64,000 bases of DNA, from the NCBI GenBank assembly GCA_944381935.1, contig CALWMN010000004.1, positions 124,001 to 188,000 on the forward strand, read 5' to 3'. Source of the DNA: an uncultured Mediterraneibacter sp. (GTDB lineage Bacteria > Bacillota > Clostridia > Lachnospirales > Lachnospiraceae). Under the pieces are notes generated by a model, which saw only the letters and a list, made by a program, of their open reading frames with translations, did not search any database and had not been told where the DNA came from. Below are positions 1 through 64,000 of this stretch, one piece after another (the first letter of the stretch is position 1; each line of letters begins with the position of its first letter). Both the position numbers and the translations under genes were made by a program.

Positions 1-558
1 CGATGCTGCCATGCCCTTTTCGCCATATAACTTTTTCGCACAGCATACCATAAGGAACAGGGAGATGTCCACCACCAGGATGTTAACCAGGACAGCGGCA
101 GGTATATCTCCGCCCCCTCCCGCAAAGAGAGAGGAAACAGAAAAAACCATCCTGAAACAGATCAGGAGAAACAGATTATTGGGAGAATATCCGAAATATT
201 CCGGCCAGAACAGCTCCTCCCCGCGCGCCCACTGCCCTGCCATTGTAATCACAGTCCCCGGATCCCAGTCTATCGTCGTGGCAATAGAAAGCATAACGGC
301 AGTCTGGACAGCCAGGAATAAAATACTTCCAGGGATAAGAAAACGATATTTTCTCTTTCCGGCCAACCCCGTCAGTATTTTTGACAATCCCCTGTACAGC
401 AGGAAAACCATAAACAGGCACAATATTACAAATAAGCCGGTCCATACAATGTCCCGGCCTGTTTTTATCACATTCCCGATCAACATAACAGCAAAGAAGA
501 TTCCGCACAAAAGCTTTAATATTGTCCCAAATGCAGAATACGCCCTTCTCTTGCCCAT
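1..558 (-). CDS. GT-C/PMT-like membrane glycosyltransferase, N-terminal part
   Basis: The reading frame is open for 186 codons from an ATG at 558 to the window edge, so the C-terminus is missing. A GGAGGA ribosome site lies about 9 bases before the ATG. The product is strongly hydrophobic, with predicted membrane segments near residues 10-28, 35-55 and 65-90. They are followed by an extracytoplasmic loop carrying TIDWDPG, then Tyr/Asn-rich sequence (YFGYSPNN). An acidic residue in the first outer loop plus this layout is typical of GT-C enzymes of the PMT/ArnT type, which use polyprenyl-phosphate sugars. It starts 20 bases after dltX and is probably the last gene of the dlt transcript, hinting at envelope glycosylation. 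The family call is inference from the N-terminus only. Confidence 0.6.
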   Translation of the reverse strand, partial: MGKRRAYSAFGTILKLLCGIFFAVMLIGNVIKTGRDIVWTGLFVILCLFMVFLLYRGLSKILTGLAGKRKYRFLIPGSILFLAVQTAVMLSIATTIDWDPGTVITMAGQWARGEELFWPEYFGYSPNNLFLLICFRMVFSVSSLFAGGGGDIPAAVLVNILVVDISLFLMVCCAKKLYGEKGMAAS

Positions 559-578
559 GCCTCATTTCCTCCGTCATG

Positions 579-731
579 TCAGAAATTATTATATACAAAG
601 GATACGTTTGCCCCGTCCGCTGCCATGAATCCCCAGAACAGGATTCCCAATACCATAACAAGCAAAAGGTACTGCCCGATGCTACTTGTCCTCAGCTTCT
701 GAATAAAGTTCTGAAATCTGCCAATCCACAT
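579..731 (-). CDS. dltX: DltX, small teichoic acid D-alanylation protein
   Basis: Fifty residues with one central membrane helix (about 17-35) and a C-terminus ending SFVYNNF, close to the FIYNEF ending that marks DltX. DltX is a single-pass membrane protein needed for D-Ala transfer onto lipoteichoic acid, working with DltB and DltD. The ATG at 731 is preferred because AAAGGA lies 8 bases upstream; a longer frame to 785 has no such site. The start lies inside the end of dltD, an overlap of about 50 bases in a different frame, implying translational coupling. In Bacillus and Lactobacillus dltX precedes dltA; here it closes the operon. Confidence 0.75.
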   Translation of the reverse strand: MWIGRFQNFIQKLRTSSIGQYLLLVMVLGILFWGFMAADGANVSFVYNNF

Positions 732-1890
732 ACAACCATCCTTTCCATCCCAGGTGCATGACATCCACCATAAAATACGGCTCATACTCTTTGTCTGACA
801 GACGAAGATATTTTACCCCCGCGTCTTCCGCACGTTTCTGCACTTCATCATAGAGCTGATTCCTTCTCCCGCTGTCGATCCCCACATAATCATAGTACTT
901 TCCATTCGTACCCATAATGATGATATATGGCTCTACTCCATTTTCCCGGCAGATCTGAAGAAACATCTCGTAGTCTTCCATCTCTTTGGAGGTAAGGGCC
1001 GTCTCCGCCTCAACGTCTTTCAGGCTGTCTATCGTTGGCTCAAGATACGTGGAGTAATAAGTATCATCCACATAAAACTCATTGTTTGTGCAGTACCCGG
1101 CCCCCTCAGTTTCTGCATCCTTCAGTGCCTTCTGCCAGTCAATCTCTTTTACCTGCGGTTCTTTTGCCTCAGCTTCTGTCTTCTTGAGCATCTGGTAAGT
1201 ATCCCACTTATCCCTGATCTCCAGCACTTTTTCCCTCACGCTGTAGTAGGGCTTTAAAAGAGTCAGTCCCACATCACCCAGAACATTATCCTGGGCATAT
1301 AGCCATGCATATACCTTGATGTCGTCATATCCCTGTATCTCTTCTAGCAGCTCGTCTGTTCTTTTACAGACATAAAGCTTGCTCTCTTTACTGAGACGGT
1401 CATTCTTCATAAAGCAGAAAAACTGGTATTCAGAAAAATTTGCAGCAAAACCGGAAGGGTCAATATCCTCACCGTAAAACCACTGCATTGACACAACAAG
1501 CGCCACTCTTTTTCTGTCTGAAAACGCCTCGGTTCCCACCTTCATCCCATGCAAAAGGCTTTGTACATATGCCTGTCCGACGATGGTTATATCCGAGTCT
1601 AGCGTTGTATTCGGAAACATATTCACCGGATTTTGCTGTACCCATGACCCAAGCTCCGATGAGCCAAGAAGCATGACATTTCCGTTGTCTGCACTGCGCT
1701 CCAATATAACCTGCCCCTTATCTTTAGTGAGATCCTCATACTCTGTATTAATAGCTTTTGTATAGGCGGACACGTCATACATCTCATCGATCCGACGGTC
1801 CAGATAGTTTTCAAACAGCATAACCCCTTCCGTGACTGTCACCACAGCCGCGGCAAAAACAAGGAGCTTTTTCAAAATCCTTTCCTTCAT
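682..1890 (-). CDS. dltD: DltD, D-alanyl transfer to lipoteichoic acid
   Basis: 402 residues. An N-terminal membrane anchor (about 8-26) is followed by an extracellular SGNH-like domain. The nucleophile motif LGSSEL sits at about 75-80 and the Asp/His pair in DVMHLGW near 376-379 completes the expected Ser-Asp-His triad. Length and motifs match the DltD family. The enzyme acts on the outer face of the membrane, where it moves D-alanine onto lipoteichoic acid in the last step of the Dlt pathway. It lies 3 bases after dltC and its end overlaps dltX. Confidence 0.93.
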   Translation of the reverse strand: MKERILKKLLVFAAAVVTVTEGVMLFENYLDRRIDEMYDVSAYTKAINTEYEDLTKDKGQVILERSADNGNVMLLGSSELGSWVQQNPVNMFPNTTLDSDITIVGQAYVQSLLHGMKVGTEAFSDRKRVALVVSMQWFYGEDIDPSGFAANFSEYQFFCFMKNDRLSKESKLYVCKRTDELLEEIQGYDDIKVYAWLYAQDNVLGDVGLTLLKPYYSVREKVLEIRDKWDTYQMLKKTEAEAKEPQVKEIDWQKALKDAETEGAGYCTNNEFYVDDTYYSTYLEPTIDSLKDVEAETALTSKEMEDYEMFLQICRENGVEPYIIIMGTNGKYYDYVGIDSGRRNQLYDEVQKRAEDAGVKYLRLSDKEYEPYFMVDVMHLGWKGWLYVDWQISELYSEAEDK

Positions 1891-1893
1891 GGA

Positions 1894-2136
1894 TTATCCT
1901 ACCTTTTTCTCCAAGAACTTCACAAAGTTATTTACTGTGGTAATGTCCTCCCTCTCCAGGTCTGTCGGCTGCAATTTAACTCCCGTCCGCTTTTCCAGCT
2001 CGAGAAGCACAACAACAGACGCCAGCGAGTCGATCAGTCCCGCCTCGAAAAGATCCAGGTCCGGATCCTCCCTCACTTCATCTGTCTCACATGCTGCCTC
2101 TAATATATCCAATGCAAGTTCCTGTAAATTTTCCAT
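1894..2136 (-). CDS. dltC: DltC, D-alanyl carrier protein
   Basis: 80 residues, the usual size for this acyl-carrier-like protein. The phosphopantetheine attachment Ser37 lies in LIDSLAS, and the protein is acidic and helical as expected. DltA loads D-alanine onto the carrier thiol in the cytoplasm and DltB takes it from there. The gene sits between dltB and dltD with an AGGAGGAACAG-type ribosome site before the ATG. Identity is secure from motif, size and context. Confidence 0.95.
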   Translation of the reverse strand: MENLQELALDILEAACETDEVREDPDLDLFEAGLIDSLASVVVLLELEKRTGVKLQPTDLEREDITTVNNFVKFLEKKVG

Positions 2137-2154
2137 TTTCTGTTCCTCCTTAAA

Positions 2155-3315
2155 TTAAAATGAAAACATATATCCTGAAAACAGAAGCATACCAAATGCG
2201 ATGACGTGGAAGCACACCACTCTGCTCAGTATATCATAATATTTTTTCTTCTTAAATGTCCGGAATGTCTTGCTTTTCAGATAAATGTCTGTCACCACAA
2301 GCGCTGCGCCTTCGTAAAGGCCGTATAAAATATAATACAGATACGGTCCGTGCCAGATACCCATGACGAGCATCGTAACCATGTTCCCGCAGCGCGACGC
2401 GGTTTTCCGGTTTTTAAATATCCCTTTGCGCAGGGTATTTAAGACAAATCTTTTATAAATATAATCACCAAACCACTGGGATAAGGACATGTGCCACCTG
2501 TCCCAAAATTCTTTCATGTTATGCGCAAGGAATGGTTTGTCGAAATTTTCCGGTGCCTTAATCCCGAGAATATAGCTTGTCCCGACCGCGAAATGGGAAT
2601 ATCCCGCAAAGTCAAAAAACAGATATAATGTATAGGCATACATATAGATGATGGTGCTCCACACAGTATGCTCCTCGGGAAGCCGCAGCATGATATACTC
2701 ATTTATGATGAATGCAAACCCGAATTTATAGACCATGCCCTTTACGATCCTGCCAAGGCCATTAAGCAGACAGTCTTCCAGATACTCGCTTTTTGCCGGG
2801 CTCTTGTCCAGATCAGCAAGAAAGCGATGATATCTGTCAATCGGACCCGAACTCAGCGTCGGGAAAAATGTGACAAAGTAAAACGTGTCCAAAAAGTTCA
2901 GCTTTTCAATATGCCCGTCATGTATCTCGATGATCAGCTGCCATATCCTGAAGCTGATATAGGAAACTCCCACAAATCCCAGCATATTAAACGGATACGG
3001 CGTGTACACGCACAGCTTGATCGCGATGATTGGAATCATGGATGCAGCCAGAACAAAGAAATAAAAGCCGTTCCCTCTGATTCTGTTATGCAGAAAAAAA
3101 TACCCGTATATCAATATAAATTCACATACAATAAATACCACAAACTGCAGCATCTGTATACTGTGGAATCCCAGCAGGAGGATCAGCATCGGGATATTGA
3201 GCAGCATCCCATAATATTTAATCCTTTTTCCGCACAAATTCAGGGCCACAGCCGGAAACAGAAATACAGTGAACAGGATCACACTAAAAATGCTTCCATA
3301 TTGAGAAAATACCAT
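2155..3315 (-). CDS. dltB: DltB, MBOAT-family D-alanyl transferase
   Basis: 386 residues, almost entirely hydrophobic, with roughly ten membrane segments. The MBOAT signature is clear: FWDRWHMSLSQWF mid-protein, and IWHGPYLYYILYG with the likely catalytic His322. DltB takes D-alanine from DltC and passes it across the membrane to the DltX/DltD stage. Its ATG overlaps the dltA stop by one base (TAATG), so the two are translationally coupled. The protein is slightly shorter than many DltB proteins (about 400-415) but retains the core motifs. Confidence 0.95.
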   Translation of the reverse strand: MVFSQYGSIFSVILFTVFLFPAVALNLCGKRIKYYGMLLNIPMLILLLGFHSIQMLQFVVFIVCEFILIYGYFFLHNRIRGNGFYFFVLAASMIPIIAIKLCVYTPYPFNMLGFVGVSYISFRIWQLIIEIHDGHIEKLNFLDTFYFVTFFPTLSSGPIDRYHRFLADLDKSPAKSEYLEDCLLNGLGRIVKGMVYKFGFAFIINEYIMLRLPEEHTVWSTIIYMYAYTLYLFFDFAGYSHFAVGTSYILGIKAPENFDKPFLAHNMKEFWDRWHMSLSQWFGDYIYKRFVLNTLRKGIFKNRKTASRCGNMVTMLVMGIWHGPYLYYILYGLYEGAALVVTDIYLKSKTFRTFKKKKYYDILSRVVCFHVIAFGMLLFSGYMFSF

Positions 3316-4829
3316 TATAAATATTCCTCCGTCAATTTCTTTCTGTCAATTTTTCCGTTTATATTCATCGGGAACTTTTCCAATATGATCACTTTCCTGG
3401 GAACCATATAGGAAGGGATCCTCTCTTTTAGCTGTTTTTTAAGTTCTATGCCGATTTTCAGGTCTGAAAGCCCTTCCGGTCTTCGCTCAAGTACGACAAA
3501 TGCTGCCAGATAGGACACCCGCCCGTCACGATACGCGGGAAGGGCCACGCTGTTATTCACCAGTTCCAGATCATTTAAATTAGAGCTGATATCATTCAAT
3601 TCTATCCGGAAACCATTGAGCTTGACCTGCGTGTCTTTTCTTGCGACATAATACAGCAGCCCGCCCTTTTCAAATACCAGATCGCCCGTCCTGTAGCCTC
3701 TTCTCCCATCAGCCGAATCAAAAAATACTTTTTCAGTCTGCTCTGGATTCTTAAAATATCCTTTGCTGATACTGTCACTTACAACTACCAGCTCTCCGGT
3801 TTCCCCGGGGGCAGCCTGCTCCCCGTCTTCCTTTACAATCTGATACTCCCCGTCGGACAGTATCCGCCCGATCGGAAGGCTTTCCTCATCATCTAGCATC
3901 TCATCCGTGATCTCACAGGCACTTAATAAGACCGTCCCCTCTGTAGGGCCGTATCCGTTTACCACTTTCGCGTTTTTAAATTTCTGGTGCAGTGTACGGA
4001 CCAGCTTCTTTGTCAGGACTTCGCCGGCAAGAATAATGTTTTCAAGCTCCGGAAGCATCCCGTCATCAAAGCTGTCGTCAAAGCTGCATATTTCCAGGAA
4101 TGCCGGTGTGGACACCCATGCAGCTATATGGCTGTCCTTCAGATAGTCAAACAGCAGCCTGGTATTGTCCAGCATCTCCTTGTCAATACTGAACAGTGTC
4201 TTTCCCATTGCAAGATAAATATACAGTGGTATTACCGATACATCGAAAGAATATGAAACCTGATTTAACACAACCTGTTTCCCCGGGCTAAGCTCACAGG
4301 TGCCGGAAAACCAGCTTGTGAAATTCACAATATTCCGCTTCTTAATCTGTACTCCCTTTGGCTTTCCGGTGCTTCCTGATGTAAAGAGAATATAACAATT
4401 GTCCTCATCCCCGACATAATCATCGGGACCTGCCGCCGTCCTGCTTCCGGCTCCTATAATTCCGCGAAGCTCCTCTTTTCCTATACAATCACAGTTTTCC
4501 GGCAAATGCAGTTCTTCCTTCGTAAAATTAAAGAGAAGCTCATTTTCCACATCTCCCATTATCGTCTCTACCCTTGATGCCGGAAATGTGATATCCAGCG
4601 GCACATACGCCCTTCCTGACTTCAAGGCTGCAAGCATAAGAAGCGTGATCTCTGTCTCTTTGTTTCCATAGATCACAACCGGAGCTTTTGTCCGGCACTT
4701 CTCCTTCATATATCCTGCAAGCACATCGGAATACTCCCAGAGCTGTCTGAAGGTTATTGTCTCCTCCCTGTGGATAACCGCAGTCTCTTCACTGTCTGCT
4801 CTTTTCATCAGTTCATCTAAGAGCCACAT
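3315..4829 (-). CDS. dltA: DltA, D-alanine--D-alanyl carrier protein ligase
   Basis: 504 residues with the full adenylate-forming enzyme set: nucleotide loop LFTSGSTGKPKGV near 150, NGYGPTEGT near 295, YRTGDL near 385, and the C-terminal NGKIDRKKL carrying the catalytic lysine. The enzyme activates D-Ala with ATP and loads it on DltC in the cytoplasm. The start is fixed by GGAGGAGA immediately upstream. It is the first dlt gene, with its own promoter 55-83 bases upstream, and overlaps dltB by one base. Length matches the family. Confidence 0.95.
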   Translation of the reverse strand: MWLLDELMKRADSEETAVIHREETITFRQLWEYSDVLAGYMKEKCRTKAPVVIYGNKETEITLLMLAALKSGRAYVPLDITFPASRVETIMGDVENELLFNFTKEELHLPENCDCIGKEELRGIIGAGSRTAAGPDDYVGDEDNCYILFTSGSTGKPKGVQIKKRNIVNFTSWFSGTCELSPGKQVVLNQVSYSFDVSVIPLYIYLAMGKTLFSIDKEMLDNTRLLFDYLKDSHIAAWVSTPAFLEICSFDDSFDDGMLPELENIILAGEVLTKKLVRTLHQKFKNAKVVNGYGPTEGTVLLSACEITDEMLDDEESLPIGRILSDGEYQIVKEDGEQAAPGETGELVVVSDSISKGYFKNPEQTEKVFFDSADGRRGYRTGDLVFEKGGLLYYVARKDTQVKLNGFRIELNDISSNLNDLELVNNSVALPAYRDGRVSYLAAFVVLERRPEGLSDLKIGIELKKQLKERIPSYMVPRKVIILEKFPMNINGKIDRKKLTEEYL

Positions 4830-4883
4830 AGTCTCCTCCTCATCTCTTTCCCGATTCCATCGTTCTTTTTTATTCCGCTCTAT

Positions 4884-4912
4884 AATATAACACGTCTTAT
4901 CGCAGACTGCAA
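4884..4912 (-). promoter_or_regulatory. sigma-A-type promoter of the dlt operon
   Basis: Read on the minus strand, TTGCAG (4907-4912) is separated by exactly 17 bases from TATATT (4884-4889), 55 bases before the dltA start. It lies in the 99-base gap after the gtrA-like gene. It suggests that dlt can be transcribed apart from the glycosylation genes; read-through from them is not excluded because no terminator is visible. Confidence 0.65.
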
Positions 4913-4928
4913 TAAAAGCTATTTTAAA

Positions 4929-5342
4929 TCAGTTGTTCCTGAACACAAAAAACTTACTCAGCACATAATTCAGGACTGTCACAATCACCTGATCTGCCAG
5001 CTTCATAATCCCGTCATCAATCCCGAGAAGCTGTACACCGATGAACATGCAGACCACTTCCGCACCAAGCGATACAATCCGGCTGGAGACAAAACCTGCC
5101 GCTTCCTTTATTGTCTGAACCGCCCCATTGTACGGCGACCTGAATACAAACCTTTTATTTGTGGCATACGCGAAAATAACAGCCGCGATCCAGCTTAATA
5201 TATTCGCCGCCTGGTAGTGCATCCCCACACCTTCGGCAAAAATATAGTAAAACCCAAGCGACACGACCGTCGTGCATACGCCGACAATGAGATACATGAT
5301 GATCTCTTCATATTTCCGGTATAACTCAATCAGCTTTTTCAT
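4929..5342 (-). CDS. GtrA-like membrane protein (polyprenyl-phosphate sugar flippase)
   Basis: 137 residues with four membrane helices and the GtrA/DPMS3 pattern: YLIVGVCTTVVSLGFYY at the N-terminus, ATNKRFVF after helix two and LSKFFVFRN at the C-terminus. GtrA-type proteins are thought to flip undecaprenyl-phosphate-linked sugars outward. The start overlaps the end of the upstream GT2 by 17 bases. With that GT2 and the YfhO protein it forms the set known from B. subtilis and Listeria for lipoteichoic acid glycosylation (CsbB/GtcA/YfhO). The role is inferred from that set. Confidence 0.85.
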   Translation of the reverse strand: MKKLIELYRKYEEIIMYLIVGVCTTVVSLGFYYIFAEGVGMHYQAANILSWIAAVIFAYATNKRFVFRSPYNGAVQTIKEAAGFVSSRIVSLGAEVVCMFIGVQLLGIDDGIMKLADQVIVTVLNYVLSKFFVFRNN

Positions 5343-6288
5343 TTTCCTGCGGTTCCCTCCGTCTGTGCTTTCCGTTTATCCTGGATATGATATATTTTGG
5401 TCTGTGCTTCAGCTCATCATACATCTTGGACAAATAATAGCCGATGATCCCCAGGCTTAACATGATCATGCTGCCAATGAACAGGATCAGCAAAATCACA
5501 GTAGAAAACCCCGCCACTGCGTTCCCCATAAAATATCTGACCAGTGTCTGGACTGCCATGACAACTGCGATGAGAAATACTACAATACCGCTCACCGTCA
5601 CGAAATGGAGCGGGAATGAAGTAAACGAAGTGATGTTGGATAATGCATATCGGAACAGGGACCGAAAGGACCATTTTGAACTCCCTTCCTCGCGCTCCCG
5701 CACTTCAAATTCCACTTGAGCGGTCTTAAATCCCACCCAGGAGGACAGCGCCCTGAAAAACGTATTTCTCTCCGGCATTGCAAGGAGCGCCTCTACCACC
5801 CGCCTGTCCATCAGCTTGAAGTCCGAAGCATTCTGCATGTCAATCCCTACCGCATGCGACATGATCCGATAGAAGATCCCTGCGCTCCCTTTGTGGAAGA
5901 CACTCTCCTTTCCACGGTCAGACTTCACGCCCTCCACGACCTCATACCCCTCTGCCCAGAGACGGTACATCTCAACTACAGTCTCGGGCGGATGCTGCAG
6001 GTCACAGTCCATCACCACGGCCGCATCTCCCGACGCCTGAGCCAATCCCGCATATATCGCAGATTCTTTCCCGAAATTCCTTGAAAAATGCACGCCCAGA
6101 ACATAGGGGTCCCTGTCACAGGCCCGGCAGATTTCCTCCCAGGTTCTGTCCTTTGACCCGTCGTCCACAAAAACAATCTCGTACTCTATCTCCGAATTGC
6201 GCATCAGCTCTGAAATCACACCATGTGTTTTCGCGATCATTCGTTCCTCACAGTACGCCGGAATCACAATTGATAACACTCTGCCCAT
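5326..6288 (-). CDS. GT2 polyprenyl-phosphate glycosyltransferase (CsbB/GtrB-like)
   Basis: 320 residues. The N-terminal GT-A fold contains FVDDGSKDRTW near 40 and the metal-binding VMDCDLQHP near 95, followed by two C-terminal membrane helices (about 230-255 and 265-290). This is the layout of GtrB/CsbB/DPM1 enzymes, which move a sugar from a nucleotide donor to undecaprenyl phosphate on the cytoplasmic face. It lies between yfhO-like and gtrA-like genes and overlaps the latter. The sugar cannot be read from sequence; GlcNAc or glucose is typical. Confidence 0.87.
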   Translation of the reverse strand: MGRVLSIVIPAYCEERMIAKTHGVISELMRNSEIEYEIVFVDDGSKDRTWEEICRACDRDPYVLGVHFSRNFGKESAIYAGLAQASGDAAVVMDCDLQHPPETVVEMYRLWAEGYEVVEGVKSDRGKESVFHKGSAGIFYRIMSHAVGIDMQNASDFKLMDRRVVEALLAMPERNTFFRALSSWVGFKTAQVEFEVREREEGSSKWSFRSLFRYALSNITSFTSFPLHFVTVSGIVVFLIAVVMAVQTLVRYFMGNAVAGFSTVILLILFIGSMIMLSLGIIGYYLSKMYDELKHRPKYIISRINGKHRRREPQENEKAD

Positions 6289-6303
6289 TTATCTGTATCT
6301 CCT

Positions 6304-8829
6304 TCACCGCACTTTCCCGTGCGTTTTCCTCTTTGTCACAAACGCATATACGCCCCAGACAGCAAGTGACAGGAGACTTAACAAAATCCCCGTGCCGATT
6401 CCTGCCGCATGATATTCCATCCGGATCTCATTTTCTCCCGCGAACACCGGAATAACCATAAGCGCCCCTGCGCCTGATTCCTGTTCCACTGTAACATCAT
6501 TTACAGAAACTGTCCAGTTCTCATCGTACGGCACAGTGAGGAGCAGATGCCCGTCCCTGGCAGCCGTATAGCTCCCTTCCACCAGTCCGTCCTCAAACGT
6601 ATGGACTTCCATCTGACGTCCTTTCAGGACAGCAATGGCAGAATCCAGCGCTTCCATATCCAGCATATAAAACTGAATCTCTGCATTTTCCGGCTCATCC
6701 CAGAAGCCGTCAAAGCGGACCTGGTGCTTCTCCCGCGCATCACCCAGATTAAAGACAAGATAGCTGAGCCAGCACTGGTAGTTGCACCGGTACTCACCGT
6801 CCACATATAACTGCAGGTTTTCCGCATTAGACCGCATGTAGCCGTAAACGTATCCTGCACTGCCGTTTTCCGGAATCTCAAGCACAAGCCGCTCCCCGTT
6901 TTTTTCGGCATCCCACTTCACAGGCACAAAGATCTGCACCTCTTCGCCAAGAATATTGGAATACAGCCTATTCTGGTATTCAAACGGATTCCCCTCCTCT
7001 ATCCTCTCTGCCACAGCTGCATCTGTCCCATATCCCAGTGAGAGCGCATATGGGTTCTCGTAAACTTTTTTCCCATTATAGGTACCCAGCTCTTCCACCG
7101 GTTCATATCCGCTCACTTCTGCCGGATCTTTTGATGCGGTATACTTTATCCCAAGAAGCGCGTCAGAGGAAAGAATCGCCTCATCATAAATCGTAAAATC
7201 CACTGCATCCGAATATCCGAGACCGGATATAAATTCCGCCGTACTCATCTCATACGCCGAGGAATAATGAGAGATCCCGCTGTATCCATAGGCAAGGCTC
7301 TCATTGAAAAACGGGGTGCACTTTGTCGCATTGTCATCCCGTGCCGATGTCTGCTCGATCCGAAAAAACTCTCCTCCGTCACGCTCCTGTATCGCCTCGC
7401 TCTGCCCAAGCGCTCCCGGTACATAGTCCTCATAACGGCTGCCGTCTATGGTAAACATCTGCCGAAAGTCAAGCCAGCTGTTGCACGCCGTCTCGCCGAT
7501 CAGCAGGGCCCCGAGCAAAAGCGCCTTTTGGCGCATCGGAAGCTTCCATGCTAGCAGAGCCAGATATGCCAGGAGCACGAGAGCCGACGCCAGCAGATAT
7601 TTCGGGTTGAATGTTTCAATATAGTCAAATGCCAGAAATAATGCCAACAGCCCTCCAGCACTGTACATGAGGATCTTCCTGTCCTCTCTGAAGTCAACCT
7701 TCTCCAGGCCTGCTGCCGCAATGCAAAGGAATAGAAATATGACCAGGAAGCTGAACCTGCAGTAGTAGCTGTATGCATACCGCAGCCCGTTCCATATGCA
7801 CTCCAGCGGCAGCAGCCAGCAGCTTACCAGCATAAATCCCAGGAAAATTCCCGACACTGCTTTCTCCCGCGCCGAAATCTTCCTGCTCACAAAATAAAAC
7901 ATGACCAAAAGCAGCATCAACAGACCGCAGTAGATCGAAAGGGATTCTTTGTCTCCCACAGTTCCCAGCACAAAACCTCTTAAAATACTGAACAGAGAAT
8001 CATGTGTATAAATCTCAAAAATCTTTGTGTCAAATACTTCCTTCCCACCGGAAAGCCCGATCATGACAGGATAAAATACTGCCGCACTCAATACGACTCC
8101 CAGTCCTTCAATAAAACAAAACCGGATAAAATCTCCCAGGAATGTACGGATTCCCCCTCTTCCGCCCTCCCTTTTCTGAAGCATCCATTCATAGAAAAAC
8201 CAGAAAACCGAAAACAGACAGATCATATATCCCGTGTACCAGTTCAGGGCAATATTAATTCCCGTAGCAGCATAAAACAGCCCGTATTTTCCTGTCTTTA
8301 CGCCACGGGAGATGCCAAGCATCACGACCGGGAGCATGATCACGCCGTCCAGCCACATGATGTTGAAAATCTGCGTCATATTATACTGCATCAGCCCGTA
8401 AGAAAAAGACAGCAGCAGTCCCCACAGCTCTCCTGTCCCCGGGAATCGATACCGGAAGAAAACACGGGATGTCACGCCGCACAGTCCCAGCTTTACTGCC
8501 GTGAGCAGGAAGATAAACAGCGGCAGTTTCTCCTGCGGGAAAAAGACACACAGCAGGTTCAGAGGATTCATCAGATAATATCCGAACAGGGCAACTGTCG
8601 GTCCCCCAAGTGATTTTGAAAAGGAATAGAACAGAGAATCCTCCCCTTTTAATACTCTTTGAAACCACGCAAAATAATCGATATACTGTATATCAAGATC
8701 TTCCATCAGATTGGCAATATTCCCAAAGGGATACAGATGCGCCGCCGCCGCTGCCGCAACATATACGGCTGCCGGCAGCAGGAAAGCCGCTGCGATCCAT
8801 TTTCCCTGTTTTAAAACTTTTCTGTTCAT
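6304..8829 (-). CDS. YfhO-family membrane glycosyltransferase
   Basis: 841 residues. About a dozen membrane helices fill the first ~450 residues, an outer soluble domain follows to about 790, and a last helix precedes a basic tail. The outer loop after helix one carries EDLDIQYIDYF, and the overall layout fits the YfhO family. In Bacillus, YfhO is a GT-C enzyme that adds a sugar from a lipid carrier to lipoteichoic acid outside the cell. GAGGAGAAAAG precedes the ATG. The GT2 starts 15 bases downstream, so the three genes are one transcription unit. The assignment to teichoic acid rests on context. Confidence 0.83.
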   Translation of the reverse strand: MNRKVLKQGKWIAAAFLLPAAVYVAAAAAAHLYPFGNIANLMEDLDIQYIDYFAWFQRVLKGEDSLFYSFSKSLGGPTVALFGYYLMNPLNLLCVFFPQEKLPLFIFLLTAVKLGLCGVTSRVFFRYRFPGTGELWGLLLSFSYGLMQYNMTQIFNIMWLDGVIMLPVVMLGISRGVKTGKYGLFYAATGINIALNWYTGYMICLFSVFWFFYEWMLQKREGGRGGIRTFLGDFIRFCFIEGLGVVLSAAVFYPVMIGLSGGKEVFDTKIFEIYTHDSLFSILRGFVLGTVGDKESLSIYCGLLMLLLVMFYFVSRKISAREKAVSGIFLGFMLVSCWLLPLECIWNGLRYAYSYYCRFSFLVIFLFLCIAAAGLEKVDFREDRKILMYSAGGLLALFLAFDYIETFNPKYLLASALVLLAYLALLAWKLPMRQKALLLGALLIGETACNSWLDFRQMFTIDGSRYEDYVPGALGQSEAIQERDGGEFFRIEQTSARDDNATKCTPFFNESLAYGYSGISHYSSAYEMSTAEFISGLGYSDAVDFTIYDEAILSSDALLGIKYTASKDPAEVSGYEPVEELGTYNGKKVYENPYALSLGYGTDAAVAERIEEGNPFEYQNRLYSNILGEEVQIFVPVKWDAEKNGERLVLEIPENGSAGYVYGYMRSNAENLQLYVDGEYRCNYQCWLSYLVFNLGDAREKHQVRFDGFWDEPENAEIQFYMLDMEALDSAIAVLKGRQMEVHTFEDGLVEGSYTAARDGHLLLTVPYDENWTVSVNDVTVEQESGAGALMVIPVFAGENEIRMEYHAAGIGTGILLSLLSLAVWGVYAFVTKRKTHGKVR

Positions 8830-8866
8830 CTTTTCTCCTCAGTCACACTCCATTTCAGACATCATA

Positions 8867-11767
8867 TCAATATTTCTTAATAAAGGCCAGCGTTTTTTCC
8901 GCCTTTTCCCCCTCAGGGAGAAAGACCTCTGTCTGAAGCGCATAAACATTTTCATAGCTGTTCAATTCCACAAAGGCGGTCAGTATTCCGTCTTCTCCTG
9001 AGAGCGCCCCTTCTGAGACCGTCTCTCCTTCTTTGCTGAGCCTGAATCTTCCTTCCCGGCTGCTTTCCGTCTCTACCACAGCAGTTATTCCATACCCTCC
9101 GGCAGACAGATTAAAGGAGGCATGGTCGCTTACCAGTCCATCCTTCTCCTTGTTCTGGAAATAGACCGTACTGATCCCATCCTGCCCTGACAGGATCATA
9201 TCCTTCTTGGCCGCTGCTTCTTCCAGATTGCTTCCCGCCGGGACCAGAACCGTATAGCTTCCCGTCCTGGCGGCAATCGTATATGCCGGGATCACATTGA
9301 AAATAAAGCTTTCGTCATTGGGAATGAGCACAATTTTCTCCTCTAACGGCAGAATCTCTCCCCCGTCATAAAGGATCAGTTCCACTTCCTCTCCAAAAAC
9401 CTCCTCCAGATAATCCAGGCTAAGTTCACAGTTCTGATACGGATGCAGATAAGCAATCTTTGCATGTTCATCCAGTTCTCTGACCACCTCGGCAGCCTCC
9501 CTGGTGTCCTCCGGAGAATCTGTGCCCACCTCATACACGTTGGAGATCCGCTTAAACGTACAGGAGTTCATTTGCAGCACAGTTCCATCTGTCAGTGTTA
9601 TAACCGGCTCCAGCGCTGCTGTGGCATTGCAGGAAAATATAGCGGACAGTTCCAGCGTTCCGTCTTCATTGAAATCCTCTGCCCGAAGCGTATCAGAATA
9701 GACGCAGCTCTCCCTTCCGTCTTTCCAGATCTCAACCGTTCCGAGATCATCAACCGTATTCCACAGAAGCTCCAGATCAAATCTGATCTCCATCTCACCG
9801 CCGGAAAACGGCACGCTGTACCTGTAAATAAATTCACCCTCGTTTCCGTTCGACCGGAGCGAACCGAGGCTGGCATTTCCCTCCCGGTTATCACTGCTGA
9901 ACTGATCCAGGGCGATCTGCGTTTCATTTCTCATGTAGCGTTCCAGTTCAACCCCCTGCTCCCTGATCAATTCCTGGAGCCTTTCTCCCTTCACATGGAT
10001 ATACTCGTCATCGCCAATCTGCGCACACAGATACCCCTCCCGTACAAGCTCTTGATATTCCATAAAATAACTGGTCAGGAAAACCGCTTCCTCGGCGCCC
10101 TCCGGCGGAAGCCCCTGCACGATCTTGTGATCCCTGAGCATATACTGGTATTGATAGTTTACAGACTGATGCGTATCTGCAGTGGCAGCTTTCTGGCTGT
10201 AGATCTCATAAGGCAGTTCTCCCTGCTCGTCCAGCGTATGCAGGACCTCATAAATATCATCGGCATAATTATAATTCAGCCTTCCCCTCTCTCCGTCTGT
10301 CACAACCGCCCCGTAGGCATACTCATAGAGAAGTACAAGACAGAGCAGTCCCAATACCAGGTTCATCTTCCTTTTTCTGTAGAGGAAATAGCAGAGAAGT
10401 GTGATGAGAAACGCCGCTGCGATCCCCGGAAGATACGCTCTTAAGCGGATCTGGTCCGTCCATCCGTCGATCCCGGAAAAGGCGGCATACTCCCAAAAGG
10501 TACCTGCATAGTCTGCCACGTAAGGCAGGATACAGCATGTCCAGAATCCCTCCAGCAGGATCATGCCGCCTAACACATAAGGAAACAGCTTTCGGAAAGC
10601 ATCCTTTTGCTCCCGCATCCAGAGAAGCCCTGCCATGAGCAGGGGTCCGAAATGAGCCGCATAGTACCGGATATAAGTCACCGCACGCATAGAGTCGTTG
10701 TTCTCCCCGGTCTCAATCGACTCCGTGACTCCCCCCAGCCAGGAAAAAGACAGACCCAGTATCGTGATCGCCACTGCTGCCAGAGAAAAAATCGCTACTA
10801 CAGTGTAGGCGCTCAAATGCTCCCTGCTGCCCTGCTCTGCCACTTCCCTCCGCTTAACAAGGGCGTTCCATATCAGAATAGTTCCCACTATGGCGGAAAA
10901 AAGAGCGATGCCCCCCACCATCACAGCAATCGTATTGATCTGCCCGAGAACACTGTACGCCCACCCTGTCAGCGACTTTAGGGAATCAAACAGTGCCGAA
11001 ACCGAGAAAGACACCTCTGCATTTGTGATATCCGTCCCCGCCCCAACCATTCCGACTGCCGCTGCCATATAATTGATCACCTTTCTGCTCAGGACATACC
11101 CCACGCCTCCTGCAATCACCGTGACAGCCGGCGATATCAGCCATTTCCTGTATGTCCAAAGATAGAGTGCCGTCACCACTCCCAGTGCGATCCACAGCAC
11201 GACCGCTCTTGAATGGATCGACATGGCATAGACCAGACATACCATCAGAACAAATGTAAGAATCCTTTTTGCCTTCCTGGAATCCACCTTCTCATTCAGG
11301 AGCAGAAGCAGGAGCACCGAGATCCAGCAGAGCAGGATATACATACTCTCGTTATAGATATATACTGCCCTCAGCGTCACAAAATAAGAGCATGTCACAG
11401 AAAGCAGACATGCAAAAACCTCTTCTTTAACCTGGAAGAATCTTTTCACAATATAAAAGCATACCGGAGCGATCAGGCTCTGAAGCAGGATCATAACCGA
11501 AACCATGATCCGATAGAGGATCACCGGATCATCGATCAGCCTGAACAGCGGAGTGAAGAAGATCGTAAGCCCGAAGCCGTAATATCTGTAGTCCTCCATC
11601 ACCCCGCTCCAGTCCAGTCCTGCATATCTTGCGGGCGTCATCAACATAAAAAGTTCGTCACCCGTATTATTCAGAGGGTAAGTCCAGATCAGAAAGACCA
11701 GCCTGGGCAGTAAAGCTGCCAGAAAAGCGATTATCATATATTTGTATTTTAGAAGATTCTGTTTCAT
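8867..11767 (-). CDS. large GT-C type membrane protein of unknown acceptor
   Basis: 966 residues from the ATG at 11767, preceded by AAAGGA at 7 bases. A TTG nine codons earlier lacks a ribosome site. The N-terminal half has about 12 membrane helices; the first outer loop holds NNTGDELFML and DYRYYGFGL, as expected of a GT-C enzyme with an acidic catalytic residue. The C-terminal ~450 residues are soluble, probably extracellular, with beta-rich sequence like carbohydrate-binding or jelly-roll modules. It precedes yfhO by 38 bases and may share its transcript. It could be a second teichoic acid or polysaccharide glycosyltransferase; the exact family was not recognised. Confidence 0.6.
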   Translation of the reverse strand: MKQNLLKYKYMIIAFLAALLPRLVFLIWTYPLNNTGDELFMLMTPARYAGLDWSGVMEDYRYYGFGLTIFFTPLFRLIDDPVILYRIMVSVMILLQSLIAPVCFYIVKRFFQVKEEVFACLLSVTCSYFVTLRAVYIYNESMYILLCWISVLLLLLLNEKVDSRKAKRILTFVLMVCLVYAMSIHSRAVVLWIALGVVTALYLWTYRKWLISPAVTVIAGGVGYVLSRKVINYMAAAVGMVGAGTDITNAEVSFSVSALFDSLKSLTGWAYSVLGQINTIAVMVGGIALFSAIVGTILIWNALVKRREVAEQGSREHLSAYTVVAIFSLAAVAITILGLSFSWLGGVTESIETGENNDSMRAVTYIRYYAAHFGPLLMAGLLWMREQKDAFRKLFPYVLGGMILLEGFWTCCILPYVADYAGTFWEYAAFSGIDGWTDQIRLRAYLPGIAAAFLITLLCYFLYRKRKMNLVLGLLCLVLLYEYAYGAVVTDGERGRLNYNYADDIYEVLHTLDEQGELPYEIYSQKAATADTHQSVNYQYQYMLRDHKIVQGLPPEGAEEAVFLTSYFMEYQELVREGYLCAQIGDDEYIHVKGERLQELIREQGVELERYMRNETQIALDQFSSDNREGNASLGSLRSNGNEGEFIYRYSVPFSGGEMEIRFDLELLWNTVDDLGTVEIWKDGRESCVYSDTLRAEDFNEDGTLELSAIFSCNATAALEPVITLTDGTVLQMNSCTFKRISNVYEVGTDSPEDTREAAEVVRELDEHAKIAYLHPYQNCELSLDYLEEVFGEEVELILYDGGEILPLEEKIVLIPNDESFIFNVIPAYTIAARTGSYTVLVPAGSNLEEAAAKKDMILSGQDGISTVYFQNKEKDGLVSDHASFNLSAGGYGITAVVETESSREGRFRLSKEGETVSEGALSGEDGILTAFVELNSYENVYALQTEVFLPEGEKAEKTLAFIKKY

Positions 11768-11910
11768 TGGTTTATCCTTTCGGTTTCGCTTCAATAAAAA
11801 GAATAGACATGTCTTAGCTGAAACATTCTATATCTCAGTAATTCTTATATGATTTTATCATATTTCTACGTGAACTCCAATGCTTTTTACTCTACCCAGA
11901 CAGAAAATCC

Positions 11911-11946
11911 CCCAGACAGGTTATATCTTCTCATCTCCTGTCTGGG
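11911..11946 (-). terminator. inverted repeat after the orphan membrane protein, possible terminator
   Basis: CCCAGACAGG at 11911-11920 and CCTGTCTGGG at 11937-11946 form a perfect 10-base-pair stem with a 16-base loop, 28 bases past the stop of the 11974 gene. The minus-strand downstream sequence is GGATTTTCTG, only weakly U-rich. A third partial copy of the arm (CCCAGACAG) lies at 11895-11903. It could be a weak terminator or a protein-binding palindrome marking the edge of the AT-rich island. Confidence 0.45.
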
Positions 11947-11973
11947 AGATCGCATTATCTATTCTTGTATGAA

Positions 11974-13221
11974 TCAAATTCCCCAGTTCTTAATTGTTTT
12001 TTTCTTAATCGGACCGTATTTTATTATGCCATCTTTATTATAACGGACAAAACATTTGCAGTACAGCGGATTTTGCGCAATAAATTCCAAAACGGGCGTC
12101 TTATCCTTTCCTTTTAAACACTTATAGCTGTTTTGTATCCAATACTTCAAATACCCTTTTAAACATAATATTCTCTTTTTTTGCATATCCCTGTCAACAT
12201 ATTTTTTAAACTCTTCTTCTCCTAAAAAAGTAGTGATATCCGTTTGTACATTATAATTTATCCCCATATTCCATAACTTTTTTGTAAAACGGTTATCTAA
12301 CGTATTCGCATCTTTTCCGCACAGCGTCACAATATTTAATCCAAGAATATCAGTCACTGCCTGATCATAATTTGTATATAATTTATGTTTTTTAGACAAG
12401 ATGTAGACTGGTATGAAATTTGATATAATAAAAGCAATGCAAGCAGAGAAAACAATCATTTCCGTAGCCTGATCCATCAAACCTCTTAACCCGCTATAAA
12501 GACACAATATGATAGCTAATCCAATCCCCCACCACTTCATAGGAGCCATAATATGCTGATACCATTTACGCTCCCCAAGTGATTTTATTTTTTGCAAAAT
12601 ATTGGGAAGCCACATCATAAAATAAGCAAATATAATTATAGCAGAAACTATTATGCATACTGCAATTTTCTGTTTGATATCCTGGGATGTCCCACTTAAA
12701 TAATCATAAACCGCATAACATACGCTCACAAGATATATGACCATAAACATAAAAGAAAAAAGGGTATAATGTGCTGTTTTTACTTCTCTTTTTGAACGTT
12801 CCCAATCAAATTTAAGCAGTGCTGCAACAAGATGGATTATTTTTTCTCTATACTCCCGGACACGTTCTTCAGAATAATTCCTTTTCTTAATCTCTGATTG
12901 CAGTTCATCTATCAATTTCCAAATATGTTCATCCCGAAAGAAGTCCAAATATATATCGTCCGGGTATTTCCCTGAACTATGGCAGCCATACCCATTTAAA
13001 TTCACTTTTAACTTAGTCAGCCACCTATCCATTTCTTCAACCCCGCATGTACTGAATCCCTCCATGCACGTCTTCATTTCTTTCCGCCATCTGCTCCTCT
13101 CCCCGGTTATGAAATGAAGCTGATTTTCTTTATTTCCCTTCTGCCAGTTAATGACTGCTGCTATAACTGTTGATGACAGAACAACGGTTATAATTGTTAT
13201 AATCATTTCAAAGATCTTCAT
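11974..13221 (-). CDS. membrane protein of unknown function
   Basis: 415 residues, not recognised. An N-terminal helix (about 5-24) is followed by a basic stretch ITGERSRWRKEMK, a pattern seen in several uncharacterised one-helix bacterial proteins. A charged helical region runs to about 145, then four or five membrane helices between about 150 and 285, then a soluble basic C-terminus of 130 residues with many lysines. Base composition is AT-rich, unlike the glycosyltransferase genes on its left. It stands alone between two hairpins, with only a weak ribosome site (AGGGA, 14 bases away). It may be an accessory or defence-type gene; no function is claimed. Confidence 0.7.
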   Translation of the reverse strand: MKIFEMIITIITVVLSSTVIAAVINWQKGNKENQLHFITGERSRWRKEMKTCMEGFSTCGVEEMDRWLTKLKVNLNGYGCHSSGKYPDDIYLDFFRDEHIWKLIDELQSEIKKRNYSEERVREYREKIIHLVAALLKFDWERSKREVKTAHYTLFSFMFMVIYLVSVCYAVYDYLSGTSQDIKQKIAVCIIVSAIIIFAYFMMWLPNILQKIKSLGERKWYQHIMAPMKWWGIGLAIILCLYSGLRGLMDQATEMIVFSACIAFIISNFIPVYILSKKHKLYTNYDQAVTDILGLNIVTLCGKDANTLDNRFTKKLWNMGINYNVQTDITTFLGEEEFKKYVDRDMQKKRILCLKGYLKYWIQNSYKCLKGKDKTPVLEFIAQNPLYCKCFVRYNKDGIIKYGPIKKKTIKNWGI

Positions 13222-13349
13222 ATGTGTTTTATAATCCCTTTCTCATCTCAGATGTCAGTTGATCGCCTGTATCGTTTACCTTATTCTTTCACCTGTAATC
13301 AGTAAAAGCTTCTATCCTGATTTCACATTAAACTTTTATAGTGAAAACA

Positions 13350-13386
13350 AATAAAAAGGCAATAGAAACTTCCTGTTCCTACTGCC
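13350..13386 (-). terminator. rho-independent terminator after rfbG-like gene
   Basis: On the minus strand GGCAGTAGGAA (13376-13386) pairs fully, with two G-U pairs, with TTTCTATTGCC (13358-13368) around a 7-base loop. The run TTTTTATTTG follows at 13350-13357. It lies 57 bases after the rfbG-like stop codon and closes the transcript that begins upstream in the polysaccharide locus. Confidence 0.85.
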
Positions 13387-13442
13387 TATTCATACACCAC
13401 AAAATAATTATACCAGAACTAAAATTTTTTCTCAATTCCTTT

Positions 13443-14510
13443 TTATTCTTCAATGAATGATTCTATCTGATTGGTCATACATTCTTCCACGTCGCCACCA
13501 GACAAATACACTTTTGTCCATTCCACCACTTTTTCAACTGCTTTTTCTACATTCCAGGTCGGCTTCCATTTGAACATGCTTTTTATTTTTGAACAGTCCA
13601 GCTTTAGGAAATTTGCCTCATGAGGGCCCCCATCACCTTGGGTCATCCATATTATGTCATTCCCCCATTTTTCACAAAAATAATTTACAAGTTCTCCTGT
13701 CGTAATACAGTCTGCCTCATCGGGCCCCACATTGAAAAACCCTGCATATATCTTATCGTTATATTGTTTTTCCGCAATCATTAAATATGCAAAAAGTGGT
13801 TCTAAAACATGTTGATATGGCCGCACTGAATAAGGATTGCGCACTATTATTTCTTTCCCTTCTTCCACTGCGCGTATACAATCCGGAATGATTCGATCAA
13901 CAGAAAAATCTCCTCCTCCTATGACATTTCCGGCCCTCGCTGTAGAAACGGCGACCTGCTTATCAGAAAAAAATGAATTTATATAACTATGCGTCACTAA
14001 CTCTGAACAGGATTTACTATTTGAATATGGATCGAATCCATCTAATGCTTCGTTCTCCCTATATCCCCATTCCCATTCATTATTTTTATATACCTTATCA
14101 GTTGTAATATTTACAAATGACTTTACACATGGATTTAGTCGTATACATTCACATATATTTACCGTTCCCATAACATTTGTTTCATAAGTATAACGAGGAT
14201 GTTCATAAGAGTATCGGACTAATGGCTGCGCAGCCATATGAAATACTATCTCAGGGCATACGTCCTCAAATACCTCTCTTAAGCGATCATAATCCCTTAT
14301 ATCCCCGATGACAGAATTCATTTTACCTTCCAGTCCACCAACTGCAAAGACATTAGGTGTCGTTGGAGGCTCTAACGCATATCCCGTAACTTCTGCACCT
14401 GCATTTATTAAAATTTTGCATAACCAGGTCCCCTTAAAGCCTGTATGTCCAGTTACCAAAACTTTTTTATTTCTATAAAACTCTAAAATCTCTCTCTTTT
14501 TATTCTTCAT
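13443..14510 (-). CDS. rfbG: CDP-glucose 4,6-dehydratase
   Basis: 355 residues, a short-chain dehydratase. The NAD-binding loop GHTGFKGTW (21-29), typical of CDP-glucose dehydratases, is followed by HMAAQPLVRYSY near 95, TTDKVYKN near 137 and the catalytic YSNSKSCSE near 165. It converts CDP-D-glucose to CDP-4-keto-6-deoxy-D-glucose, the entry point for CDP-dideoxy and branched sugars. Its partner rfbF lies about 4.6 kb upstream in the same transcript direction, an unusually split arrangement, with a ThDP enzyme, an acyltransferase and a GT-C gene between. It is the last gene before a strong terminator. Confidence 0.92.
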   Translation of the reverse strand: MKNKKREILEFYRNKKVLVTGHTGFKGTWLCKILINAGAEVTGYALEPPTTPNVFAVGGLEGKMNSVIGDIRDYDRLREVFEDVCPEIVFHMAAQPLVRYSYEHPRYTYETNVMGTVNICECIRLNPCVKSFVNITTDKVYKNNEWEWGYRENEALDGFDPYSNSKSCSELVTHSYINSFFSDKQVAVSTARAGNVIGGGDFSVDRIIPDCIRAVEEGKEIIVRNPYSVRPYQHVLEPLFAYLMIAEKQYNDKIYAGFFNVGPDEADCITTGELVNYFCEKWGNDIIWMTQGDGGPHEANFLKLDCSKIKSMFKWKPTWNVEKAVEKVVEWTKVYLSGGDVEECMTNQIESFIEE

Positions 14511-14546
14511 AATTCTGCTGCTCCTGCTAAATGCAAATCCATCTGA

Positions 14547-16370
14547 CTAATCTGAAATTTCTTTAAATTCCAGTCCTTTTTCCTCTAAGTCATCCTTCAG
14601 ATCTTCTCCTTTTACAATTACACAATCGGAATACTTATCGTCGTTAGTAATTTCATAATACTCACCGGATGTAGTTATTTCATAATCTTCTGTATCCGTA
14701 ACAAAAATCAATGCATTTTTTAATTCCTCATAGTCTCCGCCTCTGACAGTATATTTATACATTTTATACTGTGTTGGATAAACAGTTCTATCTCCTGTCA
14801 AAATAATATCCGTTTCCGGCTCAAGATTATATTCATTACAGAAGTTTTCTGCAACATCTATTTTGTCATAATAATATTCAGAAATTGGTAAACATACATT
14901 AAACATCCATATAAAATATGCTAATAAGAATAGTGAACTGACTATGGCAATTAACACCTTAATAACTCTTTTTTTGCCTATATATATGATAAGTGCAATT
15001 ATTATGTTTAATACCGCTAAAACAAGCAACTGACGATAAATATTATTAGAGTCAACTAAAATATCATGGCTTCTAGGAGGTATAATGGGTAATCCACACA
15101 GCTGTAAAGTAGCTACTGATCCACCTTGAAGAAAATCACTAATAAAGAAAAAGAAAATAAAGTTTATTAAAATAACAGTTTTTGTGCAAATACTTTTATA
15201 TTTTTGCATCTGCTTTTCTTCCGTCAACTGATAGAGTCCAATAAACGTTAGAATCTGGATCGGGACCATGATATACCTAAAATAAATCAACTGATCCAGG
15301 CGCAAGACATCACCTTGATATATGATCCTGTAAGTTCCTAATCCCATAAAAATTAGGCCCAGCGCAAATCCGCCAATAAAATATAAAATTGTATAAATGT
15401 AGATGACTGCTTCATTTTTTTCGGTTTCTTTTACATTTTTCAAAAATCTCAAGATGGCAAATACTAAAAAAACAAGGCCAAAGATAGCAAATCCATAGCT
15501 GCTTATACACATAGTATATAACCAACCAAAAATGGTATAAACGATAGTTTTAATACCCGAGAAAAACAAATCAATTTGTGACCACCCTGTTATAATTTCC
15601 TGTGTACTGTTATAGTTGATTGTTCCCGTCCAAATATGAGATTTCAAATAATTACCCAATACAATATCAACAAACACACCTATAAAAAGACCTGTCAGAT
15701 AACTGGGTATATTCACAATTGAGATCTTCTGCCAAAAACGGAGTATAAAAACCAGCATAAACACTAGGATAGTCACTACTATCCCTCTTGCATGCGTTGC
15801 ATACGCCCATGCAGACAAAAAACCTATTGAAACTCCTAATATATAGCGTTTCCATTTCTTATCACAATGCAAACTCATTAAAAGGAACAATAATATTATC
15901 CAGCTCAGAAAGGTCAGAAGCGTCTCTGAAAGAACTGTCTTTCCTAAAATAAAAGAAGCTGGCATGACCCCAGTCGTAAAAGCTATCAAAATTGCTCTTT
16001 TAGTATTTTGGATATTAAGATATCTCCTTTGAATCTTATAAATGATACACGGAATAAGAGCCAGCAATATGCTGTTAAAAATCAACATGCAAATAAAAAG
16101 ATTTGTTCTGTCTTTAACTAATAAATATAAAGGAAAATATAAGATAGTCCCTCCATATTTATAATATCCAAGACCGTTATTCTCTATATAACCTGACCAA
16201 TTATTCCCCACTAAATACTCAACAGAACTCAGATGCCCTATTTCATCTGAGAACATCGGTCCACGCATTTGCACAGCAAATATAACATTAAGAATAAATA
16301 CAGAAAAAAACAATATACAATATTGTATTATTTCTTTCTCAACCCATTCTTTACAAAAACGTCTCAACAT
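14547..16370 (-). CDS. GT-C type polytopic membrane glycosyltransferase
   Basis: 607 residues with about 11 membrane helices to residue 510 and a soluble tail of some 90 residues. The first outer loop has GPMFSDEIGHLSS, with the acidic residue after helix one expected of GT-C enzymes, and a Tyr/Gly-rich GLGYYKYGG follows. It resembles the 966-residue protein at 8867 in plan but has a shorter tail. AGGAGG lies 10 bases before the ATG. The gene is very AT-rich. Lying next to rfbG, it may add the CDP-derived sugar or a lipid-linked sugar to the polysaccharide. The precise family is not certain. Confidence 0.6.
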   Translation of the reverse strand: MLRRFCKEWVEKEIIQYCILFFSVFILNVIFAVQMRGPMFSDEIGHLSSVEYLVGNNWSGYIENNGLGYYKYGGTILYFPLYLLVKDRTNLFICMLIFNSILLALIPCIIYKIQRRYLNIQNTKRAILIAFTTGVMPASFILGKTVLSETLLTFLSWIILLFLLMSLHCDKKWKRYILGVSIGFLSAWAYATHARGIVVTILVFMLVFILRFWQKISIVNIPSYLTGLFIGVFVDIVLGNYLKSHIWTGTINYNSTQEIITGWSQIDLFFSGIKTIVYTIFGWLYTMCISSYGFAIFGLVFLVFAILRFLKNVKETEKNEAVIYIYTILYFIGGFALGLIFMGLGTYRIIYQGDVLRLDQLIYFRYIMVPIQILTFIGLYQLTEEKQMQKYKSICTKTVILINFIFFFFISDFLQGGSVATLQLCGLPIIPPRSHDILVDSNNIYRQLLVLAVLNIIIALIIYIGKKRVIKVLIAIVSSLFLLAYFIWMFNVCLPISEYYYDKIDVAENFCNEYNLEPETDIILTGDRTVYPTQYKMYKYTVRGGDYEELKNALIFVTDTEDYEITTSGEYYEITNDDKYSDCVIVKGEDLKDDLEEKGLEFKEISD

Positions 16371-16406
16371 TTTTGTTAATCCTCCTTGTGTTTTTAGGAA
16401 AGTGTT

Positions 16407-17390
16407 CTAAAACTCTCCAAACAGCACTGCTTTTATCTTTTTGCTGCGATTCAATAATAATACAAGCGCTACCGAAATTGCTGTCGATGTACAAAATATA
16501 GATATCACTCTGACGATTCCTGTCCCCACCCCTATATTCAGGCAGAGGAACTGGTATAGGTATAGGTATAAAGAATTTCTTCCAAGCCAGCATACAATAT
16601 TTTTTTCTGTTATTTTAAAAAGAATCCTGCACCAATATAATAAAAGATATAAAATTGTAATCATTAAAAATGCCAGCATCTGGGATGGAAATACCGCTTC
16701 AATACCATAAACCAATTTATATAAGATATAATATACTGCTAATAATAAAAACAATGCTTTTGCTATATTATAAACTTTTTCTTTTTCTAGACATGCGCAT
16801 GCATACCCAACGATAAAAAACACATAATATTGTCTTAGGTAATTACACCCCCCCCACATAACATTTTGACCTATTAAATTCAACCCTGAAAAAACGAATA
16901 CACTAAAAACAAGCACAGATAAATCGCCACTAAGTCCCAATTTTTTCATAAGCCGAAAGCTTCCATACAATACAAGCGTAAATATAAATACAACCCACAG
17001 GAACCAGACGATATATGTCGGTTGAATCAATAAAATCTTTATATACTCAATAAGGCTAAATTCAAATGACCTAAACCACTTGATTCCAACAAAATCCCAC
17101 TCATGAATCGCCCAAATGATAATGCTCCATATATAAGTTGGCAGCACAAGGCGCTTAATCTTTTTCCAAATACTTATTTTCCCACTGTGTTGTATACTAA
17201 GGCACATTGTATAACCTGACAATAATACAAACAACTGCATATGCCATGAATAAATAAACTTTGTTAATCCAACTGTATTAAAATCAATGGGATAAAGACC
17301 TCTTTGAAGTGCATGTCCTAAAAGCACTCCGATCACTGCCAGCCCCCGAAGAAAATCTACAGATACATTTCTTTTTTCCATCTTTTCCAT
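16407..17390 (-). CDS. acyltransferase 3 family membrane protein
   Basis: 327 residues. The opening VDFLRGLAVIGVLLGHALQ followed by WHMQLFVLLSGYTM is the standard start of acyltransferase-3 (OafA/YrhL-like) proteins, and about ten membrane helices follow. These proteins O-acylate sugars, usually with acetyl groups, from the cytoplasmic side. The ATG follows the stop of the ThDP enzyme by one base, so translation is coupled; an ATG three codons later is an alternative. The target is presumably a sugar of the local polysaccharide. Confidence 0.85.
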   Translation of the reverse strand: MEKMEKRNVSVDFLRGLAVIGVLLGHALQRGLYPIDFNTVGLTKFIYSWHMQLFVLLSGYTMCLSIQHSGKISIWKKIKRLVLPTYIWSIIIWAIHEWDFVGIKWFRSFEFSLIEYIKILLIQPTYIVWFLWVVFIFTLVLYGSFRLMKKLGLSGDLSVLVFSVFVFSGLNLIGQNVMWGGCNYLRQYYVFFIVGYACACLEKEKVYNIAKALFLLLAVYYILYKLVYGIEAVFPSQMLAFLMITILYLLLYWCRILFKITEKNIVCWLGRNSLYLYLYQFLCLNIGVGTGIVRVISIFCTSTAISVALVLLLNRSKKIKAVLFGEF

Positions 17391-17391
17391 C

Positions 17392-19095
17392 CTATAACCT
17401 CATAAGGTGTTCATAAAGTTCCCTATCCAACAACGGTTCTTGATCCTGATTTGGTTTTCCAAACTCCAGTTTCGGAAATACATAAGTGTTTTTATCAAAT
17501 AAGACCTCGATTATGATAGGTTCAGTTACATTCAAAGAATCTAGTTCAAAAACCTTTGATGCATCAAGAGCCTGATATTTCAAATCATATGCTTGCGCAA
17601 TTTTTTCAAAATCAGGAGACTCATAACCTTTTCCATCTACAGTTTGTGAATAATTCGCGTCAAAATACATTTCCTGGAAATGCCTGATCATCCCCAATGC
17701 ATGATTGTTCAAAATAACAATCGCTATTGGAAGCCTCTCACGTGCAAGGAATTGCAACTCTTGAATATTCATCTGCAATCCGCCATCTCCATTAAAGGAA
17801 ATGACTGGTTTTCTGCTTCCGTAATATGCTCCTATAGCTGCCGGAAGTGAATATCCCATAGAACCGAGTCCCCCTGAAAAGAGAACATTTTGATTCTTTT
17901 TTACCTCAAAAGACTGCGCAACCCAAACCTGATTTTGTCCAACATCAGTTGTCACTGTATATTCTTCTGGAACAGCTTTCCCAATTTCCCTTATGACATT
18001 ATTGGGCGCCTTATCATCTATTCTATACAATTTCTCTCGTATCGTTTTACATACTCCACGCCATTCTTCAATTTGATCATCTAAATTTATATTTTCATCC
18101 AGTAATTTTTTCAACACTTCCTGAGCATCTGCGCACACGTGCTTTTCTCTTTCGTTCACACAATGGGACAATTCTCCCCCATCTATATCAACACGTATAA
18201 GTTGGGAATCCGGTGCAAAATTCTCTCTTTTCCCTCCAACTTGACGCACGTCAAGACGCGAACCCACAGCAAGAACCAGATCACTTTTCGCAACTATAAA
18301 ATTAGCTGTTCTGCTTCCATATGCGCCCAGGAAACCAAAGTTCATCTCTTCACCTGTTGGCACAACATCCACCGCCAGCATACTGCTTACGACAGGTATT
18401 CTCCATTTTCCTACCAATTGATTGACCAATTGTCGAATCGGTTTTGTTTTCGTCCCTGCTCCAATAAGAAGGACTGGTCTCCTGGCATTTTTAATCGCTT
18501 CACTAATGATGCTAATATCAATTGAGGATGAATTTGAACTGTCAGGTTGAAAAGAACGCAGACTGTCAGGATCCACGTCCATTCGCTGGATATTCATCGG
18601 AATATCTAACAATACAGGGCCTTTTCTGCCTTCCTGAGCAATATAAAATGCTTTCTCCAATTCATACCGAATATCTGCTTCATCTTCTATATATGCACAA
18701 TATTTAGTAATACTTTTTACGATAGGTATAATTTCTGTTTCTTGAAACCCCTTTTGACGAATTGGCAGATTCTTTTTTGCTTCATATGTGTTTACTTGTC
18801 CCGTCAAAAAAAGTGTTGGTATCGAATCAAAATATGCATTACATATACCTGTAATCAGATTTGTTGCCCCCGGACCGCTGGACGAATATGCAACCCCAAC
18901 TTTACCTGTGACCTGTGCATATCCATTTGCTGCAAAAGCTGAAGCTTGCTCATGATAATTTGTGTGTACATCTATCTGATCCTTGTATTTGTCAAGCGAA
19001 TCAATCAAATGTGCCACCATCCCTCCGGGATACCCAAAAATATCACTGACTCCTTTTTTTATCAAGAATTCAACTATATAATCTGATACTTTCAT
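17392..19095 (-). CDS. acetolactate-synthase-like ThDP enzyme, probable sugar-branching
   Basis: 567 residues with the full ThDP enzyme plan. The N-terminus has FGYPGG and the catalytic Glu49 in YHEQA, the SSGPGATN motif follows near 70, and the C-terminal cofactor site runs from GDGGLQMN to VILNN. It resembles the large subunit of acetolactate synthase, but no small subunit is adjacent and it is enclosed by CDP-glucose genes. In the yersiniose pathway the related enzyme YerE adds a two-carbon unit from pyruvate to a CDP-4-keto sugar. The same role is inferred here. AAAGGAGA lies 8 bases before the ATG. Ordinary branched-chain amino acid synthesis is the less likely alternative. Confidence 0.8.
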   Translation of the reverse strand: MKVSDYIVEFLIKKGVSDIFGYPGGMVAHLIDSLDKYKDQIDVHTNYHEQASAFAANGYAQVTGKVGVAYSSSGPGATNLITGICNAYFDSIPTLFLTGQVNTYEAKKNLPIRQKGFQETEIIPIVKSITKYCAYIEDEADIRYELEKAFYIAQEGRKGPVLLDIPMNIQRMDVDPDSLRSFQPDSSNSSSIDISIISEAIKNARRPVLLIGAGTKTKPIRQLVNQLVGKWRIPVVSSMLAVDVVPTGEEMNFGFLGAYGSRTANFIVAKSDLVLAVGSRLDVRQVGGKRENFAPDSQLIRVDIDGGELSHCVNEREKHVCADAQEVLKKLLDENINLDDQIEEWRGVCKTIREKLYRIDDKAPNNVIREIGKAVPEEYTVTTDVGQNQVWVAQSFEVKKNQNVLFSGGLGSMGYSLPAAIGAYYGSRKPVISFNGDGGLQMNIQELQFLARERLPIAIVILNNHALGMIRHFQEMYFDANYSQTVDGKGYESPDFEKIAQAYDLKYQALDASKVFELDSLNVTEPIIIEVLFDKNTYVFPKLEFGKPNQDQEPLLDRELYEHLMRL

Positions 19096-19107
19096 TTATA
19101 ATCTCCT

Positions 19108-19881
19108 TTACCATTTTTTCCATGGCGCATGTCCCGACTCCCACATTTCCTCCAATTTTTTCTTATCCCTTTGTGTATCCATACACTGCCAAAACCCCAT
19201 ATGCTTGTAAGCCATTAATTGCCCTTCAGTTGCAAGCCGTTCCAATGGTTCCTTCTCAAAAACAGTATTGTCATCAGCAATATAATCGAAAATATCCGGC
19301 TCTAACACCATATATCCAATATTAATCATTCCGCCGTCTGAAATATTTTTTTCCCTGAAAGATTGAATTGCATTTTGGCTATCTATCTCTAATACTCCGA
19401 AGCGCTGCCCGATATTATAAGCACTTATAGTCGCCTTTTTCCCATGACTTTCATGATATTTAATGAGCTGTTTTATGTTAATATCTGCCACACCATCTCC
19501 ATAGGTGAGCAAAAATGGCTCCTTTCCAATATATTTCTGAACTCGCTTTACACGCCCGCCCGTCATTGTATTTAATCCAGTATCGACTAATGTAACTTTC
19601 CAGGGTTCTGCGACATTGTTATGGACAGTCATCTCATTATTTCTGGAAAAATCAAAAGTGATATCACTGTTATGCAAATAATAGTCAGCAAACCACTCTT
19701 TAATCAGATGTTGTTTATATCCGCAACAAATCACAAAATCCTGAATACCATAATGAGAATAGGTTTTCATTATATGCCATAAAATTGGTTTTTCTCCAAT
19801 TTCGATCATTGGCTTAGGTTTCAGATAACTTTCCTCACTAATACGAGTGCCAAACCCGCCTGCTAGAATTACTGCTTTCAT
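19108..19881 (-). CDS. rfbF: glucose-1-phosphate cytidylyltransferase
   Basis: 257 residues, the family length. The nucleotidyltransferase start AVILAGGFGTRISEES is followed by KPKPMIEIGEKPILWHIM; the acidic metal site is TYGDGVADI near 125, and GFWQCMDTQRD lies near the C-terminus as in RfbF. The enzyme makes CDP-glucose from CTP and glucose-1-phosphate, feeding the 4,6-dehydratase at 13443. The ThDP enzyme starts 12 bases downstream, so the two are co-transcribed. Confidence 0.93.
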   Translation of the reverse strand: MKAVILAGGFGTRISEESYLKPKPMIEIGEKPILWHIMKTYSHYGIQDFVICCGYKQHLIKEWFADYYLHNSDITFDFSRNNEMTVHNNVAEPWKVTLVDTGLNTMTGGRVKRVQKYIGKEPFLLTYGDGVADINIKQLIKYHESHGKKATISAYNIGQRFGVLEIDSQNAIQSFREKNISDGGMINIGYMVLEPDIFDYIADDNTVFEKEPLERLATEGQLMAYKHMGFWQCMDTQRDKKKLEEMWESGHAPWKKW

Positions 19882-19935
19882 AAAGTATTTTTATTCCTTT
19901 CATATTAATAAGACATAATATTCTAAAATTATATG

Positions 19936-20397
19936 TCACTCTGCTGAGCCATGAAATATCTCTTCTACGCTTCTGGTATATAATTTTCTCGCGGGTACTC
20001 CTCCCCACACTTCGTTTGCCGGGACGTCATTGAGTACAACAGCATTTGAAGCAATAATAGCATTTTCCCCAATAGTTAAGGTTCCTTTATTATTTAATAT
20101 TTTACATCCCGCTCCCAAAATAGCATACTCTTTAATTATAATACGTTCATATACTGACTGATCGCTTGGAATATAAACATCTGATCTTCCTATTGTAACC
20201 TGCTGAAAAATTCTTACACCCTTCTCAATAATAGTACTTGGATGAATACAGACCCCATTGCCATGATGTGCAACATATAACTTTTTGGGAACCTGGACGG
20301 TTTTGGGAATATCACATCCCCAAAGTCTTAAAATCAGTGTGCCGAGTTTTCCAATAAATGGCTTCTTTTGCAAATTTAACATCTGCCATACTTCCAT
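19936..20397 (-). CDS. hexapeptide-repeat acyltransferase (serine acetyltransferase-like)
   Basis: 153 residues with a left-handed beta-helix pattern: VAHHGNGVCIHPSTIIEKG, later LGAGCKILNNKG and IIASNAVVLNDVPANEVWGGVPAR. The ending is typical of CysE-like O-acetyltransferases found in polysaccharide clusters, which lack the N-terminal helical domain of true serine acetyltransferase. GAGGAGGG lies 7 bases before the ATG, and the ATG follows directly on the SDR stop codon. It probably transfers acetyl to a sugar hydroxyl or amino group; the substrate is unknown. Confidence 0.8.
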   Translation of the reverse strand: MEVWQMLNLQKKPFIGKLGTLILRLWGCDIPKTVQVPKKLYVAHHGNGVCIHPSTIIEKGVRIFQQVTIGRSDVYIPSDQSVYERIIIKEYAILGAGCKILNNKGTLTIGENAIIASNAVVLNDVPANEVWGGVPARKLYTRSVEEIFHGSAE

Positions 20398-21477
20398 CTA
20401 GATTCCCTCCTCTATCGCTTTTATCGTCCTAAAAAAGCCTTCATTAATTGTAATTTGAGGATCCCATCCTAATCTTCTCAATTTACTACTATCAGCTGTA
20501 ACCAGATTTTCGTCCTTTTTAGAAACATATGTGCTTTCAATATCCCGGTCAACTTTTTCTACTTTCAAATGTCTCTCCGGAAATAAACTTACCAATGTTT
20601 CTGCCAACTGTGCAATAGATACATATTGAAATTCATTACACAAATTATATGTTTCCCCGCCCCTTCCAAAAAGCAAAACGAGCAGAAAAGCTGATATTGC
20701 ATCTGTTATATAGCAAAACGCTCTTTTAGCTTTCCCTTCGCTTTTCATTGCTATATTTTTCCTGTCTACAATATTTGCTACAAACTCAGAAAATGCCCGT
20801 TCATCATTTCGGATATCCATTGTCGGTCCAAACGTATGGAAAATGCGAACAGAATTTGTCTTTAATCCATATTCTTTATAATATGACGCACACATATTTT
20901 CCCCCATACGTTTACTTTCTGCATAACAGTTCCTAACATCCACTGGATCTAATATCCCCAGCACTGTTTCATCGTAATTTCCATTGATCTGTTCATCCTG
21001 TTTTCCATATATTTCGGAACTGCTGAAAAACAAAAAATTTTTCGTTTTACACTTTTTTGCAAATTCAAGTAAATAATATGTTCCTATCACATTAGGCAGC
21101 ATAACTTCAACAGGAGCAGTATTATAATATTGAGGGGATGCCAAACTTGCAGCATGGACAATATAGTCCATTTTTTCGTCTATTTTTATTTCTACATTTA
21201 AATCCTGTATTACATAATGAAAGTATGGTTTCTCGCATATCTCACCATATCTGTTCCTGAGCTTTTGTTCCTTACGTACAATGAGCCATATATCTATGGA
21301 AAAATTATGAATCTCATTCAAATATATAAGAAAATAGACCAGGTAAGATGCAAGCATTCCATATGCCCCTGTTACTAAAACTTTCATATTCTTCAATTTT
21401 TCCCAATTACTCAACGAAGAATAGATAGTATCCATATCCTTTTTTACAATTGTATTATTTAAGAAATCCTTCTTCAC
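20398..21477 (-). CDS. NAD-dependent epimerase/dehydratase (extended SDR)
   Basis: 359 residues. The Rossmann loop VTGAYGMLAS lies at about 36-44 and the catalytic YAESK near 190, with SSSEIYG and RIFHTFGP as in UDP-glucuronate decarboxylase/epimerase relatives. The start is a GTG preceded by AGGTGG at 8 bases and directly following the GT2 stop; an ATG at codon 15 is an alternative. In this context it may reduce or epimerise a CDP-linked keto-sugar, for instance after two-carbon addition by the ThDP enzyme. The reaction cannot be fixed from sequence. Confidence 0.8.
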   Translation of the reverse strand: MKKDFLNNTIVKKDMDTIYSSLSNWEKLKNMKVLVTGAYGMLASYLVYFLIYLNEIHNFSIDIWLIVRKEQKLRNRYGEICEKPYFHYVIQDLNVEIKIDEKMDYIVHAASLASPQYYNTAPVEVMLPNVIGTYYLLEFAKKCKTKNFLFFSSSEIYGKQDEQINGNYDETVLGILDPVDVRNCYAESKRMGENMCASYYKEYGLKTNSVRIFHTFGPTMDIRNDERAFSEFVANIVDRKNIAMKSEGKAKRAFCYITDAISAFLLVLLFGRGGETYNLCNEFQYVSIAQLAETLVSLFPERHLKVEKVDRDIESTYVSKKDENLVTADSSKLRRLGWDPQITINEGFFRTIKAIEEGI

Positions 21478-22467
21478 TTAGATATCCACCTTTGTCATAA
21501 GTGTTTGTACCAATTTTCCATTAAAGAGTAATGCTATAGCCTTTCCACCCAAGATAAACATAAATGAAACGGCAAATAAGATCTTAGTTGGCCACAATGT
21601 ATATGTGGAGCATAGAATATTTTTGATACAGGTCAAAAAATCTCTTACTCCTTTTTTCAAATACATTGCATATCTCCAATATTGATCGACCAAAAATTTC
21701 ATTTCTAACTCTACTTTTTGCAATCTTGTAAGATCTAATTTCACAAAATTCTCGAACACATTTCCAATCAATCCATCCGTTCCATATCCCCAATCCTTAC
21801 TTTTTTGAGGTGGTCTAGTAACACGTACGGGATACTCTGTTATATGATATGTTGAGCCATGCAGGCAGCAATACGCTAAAGCATATATTTGAAGATAATA
21901 ATTATAAATATTTTTTTTCTCTATTTCCTCCATCAAATTTTCTACGCGGAACACTAAGCCACTCATTTGGTGCCCACGCCATGCATTTGCCAGACAGTTC
22001 CTAAATCCAGGCTCATATTTCTTAGATTTTACTTTCAGGTCTCGTCCACGACCATTATCTTTCCCATCCAAATCGACATTAATGTAACTAGGTATGATAC
22101 ATCCTATATCATTTTCCAGACAAGTCAAAACACGTTCCAAATATTCTTTAGAGATGAAATCATCATCTCCCAGCAAAAGCATATATTTTGTCCTGACCTT
22201 ACCAAAAAGATTGGCAATATTAACTCTTGGGCCAATATTTTTTTCATTGCAATGGTATATGATGCTTACTCTTCCTTTCAGCATTGCCCGAACTCGTTTT
22301 TCTGTCCCATCAGTTGATCCATTATCTGAAATTAATATCTCGACAATATCTTGAGCGTCCAAATCAAAAATCATTTGTTCGATTTTCTTTAAATTTTTTA
22401 TCAGAAACTCACATCTATTATATGTTGGTATTGCTATTGTCAACTTACACTGCTTTTCTTCTGACAT
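21478..22467 (-). CDS. GT2 glycosyltransferase with C-terminal membrane segment
   Basis: 329 residues. The GT-A fold starts LTIAIPTYNRCEFL, with ISDNGSTDGT near 45 and the metal-binding LLLGDDDFIS near 100. A hydrophobic stretch at about 290-310 probably anchors it to the membrane. CAGGAGAA precedes the ATG. It is AT-rich like its neighbours and overlaps the SDR start closely. It probably adds one sugar to the lipid-linked repeat unit in the cytoplasm; donor and acceptor are unknown. Confidence 0.83.
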   Translation of the reverse strand: MSEEKQCKLTIAIPTYNRCEFLIKNLKKIEQMIFDLDAQDIVEILISDNGSTDGTEKRVRAMLKGRVSIIYHCNEKNIGPRVNIANLFGKVRTKYMLLLGDDDFISKEYLERVLTCLENDIGCIIPSYINVDLDGKDNGRGRDLKVKSKKYEPGFRNCLANAWRGHQMSGLVFRVENLMEEIEKKNIYNYYLQIYALAYCCLHGSTYHITEYPVRVTRPPQKSKDWGYGTDGLIGNVFENFVKLDLTRLQKVELEMKFLVDQYWRYAMYLKKGVRDFLTCIKNILCSTYTLWPTKILFAVSFMFILGGKAIALLFNGKLVQTLMTKVDI

Positions 22468-22469
22468 CT

Positions 22470-23435
22470 TTATTCTCCTGATTTACTGCTTTTTATCCTT
22501 TTTACTATCCATACCAAAGCAAAGGAAAAAACATCTCCTATAATTGATAAAACTCTCATAATGACAATTCCTGATAAAATAACAGACTCTTCAGTTATTT
22601 CTCCCAGGAGAAAGAGACTTACTGCTTCCCGGACTCCTACGCCCCCCGGAGCCCCTGGAGTGATAAAACCTGCTACAAATGCCACCAGCATTGCGCCCAT
22701 GATTAAAACCACATTTTGAGCAGAATACTGTTCTCCAGATATGATAGAAAAAATCACGAAATATAACCCTGCATTTACAATTCCCTGCACTGCATAAAAC
22801 AAAAAATTTCCTCCAAGAGCCTTTGCAAGCTTAATAGAAAAAATTTTTTTAAACATCTTGATTAATTCTTTTCTCTTTTTTCTAAAAAAAACAAATATTA
22901 AAATGATTAGAAATAAAAAGGCTATTAATATTAGAATTATTTCTTTCCAAACGAATTTATACTGCTGTGCAATATATGCATATAAGCTGCGCCCGGCTAA
23001 TAAAACTGCGATTAATATAATTGAAAATATATTCCAACATACATCTATAACCGTCGATAATGCGACGTCTGAATGTCTGATTTTTTTTTGTACTGCAAGC
23101 TCATTTCTCCCTACATATTGGAAAATATTTCCCGGAATGTATTTAAGAACATTTGATTTTGTAAAAATTAACATTGTTTCTGTATATCGAATTTTACAAT
23201 TTAACAATGCATTAATTACGTTGGTCCAAGGAATCCCTCCAAAAATAACAGTCATCGAATAAACCAGAGTCACAATTATAAATGCAATTATATTCTTTTT
23301 TGAAAATATAACAGAATAATCCAAGTCATAAGATTGCAATTTTATTATAATCATCACAACTGCTAAAATCATAACGAAATTGCCTATATATTTAATTATC
23401 CTGTTTATATTAATCTTTCCCTTTTTCTGCTCCAT
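22470..23435 (-). CDS. LPG-synthase transmembrane-domain/UPF0104 family protein
   Basis: 321 residues with about eight membrane helices. Family marks are KYIPGNIFQYVGRNELA mid-protein and GAPGGVGVREA near 270. Proteins of this family include the flippase part of MprF and archaeal AglD-like proteins, and are frequent in polysaccharide clusters where a lipid-carrier role is suspected. No catalytic C-terminal domain is present. It lies two bases upstream of the GT2. A function in moving a lipid-linked precursor is plausible but unproven. Confidence 0.8.
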   Translation of the reverse strand: MEQKKGKININRIIKYIGNFVMILAVVMIIIKLQSYDLDYSVIFSKKNIIAFIIVTLVYSMTVIFGGIPWTNVINALLNCKIRYTETMLIFTKSNVLKYIPGNIFQYVGRNELAVQKKIRHSDVALSTVIDVCWNIFSIILIAVLLAGRSLYAYIAQQYKFVWKEIILILIAFLFLIILIFVFFRKKRKELIKMFKKIFSIKLAKALGGNFLFYAVQGIVNAGLYFVIFSIISGEQYSAQNVVLIMGAMLVAFVAGFITPGAPGGVGVREAVSLFLLGEITEESVILSGIVIMRVLSIIGDVFSFALVWIVKRIKSSKSGE

Positions 23436-23524
23436 ATTTCTGTTTCATCTTACATTATAGTCCTTACAAAATATAACACTATTATCTTTATTCCCATTAG
23501 CCATATTTGCAATAACTAATATTT

Positions 23525-24505
23525 CTATTCCTCCTCTTGTTTATTACTTTTCATCTCTTCATGCCCCAAACCATAATCCATTTTCCGCAATTCAAACTGG
23601 ATATCTTCTAACAATTTTCTATTTGCTGAAATCACATCTCCCAATAGGCCGATCACGCCACACATAGCAGCTATGATAATCAACATACTCGCAAGAATCA
23701 ATGATTGAATATGCCCTGCGCCGGCCCCGTTGAAATAATACACCAGGAATCGTATCCCTATCGCCACACCAGCCACACCAAAAATCACTGTCAGCCATGC
23801 GAAGCAGTACAGCGGTTTATACATCATCAGCGCCCGTCCGATCGTCAGCATGGATTTCTTCACATATCCGAACATACTGCTGAACAGCCTGGACGGACGC
23901 AGTTCTGCATTTGTCCGGATCGGCACAGAGGTCACCGCCATTTTCTGTCTTCCTGCCTGCACGATCGTTTCCAGAGTATATGTGTACTCATTGATCACAT
24001 TTAGCCTCATTGCCGTGTGCCTGCTATACGCCCGGAAACCGCTCGGGGCATCCGGTATACTGGTCTTGGACGCTTTCCTAACAACCCAGCTTCCAAGATG
24101 CTGCAGCTTTTTCTTCAGAGGGGAGAAATGTTCTGTCTGGTCGATCGGTCTTTCCCCCACAACCATGCCTGCCTCTCCCCGCAGAATCGGCTGTACAAGC
24201 TTCTCTATATCATCACCGCAATATTGATTGTCTGCATCCGTATTTACTATGATATCCGCCCCATTTCTCAGACATGCGTCGAGACCTGCCATAAATCCCC
24301 TGGCAAGTCCCTTATTGTTCCGAAAGTTTACGATATAATTTACTCCCCATTTTTTCGCAACTTCCACCGTATTATCCTTACTTCCGTCATTGATGATCAG
24401 ATATTCAATGACATCTATTCCATCTATATGCTTTGGGAGCGCATTCAACGCAATCTCCAGTGTTTCGGCCTCATTATAGCATGGAATCTGAATGATAAGT
24501 TTCAT
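23525..24505 (-). CDS. GT2 polyprenyl-phosphate glycosyltransferase
   Basis: 326 residues. The N-terminal domain begins IIQIPCYNEAETL, with LIINDGSKDNT near 40 and the DxD site VNTDADNQY near 90; RPIDQTEHFS and SGFRAYSR follow. Two membrane helices (about 230-255, 265-290) end the protein. The layout matches DPM1/GtrB-like enzymes and WcaA relatives that use undecaprenyl phosphate or act at the membrane. GC content rises here relative to genes on its left, so it probably belongs to the resident locus with ugd, 18 bases upstream. Confidence 0.82.
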   Translation of the reverse strand: MKLIIQIPCYNEAETLEIALNALPKHIDGIDVIEYLIINDGSKDNTVEVAKKWGVNYIVNFRNNKGLARGFMAGLDACLRNGADIIVNTDADNQYCGDDIEKLVQPILRGEAGMVVGERPIDQTEHFSPLKKKLQHLGSWVVRKASKTSIPDAPSGFRAYSRHTAMRLNVINEYTYTLETIVQAGRQKMAVTSVPIRTNAELRPSRLFSSMFGYVKKSMLTIGRALMMYKPLYCFAWLTVIFGVAGVAIGIRFLVYYFNGAGAGHIQSLILASMLIIIAAMCGVIGLLGDVISANRKLLEDIQFELRKMDYGLGHEEMKSNKQEEE

Positions 24506-24522
24506 CTCACAGTACCTCTCCT

Positions 24523-25830
24523 CTACCTGTCGTTAACTGTCTTTCTTCCTATAGAACAGTATGTCGTTTTCGTGCCCTCAAATGCACTTAACGGATAGCA
24601 GTTTCTGCCATCGAGCACGATCGGAGTCTTCATAAGCTCTTCGTATTTTGTAATATCGAATTTTACCACATCATCCCATTCGGTAAAAATCAGGCAAAGG
24701 TCCGCTCCGTCTATCGCCTCTTCTATCGTATCAAAATACTGAATATTCTTGTTCTGTATCTGCTTTTTAAAATTATCCTGCCCCACAGGATCCCATATCC
24801 TCAGATATGCTCCGTCTTCAAGAAGAAGCGGAACATTCACAAGTGACGGGGCTTCCCTGAGGTCATCTGTCCCCGGCTTAAAGGTACAGCCGAGAATTGC
24901 GATATTCAGGAACAGAAAATCATCGTAATATTTTCTCGCCTTTTTTACCAGCTTAAACTTCTGGCTGTCATTCACTTCTATTGCCGCCTTGATCGTCCTG
25001 ATCTCATTGTCATTAAAGCTTGCCAGCCAGCTTAACGCCTTTGTATCTTTCGGGAAACAGGAACCGCCATATCCGATCCCCGCATTCAGGAACCGGTCTC
25101 CGATTCGGGAATCATATCCCATCCCCATCGTCACTTCTTCTACGTCAGCCCCCACAGTCTCGCACAGGTTGGCGATTTCATTCACATAGCTTATCTTCAA
25201 CGCCAGAAAATCATTGGAAGCATACTTGATCATCTCCGCACTTCTGCGCCCGACTACCAGTTTAGGCGCATCGAAATCCTGATATACTTTCTTCAGGATT
25301 TCTGCCGGCTTCTCTTCATCTGCCCCGATCACGATCCGTGAGGCATGAAGAGTGTCTTTCACTGCCGTCCCCTGAGAGAGGAACTCCGGGTTGGAAGCAA
25401 CATAGACACTCACATTGTGTTTCTGTTTGTCATGGATATAAGACTCAATCTTATCATTCGTTCCGATCGGGACCGTAGATTTTATAACCACCACGCAGTC
25501 TTTCTGAACTGAAGCTGCAATCTGCTTTGCCACCTGATATACAAACGCAAGATTGGCAGACCCGTCCACCTTTTCCGGAGTTCCTACTCCGATAAAGATC
25601 ACATCCGCATCTTTGTATGCTGACTCATAATCAGTCGTAAATGTAAGATGATCCATACTTTCTTTCATCAGTTCCGACAGGCCGGGTTCGTAAATAGGGG
25701 AGACTCCCTGTTTCATAACCTCTACTTTCTGTTCATCCACATCAACACAGGTCACACCATGTCCCTTACTTGCCAGGCAGACGCCTGTGACCAGACCGAC
25801 ATATCCTGTGCCAGCCACTGCTATCTTCAT
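24523..25830 (-). CDS. ugd: UDP-glucose 6-dehydrogenase
   Basis: 435 residues. The NAD-binding motif GTGYVG (7-12), FIGVGTPEK near 79-87, STVPIGT near 118-124 and the catalytic Cys258 in GYGGSCFPKD all agree with the UDP-glucose/GDP-mannose dehydrogenase family. It oxidises UDP-glucose to UDP-glucuronate, supplying an acidic sugar for the polysaccharide. GAGAGGGATAG precedes the ATG. It is the first gene of a subsection with its own promoter. UDP-glucose is the likely substrate, but a UDP-N-acetylhexosamine dehydrogenase is not strictly excluded. Confidence 0.9.
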   Translation of the reverse strand: MKIAVAGTGYVGLVTGVCLASKGHGVTCVDVDEQKVEVMKQGVSPIYEPGLSELMKESMDHLTFTTDYESAYKDADVIFIGVGTPEKVDGSANLAFVYQVAKQIAASVQKDCVVVIKSTVPIGTNDKIESYIHDKQKHNVSVYVASNPEFLSQGTAVKDTLHASRIVIGADEEKPAEILKKVYQDFDAPKLVVGRRSAEMIKYASNDFLALKISYVNEIANLCETVGADVEEVTMGMGYDSRIGDRFLNAGIGYGGSCFPKDTKALSWLASFNDNEIRTIKAAIEVNDSQKFKLVKKARKYYDDFLFLNIAILGCTFKPGTDDLREAPSLVNVPLLLEDGAYLRIWDPVGQDNFKKQIQNKNIQYFDTIEEAIDGADLCLIFTEWDDVVKFDITKYEELMKTPIVLDGRNCYPLSAFEGTKTTYCSIGRKTVNDR

Positions 25831-25880
25831 TATTCTATCCCTCTCAATTAATCAAAATTTACGATATTTCGACATATCTT

Positions 25881-25910
25881 AATATACTATATCATACTTT
25901 TCTTTTTCAA
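25881..25910 (-). promoter_or_regulatory. internal promoter upstream of ugd
   Basis: In the 148-base AT-rich gap between wzx and ugd, the minus strand has TTGAAA (25905-25910), 18 bases, then TATATT (25881-25886), about 50 bases before the ugd ATG. No terminator is visible after wzx. It would let the ugd section and the AT-rich cassette be expressed apart from the upstream polysaccharide genes. Confidence 0.5.
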
Positions 25911-25978
25911 TAAATATCTTTTTAAAGCATTTCATTAAAAATTTGTAACATTTTGTAATATTTGTGTTTCTCTTTGTC

Positions 25979-27433
25979 TTATGATCCCTTTTTTATGCAT
26001 CTAATCACTGCCCCGGTCACCTCACACACCAATTTTTCTCTGGTAATCAGCAAGGCTGCTCCATATACGCCAAAATATACGCACGCGCTCACAACCAAAA
26101 CGAAAAATACATTCAGGTCCAGATTCAGCTTGGCTGCCGCTCCTGCCGCCGTAGCCAGCGCTGCTGCAGCGAGCATTTTCCTCAGGCTGATTTCCCTTAT
26201 AATTCCCGGGATCAGAGCCTTCAGATAGATGCACTGGATCACAAGAACTGCCAGTTCTGCCGCAAGCGTCGCCGCCGCTGCTCCTGCTTCATTGTAATGC
26301 GGAATGAGCAGAAGATTCAACAGGAAATCTATGGCGGCGCCCCATAAGATCGAGCAAAGCACCTTCTTTTCCTGGTTTTTCGGCGTAAGCACCTGTATTC
26401 CGGTGATATTGGACAATCCGATCAGCAGTACGGTGGGCATCAGAATGATCATGGATACTGTTGACCGCAAAAATTCTTCACTTGCCAGAAATACGATACA
26501 TTCTTCTGCAAACATACTGAAATATATCATAAGCGGCACGCCTGCCAGCACTACAAAGTTGGCAGCTTTCCCGATGGTCTTTCTGAATGCATCTTCATTC
26601 CCCATCTGGGTATAATAGGACAGACGGGGGAGCAGTACAGTTCCCAGGGATGTCAGCAATGTGGTAAGGATTGTTTTGATTTTGATCGCTGTATTGTAAT
26701 ACCCTACTGCCGCATCTCCTTTCATGAACTGCAGCATCACGATATCGAGATTTGTATAGACATTGATGGCTGCGGACATTGTGAAAAAGATCAGGATCGG
26801 CTTGATATGCTGCCGGAAATCATATTTTCCCGTCTTCTTCAGGCTCACATACTTCCTCATATTGATGAGATTCAGCAAATAGGAACCAGAGCCTGCCACT
26901 ACACTTACCGCTCCATAGACAATATAGTCCTCCGGCCCTCTTACGCAAAGAAACATCAGGGCAATGCCGAGAACCTTAAACGCCATCGAACAGACCGTAA
27001 TATAGGCGTACTGTTCCAATGCGTTATACAGCCAGGTCACTCCCAGCGTGGACAGGATCATGCTGACCGCATTAATCAGCATCAGTTCCTTTTCCGCATA
27101 AAACTCCGGGATCACTGCCAGGGATACAAGGAATGCCGCCAGGGAAATTGCCGTCGTAACAATATTGATAATCAGCAGCTCCTGTACGGTGTGGGAAAGC
27201 TTTTCCTTATCCCCCCTTACCTTTGCGCATGCCCTGATGCCATATGTCGGTATTCCCAGGGATGCGATCATAGAGAAATAGTTGATAACAGATGATGCAA
27301 AGGCGACCTTCCCATTCCCTTCTACAAGCAGTACCCGGGAGATATACGGGAATGTAATGAGCGGGAATATGATTGTGGATGCCGCAAGGATCCCATTCAT
27401 AATAAAATTGAATTTAATTGACCTGATCTTCAC
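25979..27433 (-). CDS. wzx: Wzx-type polysaccharide flippase
   Basis: 484 residues with about 13-14 membrane helices. The opening ILAASTIIFPLITFPYISR and GIPTYGIRACAKVRGD are characteristic of Wzx/RfbX translocases in Firmicutes. Wzx moves the undecaprenyl-diphosphate repeat unit to the outer face for Wzy polymerisation. The first codon is GTG with AGGG about 9 bases upstream; an internal ATG at codon 12 would lose part of the first helix. It lies 6 bases after the neighbouring GT2. Confidence 0.9.
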   Translation of the reverse strand: MKIRSIKFNFIMNGILAASTIIFPLITFPYISRVLLVEGNGKVAFASSVINYFSMIASLGIPTYGIRACAKVRGDKEKLSHTVQELLIINIVTTAISLAAFLVSLAVIPEFYAEKELMLINAVSMILSTLGVTWLYNALEQYAYITVCSMAFKVLGIALMFLCVRGPEDYIVYGAVSVVAGSGSYLLNLINMRKYVSLKKTGKYDFRQHIKPILIFFTMSAAINVYTNLDIVMLQFMKGDAAVGYYNTAIKIKTILTTLLTSLGTVLLPRLSYYTQMGNEDAFRKTIGKAANFVVLAGVPLMIYFSMFAEECIVFLASEEFLRSTVSMIILMPTVLLIGLSNITGIQVLTPKNQEKKVLCSILWGAAIDFLLNLLLIPHYNEAGAAAATLAAELAVLVIQCIYLKALIPGIIREISLRKMLAAAALATAAGAAAKLNLDLNVFFVLVVSACVYFGVYGAALLITREKLVCEVTGAVIRCIKKGS

Positions 27434-27439
27434 TTCCGA

Positions 27440-28453
27440 TCACCCTCTGTCTTTCTTATTTCGCAGCCTGCTCAGAAGTATGATCGCCGTATACGCTCTA
27501 AAGCCTGTCTTTCTGAGGATTCTGAGCATACCGCTGTATTCGCCTGTCCAGTGATATACAAGCCGGTTTTTCTCTCTCAGAGTTTCATCAAACTCTTTGA
27601 ATTTTTTCCTCACTGCTTTATCTGACAACGGATAGCTCAGATAGACATTCATCTGTGTCTCTGCCATCTGTGCAATACGCCGTGCCATATACCGGCATTT
27701 CGTTTCATCTGCATCTTCCCGTTTCTCATACGCATTCAGATAATCGAGCAGATGCAGGACCACGTCTGTATGATTCTGGATATGTTTTTGATACCCCTGC
27801 ATACTGACGCTCTGCGTTGCAACCGCAAGACGGTACATATACACAAAACAGTCCAGATATCTGACTGTCTGCACAAAGGGCACCGGAAAGAGAATATATT
27901 CCACATCTACATAGAAGCAGTGTTCGTCAAGACGAATCCCGTTTTCTCTAAGCACGTCCGTGCGGATCACCAGGGCATGCATCGGCATCTGGACTTTCGC
28001 GGCAGCCTCATTAAAGGTCAGTGTCTTTCCCGGTGAAAGCTGCGGGAATTTTTTTTCTGTTTTTTCTCCTGATACGTCATTGACCTCATAATAATTAGTC
28101 AGAATATATTCCTCGCTGCAGTTTTTTAACTGACAGACAAGGCTGCAGAAACCGTCTTTCTCCACCCAGTCGTCCCCGTCGACCACTTTGAAATATTTCC
28201 CCGATGCCCGTGTGATTCCTGTATTGATCGTGGAGCCGTGTCCGCCGTTCTCTTTTGATATCAGCCGGAATGTATCCGGGTATTTTTCTTCATACCTGTG
28301 TGCGATCTCAGCCGTTTTATCCTTTGAGCCGTCATCCACGATCAGAATCTCCACATCCCCCATCACCTGATCATTGATAAAGGAATCCAGAGTCTGTTCC
28401 AGATATTTTTCCACATTATAAGAGGGAACAACAACAGTCAGTACTTTCTTCAT
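27440..28453 (-). CDS. GT2 glycosyltransferase
   Basis: 337 residues. The GT-A core has LTVVVPSYNVEKYL, LIVDDGSKDKT near 40, ENGGHGSTINTGI near 70 and the metal site KVVDGDDWV near 92. The C-terminal half is helical and ends in a basic tail. It probably adds a sugar to the lipid-linked repeat in the cytoplasm. It belongs to the run of three glycosyltransferases between Wzx and Wzy; substrate specificity is not readable. Confidence 0.87.
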   Translation of the reverse strand: MKKVLTVVVPSYNVEKYLEQTLDSFINDQVMGDVEILIVDDGSKDKTAEIAHRYEEKYPDTFRLISKENGGHGSTINTGITRASGKYFKVVDGDDWVEKDGFCSLVCQLKNCSEEYILTNYYEVNDVSGEKTEKKFPQLSPGKTLTFNEAAAKVQMPMHALVIRTDVLRENGIRLDEHCFYVDVEYILFPVPFVQTVRYLDCFVYMYRLAVATQSVSMQGYQKHIQNHTDVVLHLLDYLNAYEKREDADETKCRYMARRIAQMAETQMNVYLSYPLSDKAVRKKFKEFDETLREKNRLVYHWTGEYSGMLRILRKTGFRAYTAIILLSRLRNKKDRG

Positions 28454-28474
28454 GTCCGGGATTTCCTCCTTTTC

Positions 28475-29470
28475 TCATCCTCTTTCTCTGATTCTCTCCA
28501 CAGCACGCCTCGCATATGAGAGAAGCACCATCAGCCAGTACTGCTTCGTCTCAATAATATGATAGTGCAGCCGTTCTTTTGGGGTGAGTCCTTTCAAATA
28601 TGGGTTTTTATGATAATTGGGAAACTGCTGTTCCATAAAATCATGGAATTTCTCTAAATACGGGCTTTTCCGGTCTGCCAGTATGATCTCCTTGGAAGGT
28701 TCAAAATACAGGTTCCGAAACGCAAGGTATTCCAGTTCCTTATAAAACTGTTCAAATCTTCCGCATTTTTTGTAATACTCAAGTATTTCCATATACATAC
28801 TTGTTCTGTCCGAATAGTTCCGGTCAAATTTTGTACTCGTCATAATGGAGCCGCTCCGGATCACATAGTGGTACACGGCTCCTTTCACATACACAATGCT
28901 CCGGGCATCGAGAAAAAGCTTGGGAATACTCCCCAGATCTTCATAGAGCCGCCCCTCCGGAAACCAGTGCCCCCGTGCCAGATAGAACTCTCTCCGGTAA
29001 AGCTTTGACCATGCTGACAGCGTACTGATCAGGATCTGAGGCTGCTTATCCAGGGTAAGCGCAGTATTTTCAGGCAGGTCGGAATAACAGGGAAGACTAA
29101 ATGTCTCCTCCTCACGGACGTAGTCGAACATAACCATATCACAGCCTGTGCGTTCCGCTGCAGATGCCGCCCGCTCTACCAGGTCCGGCTCTATATAGTC
29201 ATCGCTGTCTACATAGAGTAGATACTCTCCTGCCGCTGCCCGTGTCCCGGCATTGCGAGCACTGCTCAATCCCCCGTTTTCTTTGTGGATAACACGGACT
29301 CTGGCGTCCTGTCTGGCATAGTTATCGCAGATTGCCCCACAGGAGTCAGGCGACCCGTCATCCACAAGAATAATTTCCATTTCTTCCCAGGTCTGTGCCA
29401 GAATACTGTCCACGCATTTTCTCAGATATGGCTCTACATTATAAACCGGTACGATCACACTGATCAGCAT
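28475..29470 (-). CDS. GT2 glycosyltransferase (EpsJ/CpsI-like)
   Basis: 331 residues. Motifs in order are ISVIVPVYNVEPYL, ILVDDGSPDSCG near 36, ENGGLSSARNAG near 65 and YVDSDDYIEP near 92, followed by WSKLYRREF near 155 and PEGRLYEDLG near 170. This set is typical of GT2 enzymes of Gram-positive capsule loci transferring galactose, glucose or amino sugars. It is 15 bases from the preceding GT4 in the same direction. The sugar is unknown. Confidence 0.88.
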   Translation of the reverse strand: MLISVIVPVYNVEPYLRKCVDSILAQTWEEMEIILVDDGSPDSCGAICDNYARQDARVRVIHKENGGLSSARNAGTRAAAGEYLLYVDSDDYIEPDLVERAASAAERTGCDMVMFDYVREEETFSLPCYSDLPENTALTLDKQPQILISTLSAWSKLYRREFYLARGHWFPEGRLYEDLGSIPKLFLDARSIVYVKGAVYHYVIRSGSIMTSTKFDRNYSDRTSMYMEILEYYKKCGRFEQFYKELEYLAFRNLYFEPSKEIILADRKSPYLEKFHDFMEQQFPNYHKNPYLKGLTPKERLHYHIIETKQYWLMVLLSYARRAVERIRERG

Positions 29471-29484
29471 TTACTCTTCCCTCT

Positions 29485-30585
29485 TTACAATATATTTTTC
29501 AATTGTTCTCTCTGTTCTTTCCTGTCATAGGGATACCTGGCCGGGAGGAACCTGACCTCTTCCCGTCCTCTCCCCCTGTATTTCAGGACAGCTTCCGCCC
29601 ATCCTGCCGCATCCACCTTCAGGGAAATGTGGTCGCAAGCATCCGTAATCCCGACCTCTTCCGGCACAGTATCGCTCACCACGCAGGGAAGCCGGGAGCA
29701 CTGCGCCTCCAGGCTGACCATGGAAAGCCCTTCAAAGAGTGATGGCAGGAGGAACACGTCCATTGCCTGCACCAGCCTGTCCGTATCCGTTCTCCAGCCT
29801 GTGAAAGTCACATATTCGGTGAGCCCTTCTTCCTGAACCTGCCTTTTCACACTTTCACATATCGGACCATCCCCCACCAGAAGAAGGTGGGCAGACTTTT
29901 CTCTCTTCCTGATCTCTGTAAAGATTTTCAACAGAAACCCATAGTTTTTCACCGGACAGAAATTCCCGATATGTCCCGTTACAAAGTGATCCTCCAGGCC
30001 AAGCTCTTCCCTTACTTCCTGCCGCATCTTACGGTCAAACTCATACCTCTCCTTGTCCACCGCACTGAGGATAACATTGAACTTCCGGGAGTCCACGATC
30101 TTTTCCGGGAACATCCAAAGCCCGGCTTTTCGCGACGCCCCATAAAAATCGGTCCCCGTCCGGTACAGAAAAGTCCTGCATATTCTGTGAATGATATCCA
30201 GAACCGCCCTGTTCAGCCGGTTTTCGCAGTCGTTTCCCGCCGCATGGCTGTGCAGTACACGTTTCTTTACTTTACACTTCTTCGCAGCCAGGGCTGCGAT
30301 GCAGTCGATCGCGGTCGATATATTGAGATAGGCCGTGTCGTAGTCCCCTTCTCTTACGATCTCACACACTCTTTTATACTGCCTGAGAGGATGACGCAGA
30401 CGCGGAACCTCCAGGAGTCTGACGCCCTGTCTGGAAAGCCGTTCTTCCAGTCCCTTATCTATTTGATTTGTCATAAGGTCAATCGAGGCATCCTCGTCCT
30501 TAACACTTTCCAGAAAGTTTAAAATATACTGGTCCAGTCCGCCGGATTTTCCGTTGATAATGAATCCCATGAGTACTTTTTTCAT
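29485..30585 (-). CDS. GT4 glycosyltransferase (EpsF-like)
   Basis: 366 residues with the GT-B fold. The N-terminal half has GFIINGKSGGLDQYIL; the C-terminal half has GHIGNFCPVKNY, LLVGDGP and the nucleotide-sugar site PSLFEGLSMVSLEAQ near 290. The pattern matches EpsF/CapM-type GT4 enzymes. It probably uses a UDP-sugar to extend the repeat unit. It lies 6 bases after wzy in transcription order, indicating one operon. Confidence 0.87.
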   Translation of the reverse strand: MKKVLMGFIINGKSGGLDQYILNFLESVKDEDASIDLMTNQIDKGLEERLSRQGVRLLEVPRLRHPLRQYKRVCEIVREGDYDTAYLNISTAIDCIAALAAKKCKVKKRVLHSHAAGNDCENRLNRAVLDIIHRICRTFLYRTGTDFYGASRKAGLWMFPEKIVDSRKFNVILSAVDKERYEFDRKMRQEVREELGLEDHFVTGHIGNFCPVKNYGFLLKIFTEIRKREKSAHLLLVGDGPICESVKRQVQEEGLTEYVTFTGWRTDTDRLVQAMDVFLLPSLFEGLSMVSLEAQCSRLPCVVSDTVPEEVGITDACDHISLKVDAAGWAEAVLKYRGRGREEVRFLPARYPYDRKEQREQLKNIL

Positions 30586-30590
30586 CTGTT

Positions 30591-31997
30591 TCAGCTTCTT
30601 TCTTCTAAATGGAGACTGTCAGTTCCGCGCGCGCAGGCATGCTGTGACAGGGATACCATATACCCAAGGCACAGCCAGAATATAAAAGTCTGCGGTGCGT
30701 GAAGATAGAATACATAAGAGTAAAACATGCTCGCCAGGAGCATTGCCACCGTCATGGAAAAGCTGAAAATCATGACATCTGACTCCTCCCCCCGCAGATG
30801 CCCCATCCCTTTTAACAGAAGCCTCAGCGTATTTAGTATGAGTAAGATAGTGATTGCCAGTCCGATCACCCCTTGTGAGGCAAGGACATCCACAAACATA
30901 TTATGGAGCGAATCATAGCGAACGATACTGTTATTGACAATATATGTGTCCGGCAGGTTCTCCTCTGCATAAGGCGTGATATCGCGGAAACTTACACCGT
31001 AAAGCGGGGAAGTTGATACAATCTCAAGGCCGCTTCTCCAAATATCGATCCTTCCGTTGCTCTCATCTTTTGCCAGTTCTTTTTCCCTCTGGTTCTGGGC
31101 AGGCTTCTTCCCTTTATCTGCCTCTTTCTGGCCCTCGCCAACAACAATTTTCTGTACATACGCAAAGGTTTTGGAATTTATCGGCTCCAGCGCCATCAGA
31201 CCCGATACGCCCGCCAGCATCAGCAGAATCCCGATGATAACAGAGCGAAGCCATTCCTTTTTCCGCATCACATAGAATACCAGGAATCCCCCGACACAAA
31301 GGCTGCCGCCAAATGCGATCATCGCAGTCCGGGAATTTGCGAATCCAATATAGAGATACTGAATCACAATACTTACAATTAACAATACTTTCCAGATCCT
31401 TTTTTCACAGTATTTCCAGAGATACAATGCAAAAAAGATCGCAATCACTGCAATCACTGCCCCATGATTCGGGTCATCATATACGCCCCATAGTCTTCCC
31501 ATCCTGTATCCGACTGCATGGACCGCTCCCGACGGGTCTCTGTAACCCCCGTCAAAAAGCCATGCTACCATTGTAAGGCTTACCGCATTAAACACCGTGC
31601 AGATCACGGTCCCGGTCGCTGCCAGTATCCTCAGCTCCCGCCTCATATCTTCGGCTGTATAAGTATAGGATGTCAGATAGAGCAGCCCCATCTGACATGC
31701 CAGCCAGACCATGGCCTGGATATTCTCTGTAATTCCATATCGTATGTTCATAACGGAACTGAACAGGTAGCTTGCCATAAAAAGAACCAAAAGGGGTAGA
31801 TTCCCCATTTTCCGGTACTGCTTCCACTGGATCAGCACTCCGGTCAGCAGCAGCCCCCCGAACCCGGCGGCGATGAATGTGGCAGCCTTCATAACCGCAA
31901 GTCCGTTTATAAACGCATTAAATGCGCACAGCAGATAAATCAGCATATAAATCTTATAAGCAAGTAAGAGCTTTCGGTATTTTTCACTTTTTATCAT
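30591..31997 (-). CDS. wzy: Wzy-type polysaccharide polymerase / O-antigen ligase family
   Basis: 468 residues with about 11-12 membrane helices. A large outer loop between about residues 280 and 370 contains NGRIDIWRSGLEIVSTSPL and the His of DSLHNMFVDVLASQG, the usual signature of the O-antigen ligase/Wzy family. Gram-positive loci of this type have no lipid A ligase, so polymerase is the better call. It lies amid glycosyltransferases and wzx in one transcription direction. The outer loop is unusually lysine-rich (near 290-310). Confidence 0.82.
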   Translation of the reverse strand: MIKSEKYRKLLLAYKIYMLIYLLCAFNAFINGLAVMKAATFIAAGFGGLLLTGVLIQWKQYRKMGNLPLLVLFMASYLFSSVMNIRYGITENIQAMVWLACQMGLLYLTSYTYTAEDMRRELRILAATGTVICTVFNAVSLTMVAWLFDGGYRDPSGAVHAVGYRMGRLWGVYDDPNHGAVIAVIAIFFALYLWKYCEKRIWKVLLIVSIVIQYLYIGFANSRTAMIAFGGSLCVGGFLVFYVMRKKEWLRSVIIGILLMLAGVSGLMALEPINSKTFAYVQKIVVGEGQKEADKGKKPAQNQREKELAKDESNGRIDIWRSGLEIVSTSPLYGVSFRDITPYAEENLPDTYIVNNSIVRYDSLHNMFVDVLASQGVIGLAITILLILNTLRLLLKGMGHLRGEESDVMIFSFSMTVAMLLASMFYSYVFYLHAPQTFIFWLCLGYMVSLSQHACARGTDSLHLEERS

Positions 31998-32006
31998 AAT
32001 TCCCCC

Positions 32007-33245
32007 TCAAATGTTTCCCTTTTTGTTTTCCCGGATCAGATCCGCGATCATACGCTCAATCTTCTGGTACGATTTTGGACGGTCAAACTGTTCCTCCGCA
32101 ATTCGCCGGGCATTTTCTCCCATTCTTTTCCTTCCCGCCTCATCCTCATAGAGCTTGAGCACTGCATCTGCCAGGATATCGGCGTCCTCCGGCATAATAT
32201 TGATCCCGAAGCCGTCATGCTCTACCTTTGCCCGAAACTCAGGGCTCATGCATGTATTGATCATGGGTTTGCCTGCTGCCAGATAGTCTCCGATCTTCGT
32301 CACGATGCTCTGAGGCGCCTTTTTCACAAAGGAATTAACCAGGATATCGGACGCTTTCAGCCAGGCTGCCATCTCACCATATGGCACATACCCGGCAAAT
32401 TCTACATTTCGGATATTCCTGGAGTTCGCAAGCTCCTCCAGCTCCTCCTTCATGGGCCCTCCGCCCAGGATTTTGAATCTGATATTATCATATCCTCTCT
32501 GCCAGAGTATCTCCGCTGCCAGCAGCATGGTACGGATATCATAGCTGGTGCCGATCGTCCCGGCATAGGAAACCCAGAACTCTCCCTGCTGCTTTCTGGC
32601 CTGGTCCCGGTTCGCCTCTGCTCCCCCGTCGAACACCTTAAGCTCATTCCCGACATAGACCGTCTCCCTCGGGATCTTCCTGTCCCCTGAGGCAAAGGGT
32701 CTGTCCCTGTATTCATCGGAAGTACCGATCACGCCGGACACCAGGCTGTACACTTTCTCTGCGTCTCTCTTCAGCGGGTAGAATATGATGTCGCTTAACA
32801 CCGGTATGTCCAGCACCATCCTCATCGCCTCTGGCCATAGGTCGTTGACGTCCGCCACAAAGGGGATCCCGTTCCGGTCTGCATACCGGGCTGCCGCAAG
32901 GGCCACGTCATTAGGCGGGATCTCCGCGTAGATCAGGTCATAGCTGCCGTCCTGCTCCAGAAGCTTCGTAAGATTCTTTGCCGCAATCCTGTGGCTGTAT
33001 ATTCTTCTGAGATCTATATTTTTCTTATATCCCGGCTCATAGAGAAACCGGATGCCGAACTTATAGTCATCCCGCCGGATCTTTTCCAGATCGCGCTGCG
33101 CTTTATCCCAATGCTGGAATGTAGTAGTAAAGAGATCTACCTGGTATCCTGCATCGGAAAGAAAATCGCAGATATAGCGAAATCTTGTATACCCCTTTTC
33201 ATCATTCAGGCAAACGCCCATCGTAACAACTGCAATTTTATACAT
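32007..33245 (-). CDS. GT4 glycosyltransferase
   Basis: 412 residues with the GT-B fold. The N-terminal domain is VVTMGVCLNDEKGYTRFRY, with a putative acceptor region VADVNDLWPEAM near 150. The C-terminal domain has YAGTIGTSYDI near 230, LGGGPMKEEL near 265, FAGYVPYGEMAAWLKASD near 290 and KIGDYLAAGKPM near 330. The family often transfers deoxy- or amino-sugars early in the repeat unit, such as WbuB-like enzymes acting on the first lipid-linked sugar. It lies next to the initiating transferase, which supports an early step. Donor unknown. Confidence 0.86.
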   Translation of the reverse strand: MYKIAVVTMGVCLNDEKGYTRFRYICDFLSDAGYQVDLFTTTFQHWDKAQRDLEKIRRDDYKFGIRFLYEPGYKKNIDLRRIYSHRIAAKNLTKLLEQDGSYDLIYAEIPPNDVALAAARYADRNGIPFVADVNDLWPEAMRMVLDIPVLSDIIFYPLKRDAEKVYSLVSGVIGTSDEYRDRPFASGDRKIPRETVYVGNELKVFDGGAEANRDQARKQQGEFWVSYAGTIGTSYDIRTMLLAAEILWQRGYDNIRFKILGGGPMKEELEELANSRNIRNVEFAGYVPYGEMAAWLKASDILVNSFVKKAPQSIVTKIGDYLAAGKPMINTCMSPEFRAKVEHDGFGINIMPEDADILADAVLKLYEDEAGRKRMGENARRIAEEQFDRPKSYQKIERMIADLIRENKKGNI

Positions 33246-33281
33246 AAGCTGAAAACTCCTGACTTTATTGTACCTGTTTTG

Positions 33282-33983
33282 CTATCTGATCACGGCAAAC
33301 AGGGTATCAATCATGACCCGGATATCGCCGGGTACGCTGAATTTCTTCAGATAATCCAGGTTATACTTCATTTTCTCCGGGAGGACGTACGTGATGTATA
33401 CCTCGTCCGCCCCTTTCCCTGTCTCCCTCATATACCTCTCCATCACCTCATCCTCATCCTTATAGGCTATGCTGGTTCTGGAGGTGATCCCTGCCGGGAG
33501 GAGGAGGGTGGCCTGCATCTCGTCCGTGTATGCGTCCACATATTTCCCCACTTCAGGCCTGGTACCGACAAAGCTCATATCTCCTGCCAGCACATTAAAT
33601 AGCTGGGGCAGCTCGTCCAGCCTGCATTTTCTTAAGAGATTTCCCATCCTGGTGATGCGGCTGTCTCCTGCCGTCGTCACTGCCGGTCCCTTTCTGTCCG
33701 CATCTGCCACCATAGTGCGGAATTTGAAGATCCTGTATTCCCGTCCATACTGTGTGATCCTTTTCTGCCGGAAGAATACAGGTCCCCTGCTGTCCGCCTT
33801 GATCGCCGCTGCAAGGAGCAGCATGACAGGCGAGAGAACCGCGGTCAGGACCGTGGCCATCATAAGATCCAGAACCCTTTTCAGCATAAGGCTCCCCTGG
33901 CGTTTCCGCAGGATCTCATAATATTGCCTTACTTTTTCATTCCTCATCTTCCTTGGAAGATTCTCCCATTGTATCAGCCTCAT
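33282..33983 (-). CDS. initiating sugar phosphate transferase (monotopic PGT)
   Basis: 233 residues. One hydrophobic re-entrant segment (about 37-58) is followed by the bacterial sugar transferase core: FRQKRITQYGREYRIFKFRTM, RLDELPQLFNVLAGDMSFVG with the catalytic Asp-Glu pair, and GTRPEV. These enzymes (PglC/WcaJ/EpsL family) place the first sugar-phosphate on undecaprenyl phosphate. The neighbouring dehydratase and aminotransferase suggest a 4-amino-6-deoxy-HexNAc as first sugar, which is inference. An unusual N-terminal extension of about 30 residues precedes the membrane segment. Confidence 0.9.
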   Translation of the reverse strand: MRLIQWENLPRKMRNEKVRQYYEILRKRQGSLMLKRVLDLMMATVLTAVLSPVMLLLAAAIKADSRGPVFFRQKRITQYGREYRIFKFRTMVADADRKGPAVTTAGDSRITRMGNLLRKCRLDELPQLFNVLAGDMSFVGTRPEVGKYVDAYTDEMQATLLLPAGITSRTSIAYKDEDEVMERYMRETGKGADEVYITYVLPEKMKYNLDYLKKFSVPGDIRVMIDTLFAVIR

Positions 33984-34002
33984 GTCTCCCTCCTTCAGGG
34001 TT

Positions 34003-35073
34003 TCATCTTTCTGACTTTACTTTTGAATAGAGCATTGGCATCCCCGAGCGCACGATGTGTATGACCCGCCCCAGTGCCAGGCAGGCGGTTACGTTCCTGG
34101 TCTTGATTGGGATCAACGCCGCTTTAAGAAGCCTGCTGTCCCTGGCTTTTGCTTTTGGAATAAGATTTCGGAAAAGCTCTGAGGCAAACACACTTTGGCA
34201 GAAGTTTTTCCTGTCCATATGCTTCATACCGGAACGTCTGTCACAGTTTCTTTCCAGTGCGGACAGGATATAACGCCCGAACAGGCCTCCCAGCACGGCA
34301 CAGGTCTCCTCCGTGTCGGTATGCCAGTACTGCTGCTGCCGGTAAAGCATATCGATTCTCCGGTAATGGAGCCCGTAGTAATCCGGCACGAATTTTGTCG
34401 TCAGGCTCCCCTCCATCCTTTTTGCGTAATGATAGGGGGTGATGTCCAGAATGTTCATGCTCTCAATGTCCATGCAGTACTGAATATTAAAAATAATATC
34501 CTCATTGAGGCTGACCGTCTCAAACCGCAATCCTTTCTTATGGATATAGTCCAGGCTGTACACCTTGTTCCAGGGATATCCATATATGGTCTGCTGTTCA
34601 AGATAAATGATATATTTTCTGAGCTCCTCTTTTTCGGAAAAAAACTTTCTCTCCGGGCAGATCCTGTGTGTGTGGTCCAGATTGCCGCCGCTTCCGTAGT
34701 ATTCTTCCGTATGCCCGAACACCACGATGCTGGCAGGATTCTCCTCCAGGGAGCTGCCAACAGCCTGCAGGAGATCGGCGTCCACATGGTCGTCCGGGTC
34801 CATGAACCAGATATACTGTCCCTTTGCCGCTCTGATCCCGGTGTTTCTCGCCTCGCTTACCCCTCTATTATTCGGATGATGTATCACCTGTATCCGTGTA
34901 TCCTGCTCTTTCAGATTCTCTGCCAGCGCTCCCGTCCCATCCGGCGATCCATCCTCTACGATGATCAGTTCCCAGTCCGGACAGGTCTGTCCCCGTATAC
35001 TCCGCACTGCATTTTCCAAATATTTCTCCACGCCGTACGCCGGCATGACCACACTGAAAAAAGGTCTTTCCAT
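34003..35073 (-). CDS. GT2 glycosyltransferase
   Basis: 356 residues from the ATG at 35073, with GGAGG 10 bases upstream; a TTG two codons earlier is too close to that site. Motifs: FSVVMPAYGVEKYL, IIVEDGSPDGTG near 37, NNRGVSEARNTG near 68, and WFMDPDDHVD near 93 as metal site; YGYPWNKVYSLDYI and NEDIIFN follow. It is related to the GT2 at 28475 but distinct. It probably transfers one sugar of the repeat unit. A hydrophobic stretch near the C-terminus may touch the membrane. Confidence 0.87.
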   Translation of the reverse strand: MERPFFSVVMPAYGVEKYLENAVRSIRGQTCPDWELIIVEDGSPDGTGALAENLKEQDTRIQVIHHPNNRGVSEARNTGIRAAKGQYIWFMDPDDHVDADLLQAVGSSLEENPASIVVFGHTEEYYGSGGNLDHTHRICPERKFFSEKEELRKYIIYLEQQTIYGYPWNKVYSLDYIHKKGLRFETVSLNEDIIFNIQYCMDIESMNILDITPYHYAKRMEGSLTTKFVPDYYGLHYRRIDMLYRQQQYWHTDTEETCAVLGGLFGRYILSALERNCDRRSGMKHMDRKNFCQSVFASELFRNLIPKAKARDSRLLKAALIPIKTRNVTACLALGRVIHIVRSGMPMLYSKVKSER

Positions 35074-35092
35074 AAGCAATCGTCCTCCGGTC

Positions 35093-36301
35093 TCAAGCGC
35101 CTGCCATTTTGCGGAATATTTCCGTCACATACTCCTGCTGCTCATCCGTCAGGCACGTATGAAGCGGCAGTGTAATCTCATTTTCAAACTGTCTGTATGA
35201 ATTGGGATAGTCTGCAATATCAAATCCGAGATTTTGGTAAGCTGTCAGAAGGGGAAGCGGCTTGTAGTGCACGTTCGCGGCAACGCCCTGCTCTGCCATC
35301 GCGGCAATGATCCCGTTGCACTCCTCCCTCGTCTTCCCTGTAAGGCGTGCCAGGTACAGATGACCGCTGGACATCCAGGTATCCCCGTAGTGTTCCAGGG
35401 TCTGGATTGTGCCGCCTCTAAACGCCGCGTCATACCGCCCGATCAGCTCCCGGCGCCTGGCAAGGAGACCGTCATAACGCTCAAGCTGTTTCAGTCCGAT
35501 AGCAGCCTGAAGATCCGTCATATTGCATTTATAGAGCGGTGCGACAATATCATATTCCCATGCCCCGGCTTTCGTCTTGGCAAGGGCGTCCTTGGACTGT
35601 CCGTGAAGGGACATGAGCATATATTCCCGGTAGAGTTCGTTGCTGTCAATCCCCGCTTCCTCTATCGCCCTGCTCCAGGTGACAGCCCCGCCCTCAGCAG
35701 TCGTCAGATTCTTGACCGCATGGAAGGAGAAGCAGGTGAAATCTGCGATCTGGCCGCACATCTTCCCGTCCCTGGACGCGCCGAAAGCATGGGCGGCGTC
35801 TGCCATGACCAGGATGCGTCCCAGCGCTTCCTGCCTGTCATTTGCCGGGCAAAACAGTCCTTTTTTCTCCTCAGCTATCTGAAAGATCTCTTTATATTTT
35901 GAGTAGGCGATCCCTGCCAGGTCTACACAGATAATTGCTTTTGTCCTCTCTGTGACCGCCGCCTCCACTTTTGCCGGGTCCATCTCAAAGCTTCCCGGGA
36001 TGGTATCTGCCAGAACCGGCGTTGCCCCCACATGGCAGATCACACTGCATGTGGCTGTGTACGTATACGCGGTGGTGATGACCTCATCTCCGGGACCGAT
36101 GCCCATAAGCCTGAGTGTCAGCTCCATACTGGCTGTGGCTGAGTTCAGGCATGCCGCACGTTTTGTATGGCAGAACGCGGCAATCCCGCGCTCGAATGCC
36201 TTCGTGCGCGGGCCTGTTGTGATCCAGCCGCTGCGAAGAGCCGCTGTGACCTCCTCTATTTCTGCCTCTGTAATATCCGGCGGGGAAAAATCAACTTTCA
36301 T
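35093..36301 (-). CDS. DegT/DnrJ/EryC1/StrS sugar aminotransferase
   Basis: 402 residues from the ATG at 36301. AAAGGAG is 10 bases upstream; the ATG three codons earlier would be only 1 base from it. PLP-enzyme marks: SGWITTGPRTKAFE near 26, NSATASMELTL near 55, and the Schiff-base lysine in FSFHAVKNLTTAEGG near 190. The family aminates keto-sugars. Next to the CapD/WbpM-type dehydratase it probably converts UDP-4-keto-6-deoxy-HexNAc to the 4-amino sugar, as PglE or WbpE-like enzymes do. An unusual EEKKGLF loop near 145 interrupts the core. Confidence 0.9.
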   Translation of the reverse strand: MKVDFSPPDITEAEIEEVTAALRSGWITTGPRTKAFERGIAAFCHTKRAACLNSATASMELTLRLMGIGPGDEVITTAYTYTATCSVICHVGATPVLADTIPGSFEMDPAKVEAAVTERTKAIICVDLAGIAYSKYKEIFQIAEEKKGLFCPANDRQEALGRILVMADAAHAFGASRDGKMCGQIADFTCFSFHAVKNLTTAEGGAVTWSRAIEEAGIDSNELYREYMLMSLHGQSKDALAKTKAGAWEYDIVAPLYKCNMTDLQAAIGLKQLERYDGLLARRRELIGRYDAAFRGGTIQTLEHYGDTWMSSGHLYLARLTGKTREECNGIIAAMAEQGVAANVHYKPLPLLTAYQNLGFDIADYPNSYRQFENEITLPLHTCLTDEQQEYVTEIFRKMAGA

Positions 36302-36340
36302 GATCTGCATTCTCCTTTCCTGCGCTGCGGGACAGCACCG

Positions 36341-38317
36341 TCACTTAAGATCTCCGTCCGCGGCGCTCTGATTTAGGAAGGCGCTCGGAAGAGCCGAATT
36401 ATGGTCCGGGAAATCATCGTGAAGGCTTTCCTGAATCTTTCTATCTCTCTCAATATCTGCCTCTCGCAGATGGTAGGTCGGAACAATCTTGTGTACAATA
36501 TTTTTCATTTCATTTGACTCGCCGTAAGCCTCCCGGTAAAGATCCTGCAGGTTTGCAATAAATTCATCCTCATCAAACTCAATCGGTTTCCCGATGTGGA
36601 TCAGCTCGTTTTCTGTCTCCTGAAGCCCCTCCTCATCCATGAGCAGTTCTTCATAGAGCTTCTCTCCCGGCCTGAGCCCGGTATATTTGATCTCAATGTC
36701 CCTCCCGGGGGTATAACCCGAAAGCTGGATCAGGTTCTTCGCCAGATCTGATATCTTCACCGGCTGTCCCATGTCAAGCACAAAGATCTCTCCGCCCCTG
36801 GCACTGGCTCCTGCCTGAAGCACAAGAGAAACCGCTTCCGGTATCGTCATAAAGTACCGGATAATGTCCGGATGTGTCACCGTAACCGGGCCGCCCGCTT
36901 CTATCTGTTTCTTAAAAAGCGGAATGACACTTCCGTTACTCCCCAGGACATTTCCAAACCGGACTGCCACATATTCTGTCCTGGAATGATTGTTAAACAT
37001 CTGGACGATCATCTCACACATCCGTTTGGATGCCCCCATAATATTCGTCGGATTTACCGCCTTATCCGTGGAGATCAGGACAAACTTTTTCGTACCGAAC
37101 CGGTCAGCCGCCAGTGCCACCTTATACGTCCCAAACACGTTGTTCTTGATTGCCTCATTGGGGCTGTCCTCCATCAACGGAACATGCTTATGCGCCGCCG
37201 CATGGTAGACGATATCGGGCCGGTACTTGGCAAACACGCTGTTTATTTTCCGTCCGTTCCTCACAGACCCGATCAGGACAACCAGGTCCAGGTATGGATA
37301 TTTTGCCCGAAGCTCCTGCTGGATATCATACGCATTATTTTCATAGATATCAAAAATGATAAGCTGGCGCACCCCATTTGCCGCAATCTGACGGCAAAGC
37401 TCGCTTCCGATGCTACCGCCGCCGCCTGTCACAAGCACCACCTGATCGGACACGTATCTGCCGATCTTTTCTGTCGTGATCTGCACAGGTTCCCTTCCCA
37501 GCAGGTCCTCGATCTCTACATGGCGCAGCTTGGAAACCGTGACATCCCCGTTTACAAGCTGATACACTCCCGGAAGGATCTTGAGGTCACAGTTGGGCAC
37601 CTTCTGGCAGATCTCCAGGATCTTGCGCTGCTCGCACTTATCCGCGCTGGGGATCGCGACAATGATCTCCGTAATCCCATATCTGCGGGCATTGTCCAGG
37701 ATCGTGTCGCGCCCTCCCACAACTTTGACGCCGTGAATATATGTCCCGTGCTTGCGGGGGTTATCATCAATGATGCAGCACAGCTTGGAATCCAGCTTGG
37801 AGCTGAGTTCCAGTTCCTTCATGACCACGTTGCAGGCTTCCCCCGCCCCTATGATCATCGTATTCCTCATATGGGCGCCGTGAAGGTTGCTTCTGTAGAG
37901 CAGCCTGAGCAGCCGGTAGGAGAATCTGCTGACGCAGGTCAGCATGAAAAGCGCGGCTCCGTAAAGCACGAAATAGCTTCGGTATATCGGTCTGTATGTC
38001 AGATAATAAGCCAGCACATTGAGCAGCATACAGATCGCGCAAGCCTCAATGATGTTCACCAGTTCCTTGATACTCGCATAGCGCCACAGGCTTGTATACA
38101 GCTTGCAGAAGGCAAACACAATCAGGGTGGCGACTGTGTTTGGTATCATCATGTCCATTACCGACGTATAATATTCGATCGGAATATCTGCCGTATACAT
38201 GTTGAATCTAAGCCAGAGGGCAAGAAACGAACTGATGTTGATAAATGCAATATCCAGAAAAATCAGAAACACCTTATATATGACCGACAGATCCCATTTT
38301 TCTATCCATTTCTTCAT
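36341..38317 (-). CDS. membrane-bound nucleotide-sugar 4,6-dehydratase (CapD/WbpM/EpsC-like)
   Basis: 658 residues from the ATG at 38317, with GGAG 9 bases upstream; a TTG five codons earlier is less likely. Four N-terminal membrane helices (to about 125) are followed by a CoA-binding-like Rossmann domain with IIGAGEACNVVM, then the dehydratase domain with VTGGGGSIGSEL near 295 and STDKAVNPTNIMGASKR near 420. Long-form enzymes of this type act on UDP-GlcNAc giving the 4-keto-6-deoxy product. It sits at the head of the locus, before the aminotransferase, as in many capsule clusters. Confidence 0.9.
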   Translation of the reverse strand: MKKWIEKWDLSVIYKVFLIFLDIAFINISSFLALWLRFNMYTADIPIEYYTSVMDMMIPNTVATLIVFAFCKLYTSLWRYASIKELVNIIEACAICMLLNVLAYYLTYRPIYRSYFVLYGAALFMLTCVSRFSYRLLRLLYRSNLHGAHMRNTMIIGAGEACNVVMKELELSSKLDSKLCCIIDDNPRKHGTYIHGVKVVGGRDTILDNARRYGITEIIVAIPSADKCEQRKILEICQKVPNCDLKILPGVYQLVNGDVTVSKLRHVEIEDLLGREPVQITTEKIGRYVSDQVVLVTGGGGSIGSELCRQIAANGVRQLIIFDIYENNAYDIQQELRAKYPYLDLVVLIGSVRNGRKINSVFAKYRPDIVYHAAAHKHVPLMEDSPNEAIKNNVFGTYKVALAADRFGTKKFVLISTDKAVNPTNIMGASKRMCEMIVQMFNNHSRTEYVAVRFGNVLGSNGSVIPLFKKQIEAGGPVTVTHPDIIRYFMTIPEAVSLVLQAGASARGGEIFVLDMGQPVKISDLAKNLIQLSGYTPGRDIEIKYTGLRPGEKLYEELLMDEEGLQETENELIHIGKPIEFDEDEFIANLQDLYREAYGESNEMKNIVHKIVPTYHLREADIERDRKIQESLHDDFPDHNSALPSAFLNQSAADGDLK

Positions 38318-38357
38318 ATCGGTTATCTCCAAATGCGCAGAACCTGTTCTGCGTTGT

Positions 38358-39971
38358 CTACTCTGTCACAGTACCTTCCAGAGTCTCTCCGTTCTCAACA
38401 GCGTCGATTGCATCTTTGATTGCATCGACAGACGCCTGATCCGGCTGCATAACATACAGCGGTGCCCCTGAATAAGAATAACAGTACTGGTTGTCCCCAG
38501 TTCCCTCGGCAGCCATGGAAGTGATATTCCATGACGCGCTGTCAGAGAGCTGTGTCTTGATCAGCTCCTGGATCTGTGATTCTGACATGTTCGTATCCAC
38601 ATTGCCGCTCACACTGTTGAGGATTCCGTTCGCCCCTGTCAGAATTGCCGGGGATACCACCTTCTTGATGATTCCCGTGATGACAGCCTGCTGGTCTTTT
38701 CCTCTCTGATTGTCCCCTCCCGGAACATTCAGACGCTCTCTTGAAAACGCCAGCGCCTCTTTGCCGTCAAAGTGGTTGGTTCCCTGGGATACATTCATGA
38801 CCATGCCGGATTCATAGCTTGTCGTGAACGCGTATTCCGATTCCACATCCACCCCGCCCAGGGCGTCGACAATCTCAATCAGGGAGGTGAAATTGACACG
38901 CGCGTAGAAATCAAGCTCTGTATCATAAAGTTCCTCCAGTGTCGCCATAGAGGTATCCACACCGTAGATTCCCGCATGGGTCAGTTTATCCTTCTGCCCT
39001 CCCGATACGCCCGGAATCTCGACATAATAATCTCGCGGAGTCGTCACAAGGAGAATCTGGTGGCTGGTCGGATTCACTATAGCGATAATATTGACGTCGC
39101 TCCGGCTGTTTGTCTCGATTGCGCCAAACACATCGATACCGCTGATGTAAACGCTGAACGTATCGTCTACACTTACGTCTTTCGCCTGATTCTCCATCTC
39201 ACTTTTGATACTGTGTGTATATATAATCTTTGTGTTTTCGCTGTATCCCTCAAATGCCTCTTCCAGTATGCCTGTGTATCCCTCATTGTAGATGATCGCA
39301 TCTACTTCCCCGTCGTGAAGCGCCTGTGCCTGTTCCGCAAGGCCGTCATACTCTTCCGTGGTGATCTGGCTTCCCAGCTCCTGGTTGATCGCATTTACTG
39401 TTTCCGTAATCTGATCGCCATTCATCTGATACTGAACGCCAAAGGTATAATCTGCGGCATCATTGATCGTCTCGGCAGGATCATCCGCCATCACTGCCAC
39501 CACCACATTGTCCAGCTTATAATCTCCTCCCGTTATGTCAGAAATCGTTCCGCTTGTCTTAAATAAAAAGTAAGCGCCAATCGCCATGATAATAGAAATG
39601 ATGACACTGATCACCTTGCCCGTGATCGCATTCTTTTTGGAGAAGAACTGGCTTGCCAATATGATTCCCCAGAAGAGGAATAAAAGAATCCCGATAGCCA
39701 CCAGATACATATTCGGCAGCATGTTAAGCATGAACAACCCCACCATAAATGCAATGGTCGCAACAAGCTGTATCCCTGCCAGGGCAAGCCCCACGTTCCG
39801 GCTCACATTATTATCCTTCTCCTCTTTGTGGGAAGGCTCCGCCGCTCTTCTTTTCTTCTGCGCATAGCCGTGCTTCCTGGATGAGGTTTCTGTCCTGCGT
39901 CCCGATGCGCTGTCTGTGCGTCTGCGGACCTTCTTCTTTCCGTTATGCTGCATATCGTCTCTTTGGCTCAT
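38358..39971 (-). CDS. LCP (LytR-CpsA-Psr) family polysaccharide ligase, CpsA type
   Basis: 537 residues from the ATG at 39971 (AAAGGG 10 bases upstream). A basic cytoplasmic N-terminus of about 55 residues precedes three membrane helices (about 60-135), then an accessory domain (about 150-270), then the LCP core with SRSDVNIIAIVNP, LLVTTPRDYYVEIPG and DKLTHAG, and the Arg-containing ALAFSRERLNVPGGDNQRG. Three helices plus accessory domain is the CpsA/Cps2A plan. LCP enzymes attach undecaprenyl-linked glycopolymers to peptidoglycan. It is the first gene after the main promoter; no Wzz/Wze kinase pair is present in the window. Confidence 0.92.
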   Translation of the reverse strand: MSQRDDMQHNGKKKVRRRTDSASGRRTETSSRKHGYAQKKRRAAEPSHKEEKDNNVSRNVGLALAGIQLVATIAFMVGLFMLNMLPNMYLVAIGILLFLFWGIILASQFFSKKNAITGKVISVIISIIMAIGAYFLFKTSGTISDITGGDYKLDNVVVAVMADDPAETINDAADYTFGVQYQMNGDQITETVNAINQELGSQITTEEYDGLAEQAQALHDGEVDAIIYNEGYTGILEEAFEGYSENTKIIYTHSIKSEMENQAKDVSVDDTFSVYISGIDVFGAIETNSRSDVNIIAIVNPTSHQILLVTTPRDYYVEIPGVSGGQKDKLTHAGIYGVDTSMATLEELYDTELDFYARVNFTSLIEIVDALGGVDVESEYAFTTSYESGMVMNVSQGTNHFDGKEALAFSRERLNVPGGDNQRGKDQQAVITGIIKKVVSPAILTGANGILNSVSGNVDTNMSESQIQELIKTQLSDSASWNITSMAAEGTGDNQYCYSYSGAPLYVMQPDQASVDAIKDAIDAVENGETLEGTVTE

Positions 39972-40042
39972 TATGATCAAACCCTTTCTTATCTCACCTT
40001 TTTCATTGCTACAAACTGTAATCTTTTGTACGCGCTCTTCCT

Positions 40043-40071
40043 ATATTAGCATTTTTCGCTGTTTTTCGCAA
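40043..40071 (-). promoter_or_regulatory. main promoter of the polysaccharide locus
   Basis: On the minus strand TTGCGA (40066-40071), 17 bases, then TAATAT (40043-40048) preceded by TGC, an extended -10. The start of transcription would be about 60 bases before the LCP ATG. It drives the long leftward run of polysaccharide genes. The remaining gap (40072-40219) holds no gene; it contains a TCCCCTG/CAGGGGA inverted repeat of unclear role. Confidence 0.6.
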
Positions 40072-40219
40072 CAAATACGTCTAATTATCATGAATTCTTA
40101 AGTTTTGCTTAAATATCTTTTCCTTTTTCCGCTCTTTTAAAACCTTATTGCCAACACTCCCCTGCTTTTCCATCCGAACAGCATGGAGAAATCTATTTTA
40201 AAAAAACAGGGGATTTCTA

Positions 40220-40248
40220 TTGACACCTAGCAAAAACTGTTATATAAT
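40220..40248 (+). promoter_or_regulatory. consensus promoter of tRNA-Arg
   Basis: TTGACA at 40220-40225, a 17-base spacer and TATAAT at 40243-40248: a perfect match to the vegetative consensus, 33 bases before the tRNA. Such strength is usual for stable RNA genes. Confidence 0.88.
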
Positions 40249-40281
40249 AATTTCTGCTGTGGATAAGACAGCATATATTAT

Positions 40282-40355
40282 GTGCGATTAGCTCAGCTGG
40301 ATAGAGCGTCTGGCTACGGACCAGAAGGTCGGGAGTTCGAATCTTCTATCGCACG
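40282..40355 (+). tRNA. tRNA-Arg (anticodon ACG)
   Basis: A full cloverleaf can be drawn: a 7-base-pair acceptor stem GTGCGAT/ATCGCAC, a D-arm GCTC...GAGC, an anticodon stem TCTGG/CCAGA enclosing CTACGGA (anticodon ACG), and a T-arm GGGAG-TTCGAAT-CTTCT with two G-U pairs. Length is 74 bases with discriminator G; CCA is not encoded. A34 would be changed to inosine to read CGN codons. It is the only tRNA in the window and, with the SleB-type gene, one of two plus-strand genes. Confidence 0.96.
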
Positions 40356-40358
40356 TAC

Positions 40359-40390
40359 AGAAAAGGTGTTGCGGGTGCAACACCTTTTCT
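40359..40390 (+). terminator. bidirectional terminator between tRNA-Arg and trpS
   Basis: AGAAAAGGTGTTGC (40359-40372) and its exact complement at 40377-40390 form a 14-base-pair stem with loop GGGT. The plus strand continues TTTATT and the stem itself holds TTTTCT, so it can end the tRNA transcript. In the other direction it follows the trpS stop codon directly with its own T-run. Confidence 0.88.
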
Positions 40391-41476
40391 TTATTCTGCA
40401 AACTTTTCCGACTGTTTGGCGATCATCTCTTGATCGTCAAAATAATTGATCCTCATCGCCTCTTTTACCTCTCTGAGGGTCTCTGCCGCGACTTTTTCTG
40501 CCTTCTCGCTGCCTTTCCTGAGAATCTCATATACGGCGGGGATATCTTTCTGAAATTCTTTTCTCCTGTTCCGGATCGGCTCCAGCTCTGCCTGGAGTAC
40601 ATTGTTGAGAAAACGCTTCACCTTCATATCCCCAAGACCGCCCCTCTTGTAGTGTTCTTTCAGCTCGTCAAGCCCTGCATACTCGGGGAGAAATTCTGCA
40701 AAATACTCCGGTCTGCAAAAGGCATCCAGATAGGTAAACACCGTATTTCCCTCCAGCTTTCCCGGATCTTCTATCCTGATATGTGTCGGGTCCGTGAACA
40801 TGCTGAACACCTTTTTCTTAATATCTTCCGGCTCCTCAGACAGGTAAATGCAGTTCCCGAGCGATTTGCTCATCTTTGCCTTCCCGTCAGTCCCCGGCAG
40901 GCGCAGGCACGCCTCATTGTCGGGCAGGAGGATCTTCGGATCCACAAGCGTCTCGCCATAGACCGAATTGAATTTGTGTACAATTTCCTTTGTCTGCTCC
41001 AGCATCGGCATCTGGTCCTCTCCCACCGGGACGGTCGTTGCTTTAAATGCCGTGATATCCGCCGCCTGGCTGATCGGATAAGTGAAGAATCCGACCGGTA
41101 TGCTGGCTTCAAAGTTGCGCTGCTGTATCTCAGACTTGACCGTGGGATTCCTCTGCAGCCTGGAAACTGTGACCAGATTCATATAATAAAATGTCAGCTC
41201 ACACAGCTCCGGGATCTGGGACTGGATAAACAGCGTGGATTTCTCAGGGTCCAGTCCGCATGCCAAGTAATCGAGAGCCACCTCGATAATATTCTCCCTC
41301 ACCTTCTCCGGGTTGTCCGCATTATCCGTCAGCGCCTGTGCATCCGCGATCATAATAAAAATATCGTCAAAGTCCCCTGTATTTTGCAGCTCCACCCTCC
41401 GTTTCAGCGACCCCACATAGTGGCCTACGTGCAGCCTTCCTGTAGGACGGTCTCCTGTAAGCATGATCTTCTTCAT
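40391..41476 (-). CDS. trpS: tryptophan--tRNA ligase
   Basis: 361 residues. The class I signature is [18 protein letters not shown] (HIGH region, near 7-24), and the KMSKS loop is exact (AKMSKSLGN near 200). [10 protein letters not shown] and [12 protein letters not shown] are typical TrpRS segments. The enzyme charges tRNA-Trp. It is somewhat longer than the common 330-residue form, with a lysine/glutamate-rich C-terminal end. A promoter lies 46-74 bases upstream; no T-box features were found. It is a single-gene unit closed by the bidirectional terminator. Confidence 0.95.
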
Positions 41477-41521
41477 ATTATCTGTATTCCTCCTAATATT
41501 TCTATCTCATAATCTTTCCCC

Positions 41522-41550
41522 ATTATAGCATCATTACTTCTGCTTTTCCA
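41522..41550 (-). promoter_or_regulatory. promoter of trpS
   Basis: Minus strand TGGAAA (41545-41550), 17 bases, TATAAT (41522-41527) with upstream TGC (extended -10), about 45 bases before the trpS ATG. A second hairpin (CCGGAATGTGC/GCACTTCCGG, 41580-41606) lies just upstream and lacks a T-run after it. Confidence 0.65.
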
Positions 41551-41628
41551 CCGTAACTTAGCCGGAGCCACAGCAATCACCGGAAGTGCAAAAAGGCACA
41601 TTCCGGGATTGTAAGCGGTCGCCGTTGC

Positions 41629-41672
41629 AAAAAGGACCGCCTCGGACAGACAGGCGTCAGTCCGGGACGGTC
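41629..41672 (-). terminator. terminator after PAP2-family gene
   Basis: Minus strand GACCGTCCCGGAC (41660-41672) pairs with GTCCGAGGCGGTC (41635-41647), 12 of 13 positions, around a 12-base loop, followed by CTTTTTG at 41628-41634. It lies 14 bases after the PAP2 gene stop and separates it from trpS. Confidence 0.82.
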
Positions 41673-41686
41673 TCCTCCAAACTCTT

Positions 41687-42367
41687 TTATTTATTTTGTA
41701 AAGCCGGCTGCTTGGAATATCCCGGCGCACGTTTTCTCTCTGAAACATACACAAGCTGATACAGCGCATATGCCATCACAAAAGCGGCAACCACATCCAG
41801 GACGGAATGCTGTTTCAGGAACATTGTCGCCAGGATGATCAGAGCGGCGAGGATATATGCCCCGCAGCTTGCCATCCTGTGCTTCCTGAGCACACTGCTT
41901 TCGCGGATCGCGATGCACGCACTCAGCGAGTTAAACACATGGAGGCTTGGGAACACATTTGTGCAGGTATCCGCCCTGTACAGTATTCTCACCATGTCTA
42001 CAAAGATATTGTCCCTCTCAAAGACAACCGGCCTTAAATCCTGCCCGTTCGGGAACAGGGTCGATATCACCAGGAATATTGTCATCCCGGTGAACATCAG
42101 CTTCGCCATTTTATAAAATCCGGGTACATCTGTAAAGAAAAAATACAGCATGACCGCTGCAATGAAAATAAACCAAAGCAGATATGGCACAATAAAAAAT
42201 TCAATGAACGGAATATGTTCATCCAGTGTCGTCTGTATTACATGATAATTCGTTGTCACATGCTTTTCCAGATATAAAAACCAGGGCATATATATGAGGA
42301 TATACAGAAAGACCCATGCATGTTTATATTTTCTGACAGCTTTTGTGAATGTCGTCTTCCATTTCAT
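41687..42367 (-). CDS. PAP2-superfamily membrane phosphatase
   Basis: 226 residues from the ATG at 42367; AAGGAG is 11 bases upstream and the GTG four codons earlier overlaps that site. Five or six membrane helices. The PAP2 active site appears in NVFPSLHVFNSL near 140 and KQHSVLDVVAA near 184; the first motif (KxxxxxxRP) seems represented by DLRPVVFE near 112. Such proteins dephosphorylate lipid phosphates (phosphatidate, undecaprenyl diphosphate) or act as inositolphosphotransferase-like enzymes. Placed beside GDPD and a diacylglycerol kinase, a role in glycerolipid recycling is plausible. Confidence 0.82.
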   Translation of the reverse strand: MKWKTTFTKAVRKYKHAWVFLYILIYMPWFLYLEKHVTTNYHVIQTTLDEHIPFIEFFIVPYLLWFIFIAAVMLYFFFTDVPGFYKMAKLMFTGMTIFLVISTLFPNGQDLRPVVFERDNIFVDMVRILYRADTCTNVFPSLHVFNSLSACIAIRESSVLRKHRMASCGAYILAALIILATMFLKQHSVLDVVAAFVMAYALYQLVYVSERKRAPGYSKQPALQNK

Positions 42368-42439
42368 ATCAAAACGCACTCCTTTTATTTCCAGTCTCTA
42401 TTTCCTTATGTTTTTCCTGCTTTTTTCTGATTTGCCTCG

Positions 42440-42468
42440 ATTATAGCACGATTCAAATCCGACAACAA
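42440..42468 (-). promoter_or_regulatory. promoter upstream of PAP2-family gene
   Basis: Minus strand TTGTTG (42463-42468), 17 bases, TATAAT (42440-42445) preceded by TGC. It lies in the 145-base gap after the GDPD gene and about 70 bases before the PAP2 start, so the PAP2 gene has its own start. Confidence 0.65.
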
Positions 42469-42512
42469 CTGCCTTCATAAAACGTTAACAAATCTTTTGA
42501 AAATCTTTCTTT

Positions 42513-43322
42513 TTAGGTCCTCTCAAAGATAAACATGTCAAATTTCCTCTTTGCTTCCCGGACGTCCTTATCGCCCTGGAGCGTCCATACAGCCGACGGC
42601 GTGCGGAAGAGCATCCTGTTAAGCCTGAATCCCAGGTTTTTCCGGTCTGCCCATTTGTACGAGATAAAATCCGGCCTGCACATACAGTTGCTCAGTAAAT
42701 ATTTTACGCAGAACCGCAGCAGATAATGCGGCGTATCGTCGCTTCTGGTAAGATTTGCCGACAGCTGCCCCCTCAGGGTCTCCCTGGAGTGCTTTTTCAG
42801 CCATCTCAGGACAAGACTGTTAAAAGACTGTATCATGTACGCTCCTTTGTACCCCTTCAGCACCTGGTCGAGCCTGCGGCAGATCTCCGTATCAGAATTT
42901 GGGAGCTTTACCTCGATCAGGAGGGGCACCTTTCCGTTCACGCGGCGGAGCACATCTCTTAAAAGAGGGATCTTCTCCTTCGTGCCGCACAGGTTATAGC
43001 GGCTCAGCTCCACATAATCCGTCTGTTCCACCACTCCCCTGCAGCCGCACACCCTCTCGAACGTGTCATCATGAAAGACGACAAGCTGCCGGTCTCTTGT
43101 CATGTGTACGTCCAGTTCAATCCCATATCCTTTTTCTGCCGCGGCATGAAAGGCAGGAAACGAATTTTCCGGTATTCCTTTCCTTATATCATGCAGTCCC
43201 CTGTGCGCCCACTTGATCCCCAGAAAAGGTCTCATCCGCCTGCGGTCCGACAGTCTCGGCGCTGTCAGGAAGGCAAACAGCAGCACAATGCAGATCACTG
43301 CCAGCAATGCTATCAGATACAT
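42513..43322 (-). CDS. glycerophosphodiester phosphodiesterase
   Basis: 269 residues. An N-terminal membrane anchor (about 2-20) precedes the GDPD barrel: WAHRGLHD near 38 with the catalytic His, PENSFPAF near 50, GIELDVHMTRD near 67 and VFHDDTFERVC near 82, all canonical; LLIEVKLP near 133 and SFNSLVLRWL follow. It splits glycerophosphodiesters to glycerol-3-phosphate and an alcohol. The anchor places it at the membrane, where lipid head groups or teichoic acid fragments could be substrates. It starts 30 bases after the diacylglycerol kinase-like gene. Confidence 0.9.
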   Translation of the reverse strand: MYLIALLAVICIVLLFAFLTAPRLSDRRRMRPFLGIKWAHRGLHDIRKGIPENSFPAFHAAAEKGYGIELDVHMTRDRQLVVFHDDTFERVCGCRGVVEQTDYVELSRYNLCGTKEKIPLLRDVLRRVNGKVPLLIEVKLPNSDTEICRRLDQVLKGYKGAYMIQSFNSLVLRWLKKHSRETLRGQLSANLTRSDDTPHYLLRFCVKYLLSNCMCRPDFISYKWADRKNLGFRLNRMLFRTPSAVWTLQGDKDVREAKRKFDMFIFERT

Positions 43323-43352
43323 TCTCCTCAGCTCCTTTGTATATCCTCTCTT

Positions 43353-44285
43353 CTATCCGGTTATCACTCTCAGCCTTTCCCCCATTACCTCCACTTCAAT
43401 CTCCTTCCTGAGAAAAGACGGCTCACCGTCTGTGTGAAGGGGAAGCGGAAACTCTGTCTCCACCCTGGCTTTCCGGCACTTTAACATGGTGACCCCACGA
43501 AGCTTTGTATGCTTTCCTCTGTATGACGCCCAAAACATGGCAAGAAGCCGGACCCCGGATATTCCTGACAGGGCTGCCACATCAAGCATACCGTCTTTCG
43601 CAGACGCATCCGGGCAGAACCGGAATCCCCCTCCCTCAAACGGCAGATTCATAAATGCGGCAAAATACAGTTTCTTCAACACCCTTTTTCTGCCGTCCTC
43701 CAAAGTAAGGACTGCTCTTTGGGGACGGCTTTTGATCAGCTGGCCCAGCGCCACGGCTGCATAGGAAAGTTTCCCCAGCCCCAGCTTATTCAGAATCGCT
43801 TTCCACCGGGAGACACACACCTGATGGCACACTGCCGCATCAAATCCAATCCCGGCACTTACAGCGAACCTCCTCTCTTTTCTGCCCCTTCTGAGCACTC
43901 CCACATCGATTTCTTCCACCCTCCTGCCGGACAGCACAATGTCGAGTGCATCCTCCGGCTTGCGGGGTATTCCAAGCCCTCTTGCAAAATCGTTGCTGGA
44001 GCCGATCGGAATATATCCCAGCGTTATTCCGCGGAAGCTGCCAATGCCATTGACCACTTCATTCACAGTCCCGTCCCCTCCAAGCACGACGACGGTGTGT
44101 TCTTTTCCGTCACGGGATATCTCTGCCGCAATCTTTTCTGCATGCCTCCTGTATTCGGTCCTGTATACTTCATGGCGCACCCTTCTCTTTAACAGCTCCG
44201 GTTCCAGTGTATTCCATATTACCTGTCCCAGCCCGGAACGTGCCTTGGGATTCACAATAAATATATAAGATTTTTCCCTTCCCAT
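43353..44285 (-). CDS. diacylglycerol/lipid kinase family protein
   Basis: 310 residues. The kinase motifs are FIVNPKARSG near 9, VVLGGDGTVNEVVNGI near 66, IPIGSSNDFARGLG near 92 and the C-terminal LHTDGEPS near 285. This is the DagK/YegS/LCB5 domain. In Firmicutes DgkB of this family phosphorylates diacylglycerol released during lipoteichoic acid synthesis, which suits the many teichoic acid genes here. Substrate choice within the family cannot be read reliably. GAGAGGG precedes the ATG. Confidence 0.9.
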   Translation of the reverse strand: MGREKSYIFIVNPKARSGLGQVIWNTLEPELLKRRVRHEVYRTEYRRHAEKIAAEISRDGKEHTVVVLGGDGTVNEVVNGIGSFRGITLGYIPIGSSNDFARGLGIPRKPEDALDIVLSGRRVEEIDVGVLRRGRKERRFAVSAGIGFDAAVCHQVCVSRWKAILNKLGLGKLSYAAVALGQLIKSRPQRAVLTLEDGRKRVLKKLYFAAFMNLPFEGGGFRFCPDASAKDGMLDVAALSGISGVRLLAMFWASYRGKHTKLRGVTMLKCRKARVETEFPLPLHTDGEPSFLRKEIEVEVMGERLRVITG

Positions 44286-44338
44286 CTCTTTTCCCTCTCA
44301 CATTTCCGGTTATTCTTTCCCCTTCGGAATACAACACA

Positions 44339-44965
44339 TCAGGTATGTAAACTTCCCGGGCAGAGCGTCCCATCCAGGTATTTCCCCAGCGACCGGCTCA
44401 TATTCCCCTCGAAATCCACATCACCGCCCCTTAAGCACCACTCAAAAACATTCCCGATCACAATCATGCGGATGTCCGTCGTAAATTCTTCAATCTCTAC
44501 ATTCAGGCTCACAACTCCGGCGTCGATCGCCTTTTCTACATAAGTCTGCACCGTCACGATCGGGTAGGGGCGCTCCGTGCGTATTGCCGCGTTCAGCGCC
44601 TGGTTTTTTGTGTCATAATACCCGGCCATAAATTCCACCCCCAGTTCCCGGCAGTATTTCACATAGTTGAGATACACCCGGATGATCCCTTCCCTGACTC
44701 CTGCCACATCCGCCGGGAGCTCCAGAAGATCCGGATTAATGCTCGGCTGGTCCTCGATATAATAGGAAAGCAGGTCGTCCTTCGTCTTAAAGTGGTGATA
44801 AAAGCTGCCGTTGGAGACTCCCGCCTCTTCACATATATTTTTGATAGACAGCTCCTCATAGCCTTTCTTCTGCAAAATCCTTTTTGCAGCCCGGAAAATC
44901 TTCTCCCTCGTTTCCCTGGACTTCTGCTGCTGCCTGGATAATTCCGTTTTCCCGCTCATCTGCAT
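44339..44965 (-). CDS. TetR-family transcriptional regulator
   Basis: 208 residues from the ATG at 44965 (AGGAG 4 bases upstream; the ATG two codons later, 10 bases from it, is equally possible). The N-terminal HTH is clear: KIFRAAKRILQKKGYEEL, then IKNICEEAGVSNGSFYHHF. The C-terminal ligand domain is not assignable. It follows mutY and precedes the lipid kinase gene, so it may control that lipid group. Ligand and targets are unknown. Confidence 0.9.
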   Translation of the reverse strand: MQMSGKTELSRQQQKSRETREKIFRAAKRILQKKGYEELSIKNICEEAGVSNGSFYHHFKTKDDLLSYYIEDQPSINPDLLELPADVAGVREGIIRVYLNYVKYCRELGVEFMAGYYDTKNQALNAAIRTERPYPIVTVQTYVEKAIDAGVVSLNVEIEEFTTDIRMIVIGNVFEWCLRGGDVDFEGNMSRSLGKYLDGTLCPGSLHT

Positions 44966-44985
44966 TACACTCCTGTTATATAAAC

Positions 44986-45005
44986 GGCAGTTACGATGGT
45001 CTGCC
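44986..45005. promoter_or_regulatory. candidate operator upstream of tetR
   Basis: GGCAG (44986-44990) and CTGCC (45001-45005) form an inverted repeat with a 10-base centre, 20-40 bases before the TetR start. The position suits an autoregulatory operator, but the half-sites are short and chance is possible. Confidence 0.25.
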
Positions 45006-45046
45006 TTTATCAAGTGCCCACAGTATAGCACAATTTTCAGCCGGAT

Positions 45047-46825
45047 TCAAGAAAACAGAGTGGACTCTGTACTTTTCCCCGGTCTGCCCCGCTTTGCGCC
45101 AAATGCTTCAAGATATGGTTCAAAGGCTGAGGGCATGGGATATTTCTCTTCCAGCTCATCCTTCCCGGCGAAGATGATATCTTTGCCTTCGCTTTTTTCC
45201 AGTTCATCCACCAGGATCTCATATCCTGTCATATGCCATTCTACGTGGCTGAATATATGTTTTGCCTTCCGCAGCTTTTTCACTCTGACCGGCGTAAGCC
45301 CCAGAGATTTGGCATACCGTACCGCCTCTTCCCGGCTCAAATGCCCCTCCTCATTGGGAAACTCGTACATCCCTGCCAAGAGGCCTTTTTCGGGGCGTCT
45401 TTTTACAGCCACGGCATTATCATCGCAGAAAAGAAAGACTGTTCTCTTTTCCATCCGTCTCTCTTTGCCCTTCTTTTTCACCGGATATGATCGCTGCATC
45501 CCCGACGCGTATGCCTTACAGAGATGATTTACCGGGCACTGCGCGCATTTTGGCTCTCCGTTCGGCAGGCATACAATTGCCCCCAGTTCAATCAGGCTCT
45601 GGTTAAAGTCTCCCGGGGCATCGCCGGGGATCACCTCTTCAATCAGTTTTTCCACCTTTGTCCGGGTATGGGGTTTCATAATATCATCCGAATCCGCAAG
45701 CATCCTCATAACCACCCGCAGGACGTTGCCGTCCACCGCCGCTTTCGGTATCCCGTATACAAATGAGCTGACTGCCCCGGCTGTATAATTCCCGATCCCT
45801 TTCAGGGAACGAATGTTGTCATAATCCTCAGGGAATTTCCCGTCAAACCGCTCCATAATCTGTACCGCCGCTTCTTTCAGGTTCCTGGCTCGGCTGTAAT
45901 ACCCCAGTCCCTCCCACAGCTTCAAAAGCCTGTCTTCTGACACAGACGCCAGGGCGCGCACATCCGGAAGCTCCCGCAGAAACCTTTCATAATAGGGTTT
46001 TACCGCTTCCACCCTTGTCTGCTGCAGCATAATCTCCGATACCCAGACACTGTATGCGTCCATTCTCCTCCGCCACGGCAGATCTCTTTTATTCTCTCTG
46101 AACCATTCCAGCAGAGGGCGGACGCCCTCCCTGAGCTCCGGCCTCCCCAGCACAATATCTACCGGACTGCCAATGACAATGCTCTCTTCCGTCACCCGGC
46201 AGTCATATGCCGCAATTTTTACTCCCGCCTTCGCTGCCTCGATAAGCTTTTCCGCAAATGCCGGCTGCGTATCCCGGTTCGGGGTAAAGTATCTGACGTC
46301 CTTCATCTGGATGACAAAGAACACGTATGCCTCATAGCCTTCTTTTTTCGCACAGATCAGTTCTTCCAGGTGCTTTACTGCCCTCTCGCTGGGTGCGTCC
46401 GGGAAACGGCATACTCCGTTCTCCTCCAGCGTTACCCCCTTCACCTCTATGAAAATTTTTCTCGCTCCCGCCTCCACATACAGGTCGAATCTGGAATTTC
46501 GGTAGGTGGTCTCCGGGCGGATCAGGGTGATGTCCTCAAACATGTTCCCGGCTTCCAGCCATTCCCTCACGAGCTGGTTCGGCGCCTGCGAATCCATATT
46601 GATCATCCTGTCCCCCTTTTCCACGCTGATCAGGTCCCACTTTGTCTTTCTTTCGGGATTGGCGCTTCTCTGTATATAGATCGTGGCTCCGGGCACGAGA
46701 AGCTCCGCACAGCGCCCCGTATTCTTGACATGAACCGTCTCCTGCCCTCCGCCAAGCTCCGCATACGCGATAAATCTGTTCGGCCGTTCTTTAAAAACCG
46801 CCTGTTCTATTCTCTCATATTCCAT
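45047..46825 (-). CDS. mutY: SfsA-MutY fusion: nuclease-like domain plus A/G-specific adenine glycosylase
   Basis: 592 residues in one frame. Residues 1-226 form an SfsA domain with a PD-(D/E)xK-like centre: Asp114 in SRFDLYVE, then Glu127 and Lys129 in IFIEVKG. Residues 227-592 are MutY: WVSEIMLQQT with catalytic Glu264, helix-hairpin-helix LKGIGNYTAG, AVDGNVLRV with Asp365, an iron-sulfur cluster from Cys419, 427, 430 and 436, and a NUDIX-like MutY C-terminus (about 465-575). MutY removes adenine mispaired with 8-oxoG. SfsA is usually a separate protein of poorly known function, described as DNA-binding or nuclease. The fusion points to a repair role for it. No frameshift is needed. Confidence 0.9.
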   Translation of the reverse strand: MEYERIEQAVFKERPNRFIAYAELGGGQETVHVKNTGRCAELLVPGATIYIQRSANPERKTKWDLISVEKGDRMINMDSQAPNQLVREWLEAGNMFEDITLIRPETTYRNSRFDLYVEAGARKIFIEVKGVTLEENGVCRFPDAPSERAVKHLEELICAKKEGYEAYVFFVIQMKDVRYFTPNRDTQPAFAEKLIEAAKAGVKIAAYDCRVTEESIVIGSPVDIVLGRPELREGVRPLLEWFRENKRDLPWRRRMDAYSVWVSEIMLQQTRVEAVKPYYERFLRELPDVRALASVSEDRLLKLWEGLGYYSRARNLKEAAVQIMERFDGKFPEDYDNIRSLKGIGNYTAGAVSSFVYGIPKAAVDGNVLRVVMRMLADSDDIMKPHTRTKVEKLIEEVIPGDAPGDFNQSLIELGAIVCLPNGEPKCAQCPVNHLCKAYASGMQRSYPVKKKGKERRMEKRTVFLFCDDNAVAVKRRPEKGLLAGMYEFPNEEGHLSREEAVRYAKSLGLTPVRVKKLRKAKHIFSHVEWHMTGYEILVDELEKSEGKDIIFAGKDELEEKYPMPSAFEPYLEAFGAKRGRPGKSTESTLFS

Positions 46826-46891
46826 ATTCCTTCATCCCGCCTGTTCTTTCTCTCGATAAGGCTGCTGCCTCATCTGCAGCGCCATTGCACT

Positions 46892-46900
46892 ATTGTAACA
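46892..46900 (-). promoter_or_regulatory. possible extended -10 upstream of sfsA-mutY
   Basis: Minus strand TGTTACAAT about 70 bases before the ATG has the TGn-TACAAT form of an extended -10. No good -35 is visible at 17 bases; it would fall in the ABC operon terminator. Confidence 0.35.
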
Positions 46901-46910
46901 CGGACGCATA

Positions 46911-46942
46911 GAAAAAGACCAGTCCCCTTTTGAAGACCGGTC
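46911..46942 (-). terminator. terminator of the amino-acid ABC operon
   Basis: Minus strand GACCGGTC (46935-46942) pairs with GACTGGTC (46917-46924), one G-U, around a 10-base loop, followed by TTTTTC (46911-46916). It starts 10 bases after the ABC ATPase stop codon. Confidence 0.85.
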
Positions 46943-46951
46943 CTGATTGGA

Positions 46952-47782
46952 TCAAAGTATTTTCGATAAAAAATCTTTCAGCCTGGGATCTTTTGGATGG
47001 CCGAAGAACTCCTCCGGCGCAGCCTCTTCCTTGATCTGTCCGTCGTCCATAAAAATAACTCTTGAAGCAACCTCGCGGGCAAATCCCATCTCATGGGTCA
47101 CTACAACCATCGTCATCCCGTCTCTGGCAAGGTTCTTCATCAGATCGAGGACTTCCCCGACCATCTCCGGATCAAGCGCGGATGTCGGCTCATCAAACAG
47201 GATCACGTCCGGGTTCATTGCCAGGGAGCGGATGATTGCAACCCGCTGTTTCTGCCCGCCCGACAAAGTAGACGGATATGCATCGGCCTTATCATCCAGT
47301 CCGATCCGCTTCAGAAGAGAAAGCGCCTGTTCCCTTGCCTGTGCCCTGATCTGCTCCTTTGTCGTTGTGACCGGGATCAGCTCTTCCTTATTGTCGCTTC
47401 CCCGGAACAGGTTTTTAAAACTCGCGATACGGTTTTTCCTCTTCGCCTTTTTCAGATCTTTGCATCGCAAATATGCAGGCGCCATCATAATATTCTGGAG
47501 CACGGTTTTGTTGTTGAACAGATTAAAGTGCTGGAATACCATCCCCATATGGCGGCGGTGCAGATTGATGTCGACCTTCATATCGGCGATGTCCACGCCT
47601 TTGAAGATAATACTGCCCTCTGTCGGGTCTTCCATACAGTTCAGGCAGCGCAGGAAGGTGCTTTTTCCGGAACCGGAAGGACCGAGCACTGCAACGATAT
47701 CGCCTTTGTTGATCGTGATATCGATCCCTTTGAGGATCTCAAGATCACCGAAGCTTTTCTTAAGATTAATTACGTCTATCAC
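46952..47782 (-). CDS. amino-acid ABC transporter ATP-binding protein (GlnQ-like)
   Basis: 276 residues. Walker [10 protein letters not shown] (34-42), Q-loop VFQHFNLF near 82-89, signature LSGGQKQR near 173-180, Walker [13 protein letters not shown] near 193-204 and the H-loop VVTHEMGFA mark a polar amino-acid importer ATPase. The usual length is about 240; the surplus is a lysine-rich insertion at roughly 107-147, between Q-loop and signature. The start is GTG, with AAAGGAG 11 bases upstream, and overlaps the permease end by 17 bases. It powers uptake of the ligand bound by the protein encoded at 48595. Confidence 0.92.
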
Positions 47783-48476
47783 TCTTCTTCAGGCTCCTTT
47801 CCATCAATTTTATCATCAGGGTAATGATCAGCACGAGCGCTATGTAGATCAGCGCCATGACCAGATACGGCACCATAAATTCATAGCTGTTGCTTCCGAT
47901 ATAGTTAAAGGCGACATACAGGTCTGCTGCGCCTACAAAGCTTACCACCGATGTCTCTTTGATCAGTGAGATAAACTCATTCCCCAGCGTGGGAAGGATA
48001 TTCTTAACCGCCTGCGGTATGACAATCATACGCATGCTCGCCCCAAAGCTTAGCCCTACGGCCCTTCCGGCTTCCATCTGTCCCGGATCTACGGACTGGA
48101 TTCCGCTTCGCATAATCTCCGAGATATATGCCCCGCTGTTCAATCCGAAGACCATCATCGCCACCTGTACGCCGGTCATCCTTCCTCCAATGACCGGGAG
48201 AAGAACATAATAGAATACAAGAAGCTGTACTACCATCGGCGTACCCCGGAAAAGGGCTACATAGCAGCTGCATATGCCATTGAGCACCCGGGGGAGCAGC
48301 CTGTATTTCGGAAGGACTCTCACCGTTGCGATCAGCGTACCGATCAAAATACCGATGATCAGACCGCATATCGCAATCAAAAGTGTATTCTGAAGACCTT
48401 CCACAACCCTCACATATCCGTTCTGCTCCAGAAAAATCTCTATAAACCTGTCTACCTTCTGACTAAAATTGCCCAT
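47766..48476 (-). CDS. amino-acid ABC transporter permease (HisM/GlnP-like)
   Basis: 236 residues, five membrane helices. The opening [20 protein letters not shown] and the cytoplasmic EAA loop [23 protein letters not shown] interrupted only at usual positions identify the polar amino-acid permease family; [18 protein letters not shown] is also diagnostic. It forms the membrane channel with the ATPase whose start it overlaps. It lies after a hairpin that separates it from the binding protein gene. Confidence 0.93.
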
Positions 48477-48491
48477 CGTTTCCCCTTCTCA

Positions 48492-48538
48492 AAAGAAGGA
48501 AAATGACTGCATTTCAAATGACAGTATTTTCCTTCTTT
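48492..48538 (-). other. intercistronic hairpin between binding protein and permease
   Basis: AAAGAAGGAAAAT (48492-48504) and ATTTTCCTTCTTT (48526-48538) pair perfectly over 13 bases, and the inner part adds ACTG/CAGT and ATTT/AAAT pairs. On the minus strand it precedes the permease start by 16 bases. It probably acts as a partial terminator or RNA stabiliser that raises binding-protein mRNA over permease mRNA, a common arrangement in ABC operons. Confidence 0.6.
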
Positions 48539-48594
48539 CACCACTCTGTTCACTGTGACCTTTGTGCCTAAGTGCACCTTCCGCTATGATGTCT

Positions 48595-49488
48595 CTATCT
48601 CATCTCATTGATCGACTCGGCAATTGCGGCTGCCGGAGCTGCATCAATGATGACATATTTAATGTTTCCGTTGAGCATATCCTGTACCGCAAGTGATCCG
48701 CTCTTGTACGTCTGGCATGTCGCCGGGAGTCCCGGGAATCCGAGATCTTCGCTTCCCTCTACATAAGAGTTCCCTGTCGTTCCCTGCTGCACGCCGATGA
48801 TATCCGATGAAGTCAGCTCATTGAGCAGCGCTGCAACGGAATCCGCATCCGTACAGTCGTCAAATGTCGTGTCGTTGCTCGGAACGATCAGGCGCTGTGA
48901 TGCCTCATAGTACGGATCCGTAAAGGTTACATACTCTTTTCTGTCCTCACTGATCGTAAGCCCTGCCATGGCAATGTCACATTTCTGCTGGCTTACGGAC
49001 AGGCACACTGCATCGAAATCCATATTCTGGATCACGAGCTCCTTGCCGAGTTCTTCCGCCAGAAGGGAAGCGATCTCCATGTCGATTCCGTAGTAGTCTT
49101 CGCCCTCCGTGTACTCAAACGGCTCAAAAGCAGCGTTTGTCGCAACTACAAGCTGATCCTTTGAATCATCGAGCTGTGCGGACTTTACTGCCGACGGTTC
49201 TCCGCCTCCGAAATATTTATCACAGATCTCATCTAGCGTCCCGTCTTCCTTGATCTTGTTCACAAATGTGTTCACCTGCTCCAGAAGTTCCGGCTGTTCC
49301 TTGTCAACGCCGAACGCATACTCTTCACTTGTCAGGTCGATATCAATCACCTTTGCTGTTACAACTCCGCTGTTGTCCGAACCGGAATTATCTGAACCGG
49401 TAGTCTCGTTATTTCCGCTGCCTCCGCATCCTGCCAGCAAACCTGTCAGAAGCGCTGCGGTAAGGCCGGTCGCTAAAAGCTTCTTCAT
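48595..49488 (-). CDS. amino-acid ABC transporter substrate-binding lipoprotein, apparently circularly permuted
   Basis: 297 residues from the ATG at 49488 (GAGGA 7 bases upstream; an ATG five codons earlier overlaps that site). A lipoprotein signal ends LTGLLAGC (Cys21), then a Ser/Asn/Gly linker. Residues 44-94, with LTSEEYAFGV and EDGTLDEICDKYFGG, read like the usual C-terminal end of this family. Only after a linker does the normal N-terminal start appear, LVVATNAAFEPFEY near 113-126. The normal order then runs through MDFDAVCLSV and AMAGLTIS to DAAPAAAIAES, where the protein stops and where others continue into the LTxEEY segment. The fold is probably preserved. It binds a polar amino acid outside the membrane. 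Confidence 0.88.
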   Translation of the reverse strand: MKKLLATGLTAALLTGLLAGCGGSGNNETTGSDNSGSDNSGVVTAKVIDIDLTSEEYAFGVDKEQPELLEQVNTFVNKIKEDGTLDEICDKYFGGGEPSAVKSAQLDDSKDQLVVATNAAFEPFEYTEGEDYYGIDMEIASLLAEELGKELVIQNMDFDAVCLSVSQQKCDIAMAGLTISEDRKEYVTFTDPYYEASQRLIVPSNDTTFDDCTDADSVAALLNELTSSDIIGVQQGTTGNSYVEGSEDLGFPGLPATCQTYKSGSLAVQDMLNGNIKYVIIDAAPAAAIAESINEMR

Positions 49489-49543
49489 TTTACATTCCTC
49501 CATCTTATTTTTGTAATTGCATAATCATACAGATCATCTACAT

Positions 49544-49571
49544 ATTTTAACACTTTTCGTGTAAAATACAA
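49544..49571 (-). promoter_or_regulatory. promoter of the amino-acid ABC operon
   Basis: Minus strand TTGTAT (49566-49571), 16 bases, TAAAAT (49544-49549) preceded by TGT, about 55 bases before the binding protein ATG. The element overlaps a TTTTACAC/GTGTTAAAA inverted repeat that could bind a regulator. Confidence 0.5.
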
Positions 49572-49597
49572 CCCCTAACAAGTTAAATTCCCCCTCT

Positions 49598-50425
49598 TTA
49601 TGAAAGCACCGCTACGATTCCAAAATAGAGCAGGACTATGACGCCAAGAACGATCCTGTAATAGCCAAAAGCCTTGAAATCATGGTTCTTGATATACTGC
49701 ATCAGGAATTTGATCGCCACAATAGAGACTCCGAAAGAAACAACCGTTCCCAAAAGAAGAAGGAATATCTGCATCCCTGTAAAATTCAGCCCGAAATGAA
49801 GAAGCTTCACTCCGCTTGCGCCAACCATTGCCGGAATTGCCAGGAAAAAGGTAAACTCAGCGGCAATCCCGCGCGAAACGCCGAGAAGAAGGGCCCCCAC
49901 AATGGTCGCTCCCGAACGCGAGGTCCCGGGGATCATGGCAAGCATCTGGAAAACACCTATGATCAGCACCATCGGTATTGTGAGCTGAGACAATTTCTTA
50001 ACCTTCGGCTCTTTATCCTTCTGGTAATTCTCAATGACAATAAACAGGACACCGTAGAGAACGAGCATTGCTGCAACAACAAACGCATTGTTGAATTTTT
50101 CTTCAATAAAATCATTGAAAGGGATCCCGATCGCTGCTGCCGGTATCGAACCGATTGCGACTTTGATCCAGAGCTGTATGGTCATCATCTTCTGTTTTTC
50201 CGTCTTTTCCTTTGAAAAAGGATTCAGCTTGTGGAAATACAGCACTACTACCGCCAGAATCGCGCCAAGCTGGATCACGACATAGAACATATCGAGAAAC
50301 GCCTGTTCCTGCCTAAGCTGCAGAAGTTCTTCCAGAAGGATCAGATGCCCGGTGCTGCTGATCGGAAGCCATTCTGTAATACCTTCCACAATTCCAAAAA
50401 TGATTACCTTCAATGCCTCTAACAT
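49598..50425 (-). CDS. uppP: undecaprenyl-diphosphatase (UppP/BacA)
   Basis: 275 residues, about eight membrane helices. Both active-site regions are present: GIVEGITEWLPISSTGHLIL near 11-30 and MIPGTSRSGATIVGA near 165-180. The enzyme dephosphorylates undecaprenyl diphosphate to recycle the carrier for peptidoglycan, teichoic acid and the polysaccharide made by the nearby locus; it also gives bacitracin resistance. GGAGGAAAAAG precedes the ATG, which overlaps the HAD gene end by 7 bases. Confidence 0.96.
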   Translation of the reverse strand: MLEALKVIIFGIVEGITEWLPISSTGHLILLEELLQLRQEQAFLDMFYVVIQLGAILAVVVLYFHKLNPFSKEKTEKQKMMTIQLWIKVAIGSIPAAAIGIPFNDFIEEKFNNAFVVAAMLVLYGVLFIVIENYQKDKEPKVKKLSQLTIPMVLIIGVFQMLAMIPGTSRSGATIVGALLLGVSRGIAAEFTFFLAIPAMVGASGVKLLHFGLNFTGMQIFLLLLGTVVSFGVSIVAIKFLMQYIKNHDFKAFGYYRIVLGVIVLLYFGIVAVLS

Positions 50426-51258
50426 TTTCTTTTTCCTCCTCCAAGGGCAAATTCTTCAATTGCTTTTGCCGCGCCTTCCTTATCGTTGCTGTCTGTTATG
50501 TAATCCGCGGCCGCTTTCACCTGATCTTCCCCATTCGCCATCGCCACGCCGAAGCCGACTTCCCGAAGCATCTCTACATCATTGTCGCCGTCTCCGCATG
50601 CCATGATTTCTTCCCGTTTTATCCCGAGCATCTTCCCGAGTTCGATCAGGCCGGTCCCTTTGTTTACCCCTGCCCTGTTGATCTCTATATTATACTTCAG
50701 CGAACCTACCAGGGCGAGTCCGTCTACGCGGCTTAACTCTTCCCATGCCTGCGCCCGTTCTGACATATCTGCAAAAAGCGCCTGGACCTTGTCAAGCCCC
50801 CGGTTTTCTTTTTCCACCAGTTCAAAGACATCCGGTACAGGCATCCTCGTTGTCCTGAAGTATTCCCACATATGTGGGTTCTTGTGATACTTCTCCACAT
50901 GAGCCATCTCTCTCGCCGAAGCATAACCCTGGCCATCGAAATACACCTCTTGTAATGTATCATATTTTCCGCAGATTTCCAACGCTTTTTTCGCTGATTC
51001 CGGCGAAAGAAGCCGTTCCTGGAGCGTCCTTCCCCCTAATGTGTCAAGAATCCTCGCGCCGTTGGCCGTAAGCGCATATCTCATTCCCGGAAATTCTCTC
51101 AGTTCTTCCGGCACTCCCGTCCAGGGGCGCCCTGTCGCAACCAGTACAACAATGCCCTCATCCAGAGCCCTTTTCAAAATTTCCTTTGTATAGGGAAGAA
51201 TCTGCTTCGTCTCTGTGAGCAATGTTCCATCAAGATCCAATCCTATCATCTTTATCAT
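50419..51258 (-). CDS. Cof-type HAD-IIB phosphatase
   Basis: 279 residues from the ATG at 51258; the ribosome site is weak (GGGCGGGA). HAD motifs: LDLDGTLL near 7-14 with both catalytic aspartates, LVATGRPW near 40, a lysine in NKGTGLIEL near 200, and GDGDNDVEML near 225. The cap between motifs I and III is the type IIB of Cof/YidA proteins, which hydrolyse sugar phosphates or similar metabolites. It is coupled to uppP by a 7-base overlap. The substrate is unknown. Confidence 0.9.
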   Translation of the reverse strand: MIKMIGLDLDGTLLTETKQILPYTKEILKRALDEGIVVLVATGRPWTGVPEELREFPGMRYALTANGARILDTLGGRTLQERLLSPESAKKALEICGKYDTLQEVYFDGQGYASAREMAHVEKYHKNPHMWEYFRTTRMPVPDVFELVEKENRGLDKVQALFADMSERAQAWEELSRVDGLALVGSLKYNIEINRAGVNKGTGLIELGKMLGIKREEIMACGDGDNDVEMLREVGFGVAMANGEDQVKAAADYITDSNDKEGAAKAIEEFALGGGKRKC

Positions 51259-51350
51259 AATGTCCCGCCCTCTCCGCTTCCAGCCATGCACGCCCGATTC
51301 CGCCTGCGGCTTTATCCTGTCCTTTGCATAGCTTAATTAATTATAAAAAT

Positions 51351-51379
51351 ATTGTAACAGAGTTTGATTAATAAGGCAA
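51351..51379 (-). promoter_or_regulatory. divergent promoter toward HAD phosphatase-uppP
   Basis: Minus strand TTGCCT (51374-51379), 17 bases, TACAAT (51351-51356), about 95 bases before the HAD start. Its -35 and spacer overlap the plus-strand promoter for the SleB-type gene (51364-51392). Confidence 0.5.
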
Positions 51380-51392
51380 TTTATAGTATAAT
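51364..51392 (+). promoter_or_regulatory. promoter of coiled-coil/SleB hydrolase gene
   Basis: TTGATT (51364-51369), 17 bases, TATAAT (51387-51392), about 47 bases before the ATG at 51439. AAGAAAGGAACC just upstream of the ATG supplies the ribosome site. Confidence 0.78.
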
Positions 51393-51438
51393 GGATACCT
51401 GATAACTGTAAAGAATTTCTAAGAAAGGAACCGAGATT

Positions 51439-52542
51439 ATGGAAATCTACAGAAAACGCAGGATACGGGCGGGTATCGCTCTGCTCTGTTCTGTTGCTTT
51501 TATACTTTCTGTTCTCCCGGCGCATGCAACGGACGATATAGAAAGTCTGGAAAACCAAACCTCCGCCCTTGAAAAGGAACTTGAAGGAATCAATCAGGAG
51601 ATTGTATCTCTCAGTGACAACATTTCTTCTACCGAAATGCAGGTAGAAATTCTTAACGGCGAAATCCAGAGGACGACGGACAACCTCAAGGAAGCCGAGG
51701 CAAATGAAAAAAAGCAATATGAAGATATGAAATCCCGTATTAAATATATGTATGAACACGGGAGCGCAACACTTCTGGAGATGCTTTTTTCTGCCGAGAA
51801 CATGTCTGACTTCTTAAACAAGGCAGATTTTATTGAAAGCCTGAGCGAGTATGACCGGAATGCTCTGGAGGATCTGATGGAGATCCACCAGCAGATTGAA
51901 GACGAAAAAGCAGCTTTGGAGGAGCAGCAGGCTTCCCTCACGGAACTGCAGGCTTCTCTTGAAAGCCAGAAGGAGGAACTGCAGGCAAAGGCTGATGCAA
52001 CTTCCACTAACCTGGCAGAAGTCAACCGGCAGCTTGAGCAGGCACGTAAAGAGGAAGCGGAACGGCTCGCACGGGAGGAAGCAGCGCGCCAGGCCGCTGC
52101 CGAGGCAGCCGCATCCAGTTCTTCCGGAGGCAGCTCCGGCGGCGGCGGTTATGACGGCAGCGTCGTAAGCGGCGGATCTGTGAGCGCCTCCGCTGACGAA
52201 GCAACGCTTCTCGCTGCACTGCTCGACTGTGAAGCGATTGGGGATTATGATGCGATGCTCGCCGTCGCAACGGTCATTATGAACCGGGTGGAGAGTTCCC
52301 GGTTCGGCAACAGTATCTCTTCTGTCATTTATGCCAGCGGACAGTTTGAACCGGTCTGGACAGGCCGTCTGGATGCAGCGCTTGAGAGAGGGCCGAGCAG
52401 TCTCGCGACACAGGTTGCCCAGGATGCCATTAACGGCTCCCGCCTCTCTGCCGTGGCGGACTGTTACTATTTCCTGTATGCGCCGTCAACCAATCGGGAT
52501 GGAATAAACATTGGCGGAAACCTGTTTTTCACCAGTTGGTAA
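51439..52542 (+). CDS. secreted cell-wall hydrolase: PcsB/CwlO-like coiled coil plus SleB-type domain
   Basis: 367 residues. A signal peptide ends near LPAHA-T (residue 30). Residues about 31-215 form a long coiled coil, with YEHGSATLLEMLFSAENMSDFL in the middle as in PcsB/CwlO-type hydrolases regulated by FtsEX. A Ser/Gly-rich linker (about 220-250) leads to a Hydrolase_2 (SleB/CwlJ) domain from about 252, with the likely catalytic Glu265 in LDCEAIGD, then VATVIMNRVES and YASGQFEPV. SleB domains cleave peptidoglycan glycan strands. A coiled coil of this sort usually carries NlpC/P60 or CHAP, so the pairing is uncommon. The gene is monocistronic, facing opposite its neighbours. Confidence 0.88.
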   Translation: MEIYRKRRIRAGIALLCSVAFILSVLPAHATDDIESLENQTSALEKELEGINQEIVSLSDNISSTEMQVEILNGEIQRTTDNLKEAEANEKKQYEDMKSRIKYMYEHGSATLLEMLFSAENMSDFLNKADFIESLSEYDRNALEDLMEIHQQIEDEKAALEEQQASLTELQASLESQKEELQAKADATSTNLAEVNRQLEQARKEEAERLAREEAARQAAAEAAASSSSGGSSGGGGYDGSVVSGGSVSASADEATLLAALLDCEAIGDYDAMLAVATVIMNRVESSRFGNSISSVIYASGQFEPVWTGRLDAALERGPSSLATQVAQDAINGSRLSAVADCYYFLYAPSTNRDGINIGGNLFFTSW

Positions 52543-52554
52543 TCTGTTCATATT

Positions 52555-52599
52555 AATCAAGGGTTCTGTTTCATCTGAAACAGAACCCTTGATTTTTTT
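52555..52599 (+). terminator. strong terminator after SleB-type hydrolase gene
   Basis: ATCAAGGGTTCTGTTTC (52556-52572) pairs perfectly with 52577-52593 around the loop ATCT, followed by TTTTTT C. It lies 13 bases after the stop codon and also marks the convergent end of the APH-like gene, whose stop begins at 52600. Confidence 0.92.
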
Positions 52600-53355
52600 C
52601 TATTGATAGTCGATGACATCGATCCACTTCATCAGAAAATCTTTTTCAAGCTCATTTTGCTTCGTCAGCTGGGCGGCTGCCACAATGGGCAGCCACTGCT
52701 GCACGTACTGCCTCGCCGTATCGCTCTTCTTACAGAACAGGTTCAGATACATATCGGCCGTTTCCTGGCCCTTCAGTGCAAAGAGAAGATATGTCATGGC
52801 GGCGTCAGCGCTTGCATTGCCCTGAGTGGCATGCGCCCAGTCCACTACCGTCATCTCACCGTTTTTTCCCACGATCACATTACTTGGATTGAAATCGCCG
52901 TGGCAGACCTTATTATGCTTCGGCATACTCTCAAGGCGGGTGAGAAGCTCATATCTCGTCGTTGCGTCTACCTCTCTCAGGCTGTTGATCTGGCGGGAGA
53001 GCTTATCTTTCATTCCCTTGAGAAGGGGAGAGGTTTTGCTGTGCACCAGAAGCTGCAGCTCCACGAAATCCGCCATATATTTCTCCATATTCTTCCTGTC
53101 CGCCTTCATCATCTCTTCCAGCGTCCTGCCATCCTTGTACTCGATAGCGATCGCCCACCTGCCGTCTATCCGGCCCACCTCTTTTACCTTCGGGATATCC
53201 AGCCCGGTCTCCTCTATACGCGCGGTGAGCAGGGCTTCATTAAAGACATCAGACTTTGGATGTGTTTCACTGAATATTTTTACAATACAGTTTCCCGATT
53301 TGTAGACTTCCTTGTACGGACGTTTTACGATCAATTTCTTTTCTTCCAATTGCAT
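52600..53355 (-). CDS. APH/choline-kinase-like phosphotransferase
   Basis: 251 residues. The protein-kinase-like fold shows a glycine-poor N-lobe with CIVKIFSE (ATP lysine), then the catalytic loop VCHGDFNPSNVIV near 150 and the metal-binding VVDWAHA near 170. This matches aminoglycoside phosphotransferase-type kinases, many of which phosphorylate sugars, choline or homoserine rather than drugs. It is 48 bases downstream of adhE with AGGAGGAATA before the ATG. The substrate is unknown and no drug-resistance claim is made. Confidence 0.85.
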   Translation of the reverse strand: MQLEEKKLIVKRPYKEVYKSGNCIVKIFSETHPKSDVFNEALLTARIEETGLDIPKVKEVGRIDGRWAIAIEYKDGRTLEEMMKADRKNMEKYMADFVELQLLVHSKTSPLLKGMKDKLSRQINSLREVDATTRYELLTRLESMPKHNKVCHGDFNPSNVIVGKNGEMTVVDWAHATQGNASADAAMTYLLFALKGQETADMYLNLFCKKSDTARQYVQQWLPIVAAAQLTKQNELEKDFLMKWIDVIDYQ

Positions 53356-53403
53356 AATATATATTCCTCCTACATAAAGGTACTTCTTTTCAACAGAGAC
53401 AGC

Positions 53404-56022
53404 CTATTTCCCGTAATAACACTTCAGATAAATATCTTTGATTTCTCTGACCAGCGGATATCTCGGGTTGGCTCCTGTACACTGGTCGTTAAATGCCTGC
53501 TCAGACATCTCATCAAGAGTCTCAAGGAAGTATTTCTCATCGATCCCATAATCTTTGATCGTCTTCTTGATTCCGATCTTCTCTTTCAGGTCTTCCAGTT
53601 TCGCCAGAAAGTCCTCAAACACTTCCTCATCTGTGCTGCCCTTGCAGCCTGCGAAGCGTCCCAGCTCTGCATATCTTGCAAGAGCATGGGGATACTGGTA
53701 CTGGGAAAACGTGCCCATCTTAGTCGGCACTTCAGCCGCATTATATCGCATGACCTCTGTCAGAATCACAGCGTTTGCAACCCCGTGCGGCAGATGGTGG
53801 AATGCGCCAAGCTTATGTGCCATTGAGTGGTTCACGCCCAGAAACGCATTTGCAAATGCCATACCTGCCAGGCAGGATGCGTTTGCCATTTCTTCCCTTG
53901 CTTTCGGGTCATTGGCTCCGTTTGCATATGCGGAGGGAAGATTTTCAAATACCATCTTAACCGCTTTCATGGCAAGCCCGTCTGTATAATCTGTCGCCAT
54001 GATCGATACAAATGCCTCGATAGCATGGGTCATAACATCGATACCGGAAGCGCTCGTCAGTCCTTTTGGCTGGGTCATCATATTGTCCACGTCTACAATC
54101 GCCATATTCGGGAGCAGCTCATAATCTGCAATCGGCCATTTCACTCCGGTCTCGGCGTCCGTGATGATCGCAAACGGCGTGACTTCTGACCCGGTCCCGG
54201 AAGACGTCGGGATTGCGACGAAATATGCCTTTTCTCCCATCTTCGGGAAGGTATACACTCTTTTGCGGATATCCATGAAATCCATCGCCATATCCTCAAA
54301 ATCCGCTTCTGGATGCTCATACATCAGCCACATAATCTTGGCAGCATCCATCGCAGATCCTCCGCCCAGCGCAATGATGGTATCCGGCTCAAATGCCCTC
54401 ATCTGTGCCACGCCTTCTTCAGCGCACTGCAGGGTCGGGTCAGGAGCCACGTTATAGAAGCATGTGTGCCGGATCCCCATTTCATCGAGCTTTTTCTCCA
54501 CCGGTTCCACATACCCGTTTTTGTAAAGGAAGGTATCTGTCACAATAAATGCTTTTTTCTTGTGCATTGCCGTTCCAAGCTCGTCTAAAGCCACCGGCAT
54601 GCAGCCTTTCTTAAAGTAAACCTTTTCTGGCGTCCTGAACCACAGCATATTTTCTCTCCTCTCGGCAACCGTTTTCACATTCAGCAAATGTTTCACTCCA
54701 ACGTTCTCTGAAACGGAGTTTCCGCCCCAGGAACCGCATCCAAGCGTAAGTGAAGGCGCAAGCTTAAAGTTATACAGATCACCGATTCCGCCGTGGGATG
54801 ACGGTGTGTTGATCAGGACACGGCATGTTTTCATTGCCTCGTAATGCTTCCGGATCTTTTGCTTTTCAGAGGGATTAATGAACAGGGAGGATGTGTGCCC
54901 GTATCCGCCGTCAGCTACGAGCTGCTCTGCTTTCTCAAGCGCCTCGTCAAATGTTTTTGCCCGGTACATTGCAAGTACAGGAGACAGTTTTTCGTGGGCA
55001 AATTCTTCTGAAATATCTACAGATTCTACCTCGCCGATCAAGATCTTCGTATTTTCCGGCACATCTACCCCGGCAAGCTGTGCAATCTCATAAGCAGATT
55101 TTCCGGGAATCTTGCTGTTGAGTGCTCCGTTAATGATAATTGTCTTGCGTACCCTGTCCAGCTCTTCGCCCGGCTTGAGGAAATAGCATCCTCTGTATGC
55201 AAACTCCTTTTTCACTTCGTCATATATATTGTCAAGTACCGTAACCGACTGCTCAGATGCGCAGATCATGCCATTGTCAAATGTCTTTGAATGGATGATG
55301 GAATTGACCGCCATTCTGACGTCAGCCGTTTCATCGATGATAACCGGTGTATTCCCGGCTCCAACGCCCAGTGCCGGTTTCCCCGATGAATATGCCGCCT
55401 TCACCATTCCAGGGCCGCCTGTGGCCAGGATGATATCCGCATCCCGCATAACCGTGTTTGTCAGTTCCAGCGACGGTGTGTCAATCCAGCCGATGATGCC
55501 CTCCGGCGCGCCTGCCTTCACTGCCGCCTCCAGCACAACTTTTGCAGCGGCAATCGTGCACGCCTTTGCCGCCGGATGGGGACTGATGATAATTGCATTC
55601 CTCGTCTTAAGACAGATCAGTGTCTTGAAAATTGCAGTTGAAGTCGGGTTTGTTGTGGGGATTACAGCTGCAACAAGACCGATCGGCTCAGCAACTTTCT
55701 TAATGCCATAAACCGGATCTTCCTCGATCACGCCGCATGTCTTTGTATCCTTATATGCGTTATAAATATATTCTGCCGCGTAATGATTCTTGATAACCTT
55801 ATCTTCCATGACGCCTCTCTTTGTCTCTTCCACTGCCATCTTGGCCAGCGGAATCCGCTGCTTGTTTGCTGCCATAGCCGCCTCAAAGAAGATCTTATCC
55901 ACCTGTTCCTGTGTGAAGGCTGCAAATACCTTCTGCGCTTCGCGCATCGCTTTCATCTTCGCCTCAAGTGCTTCCACATTGTCGACGGTCTCTGGCACTG
56001 TTGTTTTTTCTTTCTCTGCCAT
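53404..56022 (-). CDS. adhE: bifunctional acetaldehyde-CoA/alcohol dehydrogenase
   Basis: 872 residues. The N-terminal CoA-acylating aldehyde dehydrogenase domain (to about 440) has catalytic Cys254 in NGMICASEQSV and ALGVGAGNTPV for nucleotide binding. The C-terminal iron-dependent alcohol dehydrogenase (from about 460) has LGGGSAMDAAK and the iron-ligand histidines in NHSMAHKLGAFHHLPHG. It reduces acetyl-CoA to ethanol, regenerating two NAD+ in fermentation, and forms spirosomes in other species. Two Rex-like operators overlap or precede its promoter, implying control by NADH/NAD+ ratio. Confidence 0.97.
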   Translation of the reverse strand: MAEKEKTTVPETVDNVEALEAKMKAMREAQKVFAAFTQEQVDKIFFEAAMAANKQRIPLAKMAVEETKRGVMEDKVIKNHYAAEYIYNAYKDTKTCGVIEEDPVYGIKKVAEPIGLVAAVIPTTNPTSTAIFKTLICLKTRNAIIISPHPAAKACTIAAAKVVLEAAVKAGAPEGIIGWIDTPSLELTNTVMRDADIILATGGPGMVKAAYSSGKPALGVGAGNTPVIIDETADVRMAVNSIIHSKTFDNGMICASEQSVTVLDNIYDEVKKEFAYRGCYFLKPGEELDRVRKTIIINGALNSKIPGKSAYEIAQLAGVDVPENTKILIGEVESVDISEEFAHEKLSPVLAMYRAKTFDEALEKAEQLVADGGYGHTSSLFINPSEKQKIRKHYEAMKTCRVLINTPSSHGGIGDLYNFKLAPSLTLGCGSWGGNSVSENVGVKHLLNVKTVAERRENMLWFRTPEKVYFKKGCMPVALDELGTAMHKKKAFIVTDTFLYKNGYVEPVEKKLDEMGIRHTCFYNVAPDPTLQCAEEGVAQMRAFEPDTIIALGGGSAMDAAKIMWLMYEHPEADFEDMAMDFMDIRKRVYTFPKMGEKAYFVAIPTSSGTGSEVTPFAIITDAETGVKWPIADYELLPNMAIVDVDNMMTQPKGLTSASGIDVMTHAIEAFVSIMATDYTDGLAMKAVKMVFENLPSAYANGANDPKAREEMANASCLAGMAFANAFLGVNHSMAHKLGAFHHLPHGVANAVILTEVMRYNAAEVPTKMGTFSQYQYPHALARYAELGRFAGCKGSTDEEVFEDFLAKLEDLKEKIGIKKTIKDYGIDEKYFLETLDEMSEQAFNDQCTGANPRYPLVREIKDIYLKCYYGK

Positions 56023-56069
56023 CCTGATAATTCCTCCTGATTGAATTTTCTCTTGTTTCTCATGAGCTT

Positions 56070-56099
56070 AGTATAATCCTATTGTTAAATATTTGTCAA
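56070..56099 (-). promoter_or_regulatory. promoter of adhE
   Basis: Minus strand TTGACA (56094-56099), 18 bases, TATACT (56070-56075), about 45 bases before the adhE ATG. A Rex-like palindrome covers the -35 and much of the spacer. Confidence 0.7.
56082..56099. promoter_or_regulatory. Rex-like operator 1
   Basis: TTGTTAA-ATAT-TTGTCAA matches the Rex box TTGTTAA-n4-TTAACAA in the left half and partly in the right. It overlaps the adhE -35 and spacer, the right place for repression at low NADH. Confidence 0.55.
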
Positions 56100-56106
56100 T
56101 ATAAAT

Positions 56107-56124
56107 TTGTTAATATTTTAACGT
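56107..56124. promoter_or_regulatory. Rex-like operator 2
   Basis: TTGTTAA-TATT-TTAACGT agrees with the Rex consensus except for the last two bases. It lies just upstream of the adhE -35 and, with site 1, gives two sites with centres 25 bases apart. Confidence 0.65.
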
Positions 56125-56181
56125 TATTTTTTTAACATTAATTGTGTATTTTGACGAAACACTGCTCTGTTCCAAAACGCT

Positions 56182-56222
56182 AAAAAAGAGACAGATAATT
56201 TTATTTTAACTGTCCCTTTTTT
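56182..56222. terminator. terminator-like hairpin between adhE and pseudogene
   Basis: AAAAAAGAGACAG (56182-56194) and CTGTCCCTTTTTT (56210-56222) pair with one mismatch around a 15-base loop. T-runs are present on both strands, so it could end transcripts from the right (remnant gene). Confidence 0.7.
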
Positions 56223-56448
56223 ATAAGTATATAATTTTACTGCTGCAGAGCCTATCTGATTTCCATATGTTTTTCCGGTATGCTGCTATTGCCGTTGTTC
56301 CTGCTTCAAAAAGCAATATGATATATAATACAGGTTCCGACATATCTCCGGTTTTTGGAGTTTCTGAATTGTCGGGTTTTTGTATCAGGCCATCACTTTG
56401 ATCTGATGTCCCCTCGGATCCCCTGTATTTGGCATTGGCACTGCCGAA
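56221..56448 (-). pseudogene. remnant of a PKTGD-type surface protein C-terminus
   Basis: An open frame of 75 codons without a start codon ends at 56221. It encodes an acidic Ser/Asp/Gly-rich stretch, ETPKTGDMSEP at about 56326-56361, a hydrophobic segment (VLYIILLFEAGTTAIAAY) and then basic residues. This is the layout of sortase-type or PKTGD-ending surface proteins of Lachnospiraceae. A second PNTGDP motif occurs just upstream in another frame (near 56419-56436), suggesting frameshift decay. The hydrophobic part contains a Glu and the tail is longer than normal. It lies between two terminators. Confidence 0.45.
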
Positions 56449-56512
56449 TTAGTTCAGCATTGTCTGTTTGTACTGCTATTACATCTGAAAGAATATATGG
56501 ATGAGCTGACAT

Positions 56513-56547
56513 AAAAAAAGATTATCTGAATCAGATAATCTTTTTTT
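56513..56547 (-). terminator. palindromic terminator of the ribosomal operon
   Basis: A near-perfect palindrome: seven A, GATTATCTGA, one base, then the complement with seven T. It lies 20 bases after the rplQ stop and has T-runs in both directions, so it ends the spc/alpha operon transcript. Confidence 0.92.
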
Positions 56548-56567
56548 ATGCCTCTCTTTTATCATTC

Positions 56568-57104
56568 TTATACGAGCTCGATCAGTACTTCCATTGCTGC
56601 GTCGCCTTTACGCTGGCCGATCTTGACGATTCTCGTATAGCCGCCGTTGCGGTCTGTGTATTTCGGTGCGATCTCTGTGAAGAGCTTCTCTACCAGATCA
56701 ACATTCTTTGTGTTTTTCTTCTTTCCGGCCCCTTTTGCAGGTACATCCCTTACCGGATAAAGAACTCTCAGCATCTCACGTCTTGCATGAAGTCTACTCG
56801 GCTGATCCTTCTTGATTTTCTTCTCTGTCTCGTCATAGACTGTAACTTTTTTTCCATCTACAACTTCTTTTACTCTTTTTCCGTCTTTGTCTTTACGGGC
56901 AACCTTTGCTGTGACTGTAACTTCATCAAAGTTATCCTTTTCTCTTACAGCCATCGCAATAAGCTTTTCTGCGATCTTGCGGATCTCTTTCGCCTTTGCC
57001 TCTGTTGTGACAATCTTTCCGTTGTTAAGCAGAGCTGTTACCTGGTTTCTCAGCAAGGCTTTCCTCTGGCCTGATGTCCTGCCGAGTTTCCTATATTTTG
57101 CCAT
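56568..57104 (-). CDS. rplQ: 50S ribosomal protein L17, with insertion
   Basis: 178 residues against about 115-130 in most bacteria. The N-terminal RKLGRTSGQRKALLRNQ and the C-terminal KYTDRNGGYTRIVKIGQRKGDAAMEVLIEL are standard L17. The extra length is a charged insertion at about 60-103 (rich in Lys, Asp, Val) plus a Lys-rich run near 123-133. L17 sits at the polypeptide exit tunnel of the large subunit. It is the last gene of the ribosomal operon, 194 bases after rpoA. Identity is certain; the insertion is the odd point. Confidence 0.95.
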   Translation of the reverse strand: MAKYRKLGRTSGQRKALLRNQVTALLNNGKIVTTEAKAKEIRKIAEKLIAMAVREKDNFDEVTVTAKVARKDKDGKRVKEVVDGKKVTVYDETEKKIKKDQPSRLHARREMLRVLYPVRDVPAKGAGKKKNTKNVDLVEKLFTEIAPKYTDRNGGYTRIVKIGQRKGDAAMEVLIELV

Positions 57105-57129
57105 TTTAATTTCCTCCTAATCCTTCCGC

Positions 57130-57208
57130 CATAGTTCAGCCGCGCCATTCGCAAAACCACACATACGGGCATGTTATCTTCTCCCGTCCGATGTATGCCT
57201 GAACTATG
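57130..57208 (-). other. structured spacer between rpoA and rplQ
   Basis: CATAGTTCAG (57130-57139) and CTGAACTATG (57199-57208) are a perfect 10-base inverted repeat enclosing 59 bases, with inner CATAC/GTATG and CGGG/CCCG pairs. Separately CTTCGGTCTTA occurs twice (57230-57240, 57265-57275). No gene fits in the 194-base gap. It may be an RNA processing or regulatory structure controlling rplQ. Confidence 0.5.
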
Positions 57209-57298
57209 ACTACACATTTGGTTATGCATCTTCGGTCTTATTAATCAAATGCTCCCGCCGCGCGCTTCGGTCTTACCGGCAGGAATTTAAACAATATT

Positions 57299-58258
57299 TT
57301 ACTCGTCGCCGTGATTCAGCTCAAGATTCAGTTCTTTTAATTTTGCAAGAACTTCTTCTAATGATTTGCGTCCGAGATTACGCACCTTCATCATATCTTC
57401 CGGAGTCTTATTGGTAAGCTCTTCTACCGTATTGATTCCGGCACGCTTCAGACAATTGTAGGAACGTACGGAAAGCTCAAGTTCGTCAATGCTCATTTCG
57501 AGAACTTTTTCTTTCTCGTCATCCTCTTTCTCGATCATGACTTCTGCCGCCTGTGCGACCTCTGACAGATCGATAAACAGCTTCAGGTGTTCGCTTAAGA
57601 CTTTCGCCGCGAGGCTCACCGCTTCGTCAGGAAGCATAGTTCCCTTTGTCCAAACATCCAGAGTAAGCTTGTCATAATCTGTGATCTGTCCGACACGCGT
57701 ATTCTCCACAGAGAGATTCACACGTTCAACCGGAGTATAAATAGAATCGATCGGAATAACGCCTATCGGTGTATCGTCCGACTTGTTCTTATCTGCGCTT
57801 ACATATCCCCGACCCTTGGTGATGGTAAGTTCCATATACAGCTTGCTGTCTTTTCCGCCGCTCAAAGTAGCGATAACCTGATCCGGGTTTACGATTTCAA
57901 TATCGGAATCTGCCTGGATATCGGCACCTGTTACAATACCTTCTCCCTCAAATTCGATATACGCAGTTTTTACTTCATCGGATTCGGATGTGTTTTTGAT
58001 CGCCAGTGATTTTAAATTCATGATGATCTCTGTTACATCTTCCTTGATCCCCGGTATGGAGCTAAATTCATGCAGAACACCGTCAATCTTTACAGAACTG
58101 ATCGCTGCTCCCGGAAGAGAAGAAAGCATGATTCTCCTCAGAGAGTTTCCAAGTGTAATCCCGTATCCTCTCTCCAGAGGTTCTACAACAAATCTTCCAT
58201 ACTTTTTATCATCTGAAATCTCTGTAATCTCAATATTCGGTTTATTAAAATCAAACAC
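57299..58258 (-). CDS. rpoA: RNA polymerase alpha subunit
   Basis: 319 residues. The N-terminal assembly domain has [20 protein letters not shown] and LSSLPGAAI; the C-terminal domain has [19 protein letters not shown] and [10 protein letters not shown], which contacts DNA and activators. Start is GTG with GGAGG 9 bases upstream. Normal length and order within the alpha operon. Confidence 0.97.
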
Positions 58259-58343
58259 TACACAAACCCTCCTTATGGGTTAAAATATGTCGAGGGGGTA
58301 CGATGTTATATCTAAAAATTCTGCGCATCAGAGGCAGCCGATA

Positions 58344-58937
58344 TTATTTAGAATATAACTCGACGATTAACATCTCATCTACAGGAACGTCGATTGCTTC
58401 TCTTGAAGGAAGCTCTTTTACCGTACCTTTGAGATTTTCAGAATCAACATCCAGCCAATCCGGAATCAGATTACCACCCGTAGTCTCGAGGATATCTTTA
58501 TATCTCGGTGAACCTTTCTTATTCTCCTTGATCTCAACAGTATCTCCGGCTTTGATAAGATAAGACGGAATATTAACCTGTTTTCCGTTTACAAGCACGT
58601 GCTTATGATCTACGATCTGTCTTGCCTCTTTTCTTGTCCTTGCAAATCCCATGCGGAACATAACATTGTCCAGCCTGGACTCCAGAAGAACCATCAGGTT
58701 CTCACCCGTCATTCCTTCCATTTGTTTTGCCTTTGCATAATAATTCCTGAAAGGCTTCTCTAATACACCGTAAATGAATTTTGCTTTCTGCTTTTCACGT
58801 AACTGAAGAGCATACTCGCTCATTTTTCTGTTTGATCTTTTTAACTGTCTGTTAGATTTCTTGCTGATTCCCAAATAGATTGGGTCCATTCCTAATGAAC
58901 GGCATCTTTTAAGAACAGGAACTCTGTTTACTGCCAT
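58344..58937 (-). CDS. rpsD: 30S ribosomal protein S4
   Basis: 197 residues from the ATG at 58937 (TAGGAGGATAA upstream); in-frame codons further upstream have no ribosome site. It begins MAVNRVPVLKRCRSLGMDP and has the S4 domain RLDNVMFRMGFARTRKEARQ. The N-terminus lacks the four-Cys zinc site, so it is the zinc-free form. S4 nucleates small-subunit assembly and in many bacteria represses its operon. Confidence 0.96.
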   Translation of the reverse strand: MAVNRVPVLKRCRSLGMDPIYLGISKKSNRQLKRSNRKMSEYALQLREKQKAKFIYGVLEKPFRNYYAKAKQMEGMTGENLMVLLESRLDNVMFRMGFARTRKEARQIVDHKHVLVNGKQVNIPSYLIKAGDTVEIKENKKGSPRYKDILETTGGNLIPDWLDVDSENLKGTVKELPSREAIDVPVDEMLIVELYSK

Positions 58938-59014
58938 GTTTATCCTCCTAAATTCATACATGCAGACGGCTGTATCTTGCCGCTGTCTTAATCACTTCCA
59001 CAATACTGATAAAA

Positions 59015-59410
59015 TTATACTCTTCTGCGTTTTGGTGGGCGGCATCCGTTATGAGGAACGGGTGTCACATCCTTGATGCTGACAACATCAATCCCGCATG
59101 CCTGGAGCGCGCGGATAGCTGCTTCTCTTCCTGAACCCGGTCCTTTTACAAATACATCTACCGTCTTAAGACCATGTACTAATGCTGCCTTGGCTGCTGT
59201 CTCAGCTGCCATCTGAGCTGCGTATGGAGTAGATTTCCTTGAACCTCTAAATCCCAGACCGCCGGCACTTGCCCATGAAAGAGCATTTCCCTGTGTATCA
59301 GTCAGTGTAACAATCGTATTGTTAAAAGATGACTGAATGTGTGCCTGTCCTCGTTCAACGTTTTTCTTGACACGTCTTTTTGTTACTTTCTTTGCAACCT
59401 TCTTTGCCAT
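59015..59410 (-). CDS. rpsK: 30S ribosomal protein S11
   Basis: 131 residues, standard. [21 protein letters not shown] and [15 protein letters not shown] with the ending [13 protein letters not shown] identify S11, part of the platform of the small subunit. It lies 21 bases after rpsM in transcription order. Confidence 0.97.
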
Positions 59411-59431
59411 TTAAACTAACCTACTTTCTTC

Positions 59432-59800
59432 CTATTTCTTTTTATTTGCTACAGTTCTCTTCGGACCTTTGCATGTTCTTGCATTAGTCTTAGTCTTCTG
59501 GCCACGCACCGGAAGTCCTTTTCTGTGACGGATTCCACGGTAGCATCCAATCTCTTTGAGCCTCTTGATATTAAGCTGGATCTCCCTTCTGAGATCACCT
59601 TCTACAACCTGTGTCTCATCGATAACCGTACTGATCTTTTTCACCTCTTCAGTTGTAAGATCTCTTACACGTGTATCCGGATTCACTCCCGCCTCTGCTA
59701 AGATGCGGTTTGAGCTTGTTCTTCCAATCCCATAAATATAAGTCAAACCGATTTCTACACGTTTGTCTCTTGGTAAGTCTACACCTGCAATACGAGCCAT
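59432..59800 (-). CDS. rpsM: 30S ribosomal protein S13
   Basis: 122 residues from the ATG at 59800, with GTGGAGGAAAG just upstream. [20 protein letters not shown] is the invariant S13 start and the tail [15 protein letters not shown] is normal. An in-frame extension of 22 codons upstream is not S13-like. S13 sits in the head of the small subunit and contacts tRNA. Unusually a 607-base spacer separates it from rpmJ. Confidence 0.96.
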
Positions 59801-60407
59801 GTGTCTTTCCTCCACTTTCTTTTTTGTTTCTCTGTTACATACGTTTCTGTCGTTTCCTTTCGCCATGCATGCTCAATCCCGCTTCGCTTCATCTCGCTGT
59901 GGCTGTGCGCCACATCCTCCACTTCCAGTATCGCTGTCTGCAGACCTCGTCTGCACAGCGTTCCTGCCAGCGCCATGCATGGCTTGACAGAGTTTCATAT
60001 TGTCCCTAACTGGGGCTGCGGACGCCTGTGTGCTCCTGCACTTCTGAGTCTTCTTTCAGCAGCATCCTACCAATCTCATAGGACCGATATCCCAGCCCAG
60101 GCATGTGTATCCACACACCCTTTCCCGGCACGGAATCCGAAATATCCGCCAATGCAAACGCCGGGTATTATAAGCAATATACAATCACATACACGTCTGC
60201 GGTACCTGAGTACAGAACGGTGTATACTTACTGTATATCAAACAGCACCACACAGCTCCTGGCGTGTCGCGCTGTTAACCGCCTAATTTATTACACAAAA
60301 CAACGATGGACCTTCGCCTCACTAAGTTCGAAAAAACTCGCTGAGTTCGCGAACGGGCTTCACACTAAGTTAAAGCTGCGCTTAACGGCTTGCTCTCACC
60401 AAGTGTT
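59801..60407. other. 607-base gene-free spacer between rpmJ and rpsM
   Basis: No ORF in either direction resembles a known protein. The stretch holds several structured pieces: GCTGT-GCAGAC-GAG-GTCTGC-AG-ACAGC (hairpin, 59933-59959), a CCCGGC/GCCGGG arm pair (60124-60165), a direct repeat CGCCATGCATG (59861-59871 and 59971-59981), and the repeat-rich block at 60312-60386. A TATAAT-like sequence on the minus strand (60167-60172) has no good -35. In most Firmicutes these two genes are nearly adjacent, so the spacer is probably an acquired intergenic repeat element. Confidence 0.6.
60312..60386. repeat. structured repetitive block within the rpmJ-rpsM spacer
   Basis: CACTAAGTT occurs at 60320-60328 and 60363-60371, with a diverged third unit (CGCTGAGTT) between. 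Small inverted repeats are nested: AACTC-GCT-GAGTT (60335-60347), the palindrome GTTCGCGAAC (60345-60354) and GTTAAAGC-TGC-GCTTAAC (60369-60386). The pattern looks like a short dispersed intergenic repeat; copy number elsewhere cannot be tested here. Confidence 0.5.
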
Positions 60408-60521
60408 CTAGCCTTGACGCTGTTTGTGCTTCGGATTTTCACAAATAACTCTGATGCTTCCTTTTCTTTTGATGATCTTGCATTTTTCACAAATTGGTTT
60501 TACTGATGATCTAACCTTCAT
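60408..60521 (-). CDS. rpmJ: 50S ribosomal protein L36
   Basis: 37 residues, beginning [15 protein letters not shown] and ending [10 protein letters not shown]. Cys11, Cys14 and Cys27 and His32 form the zinc site. GGAGGATTTGAC precedes the ATG at 60521. It lies between infA and the long spacer. It is short and easy to miss, but identity is certain. Confidence 0.96.
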
Positions 60522-60648
60522 GTCAAATCCTCCTTCCCTGCTTTGCTCTGCCTACAATAAACCGGCTATTTTTGGACACACCATCCCAAAAATGACCATT
60601 TCATAGTATATCATCTAATGTATCTTAAAGTCAATTACTTTTTTCCTT

Positions 60649-60867
60649 TTATTTGTCTCTCCAGACAATTCTCCCTTTGCTCAAGTCGTATGGGGACATC
60701 TCCAGCGTCACCTTATCTCCGGGAAGTATTTTAATAAAATTCATGCGCAGCTTGCCGCTGATGTGGGCAAGTACGATATGTCCATTCTCCAATTCGACCT
60801 TGAACATTGCATTCGGCAATTTCTCTACCACTACTCCCTCAATTTCAATTACGTCAGCTTTTGACAT
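60649..60867 (-). CDS. infA: translation initiation factor IF-1
   Basis: 72 residues from the ATG at 60867, with CAGGAGGATTAAG upstream. [20 protein letters not shown] and the OB-fold segment [20 protein letters not shown] with ending GRIVWRDK are standard. An in-frame extension to 60951 is not IF-1-like. IF-1 binds the A site of the 30S subunit during initiation. It follows adk directly, with no map gene between. Confidence 0.97.
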
Positions 60868-60912
60868 TCTTAATCCTCCTGAATCCTCCGTCTGTCCATA
60901 ACTTTCATTCCC

Positions 60913-60946
60913 AGTCCCGCCCCCAGTTCCCCTGAAGGCGGGGACT
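60913..60946 (-). other. intercistronic hairpin between adk and infA
   Basis: GGCGGGGACT (60937-60946) and AGTCCCGCC (60913-60921) pair over 9 bases with one bulge; no T-run follows on the minus strand. It begins 10 bases after the adk stop. It is probably an RNA processing or stability element at the position where map would be expected. Confidence 0.4.
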
Positions 60947-60956
60947 TCCAATATTC

Positions 60957-61598
60957 TTATCCGAGTATCTCGACGATTGCGTTAAATACCTCGTCAATAT
61001 CAACTGTACCGTCGACTTCTCTTAAGATACCTGCTTCTGTATAATAATCAATCAGCGGCTGTGTCTGGTCATGATATACGCCAAGCCTTTTCTGGACTGT
61101 CTCAGGCTTATCATCGTCTCTGAGAATCAGCTCCCCTCCGCACTTATCGCAGACGCCTTCTTTTCTGGTCGGAGCATATGTTATATGATAGGTTGCCCCG
61201 CAGTCCACACAGGCTCTTCTTCCTGACATACGGTTCACGATATTCTCGTCGGGGACCTCTACATTGATGGCATAATCCATCTTTTCCCCCATTTTTGCAA
61301 GCGCCTTGTCAAGCGCCTCTGCCTGGGGAATGGTGCGCGGGAATCCATCCAGCACATATCCGTTTTTGCAGTCATCCTGGTTTACCCGGTCAACGACCAG
61401 GTCAACGACCAGGTCATCGGGAACGAGAAGCCCCTGGTCCATGAATGTCTTTGCCTTTTTCCCAAGCTCGGTTCCATTCTTTATGTTGGCTCTGAAGATA
61501 TCGCCTGTGGAAATATGGGGAATTGCATATTTCTCTGCAATTTTCTTCGCCTGGGTTCCTTTTCCGGCTCCGGGTGCTCCCAGCATAATAATCTTCAT
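60957..61598 (-). CDS. adk: adenylate kinase
   Basis: 213 residues from the ATG at 61598 (GGAGG in AGAAGGAGGTTATCAT upstream). P-loop [10 protein letters not shown] (7-16), [13 protein letters not shown] near 84, and a LID domain with zinc-type cysteines CVDCGATYH and CDKCGGEL. It interconverts AMP, ADP and ATP. A 12-base tandem copy in the DNA near 61388-61411 encodes the normal alternating LVVD sequence and adds no residues. Position after secY is standard. Confidence 0.97.
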
Positions 61599-61677
61599 AT
61601 GATAACCTCCTTCTGATTGATTTATCGTCAAGGCATGGCGGCCCTGATTTCATACGCTATACAATGGCTTCCTTAAC

Positions 61678-61735
61678 AACACATTTAACCCGCTAGGTTT
61701 TATCTGTCCGGATAAAACAGGGCGAGCTAAATGTT
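61678..61735 (-). other. long imperfect hairpin between secY and adk
   Basis: GTTTTATC (61697-61704) and GATAAAAC (61711-61718) form the apical stem; ACATTTA (61681-61687) and TAAATGT (61728-61734) extend it after internal loops. It starts immediately after the secY stop. No terminator T-run follows, so an RNA processing or attenuating role is more likely than full termination. Confidence 0.45.
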
Positions 61736-61737
61736 TT

Positions 61738-63090
61738 CTAATATCCAAGGAAACTGTTTTTCATTCCGCTTCCTTTATTGTTCAAAAATCCCGTGTAATT
61801 TCTTACAAGCATCTGCGATTCGATCTTTTTGATCGTATCAAGCACAACGCCAACGATAATGATCAGTGATGTTCCCCCAAACGAAACATTTGCTCCAAAA
61901 ACACCGTTGAAGAAATATGGAATCACCTGGACAATGATCAGACCGCATGCGCCGACAAAGATGATGTAATTCAAAATCTTCTGCAAATACTCCACTGTCG
62001 GTTTCCCCGGACGGATTCCGGGAATAAATCCGCCGTTCTTCTTCATATTGTTTGCAATCTCCAGCGGATTGAATGTAATCGACGTATAGAAATATGCAAA
62101 AAATACTGTAAGAACAATATAAACAAGAAGACCGACCGAATAGACCGGATGTTCCGGGTCACACCAGTTATTGGAATTCATTCCCGCAAGAATCTGGCTT
62201 CCGATCCCTGTTCCGTTGCCTTTTCCAAGGAACTGTGCAATCACGATAGGGGTCTGCATCAGAGAAGACGCAAAAATGACCGGAATAACTCCTGCTGTAT
62301 TTACGCGGAGCGGAATGTGTGTTGACTGACCGCCATACGTTTTTCTCCCCTGCACTTTCTTGGAATACTGCACTGCAATCTTTCTCTCACCGCTCTGAAG
62401 AATTACGACAAAGACGATCACAACAAGCAGTACCAGAAGAATGACAGCTGCCGCAAGACCCTTCTGGGCAAGGCTTTTTCCGCTAATAAACTGTGCATAC
62501 AGTGTAACAAAATCATCTGGCACACGGGAAAGAATATTGATCAGAAGTACAATGGAAATACCATTGCCCACCCCTTTTTCCGTAATCCGTTCGCCTATCC
62601 ACATAAGGAATGCGCTTCCTGCTGTCCATGTGCATACGAGGATCGCACAATTCACAAAATTGTATTCCTCAAGCAGATTCTGCCGGCCAAACCCAACGGC
62701 CATTGCTGTAGACTCGATCAGCGCAAGCCCTACCGTAACATATCTGGTAATGGCTGCAATCTTCTTTCTTCCGTCCTCCCCTTCTTTCTGCATTTCCTCA
62801 AGTTTTGGAATTGCAATCGTAAGGAGCTGCATGATAATGGAAGATGTGATATAAGGGGTAATACTCAGCGCAAAAATGGACATATTCGTAAAGGAACCGC
62901 CGGTGAATGCTTCAAAAAAATTGAATGCATCACCGGTCTGATTCTTAAAGAACTCCTGAATGAAGGTTGGATCCACGCCCGGCGCCGGGAGCTGTGATCC
63001 AAGTCTCACAACGATAAGCATCGCAAATGTATAAAGAATCCTCTTCCTTATATCCTCTATCTGAAATGCTCTACGTACTGTCTTCAGCAT
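61738..63090 (-). CDS. secY: preprotein translocase subunit SecY
   Basis: 450 residues, ten membrane helices. RLGSQLPAPGVD, the plug region FFEAFTGGSFTNMSIFALSI, GIGNGIS-like EKGVGNGISIVLLINI and GGTSLIIIVGVVLDT near the end are typical SecY. It forms the protein-conducting channel. Its ATG overlaps the rplO stop by one base. The normal spc operon position supports the call. Confidence 0.97.
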   Translation of the reverse strand: MLKTVRRAFQIEDIRKRILYTFAMLIVVRLGSQLPAPGVDPTFIQEFFKNQTGDAFNFFEAFTGGSFTNMSIFALSITPYITSSIIMQLLTIAIPKLEEMQKEGEDGRKKIAAITRYVTVGLALIESTAMAVGFGRQNLLEEYNFVNCAILVCTWTAGSAFLMWIGERITEKGVGNGISIVLLINILSRVPDDFVTLYAQFISGKSLAQKGLAAAVILLVLLVVIVFVVILQSGERKIAVQYSKKVQGRKTYGGQSTHIPLRVNTAGVIPVIFASSLMQTPIVIAQFLGKGNGTGIGSQILAGMNSNNWCDPEHPVYSVGLLVYIVLTVFFAYFYTSITFNPLEIANNMKKNGGFIPGIRPGKPTVEYLQKILNYIIFVGACGLIIVQVIPYFFNGVFGANVSFGGTSLIIIVGVVLDTIKKIESQMLVRNYTGFLNNKGSGMKNSFLGY

Positions 63091-63530
63091 TAGATCACCT
63101 CTGCTTTTCCACCAAGTGCTTCAATCTTCTCAGCAGCTTTTGCACTAAATGCATTTGCCTGAACTGTGAGCTTCTTAGTTAACTCTCCATTTCCAAGAAT
63201 TTTAACCCCGTCTCTCGGGTTTTTCACAATGCCATTTTCAATCAGTGTATCCACAGATACTGTAGCCCCGTCCTCAAATACCTCAAGGGCGCTTAAGTTG
63301 ATACCGACGATTGTCTTAGAGTTTCTATTCGTGAACCCTCTCTTCGGTATTCTTCTGTATAAAGGCATCTGACCGCCTTCAAATCCCGGTCTTGCCGCTC
63401 CGGAACGTGCTTTCTGCCCTTTATGGCCTTTGCCGGCGGTTTTGCCGTTTCCGGAACCATGTCCACGGCCTCTTCTGAAATTATCACTCTGTTTTGAACC
63501 GTCTGCCGGTCTTAAGTTTGATAAGTCCAT
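63090..63530 (-). CDS. rplO: 50S ribosomal protein L15
   Basis: 146 residues. [36 protein letters not shown] and [17 protein letters not shown] are the conserved basic segments of L15. It binds 23S rRNA late in assembly. One-base overlap with secY. Confidence 0.97.
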
Positions 63531-63550
63531 GACGTTACCTCCTTATCTTT

Positions 63551-63733
63551 TTATGCCTCTTCTTCTACTTTCACCAAATGTCTGACCTGCTGTACCATAC
63601 CTCTGGTAGCCGCATTATCCGGCAATACAACTGTTTTGCCACGTTTTCTGAGACCAAGGGCCTCTACCGTTTTTCTATGCTTTGGTATGGCTCCGATTGT
63701 AGACTTTACTAACGTAATTTTTAAATTCGCCAT
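63551..63733 (-). CDS. rpmD: 50S ribosomal protein L30
   Basis: 60 residues, family length. [20 protein letters not shown] and [13 protein letters not shown] are the L30 marks. It lies between rpsE and rplO as usual in Firmicutes. Confidence 0.96.
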
Positions 63734-63748
63734 TTCAATCTTACCTCC

Positions 63749-64000
63749 TTAGCCTGTGATCTCTTCAATTGATTTGCCGCGAAGCCTTGCAACATCCTCC
63801 GGTGTCTTAACGTCTCTAAGTCCCTCAAGTGTAGCAAGAACTACGTTCTGCTTATTATTGGATCCCAGTGATTTTGTACGGATGTTCTTGATTCCTGCCA
63901 TCTCGATCACGGCACGTGCCGGACCTCCCGCAATAACACCGGTACCATCCGGAGCAGTTTTAAGCAGTACGGAAGAGCTTCCGAATTTTCCGACCACGTC
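63749..64000 (-). CDS. rpsE: 30S ribosomal protein S5, C-terminal part
   Basis: The frame continues past the window edge, so only the last 83 residues are present. [36 protein letters not shown] and [10 protein letters not shown] are the conserved C-terminal S5 segments. S5 contributes to decoding accuracy. The start lies outside the window. Confidence 0.95.

Follow-up and report, generated by a model that had tools for sequence, protein, structure and literature searches.

A gene in the window, the 64,000-nucleotide stretch of Mediterraneibacter DNA analysed here, encodes a predicted and most likely working amino-acid binding lipoprotein of an ABC importer, which we judge with a probability of about 0.87 to be a circularly permuted member of the type II (SBP_bac_3, 'cluster F') class; both class names are those that we take to apply to the SBP_bac_3 family. 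The blocks of the window protein follow one another in the order D1b-D1a-D2 instead of D1a-D2-D1b, with no block missing, and on this ground the protein is classed as a permuted relative of SBP_bac_3 and not as an ordinary member. The same order, referred to below as type A, is widespread in Clostridia. This permutation and a second one require several separate order changes on the tree.

The gene lies on the minus strand at positions 48595-49488 and encodes 297 amino acids; an upstream in-frame ATG would give an alternative product of 302 amino acids. A plus-strand reading of the same positions is broken by several stops and was discarded. The signal peptide ends in LLAGC, a lipobox, which is the mark of bacterial lipoproteins, and its cysteine C21 is invariant in 52/52 rows of the main type A alignment. 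The tether measures ~5 to ~30 residues in those relatives in which the lipobox was placed cleanly by a regular expression. By the known topology, block D1b presumably spans the second hinge strand together with the two final helices of lobe 1. Residues V101, S103, A104 and D107 of the join between D1b and D1a are invariant in the main type A alignment; the length of the join is nearly constant in the main type A clade and greater in some minor type A proteins. The chain terminates past the last helix of D2, at the point where linear relatives continue into D1b. The initial annotation, which named no strand, had read this layout correctly in outline: LTSEEYAFGV, which it assigned to the C-terminal end of the family, begins at residue 52, and LVVATNAAFEPFEY, which it took for the usual N-terminal start, comes later in the chain, beginning at residue 113. 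Its placing of the chain stop at DAAPAAAIAES was right as to the approximate site and short by five residues (INEMR).

Table 1. Features of the importer operon and of the binding-protein chain, in window positions.
Feature	Positions	Strand	Support
Lipoprotein signal peptide, residues 1-21, to lipobox cysteine C21 (LLAGC)	49426..49488	-	C21 and G22 invariant in 52 rows of main type A alignment (A1)
Tether, residues 22-43, Ser/Gly/Asn-rich, length variable	49360..49425	-	pLDDT <50 at 21-26 and 28-37
Block D1b, residues 44-97, homologous to C-terminal block of linear SBP_bac_3	49198..49359	-	Linear-only profile 172-220; PF00497 97-131
New join of ancestral C- and N-termini, residues 98-108	49165..49197	-	Spacing between D1b and D1a ~11-13 positions in almost every row
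Block D1a, residues 109-202, ancestral lobe 1 N-terminus through hinge strand 1	48883..49164	-	Linear-only profile; PF00497 1-98 at residues 113-237
Block D2 (lobe 2), residues 203-297	48598..48882	-	Linear-only profile; model helix 283-296
Permease, polar amino-acid uptake type, next operon gene	47766..48476	-	PF00528 7.8e-22; TIGR01726 HEQRo_perm_3TM above cut-off
ATPase, GlnQ-like, overlapping permease end	46952..47782	-	PF00005 7.6e-36; GlnQ best NCBIfam match, below cut-off, in two stretches

The binding protein heads an operon and is followed by the permease and then the ATPase, as in ABC importers for polar amino acids, and we infer that the substrate is a polar amino acid. The best NCBIfam matches of the permease are the cystine, EhuC, EhuD and GlnP permeases, all below their cut-offs. 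For the binding protein, 14 NCBIfam models were listed, every one of them scoring under its cut-off. The ATPase of the window carries an insert of ~34 residues between the Q-loop and LSGGQ. This interval measures 89-91 residues in 112 rows of main-clade type A operons and 55-86 in the other rows listed, some loci being counted repeatedly; it is 55 residues in 47/49 type B, 8/11 linear and 5/5 minor type A rows.

The binding protein matches PF00497 (SBP_bac_3) with an E-value of 6e-33 (113.8 bits against a cut-off of 26.4). When the organism's own genome was searched, two matches lay on the minus strand in the same frame, profile positions 1-98 covering G000:C4:172706-173152 and positions 97-131 covering 173207-173404. 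Positions 97-131 thus match upstream of positions 1-98, so that the end of the profile leads the gene. A second profile of 223 positions was built from 36 linear proteins only, in order to avoid circularity. Its positions 3-168 align with residues 109-292 (177.1 bits) and its positions 172-220 with residues 45-93 (46.3 bits, E 4.7e-16), leaving only positions 1-2, 169-171 and 221-223 unmatched. These two matches, exchanged in order, are what the initial annotation had predicted of a profile search, and no linear alignment of the ordinary kind that reached a complete C-terminus, as a conventional protein would give, was found: the linear alignment ends at position 168 of 223 and the remainder sits on the N-terminal side.

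Rotation of the chain at residue 108 gave one match over positions 4-220 of 223 with 233.8 bits, compared with 177.1 bits for the native chain. In a series of rotations of the chain from residue 44 on, made at every second position, the highest single match (234.1 bits, against 177.8 unrotated) came from the cut at 108, and cuts from 94 to 108 gave 232.9-234.1 bits. The segment 44-97 by itself scored 51.3 bits, and the best of 2000 shuffled versions scored 9.0 bits. Consistently, the sequence of AncQR (PDB 4zv1), among the best 60 of 97 hits, matches in two swapped blocks, with chain residues 11-174 at query residues 112-289 and 183-232 at 45-94. The earlier proposal of a circular permutation, in which the order is swapped and nothing is lost, is therefore borne out by the presence of all three blocks and by the better fit of the rotated chain.

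A structural model of the window protein, obtained with AlphaFold2 from 52 aligned sequences of which the window protein is one, has a mean pLDDT of 88.7 and a pTM of 0.76. Over residues 41-100 the block means amount to 88-98, and in the signal and tether to 45-71; residues 121-130 (pLDDT 77) and 171-180 (83) lie below the rest of the core. Block D1b is modelled as strands 45-48 and 55-57 and helices 66-81 and 84-93. With the model as query, Foldseek ranks amino-acid binding proteins first (4prs, E 5.4e-11). Among the 50 matches listed, 44 span 171-195 columns, to chains of mostly 212-242 residues, and the other six span 205-211 columns with an rmsd of at least 7; in 49 of the 50, the TM-score normalised to the target's length is 0.41-0.61. 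Such short alignments are expected, because an aligner that keeps the chain order cannot place D1b. The model supports a predicted packing in which residues 44-94 would fill the missing end of the fold in the same chain. The short join at residues 98-108 would also fit an exchange between chains, in which D1b completes lobe 1 of a neighbouring molecule and a domain-swapped oligomer forms on the membrane. We consider such an exchange very improbable, given the confidence of the single-chain model over residues 41-100 (a monomer alone was modelled) and the nearly constant length of the join in the main clade.

A scan of genome contigs yielded 226 relatives of the window protein; all 80 that were kept have the swapped order, which the scan may have favoured as it was queried with the permuted protein's own peptides. 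The kept relatives come from Mediterraneibacter, Dorea, Blautia, Roseburia, [Ruminococcus] torques and others, and the permease and ATPase lie downstream in 79 of the 80 loci, the remaining one being on too short a contig. In the window's family, full-length type A proteins in a single frame were found in at least 33 of 299 genomes, a count that excludes genome G195, where a linear tandem bridges the query; in the class, full-length ones were found in at least 36 of 391 genomes, in 12 families. A search of the phylum at E 1e-41 matched 2 of 249 genomes, the window's own and one of the same family. The family and class counts, like those given below for type B and for a 25-genome census, were read by hand from the matches listed and are lower bounds.

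In each of the long blocks D1b, D1a and D2, most codon changes relative to three relatives affect the third position. Against locus L036, for example, changes at positions 1/2/3 number 9/2/31 in D1b, 11/0/46 in D1a and 17/10/57 in D2. This third-position excess indicates that D1b, D1a and D2 are maintained by selection. An ordinary linear chain whose C-terminus has decayed and whose N-terminal extension is unrelated, or an error of assembly, would account for neither these codon changes nor the identical order in 80/80 kept loci, nor for the swapped blocks in the linear-only profile, PF00497 and AncQR matches. We give such an explanation practically no chance, and it was rejected on the linear-only profile and the related loci.

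One relative of type A was seen in another setting. Locus L125:537-2657 (+) in genome G231 (wider region L215) encodes a 706-aa protein kinase (PF00069) in which a membrane helix and then a type A permuted binding domain were recognised by eye. From its sequence this protein is possibly a receptor kinase whose sensor is permuted. Among 200 family genomes, no second kinase fusion of this type was found.

Many of the weaker matches of the type A search in the family are proteins of a second order, D2-D1b-D1a, with lobe 2 first and also with lipoprotein-like starts. This order, type B, occurs in at least 62 of 299 family genomes and at least 15 of 291 class genomes, and is commoner than type A in the window's family. 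The family count comprises single-frame matches from profile position 11 or lower to 262 or higher, together with G257 (match from position 26, blocks of type B), and leaves out G195, G167 (partial), G209 (frameshift) and G091 (from position 22); in the class search, eight more genomes match only over positions 99-263. In 20 family genomes type B lies within a frame of 501-556 aa, a length that fits a fusion to the permease. Three long type B frames (G070, G080 and G131) were read, all of them ending in permease-like sequence, and the blocks of a fourth (G257) were classified.

Type B was found a second time in another subfamily (L077:6554-7357), with five full-length relatives among 200 genomes. 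The other 26 genomes matched by this search were hit by one block or by two separate blocks, 55-75% identical, and those relatives that were fetched are linear. The window's own genome holds a linear paralogue of this subfamily (L001), whose blocks are 71 and 62% identical.

In a census of PF00497 in 25 family genomes, at least 13 of the 66 counted frames are permuted, in at least 12 of the 25 genomes including the window's own: five of type A, four of type B, three of the second type B and one tandem type B. Linear frames comprise 48 shorter than 640 aa with one PF00497 match from position 13 or lower to 118 or higher, each longer than 570 bases, and five more, one of which (G008:C23) has D1a alone detected. 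The census omits frames of 640 aa or more, except a 1143-aa importer of G012, as well as the fragments G005:C30 and G006:C228 and the broken G019:C2.

The importer of G012, at L320:2106-5537 (+), is a whole importer in a single 1143-aa chain, D2-D1b-D1a-D2-D1b-D1a followed by permease and ATPase. It thus holds two binding units in tandem, in permuted phase. Judged by block order, a linear domain could form from the central D1a-D2-D1b, and the outer pieces could make up the other. Two further loci depart from the simple type B gene. At L211:1407-2988 (+) in G209, a type B-permease gene is spread over two overlapping frames, owing to a frameshift or a sequencing error; at L128:936-2687 (+) in G112, two tandem type B genes adjoin, the second of which fits the type B profile better.

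For phylogenetic analysis, the blocks of 73 chosen proteins were put in linear order before the tree was built. Locus L211 and units with D2 spans above 170 residues were excluded beforehand, and 292 units were reduced to 116 by dropping near-copies (>80% identical in D1a+D1b within a type) and those with too-short blocks. A quick tree, from which 16 more were removed by hand, had 100 rows and gave long-branch warnings; the 73-row tree drops another 27, for example L125, L116, L196, L197, L198, L212, L213, L250 and the linear L002, L003 and L111. On the 73-row tree the three orders need 9 changes (bootstrap 8-10), compared with 34.1 for shuffled labels, and the 100-row quick tree also gives 9. 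Type A accounts for four changes, all forced by starred branches, and type B for five, three of them so forced. In AU tests of clades that were named after the tree had been seen, a single clade of all type A rows was rejected (p 4e-5), as was a grouping of the four minor type A rows (p 4e-4), and a union of L118 with L163 and L207 was borderline (p 0.0501). Because the separation of L118 from L163 and L207 is only borderline, type A may have three origins.

Linear and permuted operons stand side by side on this tree. The linear L289 and the permuted L293 are 80% identical in D1a-D2 and 65% in D1b, with permeases at 77% and ATPases at 70%. The corresponding values are 79, 58, 74 and 77% for L286 and L287, and 71, 65, 64 and 73% for L291 and L292. 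The linear L294 and the type B L295 are 67% identical in D2-D1b, 74% in D1a, 65% in the permeases and 69% in the ATPases. One ancient permutation per type followed by later reversals to linear, in place of many separate events, would be compatible with the change counts, which do not separate gain from loss, and support is weak at several of the deep forks around the type B rows. We regard this history as improbable, since starred forks in separate regions of the tree place linear rows beside permuted ones and a single type A clade is rejected by the AU test. Any return to linear order would also be a permutation at those cuts, so that the recurrence stands.

In the sequences, the independent events cut at the same two places. 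Type A chains from different parts of the tree stop past the helix after the motif D..P (EPAKAFVAENNK, EPAKAYVAEANK, EPAKAFVAASK, QPSLMITASMNK and APAAAIAESINEMR), and their domains begin right before the strand KILD/KVID or its like. Type B chains stop two to five residues past the strand QVIIV or its like, and they start with the piece that comes after this strand in linear relatives. In the topology of GlnBP the hinges lie near residues 85-89 and 181-185. By analogy, each of the two cuts would fall in lobe 2 immediately past one of the hinge strands, and in that position both crossings would be kept, lobe 1 would be continuous and both termini would lie on lobe 2. The lipid anchor, which the initial annotation expected on a different face of the protein relative to the permease, has thereby probably left lobe 1 for the hinge side of lobe 2. 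Ligand would be captured by lobe closure and delivered to the permease, as in GlnBP and HisJ.

It is tempting to suggest that Clostridia have repeatedly and adaptively re-cut the fold at two hinge-side loops, under selection for the geometry of the tether and not just by tolerance; we put this forward tentatively and consider it doubtful. Neutral repetition, with tandem genes at hand and loops that tolerate chain ends, is at least as likely. If the cuts are adaptive, each would shift the membrane tether, or the point of permease fusion, from lobe 1 to lobe 2, and would alter either the presentation of the lobes to the permease or the swing of lobe 1. The operons would then form a natural series, with about nine replicated order changes, for measuring the mechanical role of the tether.

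Permutation is recurrent in the DNA methyltransferases. Permutation by tandem duplication is a standard model, applied to saposin/swaposin and to DNA methyltransferases, and intermediates have been reported for the latter (PMC3320104). These proteins are unrelated to the window protein and share with it the proposed route. The likeliest route here would likewise be tandem duplication and trimming: the binding-protein gene would be duplicated in tandem, the end of one copy would be fused to the start of the next through a short join, and the redundant front and end pieces would be lost. Adjacent copies do occur. Locus L286 holds two adjacent linear genes followed by permease and ATPase, and the second of these genes (tree row L223) is sister to the type A L208 and near sister of the type A L287. 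A 967-aa gene of G195 (L119:910-3813 (-), identical with L199:4910-7813 (-)) fuses three linear binding domains, closely alike by eye, to a permease, with D1b followed by D1a as in the window protein. No trimmed leftover blocks were found within up to 450 bases on either side of the binding-protein genes fetched by then; these flank scans show only neighbouring genes and one gene split by a frameshift (L211), and no partly trimmed or one-sided intermediate was found in them.

The N-terminal block might alternatively have been fused on from another binding-protein gene, the original C-terminal block being lost separately. For three of the four sister pairs, the identity of D1b (65, 58 and 65%) is below that of D1a-D2 (80, 79 and 71%). 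Type A-linear pairs with D1a identities of 0.8-0.9 have D1b at 0.73, 0.63 and 0.57, where 11 linear pairs average 0.71 (sd 0.04). Among pairs with D1a at 0.7-0.8, D1b averages 0.54 in type B-linear pairs (112) and 0.63 in linear ones (56). The likeness of D1b in linear/permuted pairs is thus equal to or lower than that in linear pairs, which self-duplication does not predict; it could reflect relaxed constraint after the cut or the derivation of D1b from another copy. Relaxed constraint would lower D1b as well, however, and D1b is more variable than D1a in linear pairs too. Moreover, D1b of L287 is nearer to its near-sister copy in L286 (58%) than to the tandem neighbour of that copy (41%), and D1a-D2 behaves likewise (79% vs 50%). 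We hold the fusion of two genes to be unlikely, and even a protein assembled from two paralogues would have a permuted architecture.

The closest known systems are the linear SBP_bac_3 proteins GlnH/GlnBP, HisJ, ArgT and ArtJ, members of a family that we take to be type II rather than type I, which resemble the window protein in all three blocks and in operon context. GlnH/HisJ-type proteins have the order D1a-D2-D1b, whereas the window protein has D1b-D1a-D2 and its chain would end on lobe 2, not lobe 1. A D1b-linker-D1a junction also occurs in PDB 6h30, a glutamine transporter chain, presumably from Lactococcus, with tandem domains fused to the permease, and query residues 57-215 match straight across it. 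In 6h30, however, complete linear domains stand on both sides and the chain is unpermuted. Among the open-licence PMC papers listed in our literature searches, none on natural permutation in type II amino-acid binding proteins was seen.

A natural permutation of a two-lobed ABC binding lipoprotein has been described for TpMglB-2 (Tp0684) of Treponema pallidum, a glucose-binding protein for which the name 'Type Ic / Cluster Bc' was proposed; it has relatives in treponemes and Gram-positive bacteria (PMC4990184). In TpMglB-2, strands that lie near the N-terminus of E. coli MglB sit near the C-terminus, a fourth crossing is added, and its authors propose membrane anchoring as a possible reason for the permutation (PMC4990184). 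TpMglB-2 shares natural permutation with the window protein and differs in having the type I/cluster B sugar-binding fold; the window family is type II, with two different cuts, several events and both crossings apparently kept. The window protein, whose Pfam family is SBP_bac_3, falls outside the Type Ic / Cluster Bc definition as given there.

The idea of a permuted binding protein, met in our searches of the open-licence literature only for the type I TpMglB-2, now reaches the type II amino-acid class, and the surprising part is its repeated, convergent occurrence. Routine profile annotation does not reveal the rearrangement. Sister operons with matching cuts are replicated natural experiments, in which chain order and anchor position can be set against folding, lobe closure and transport.
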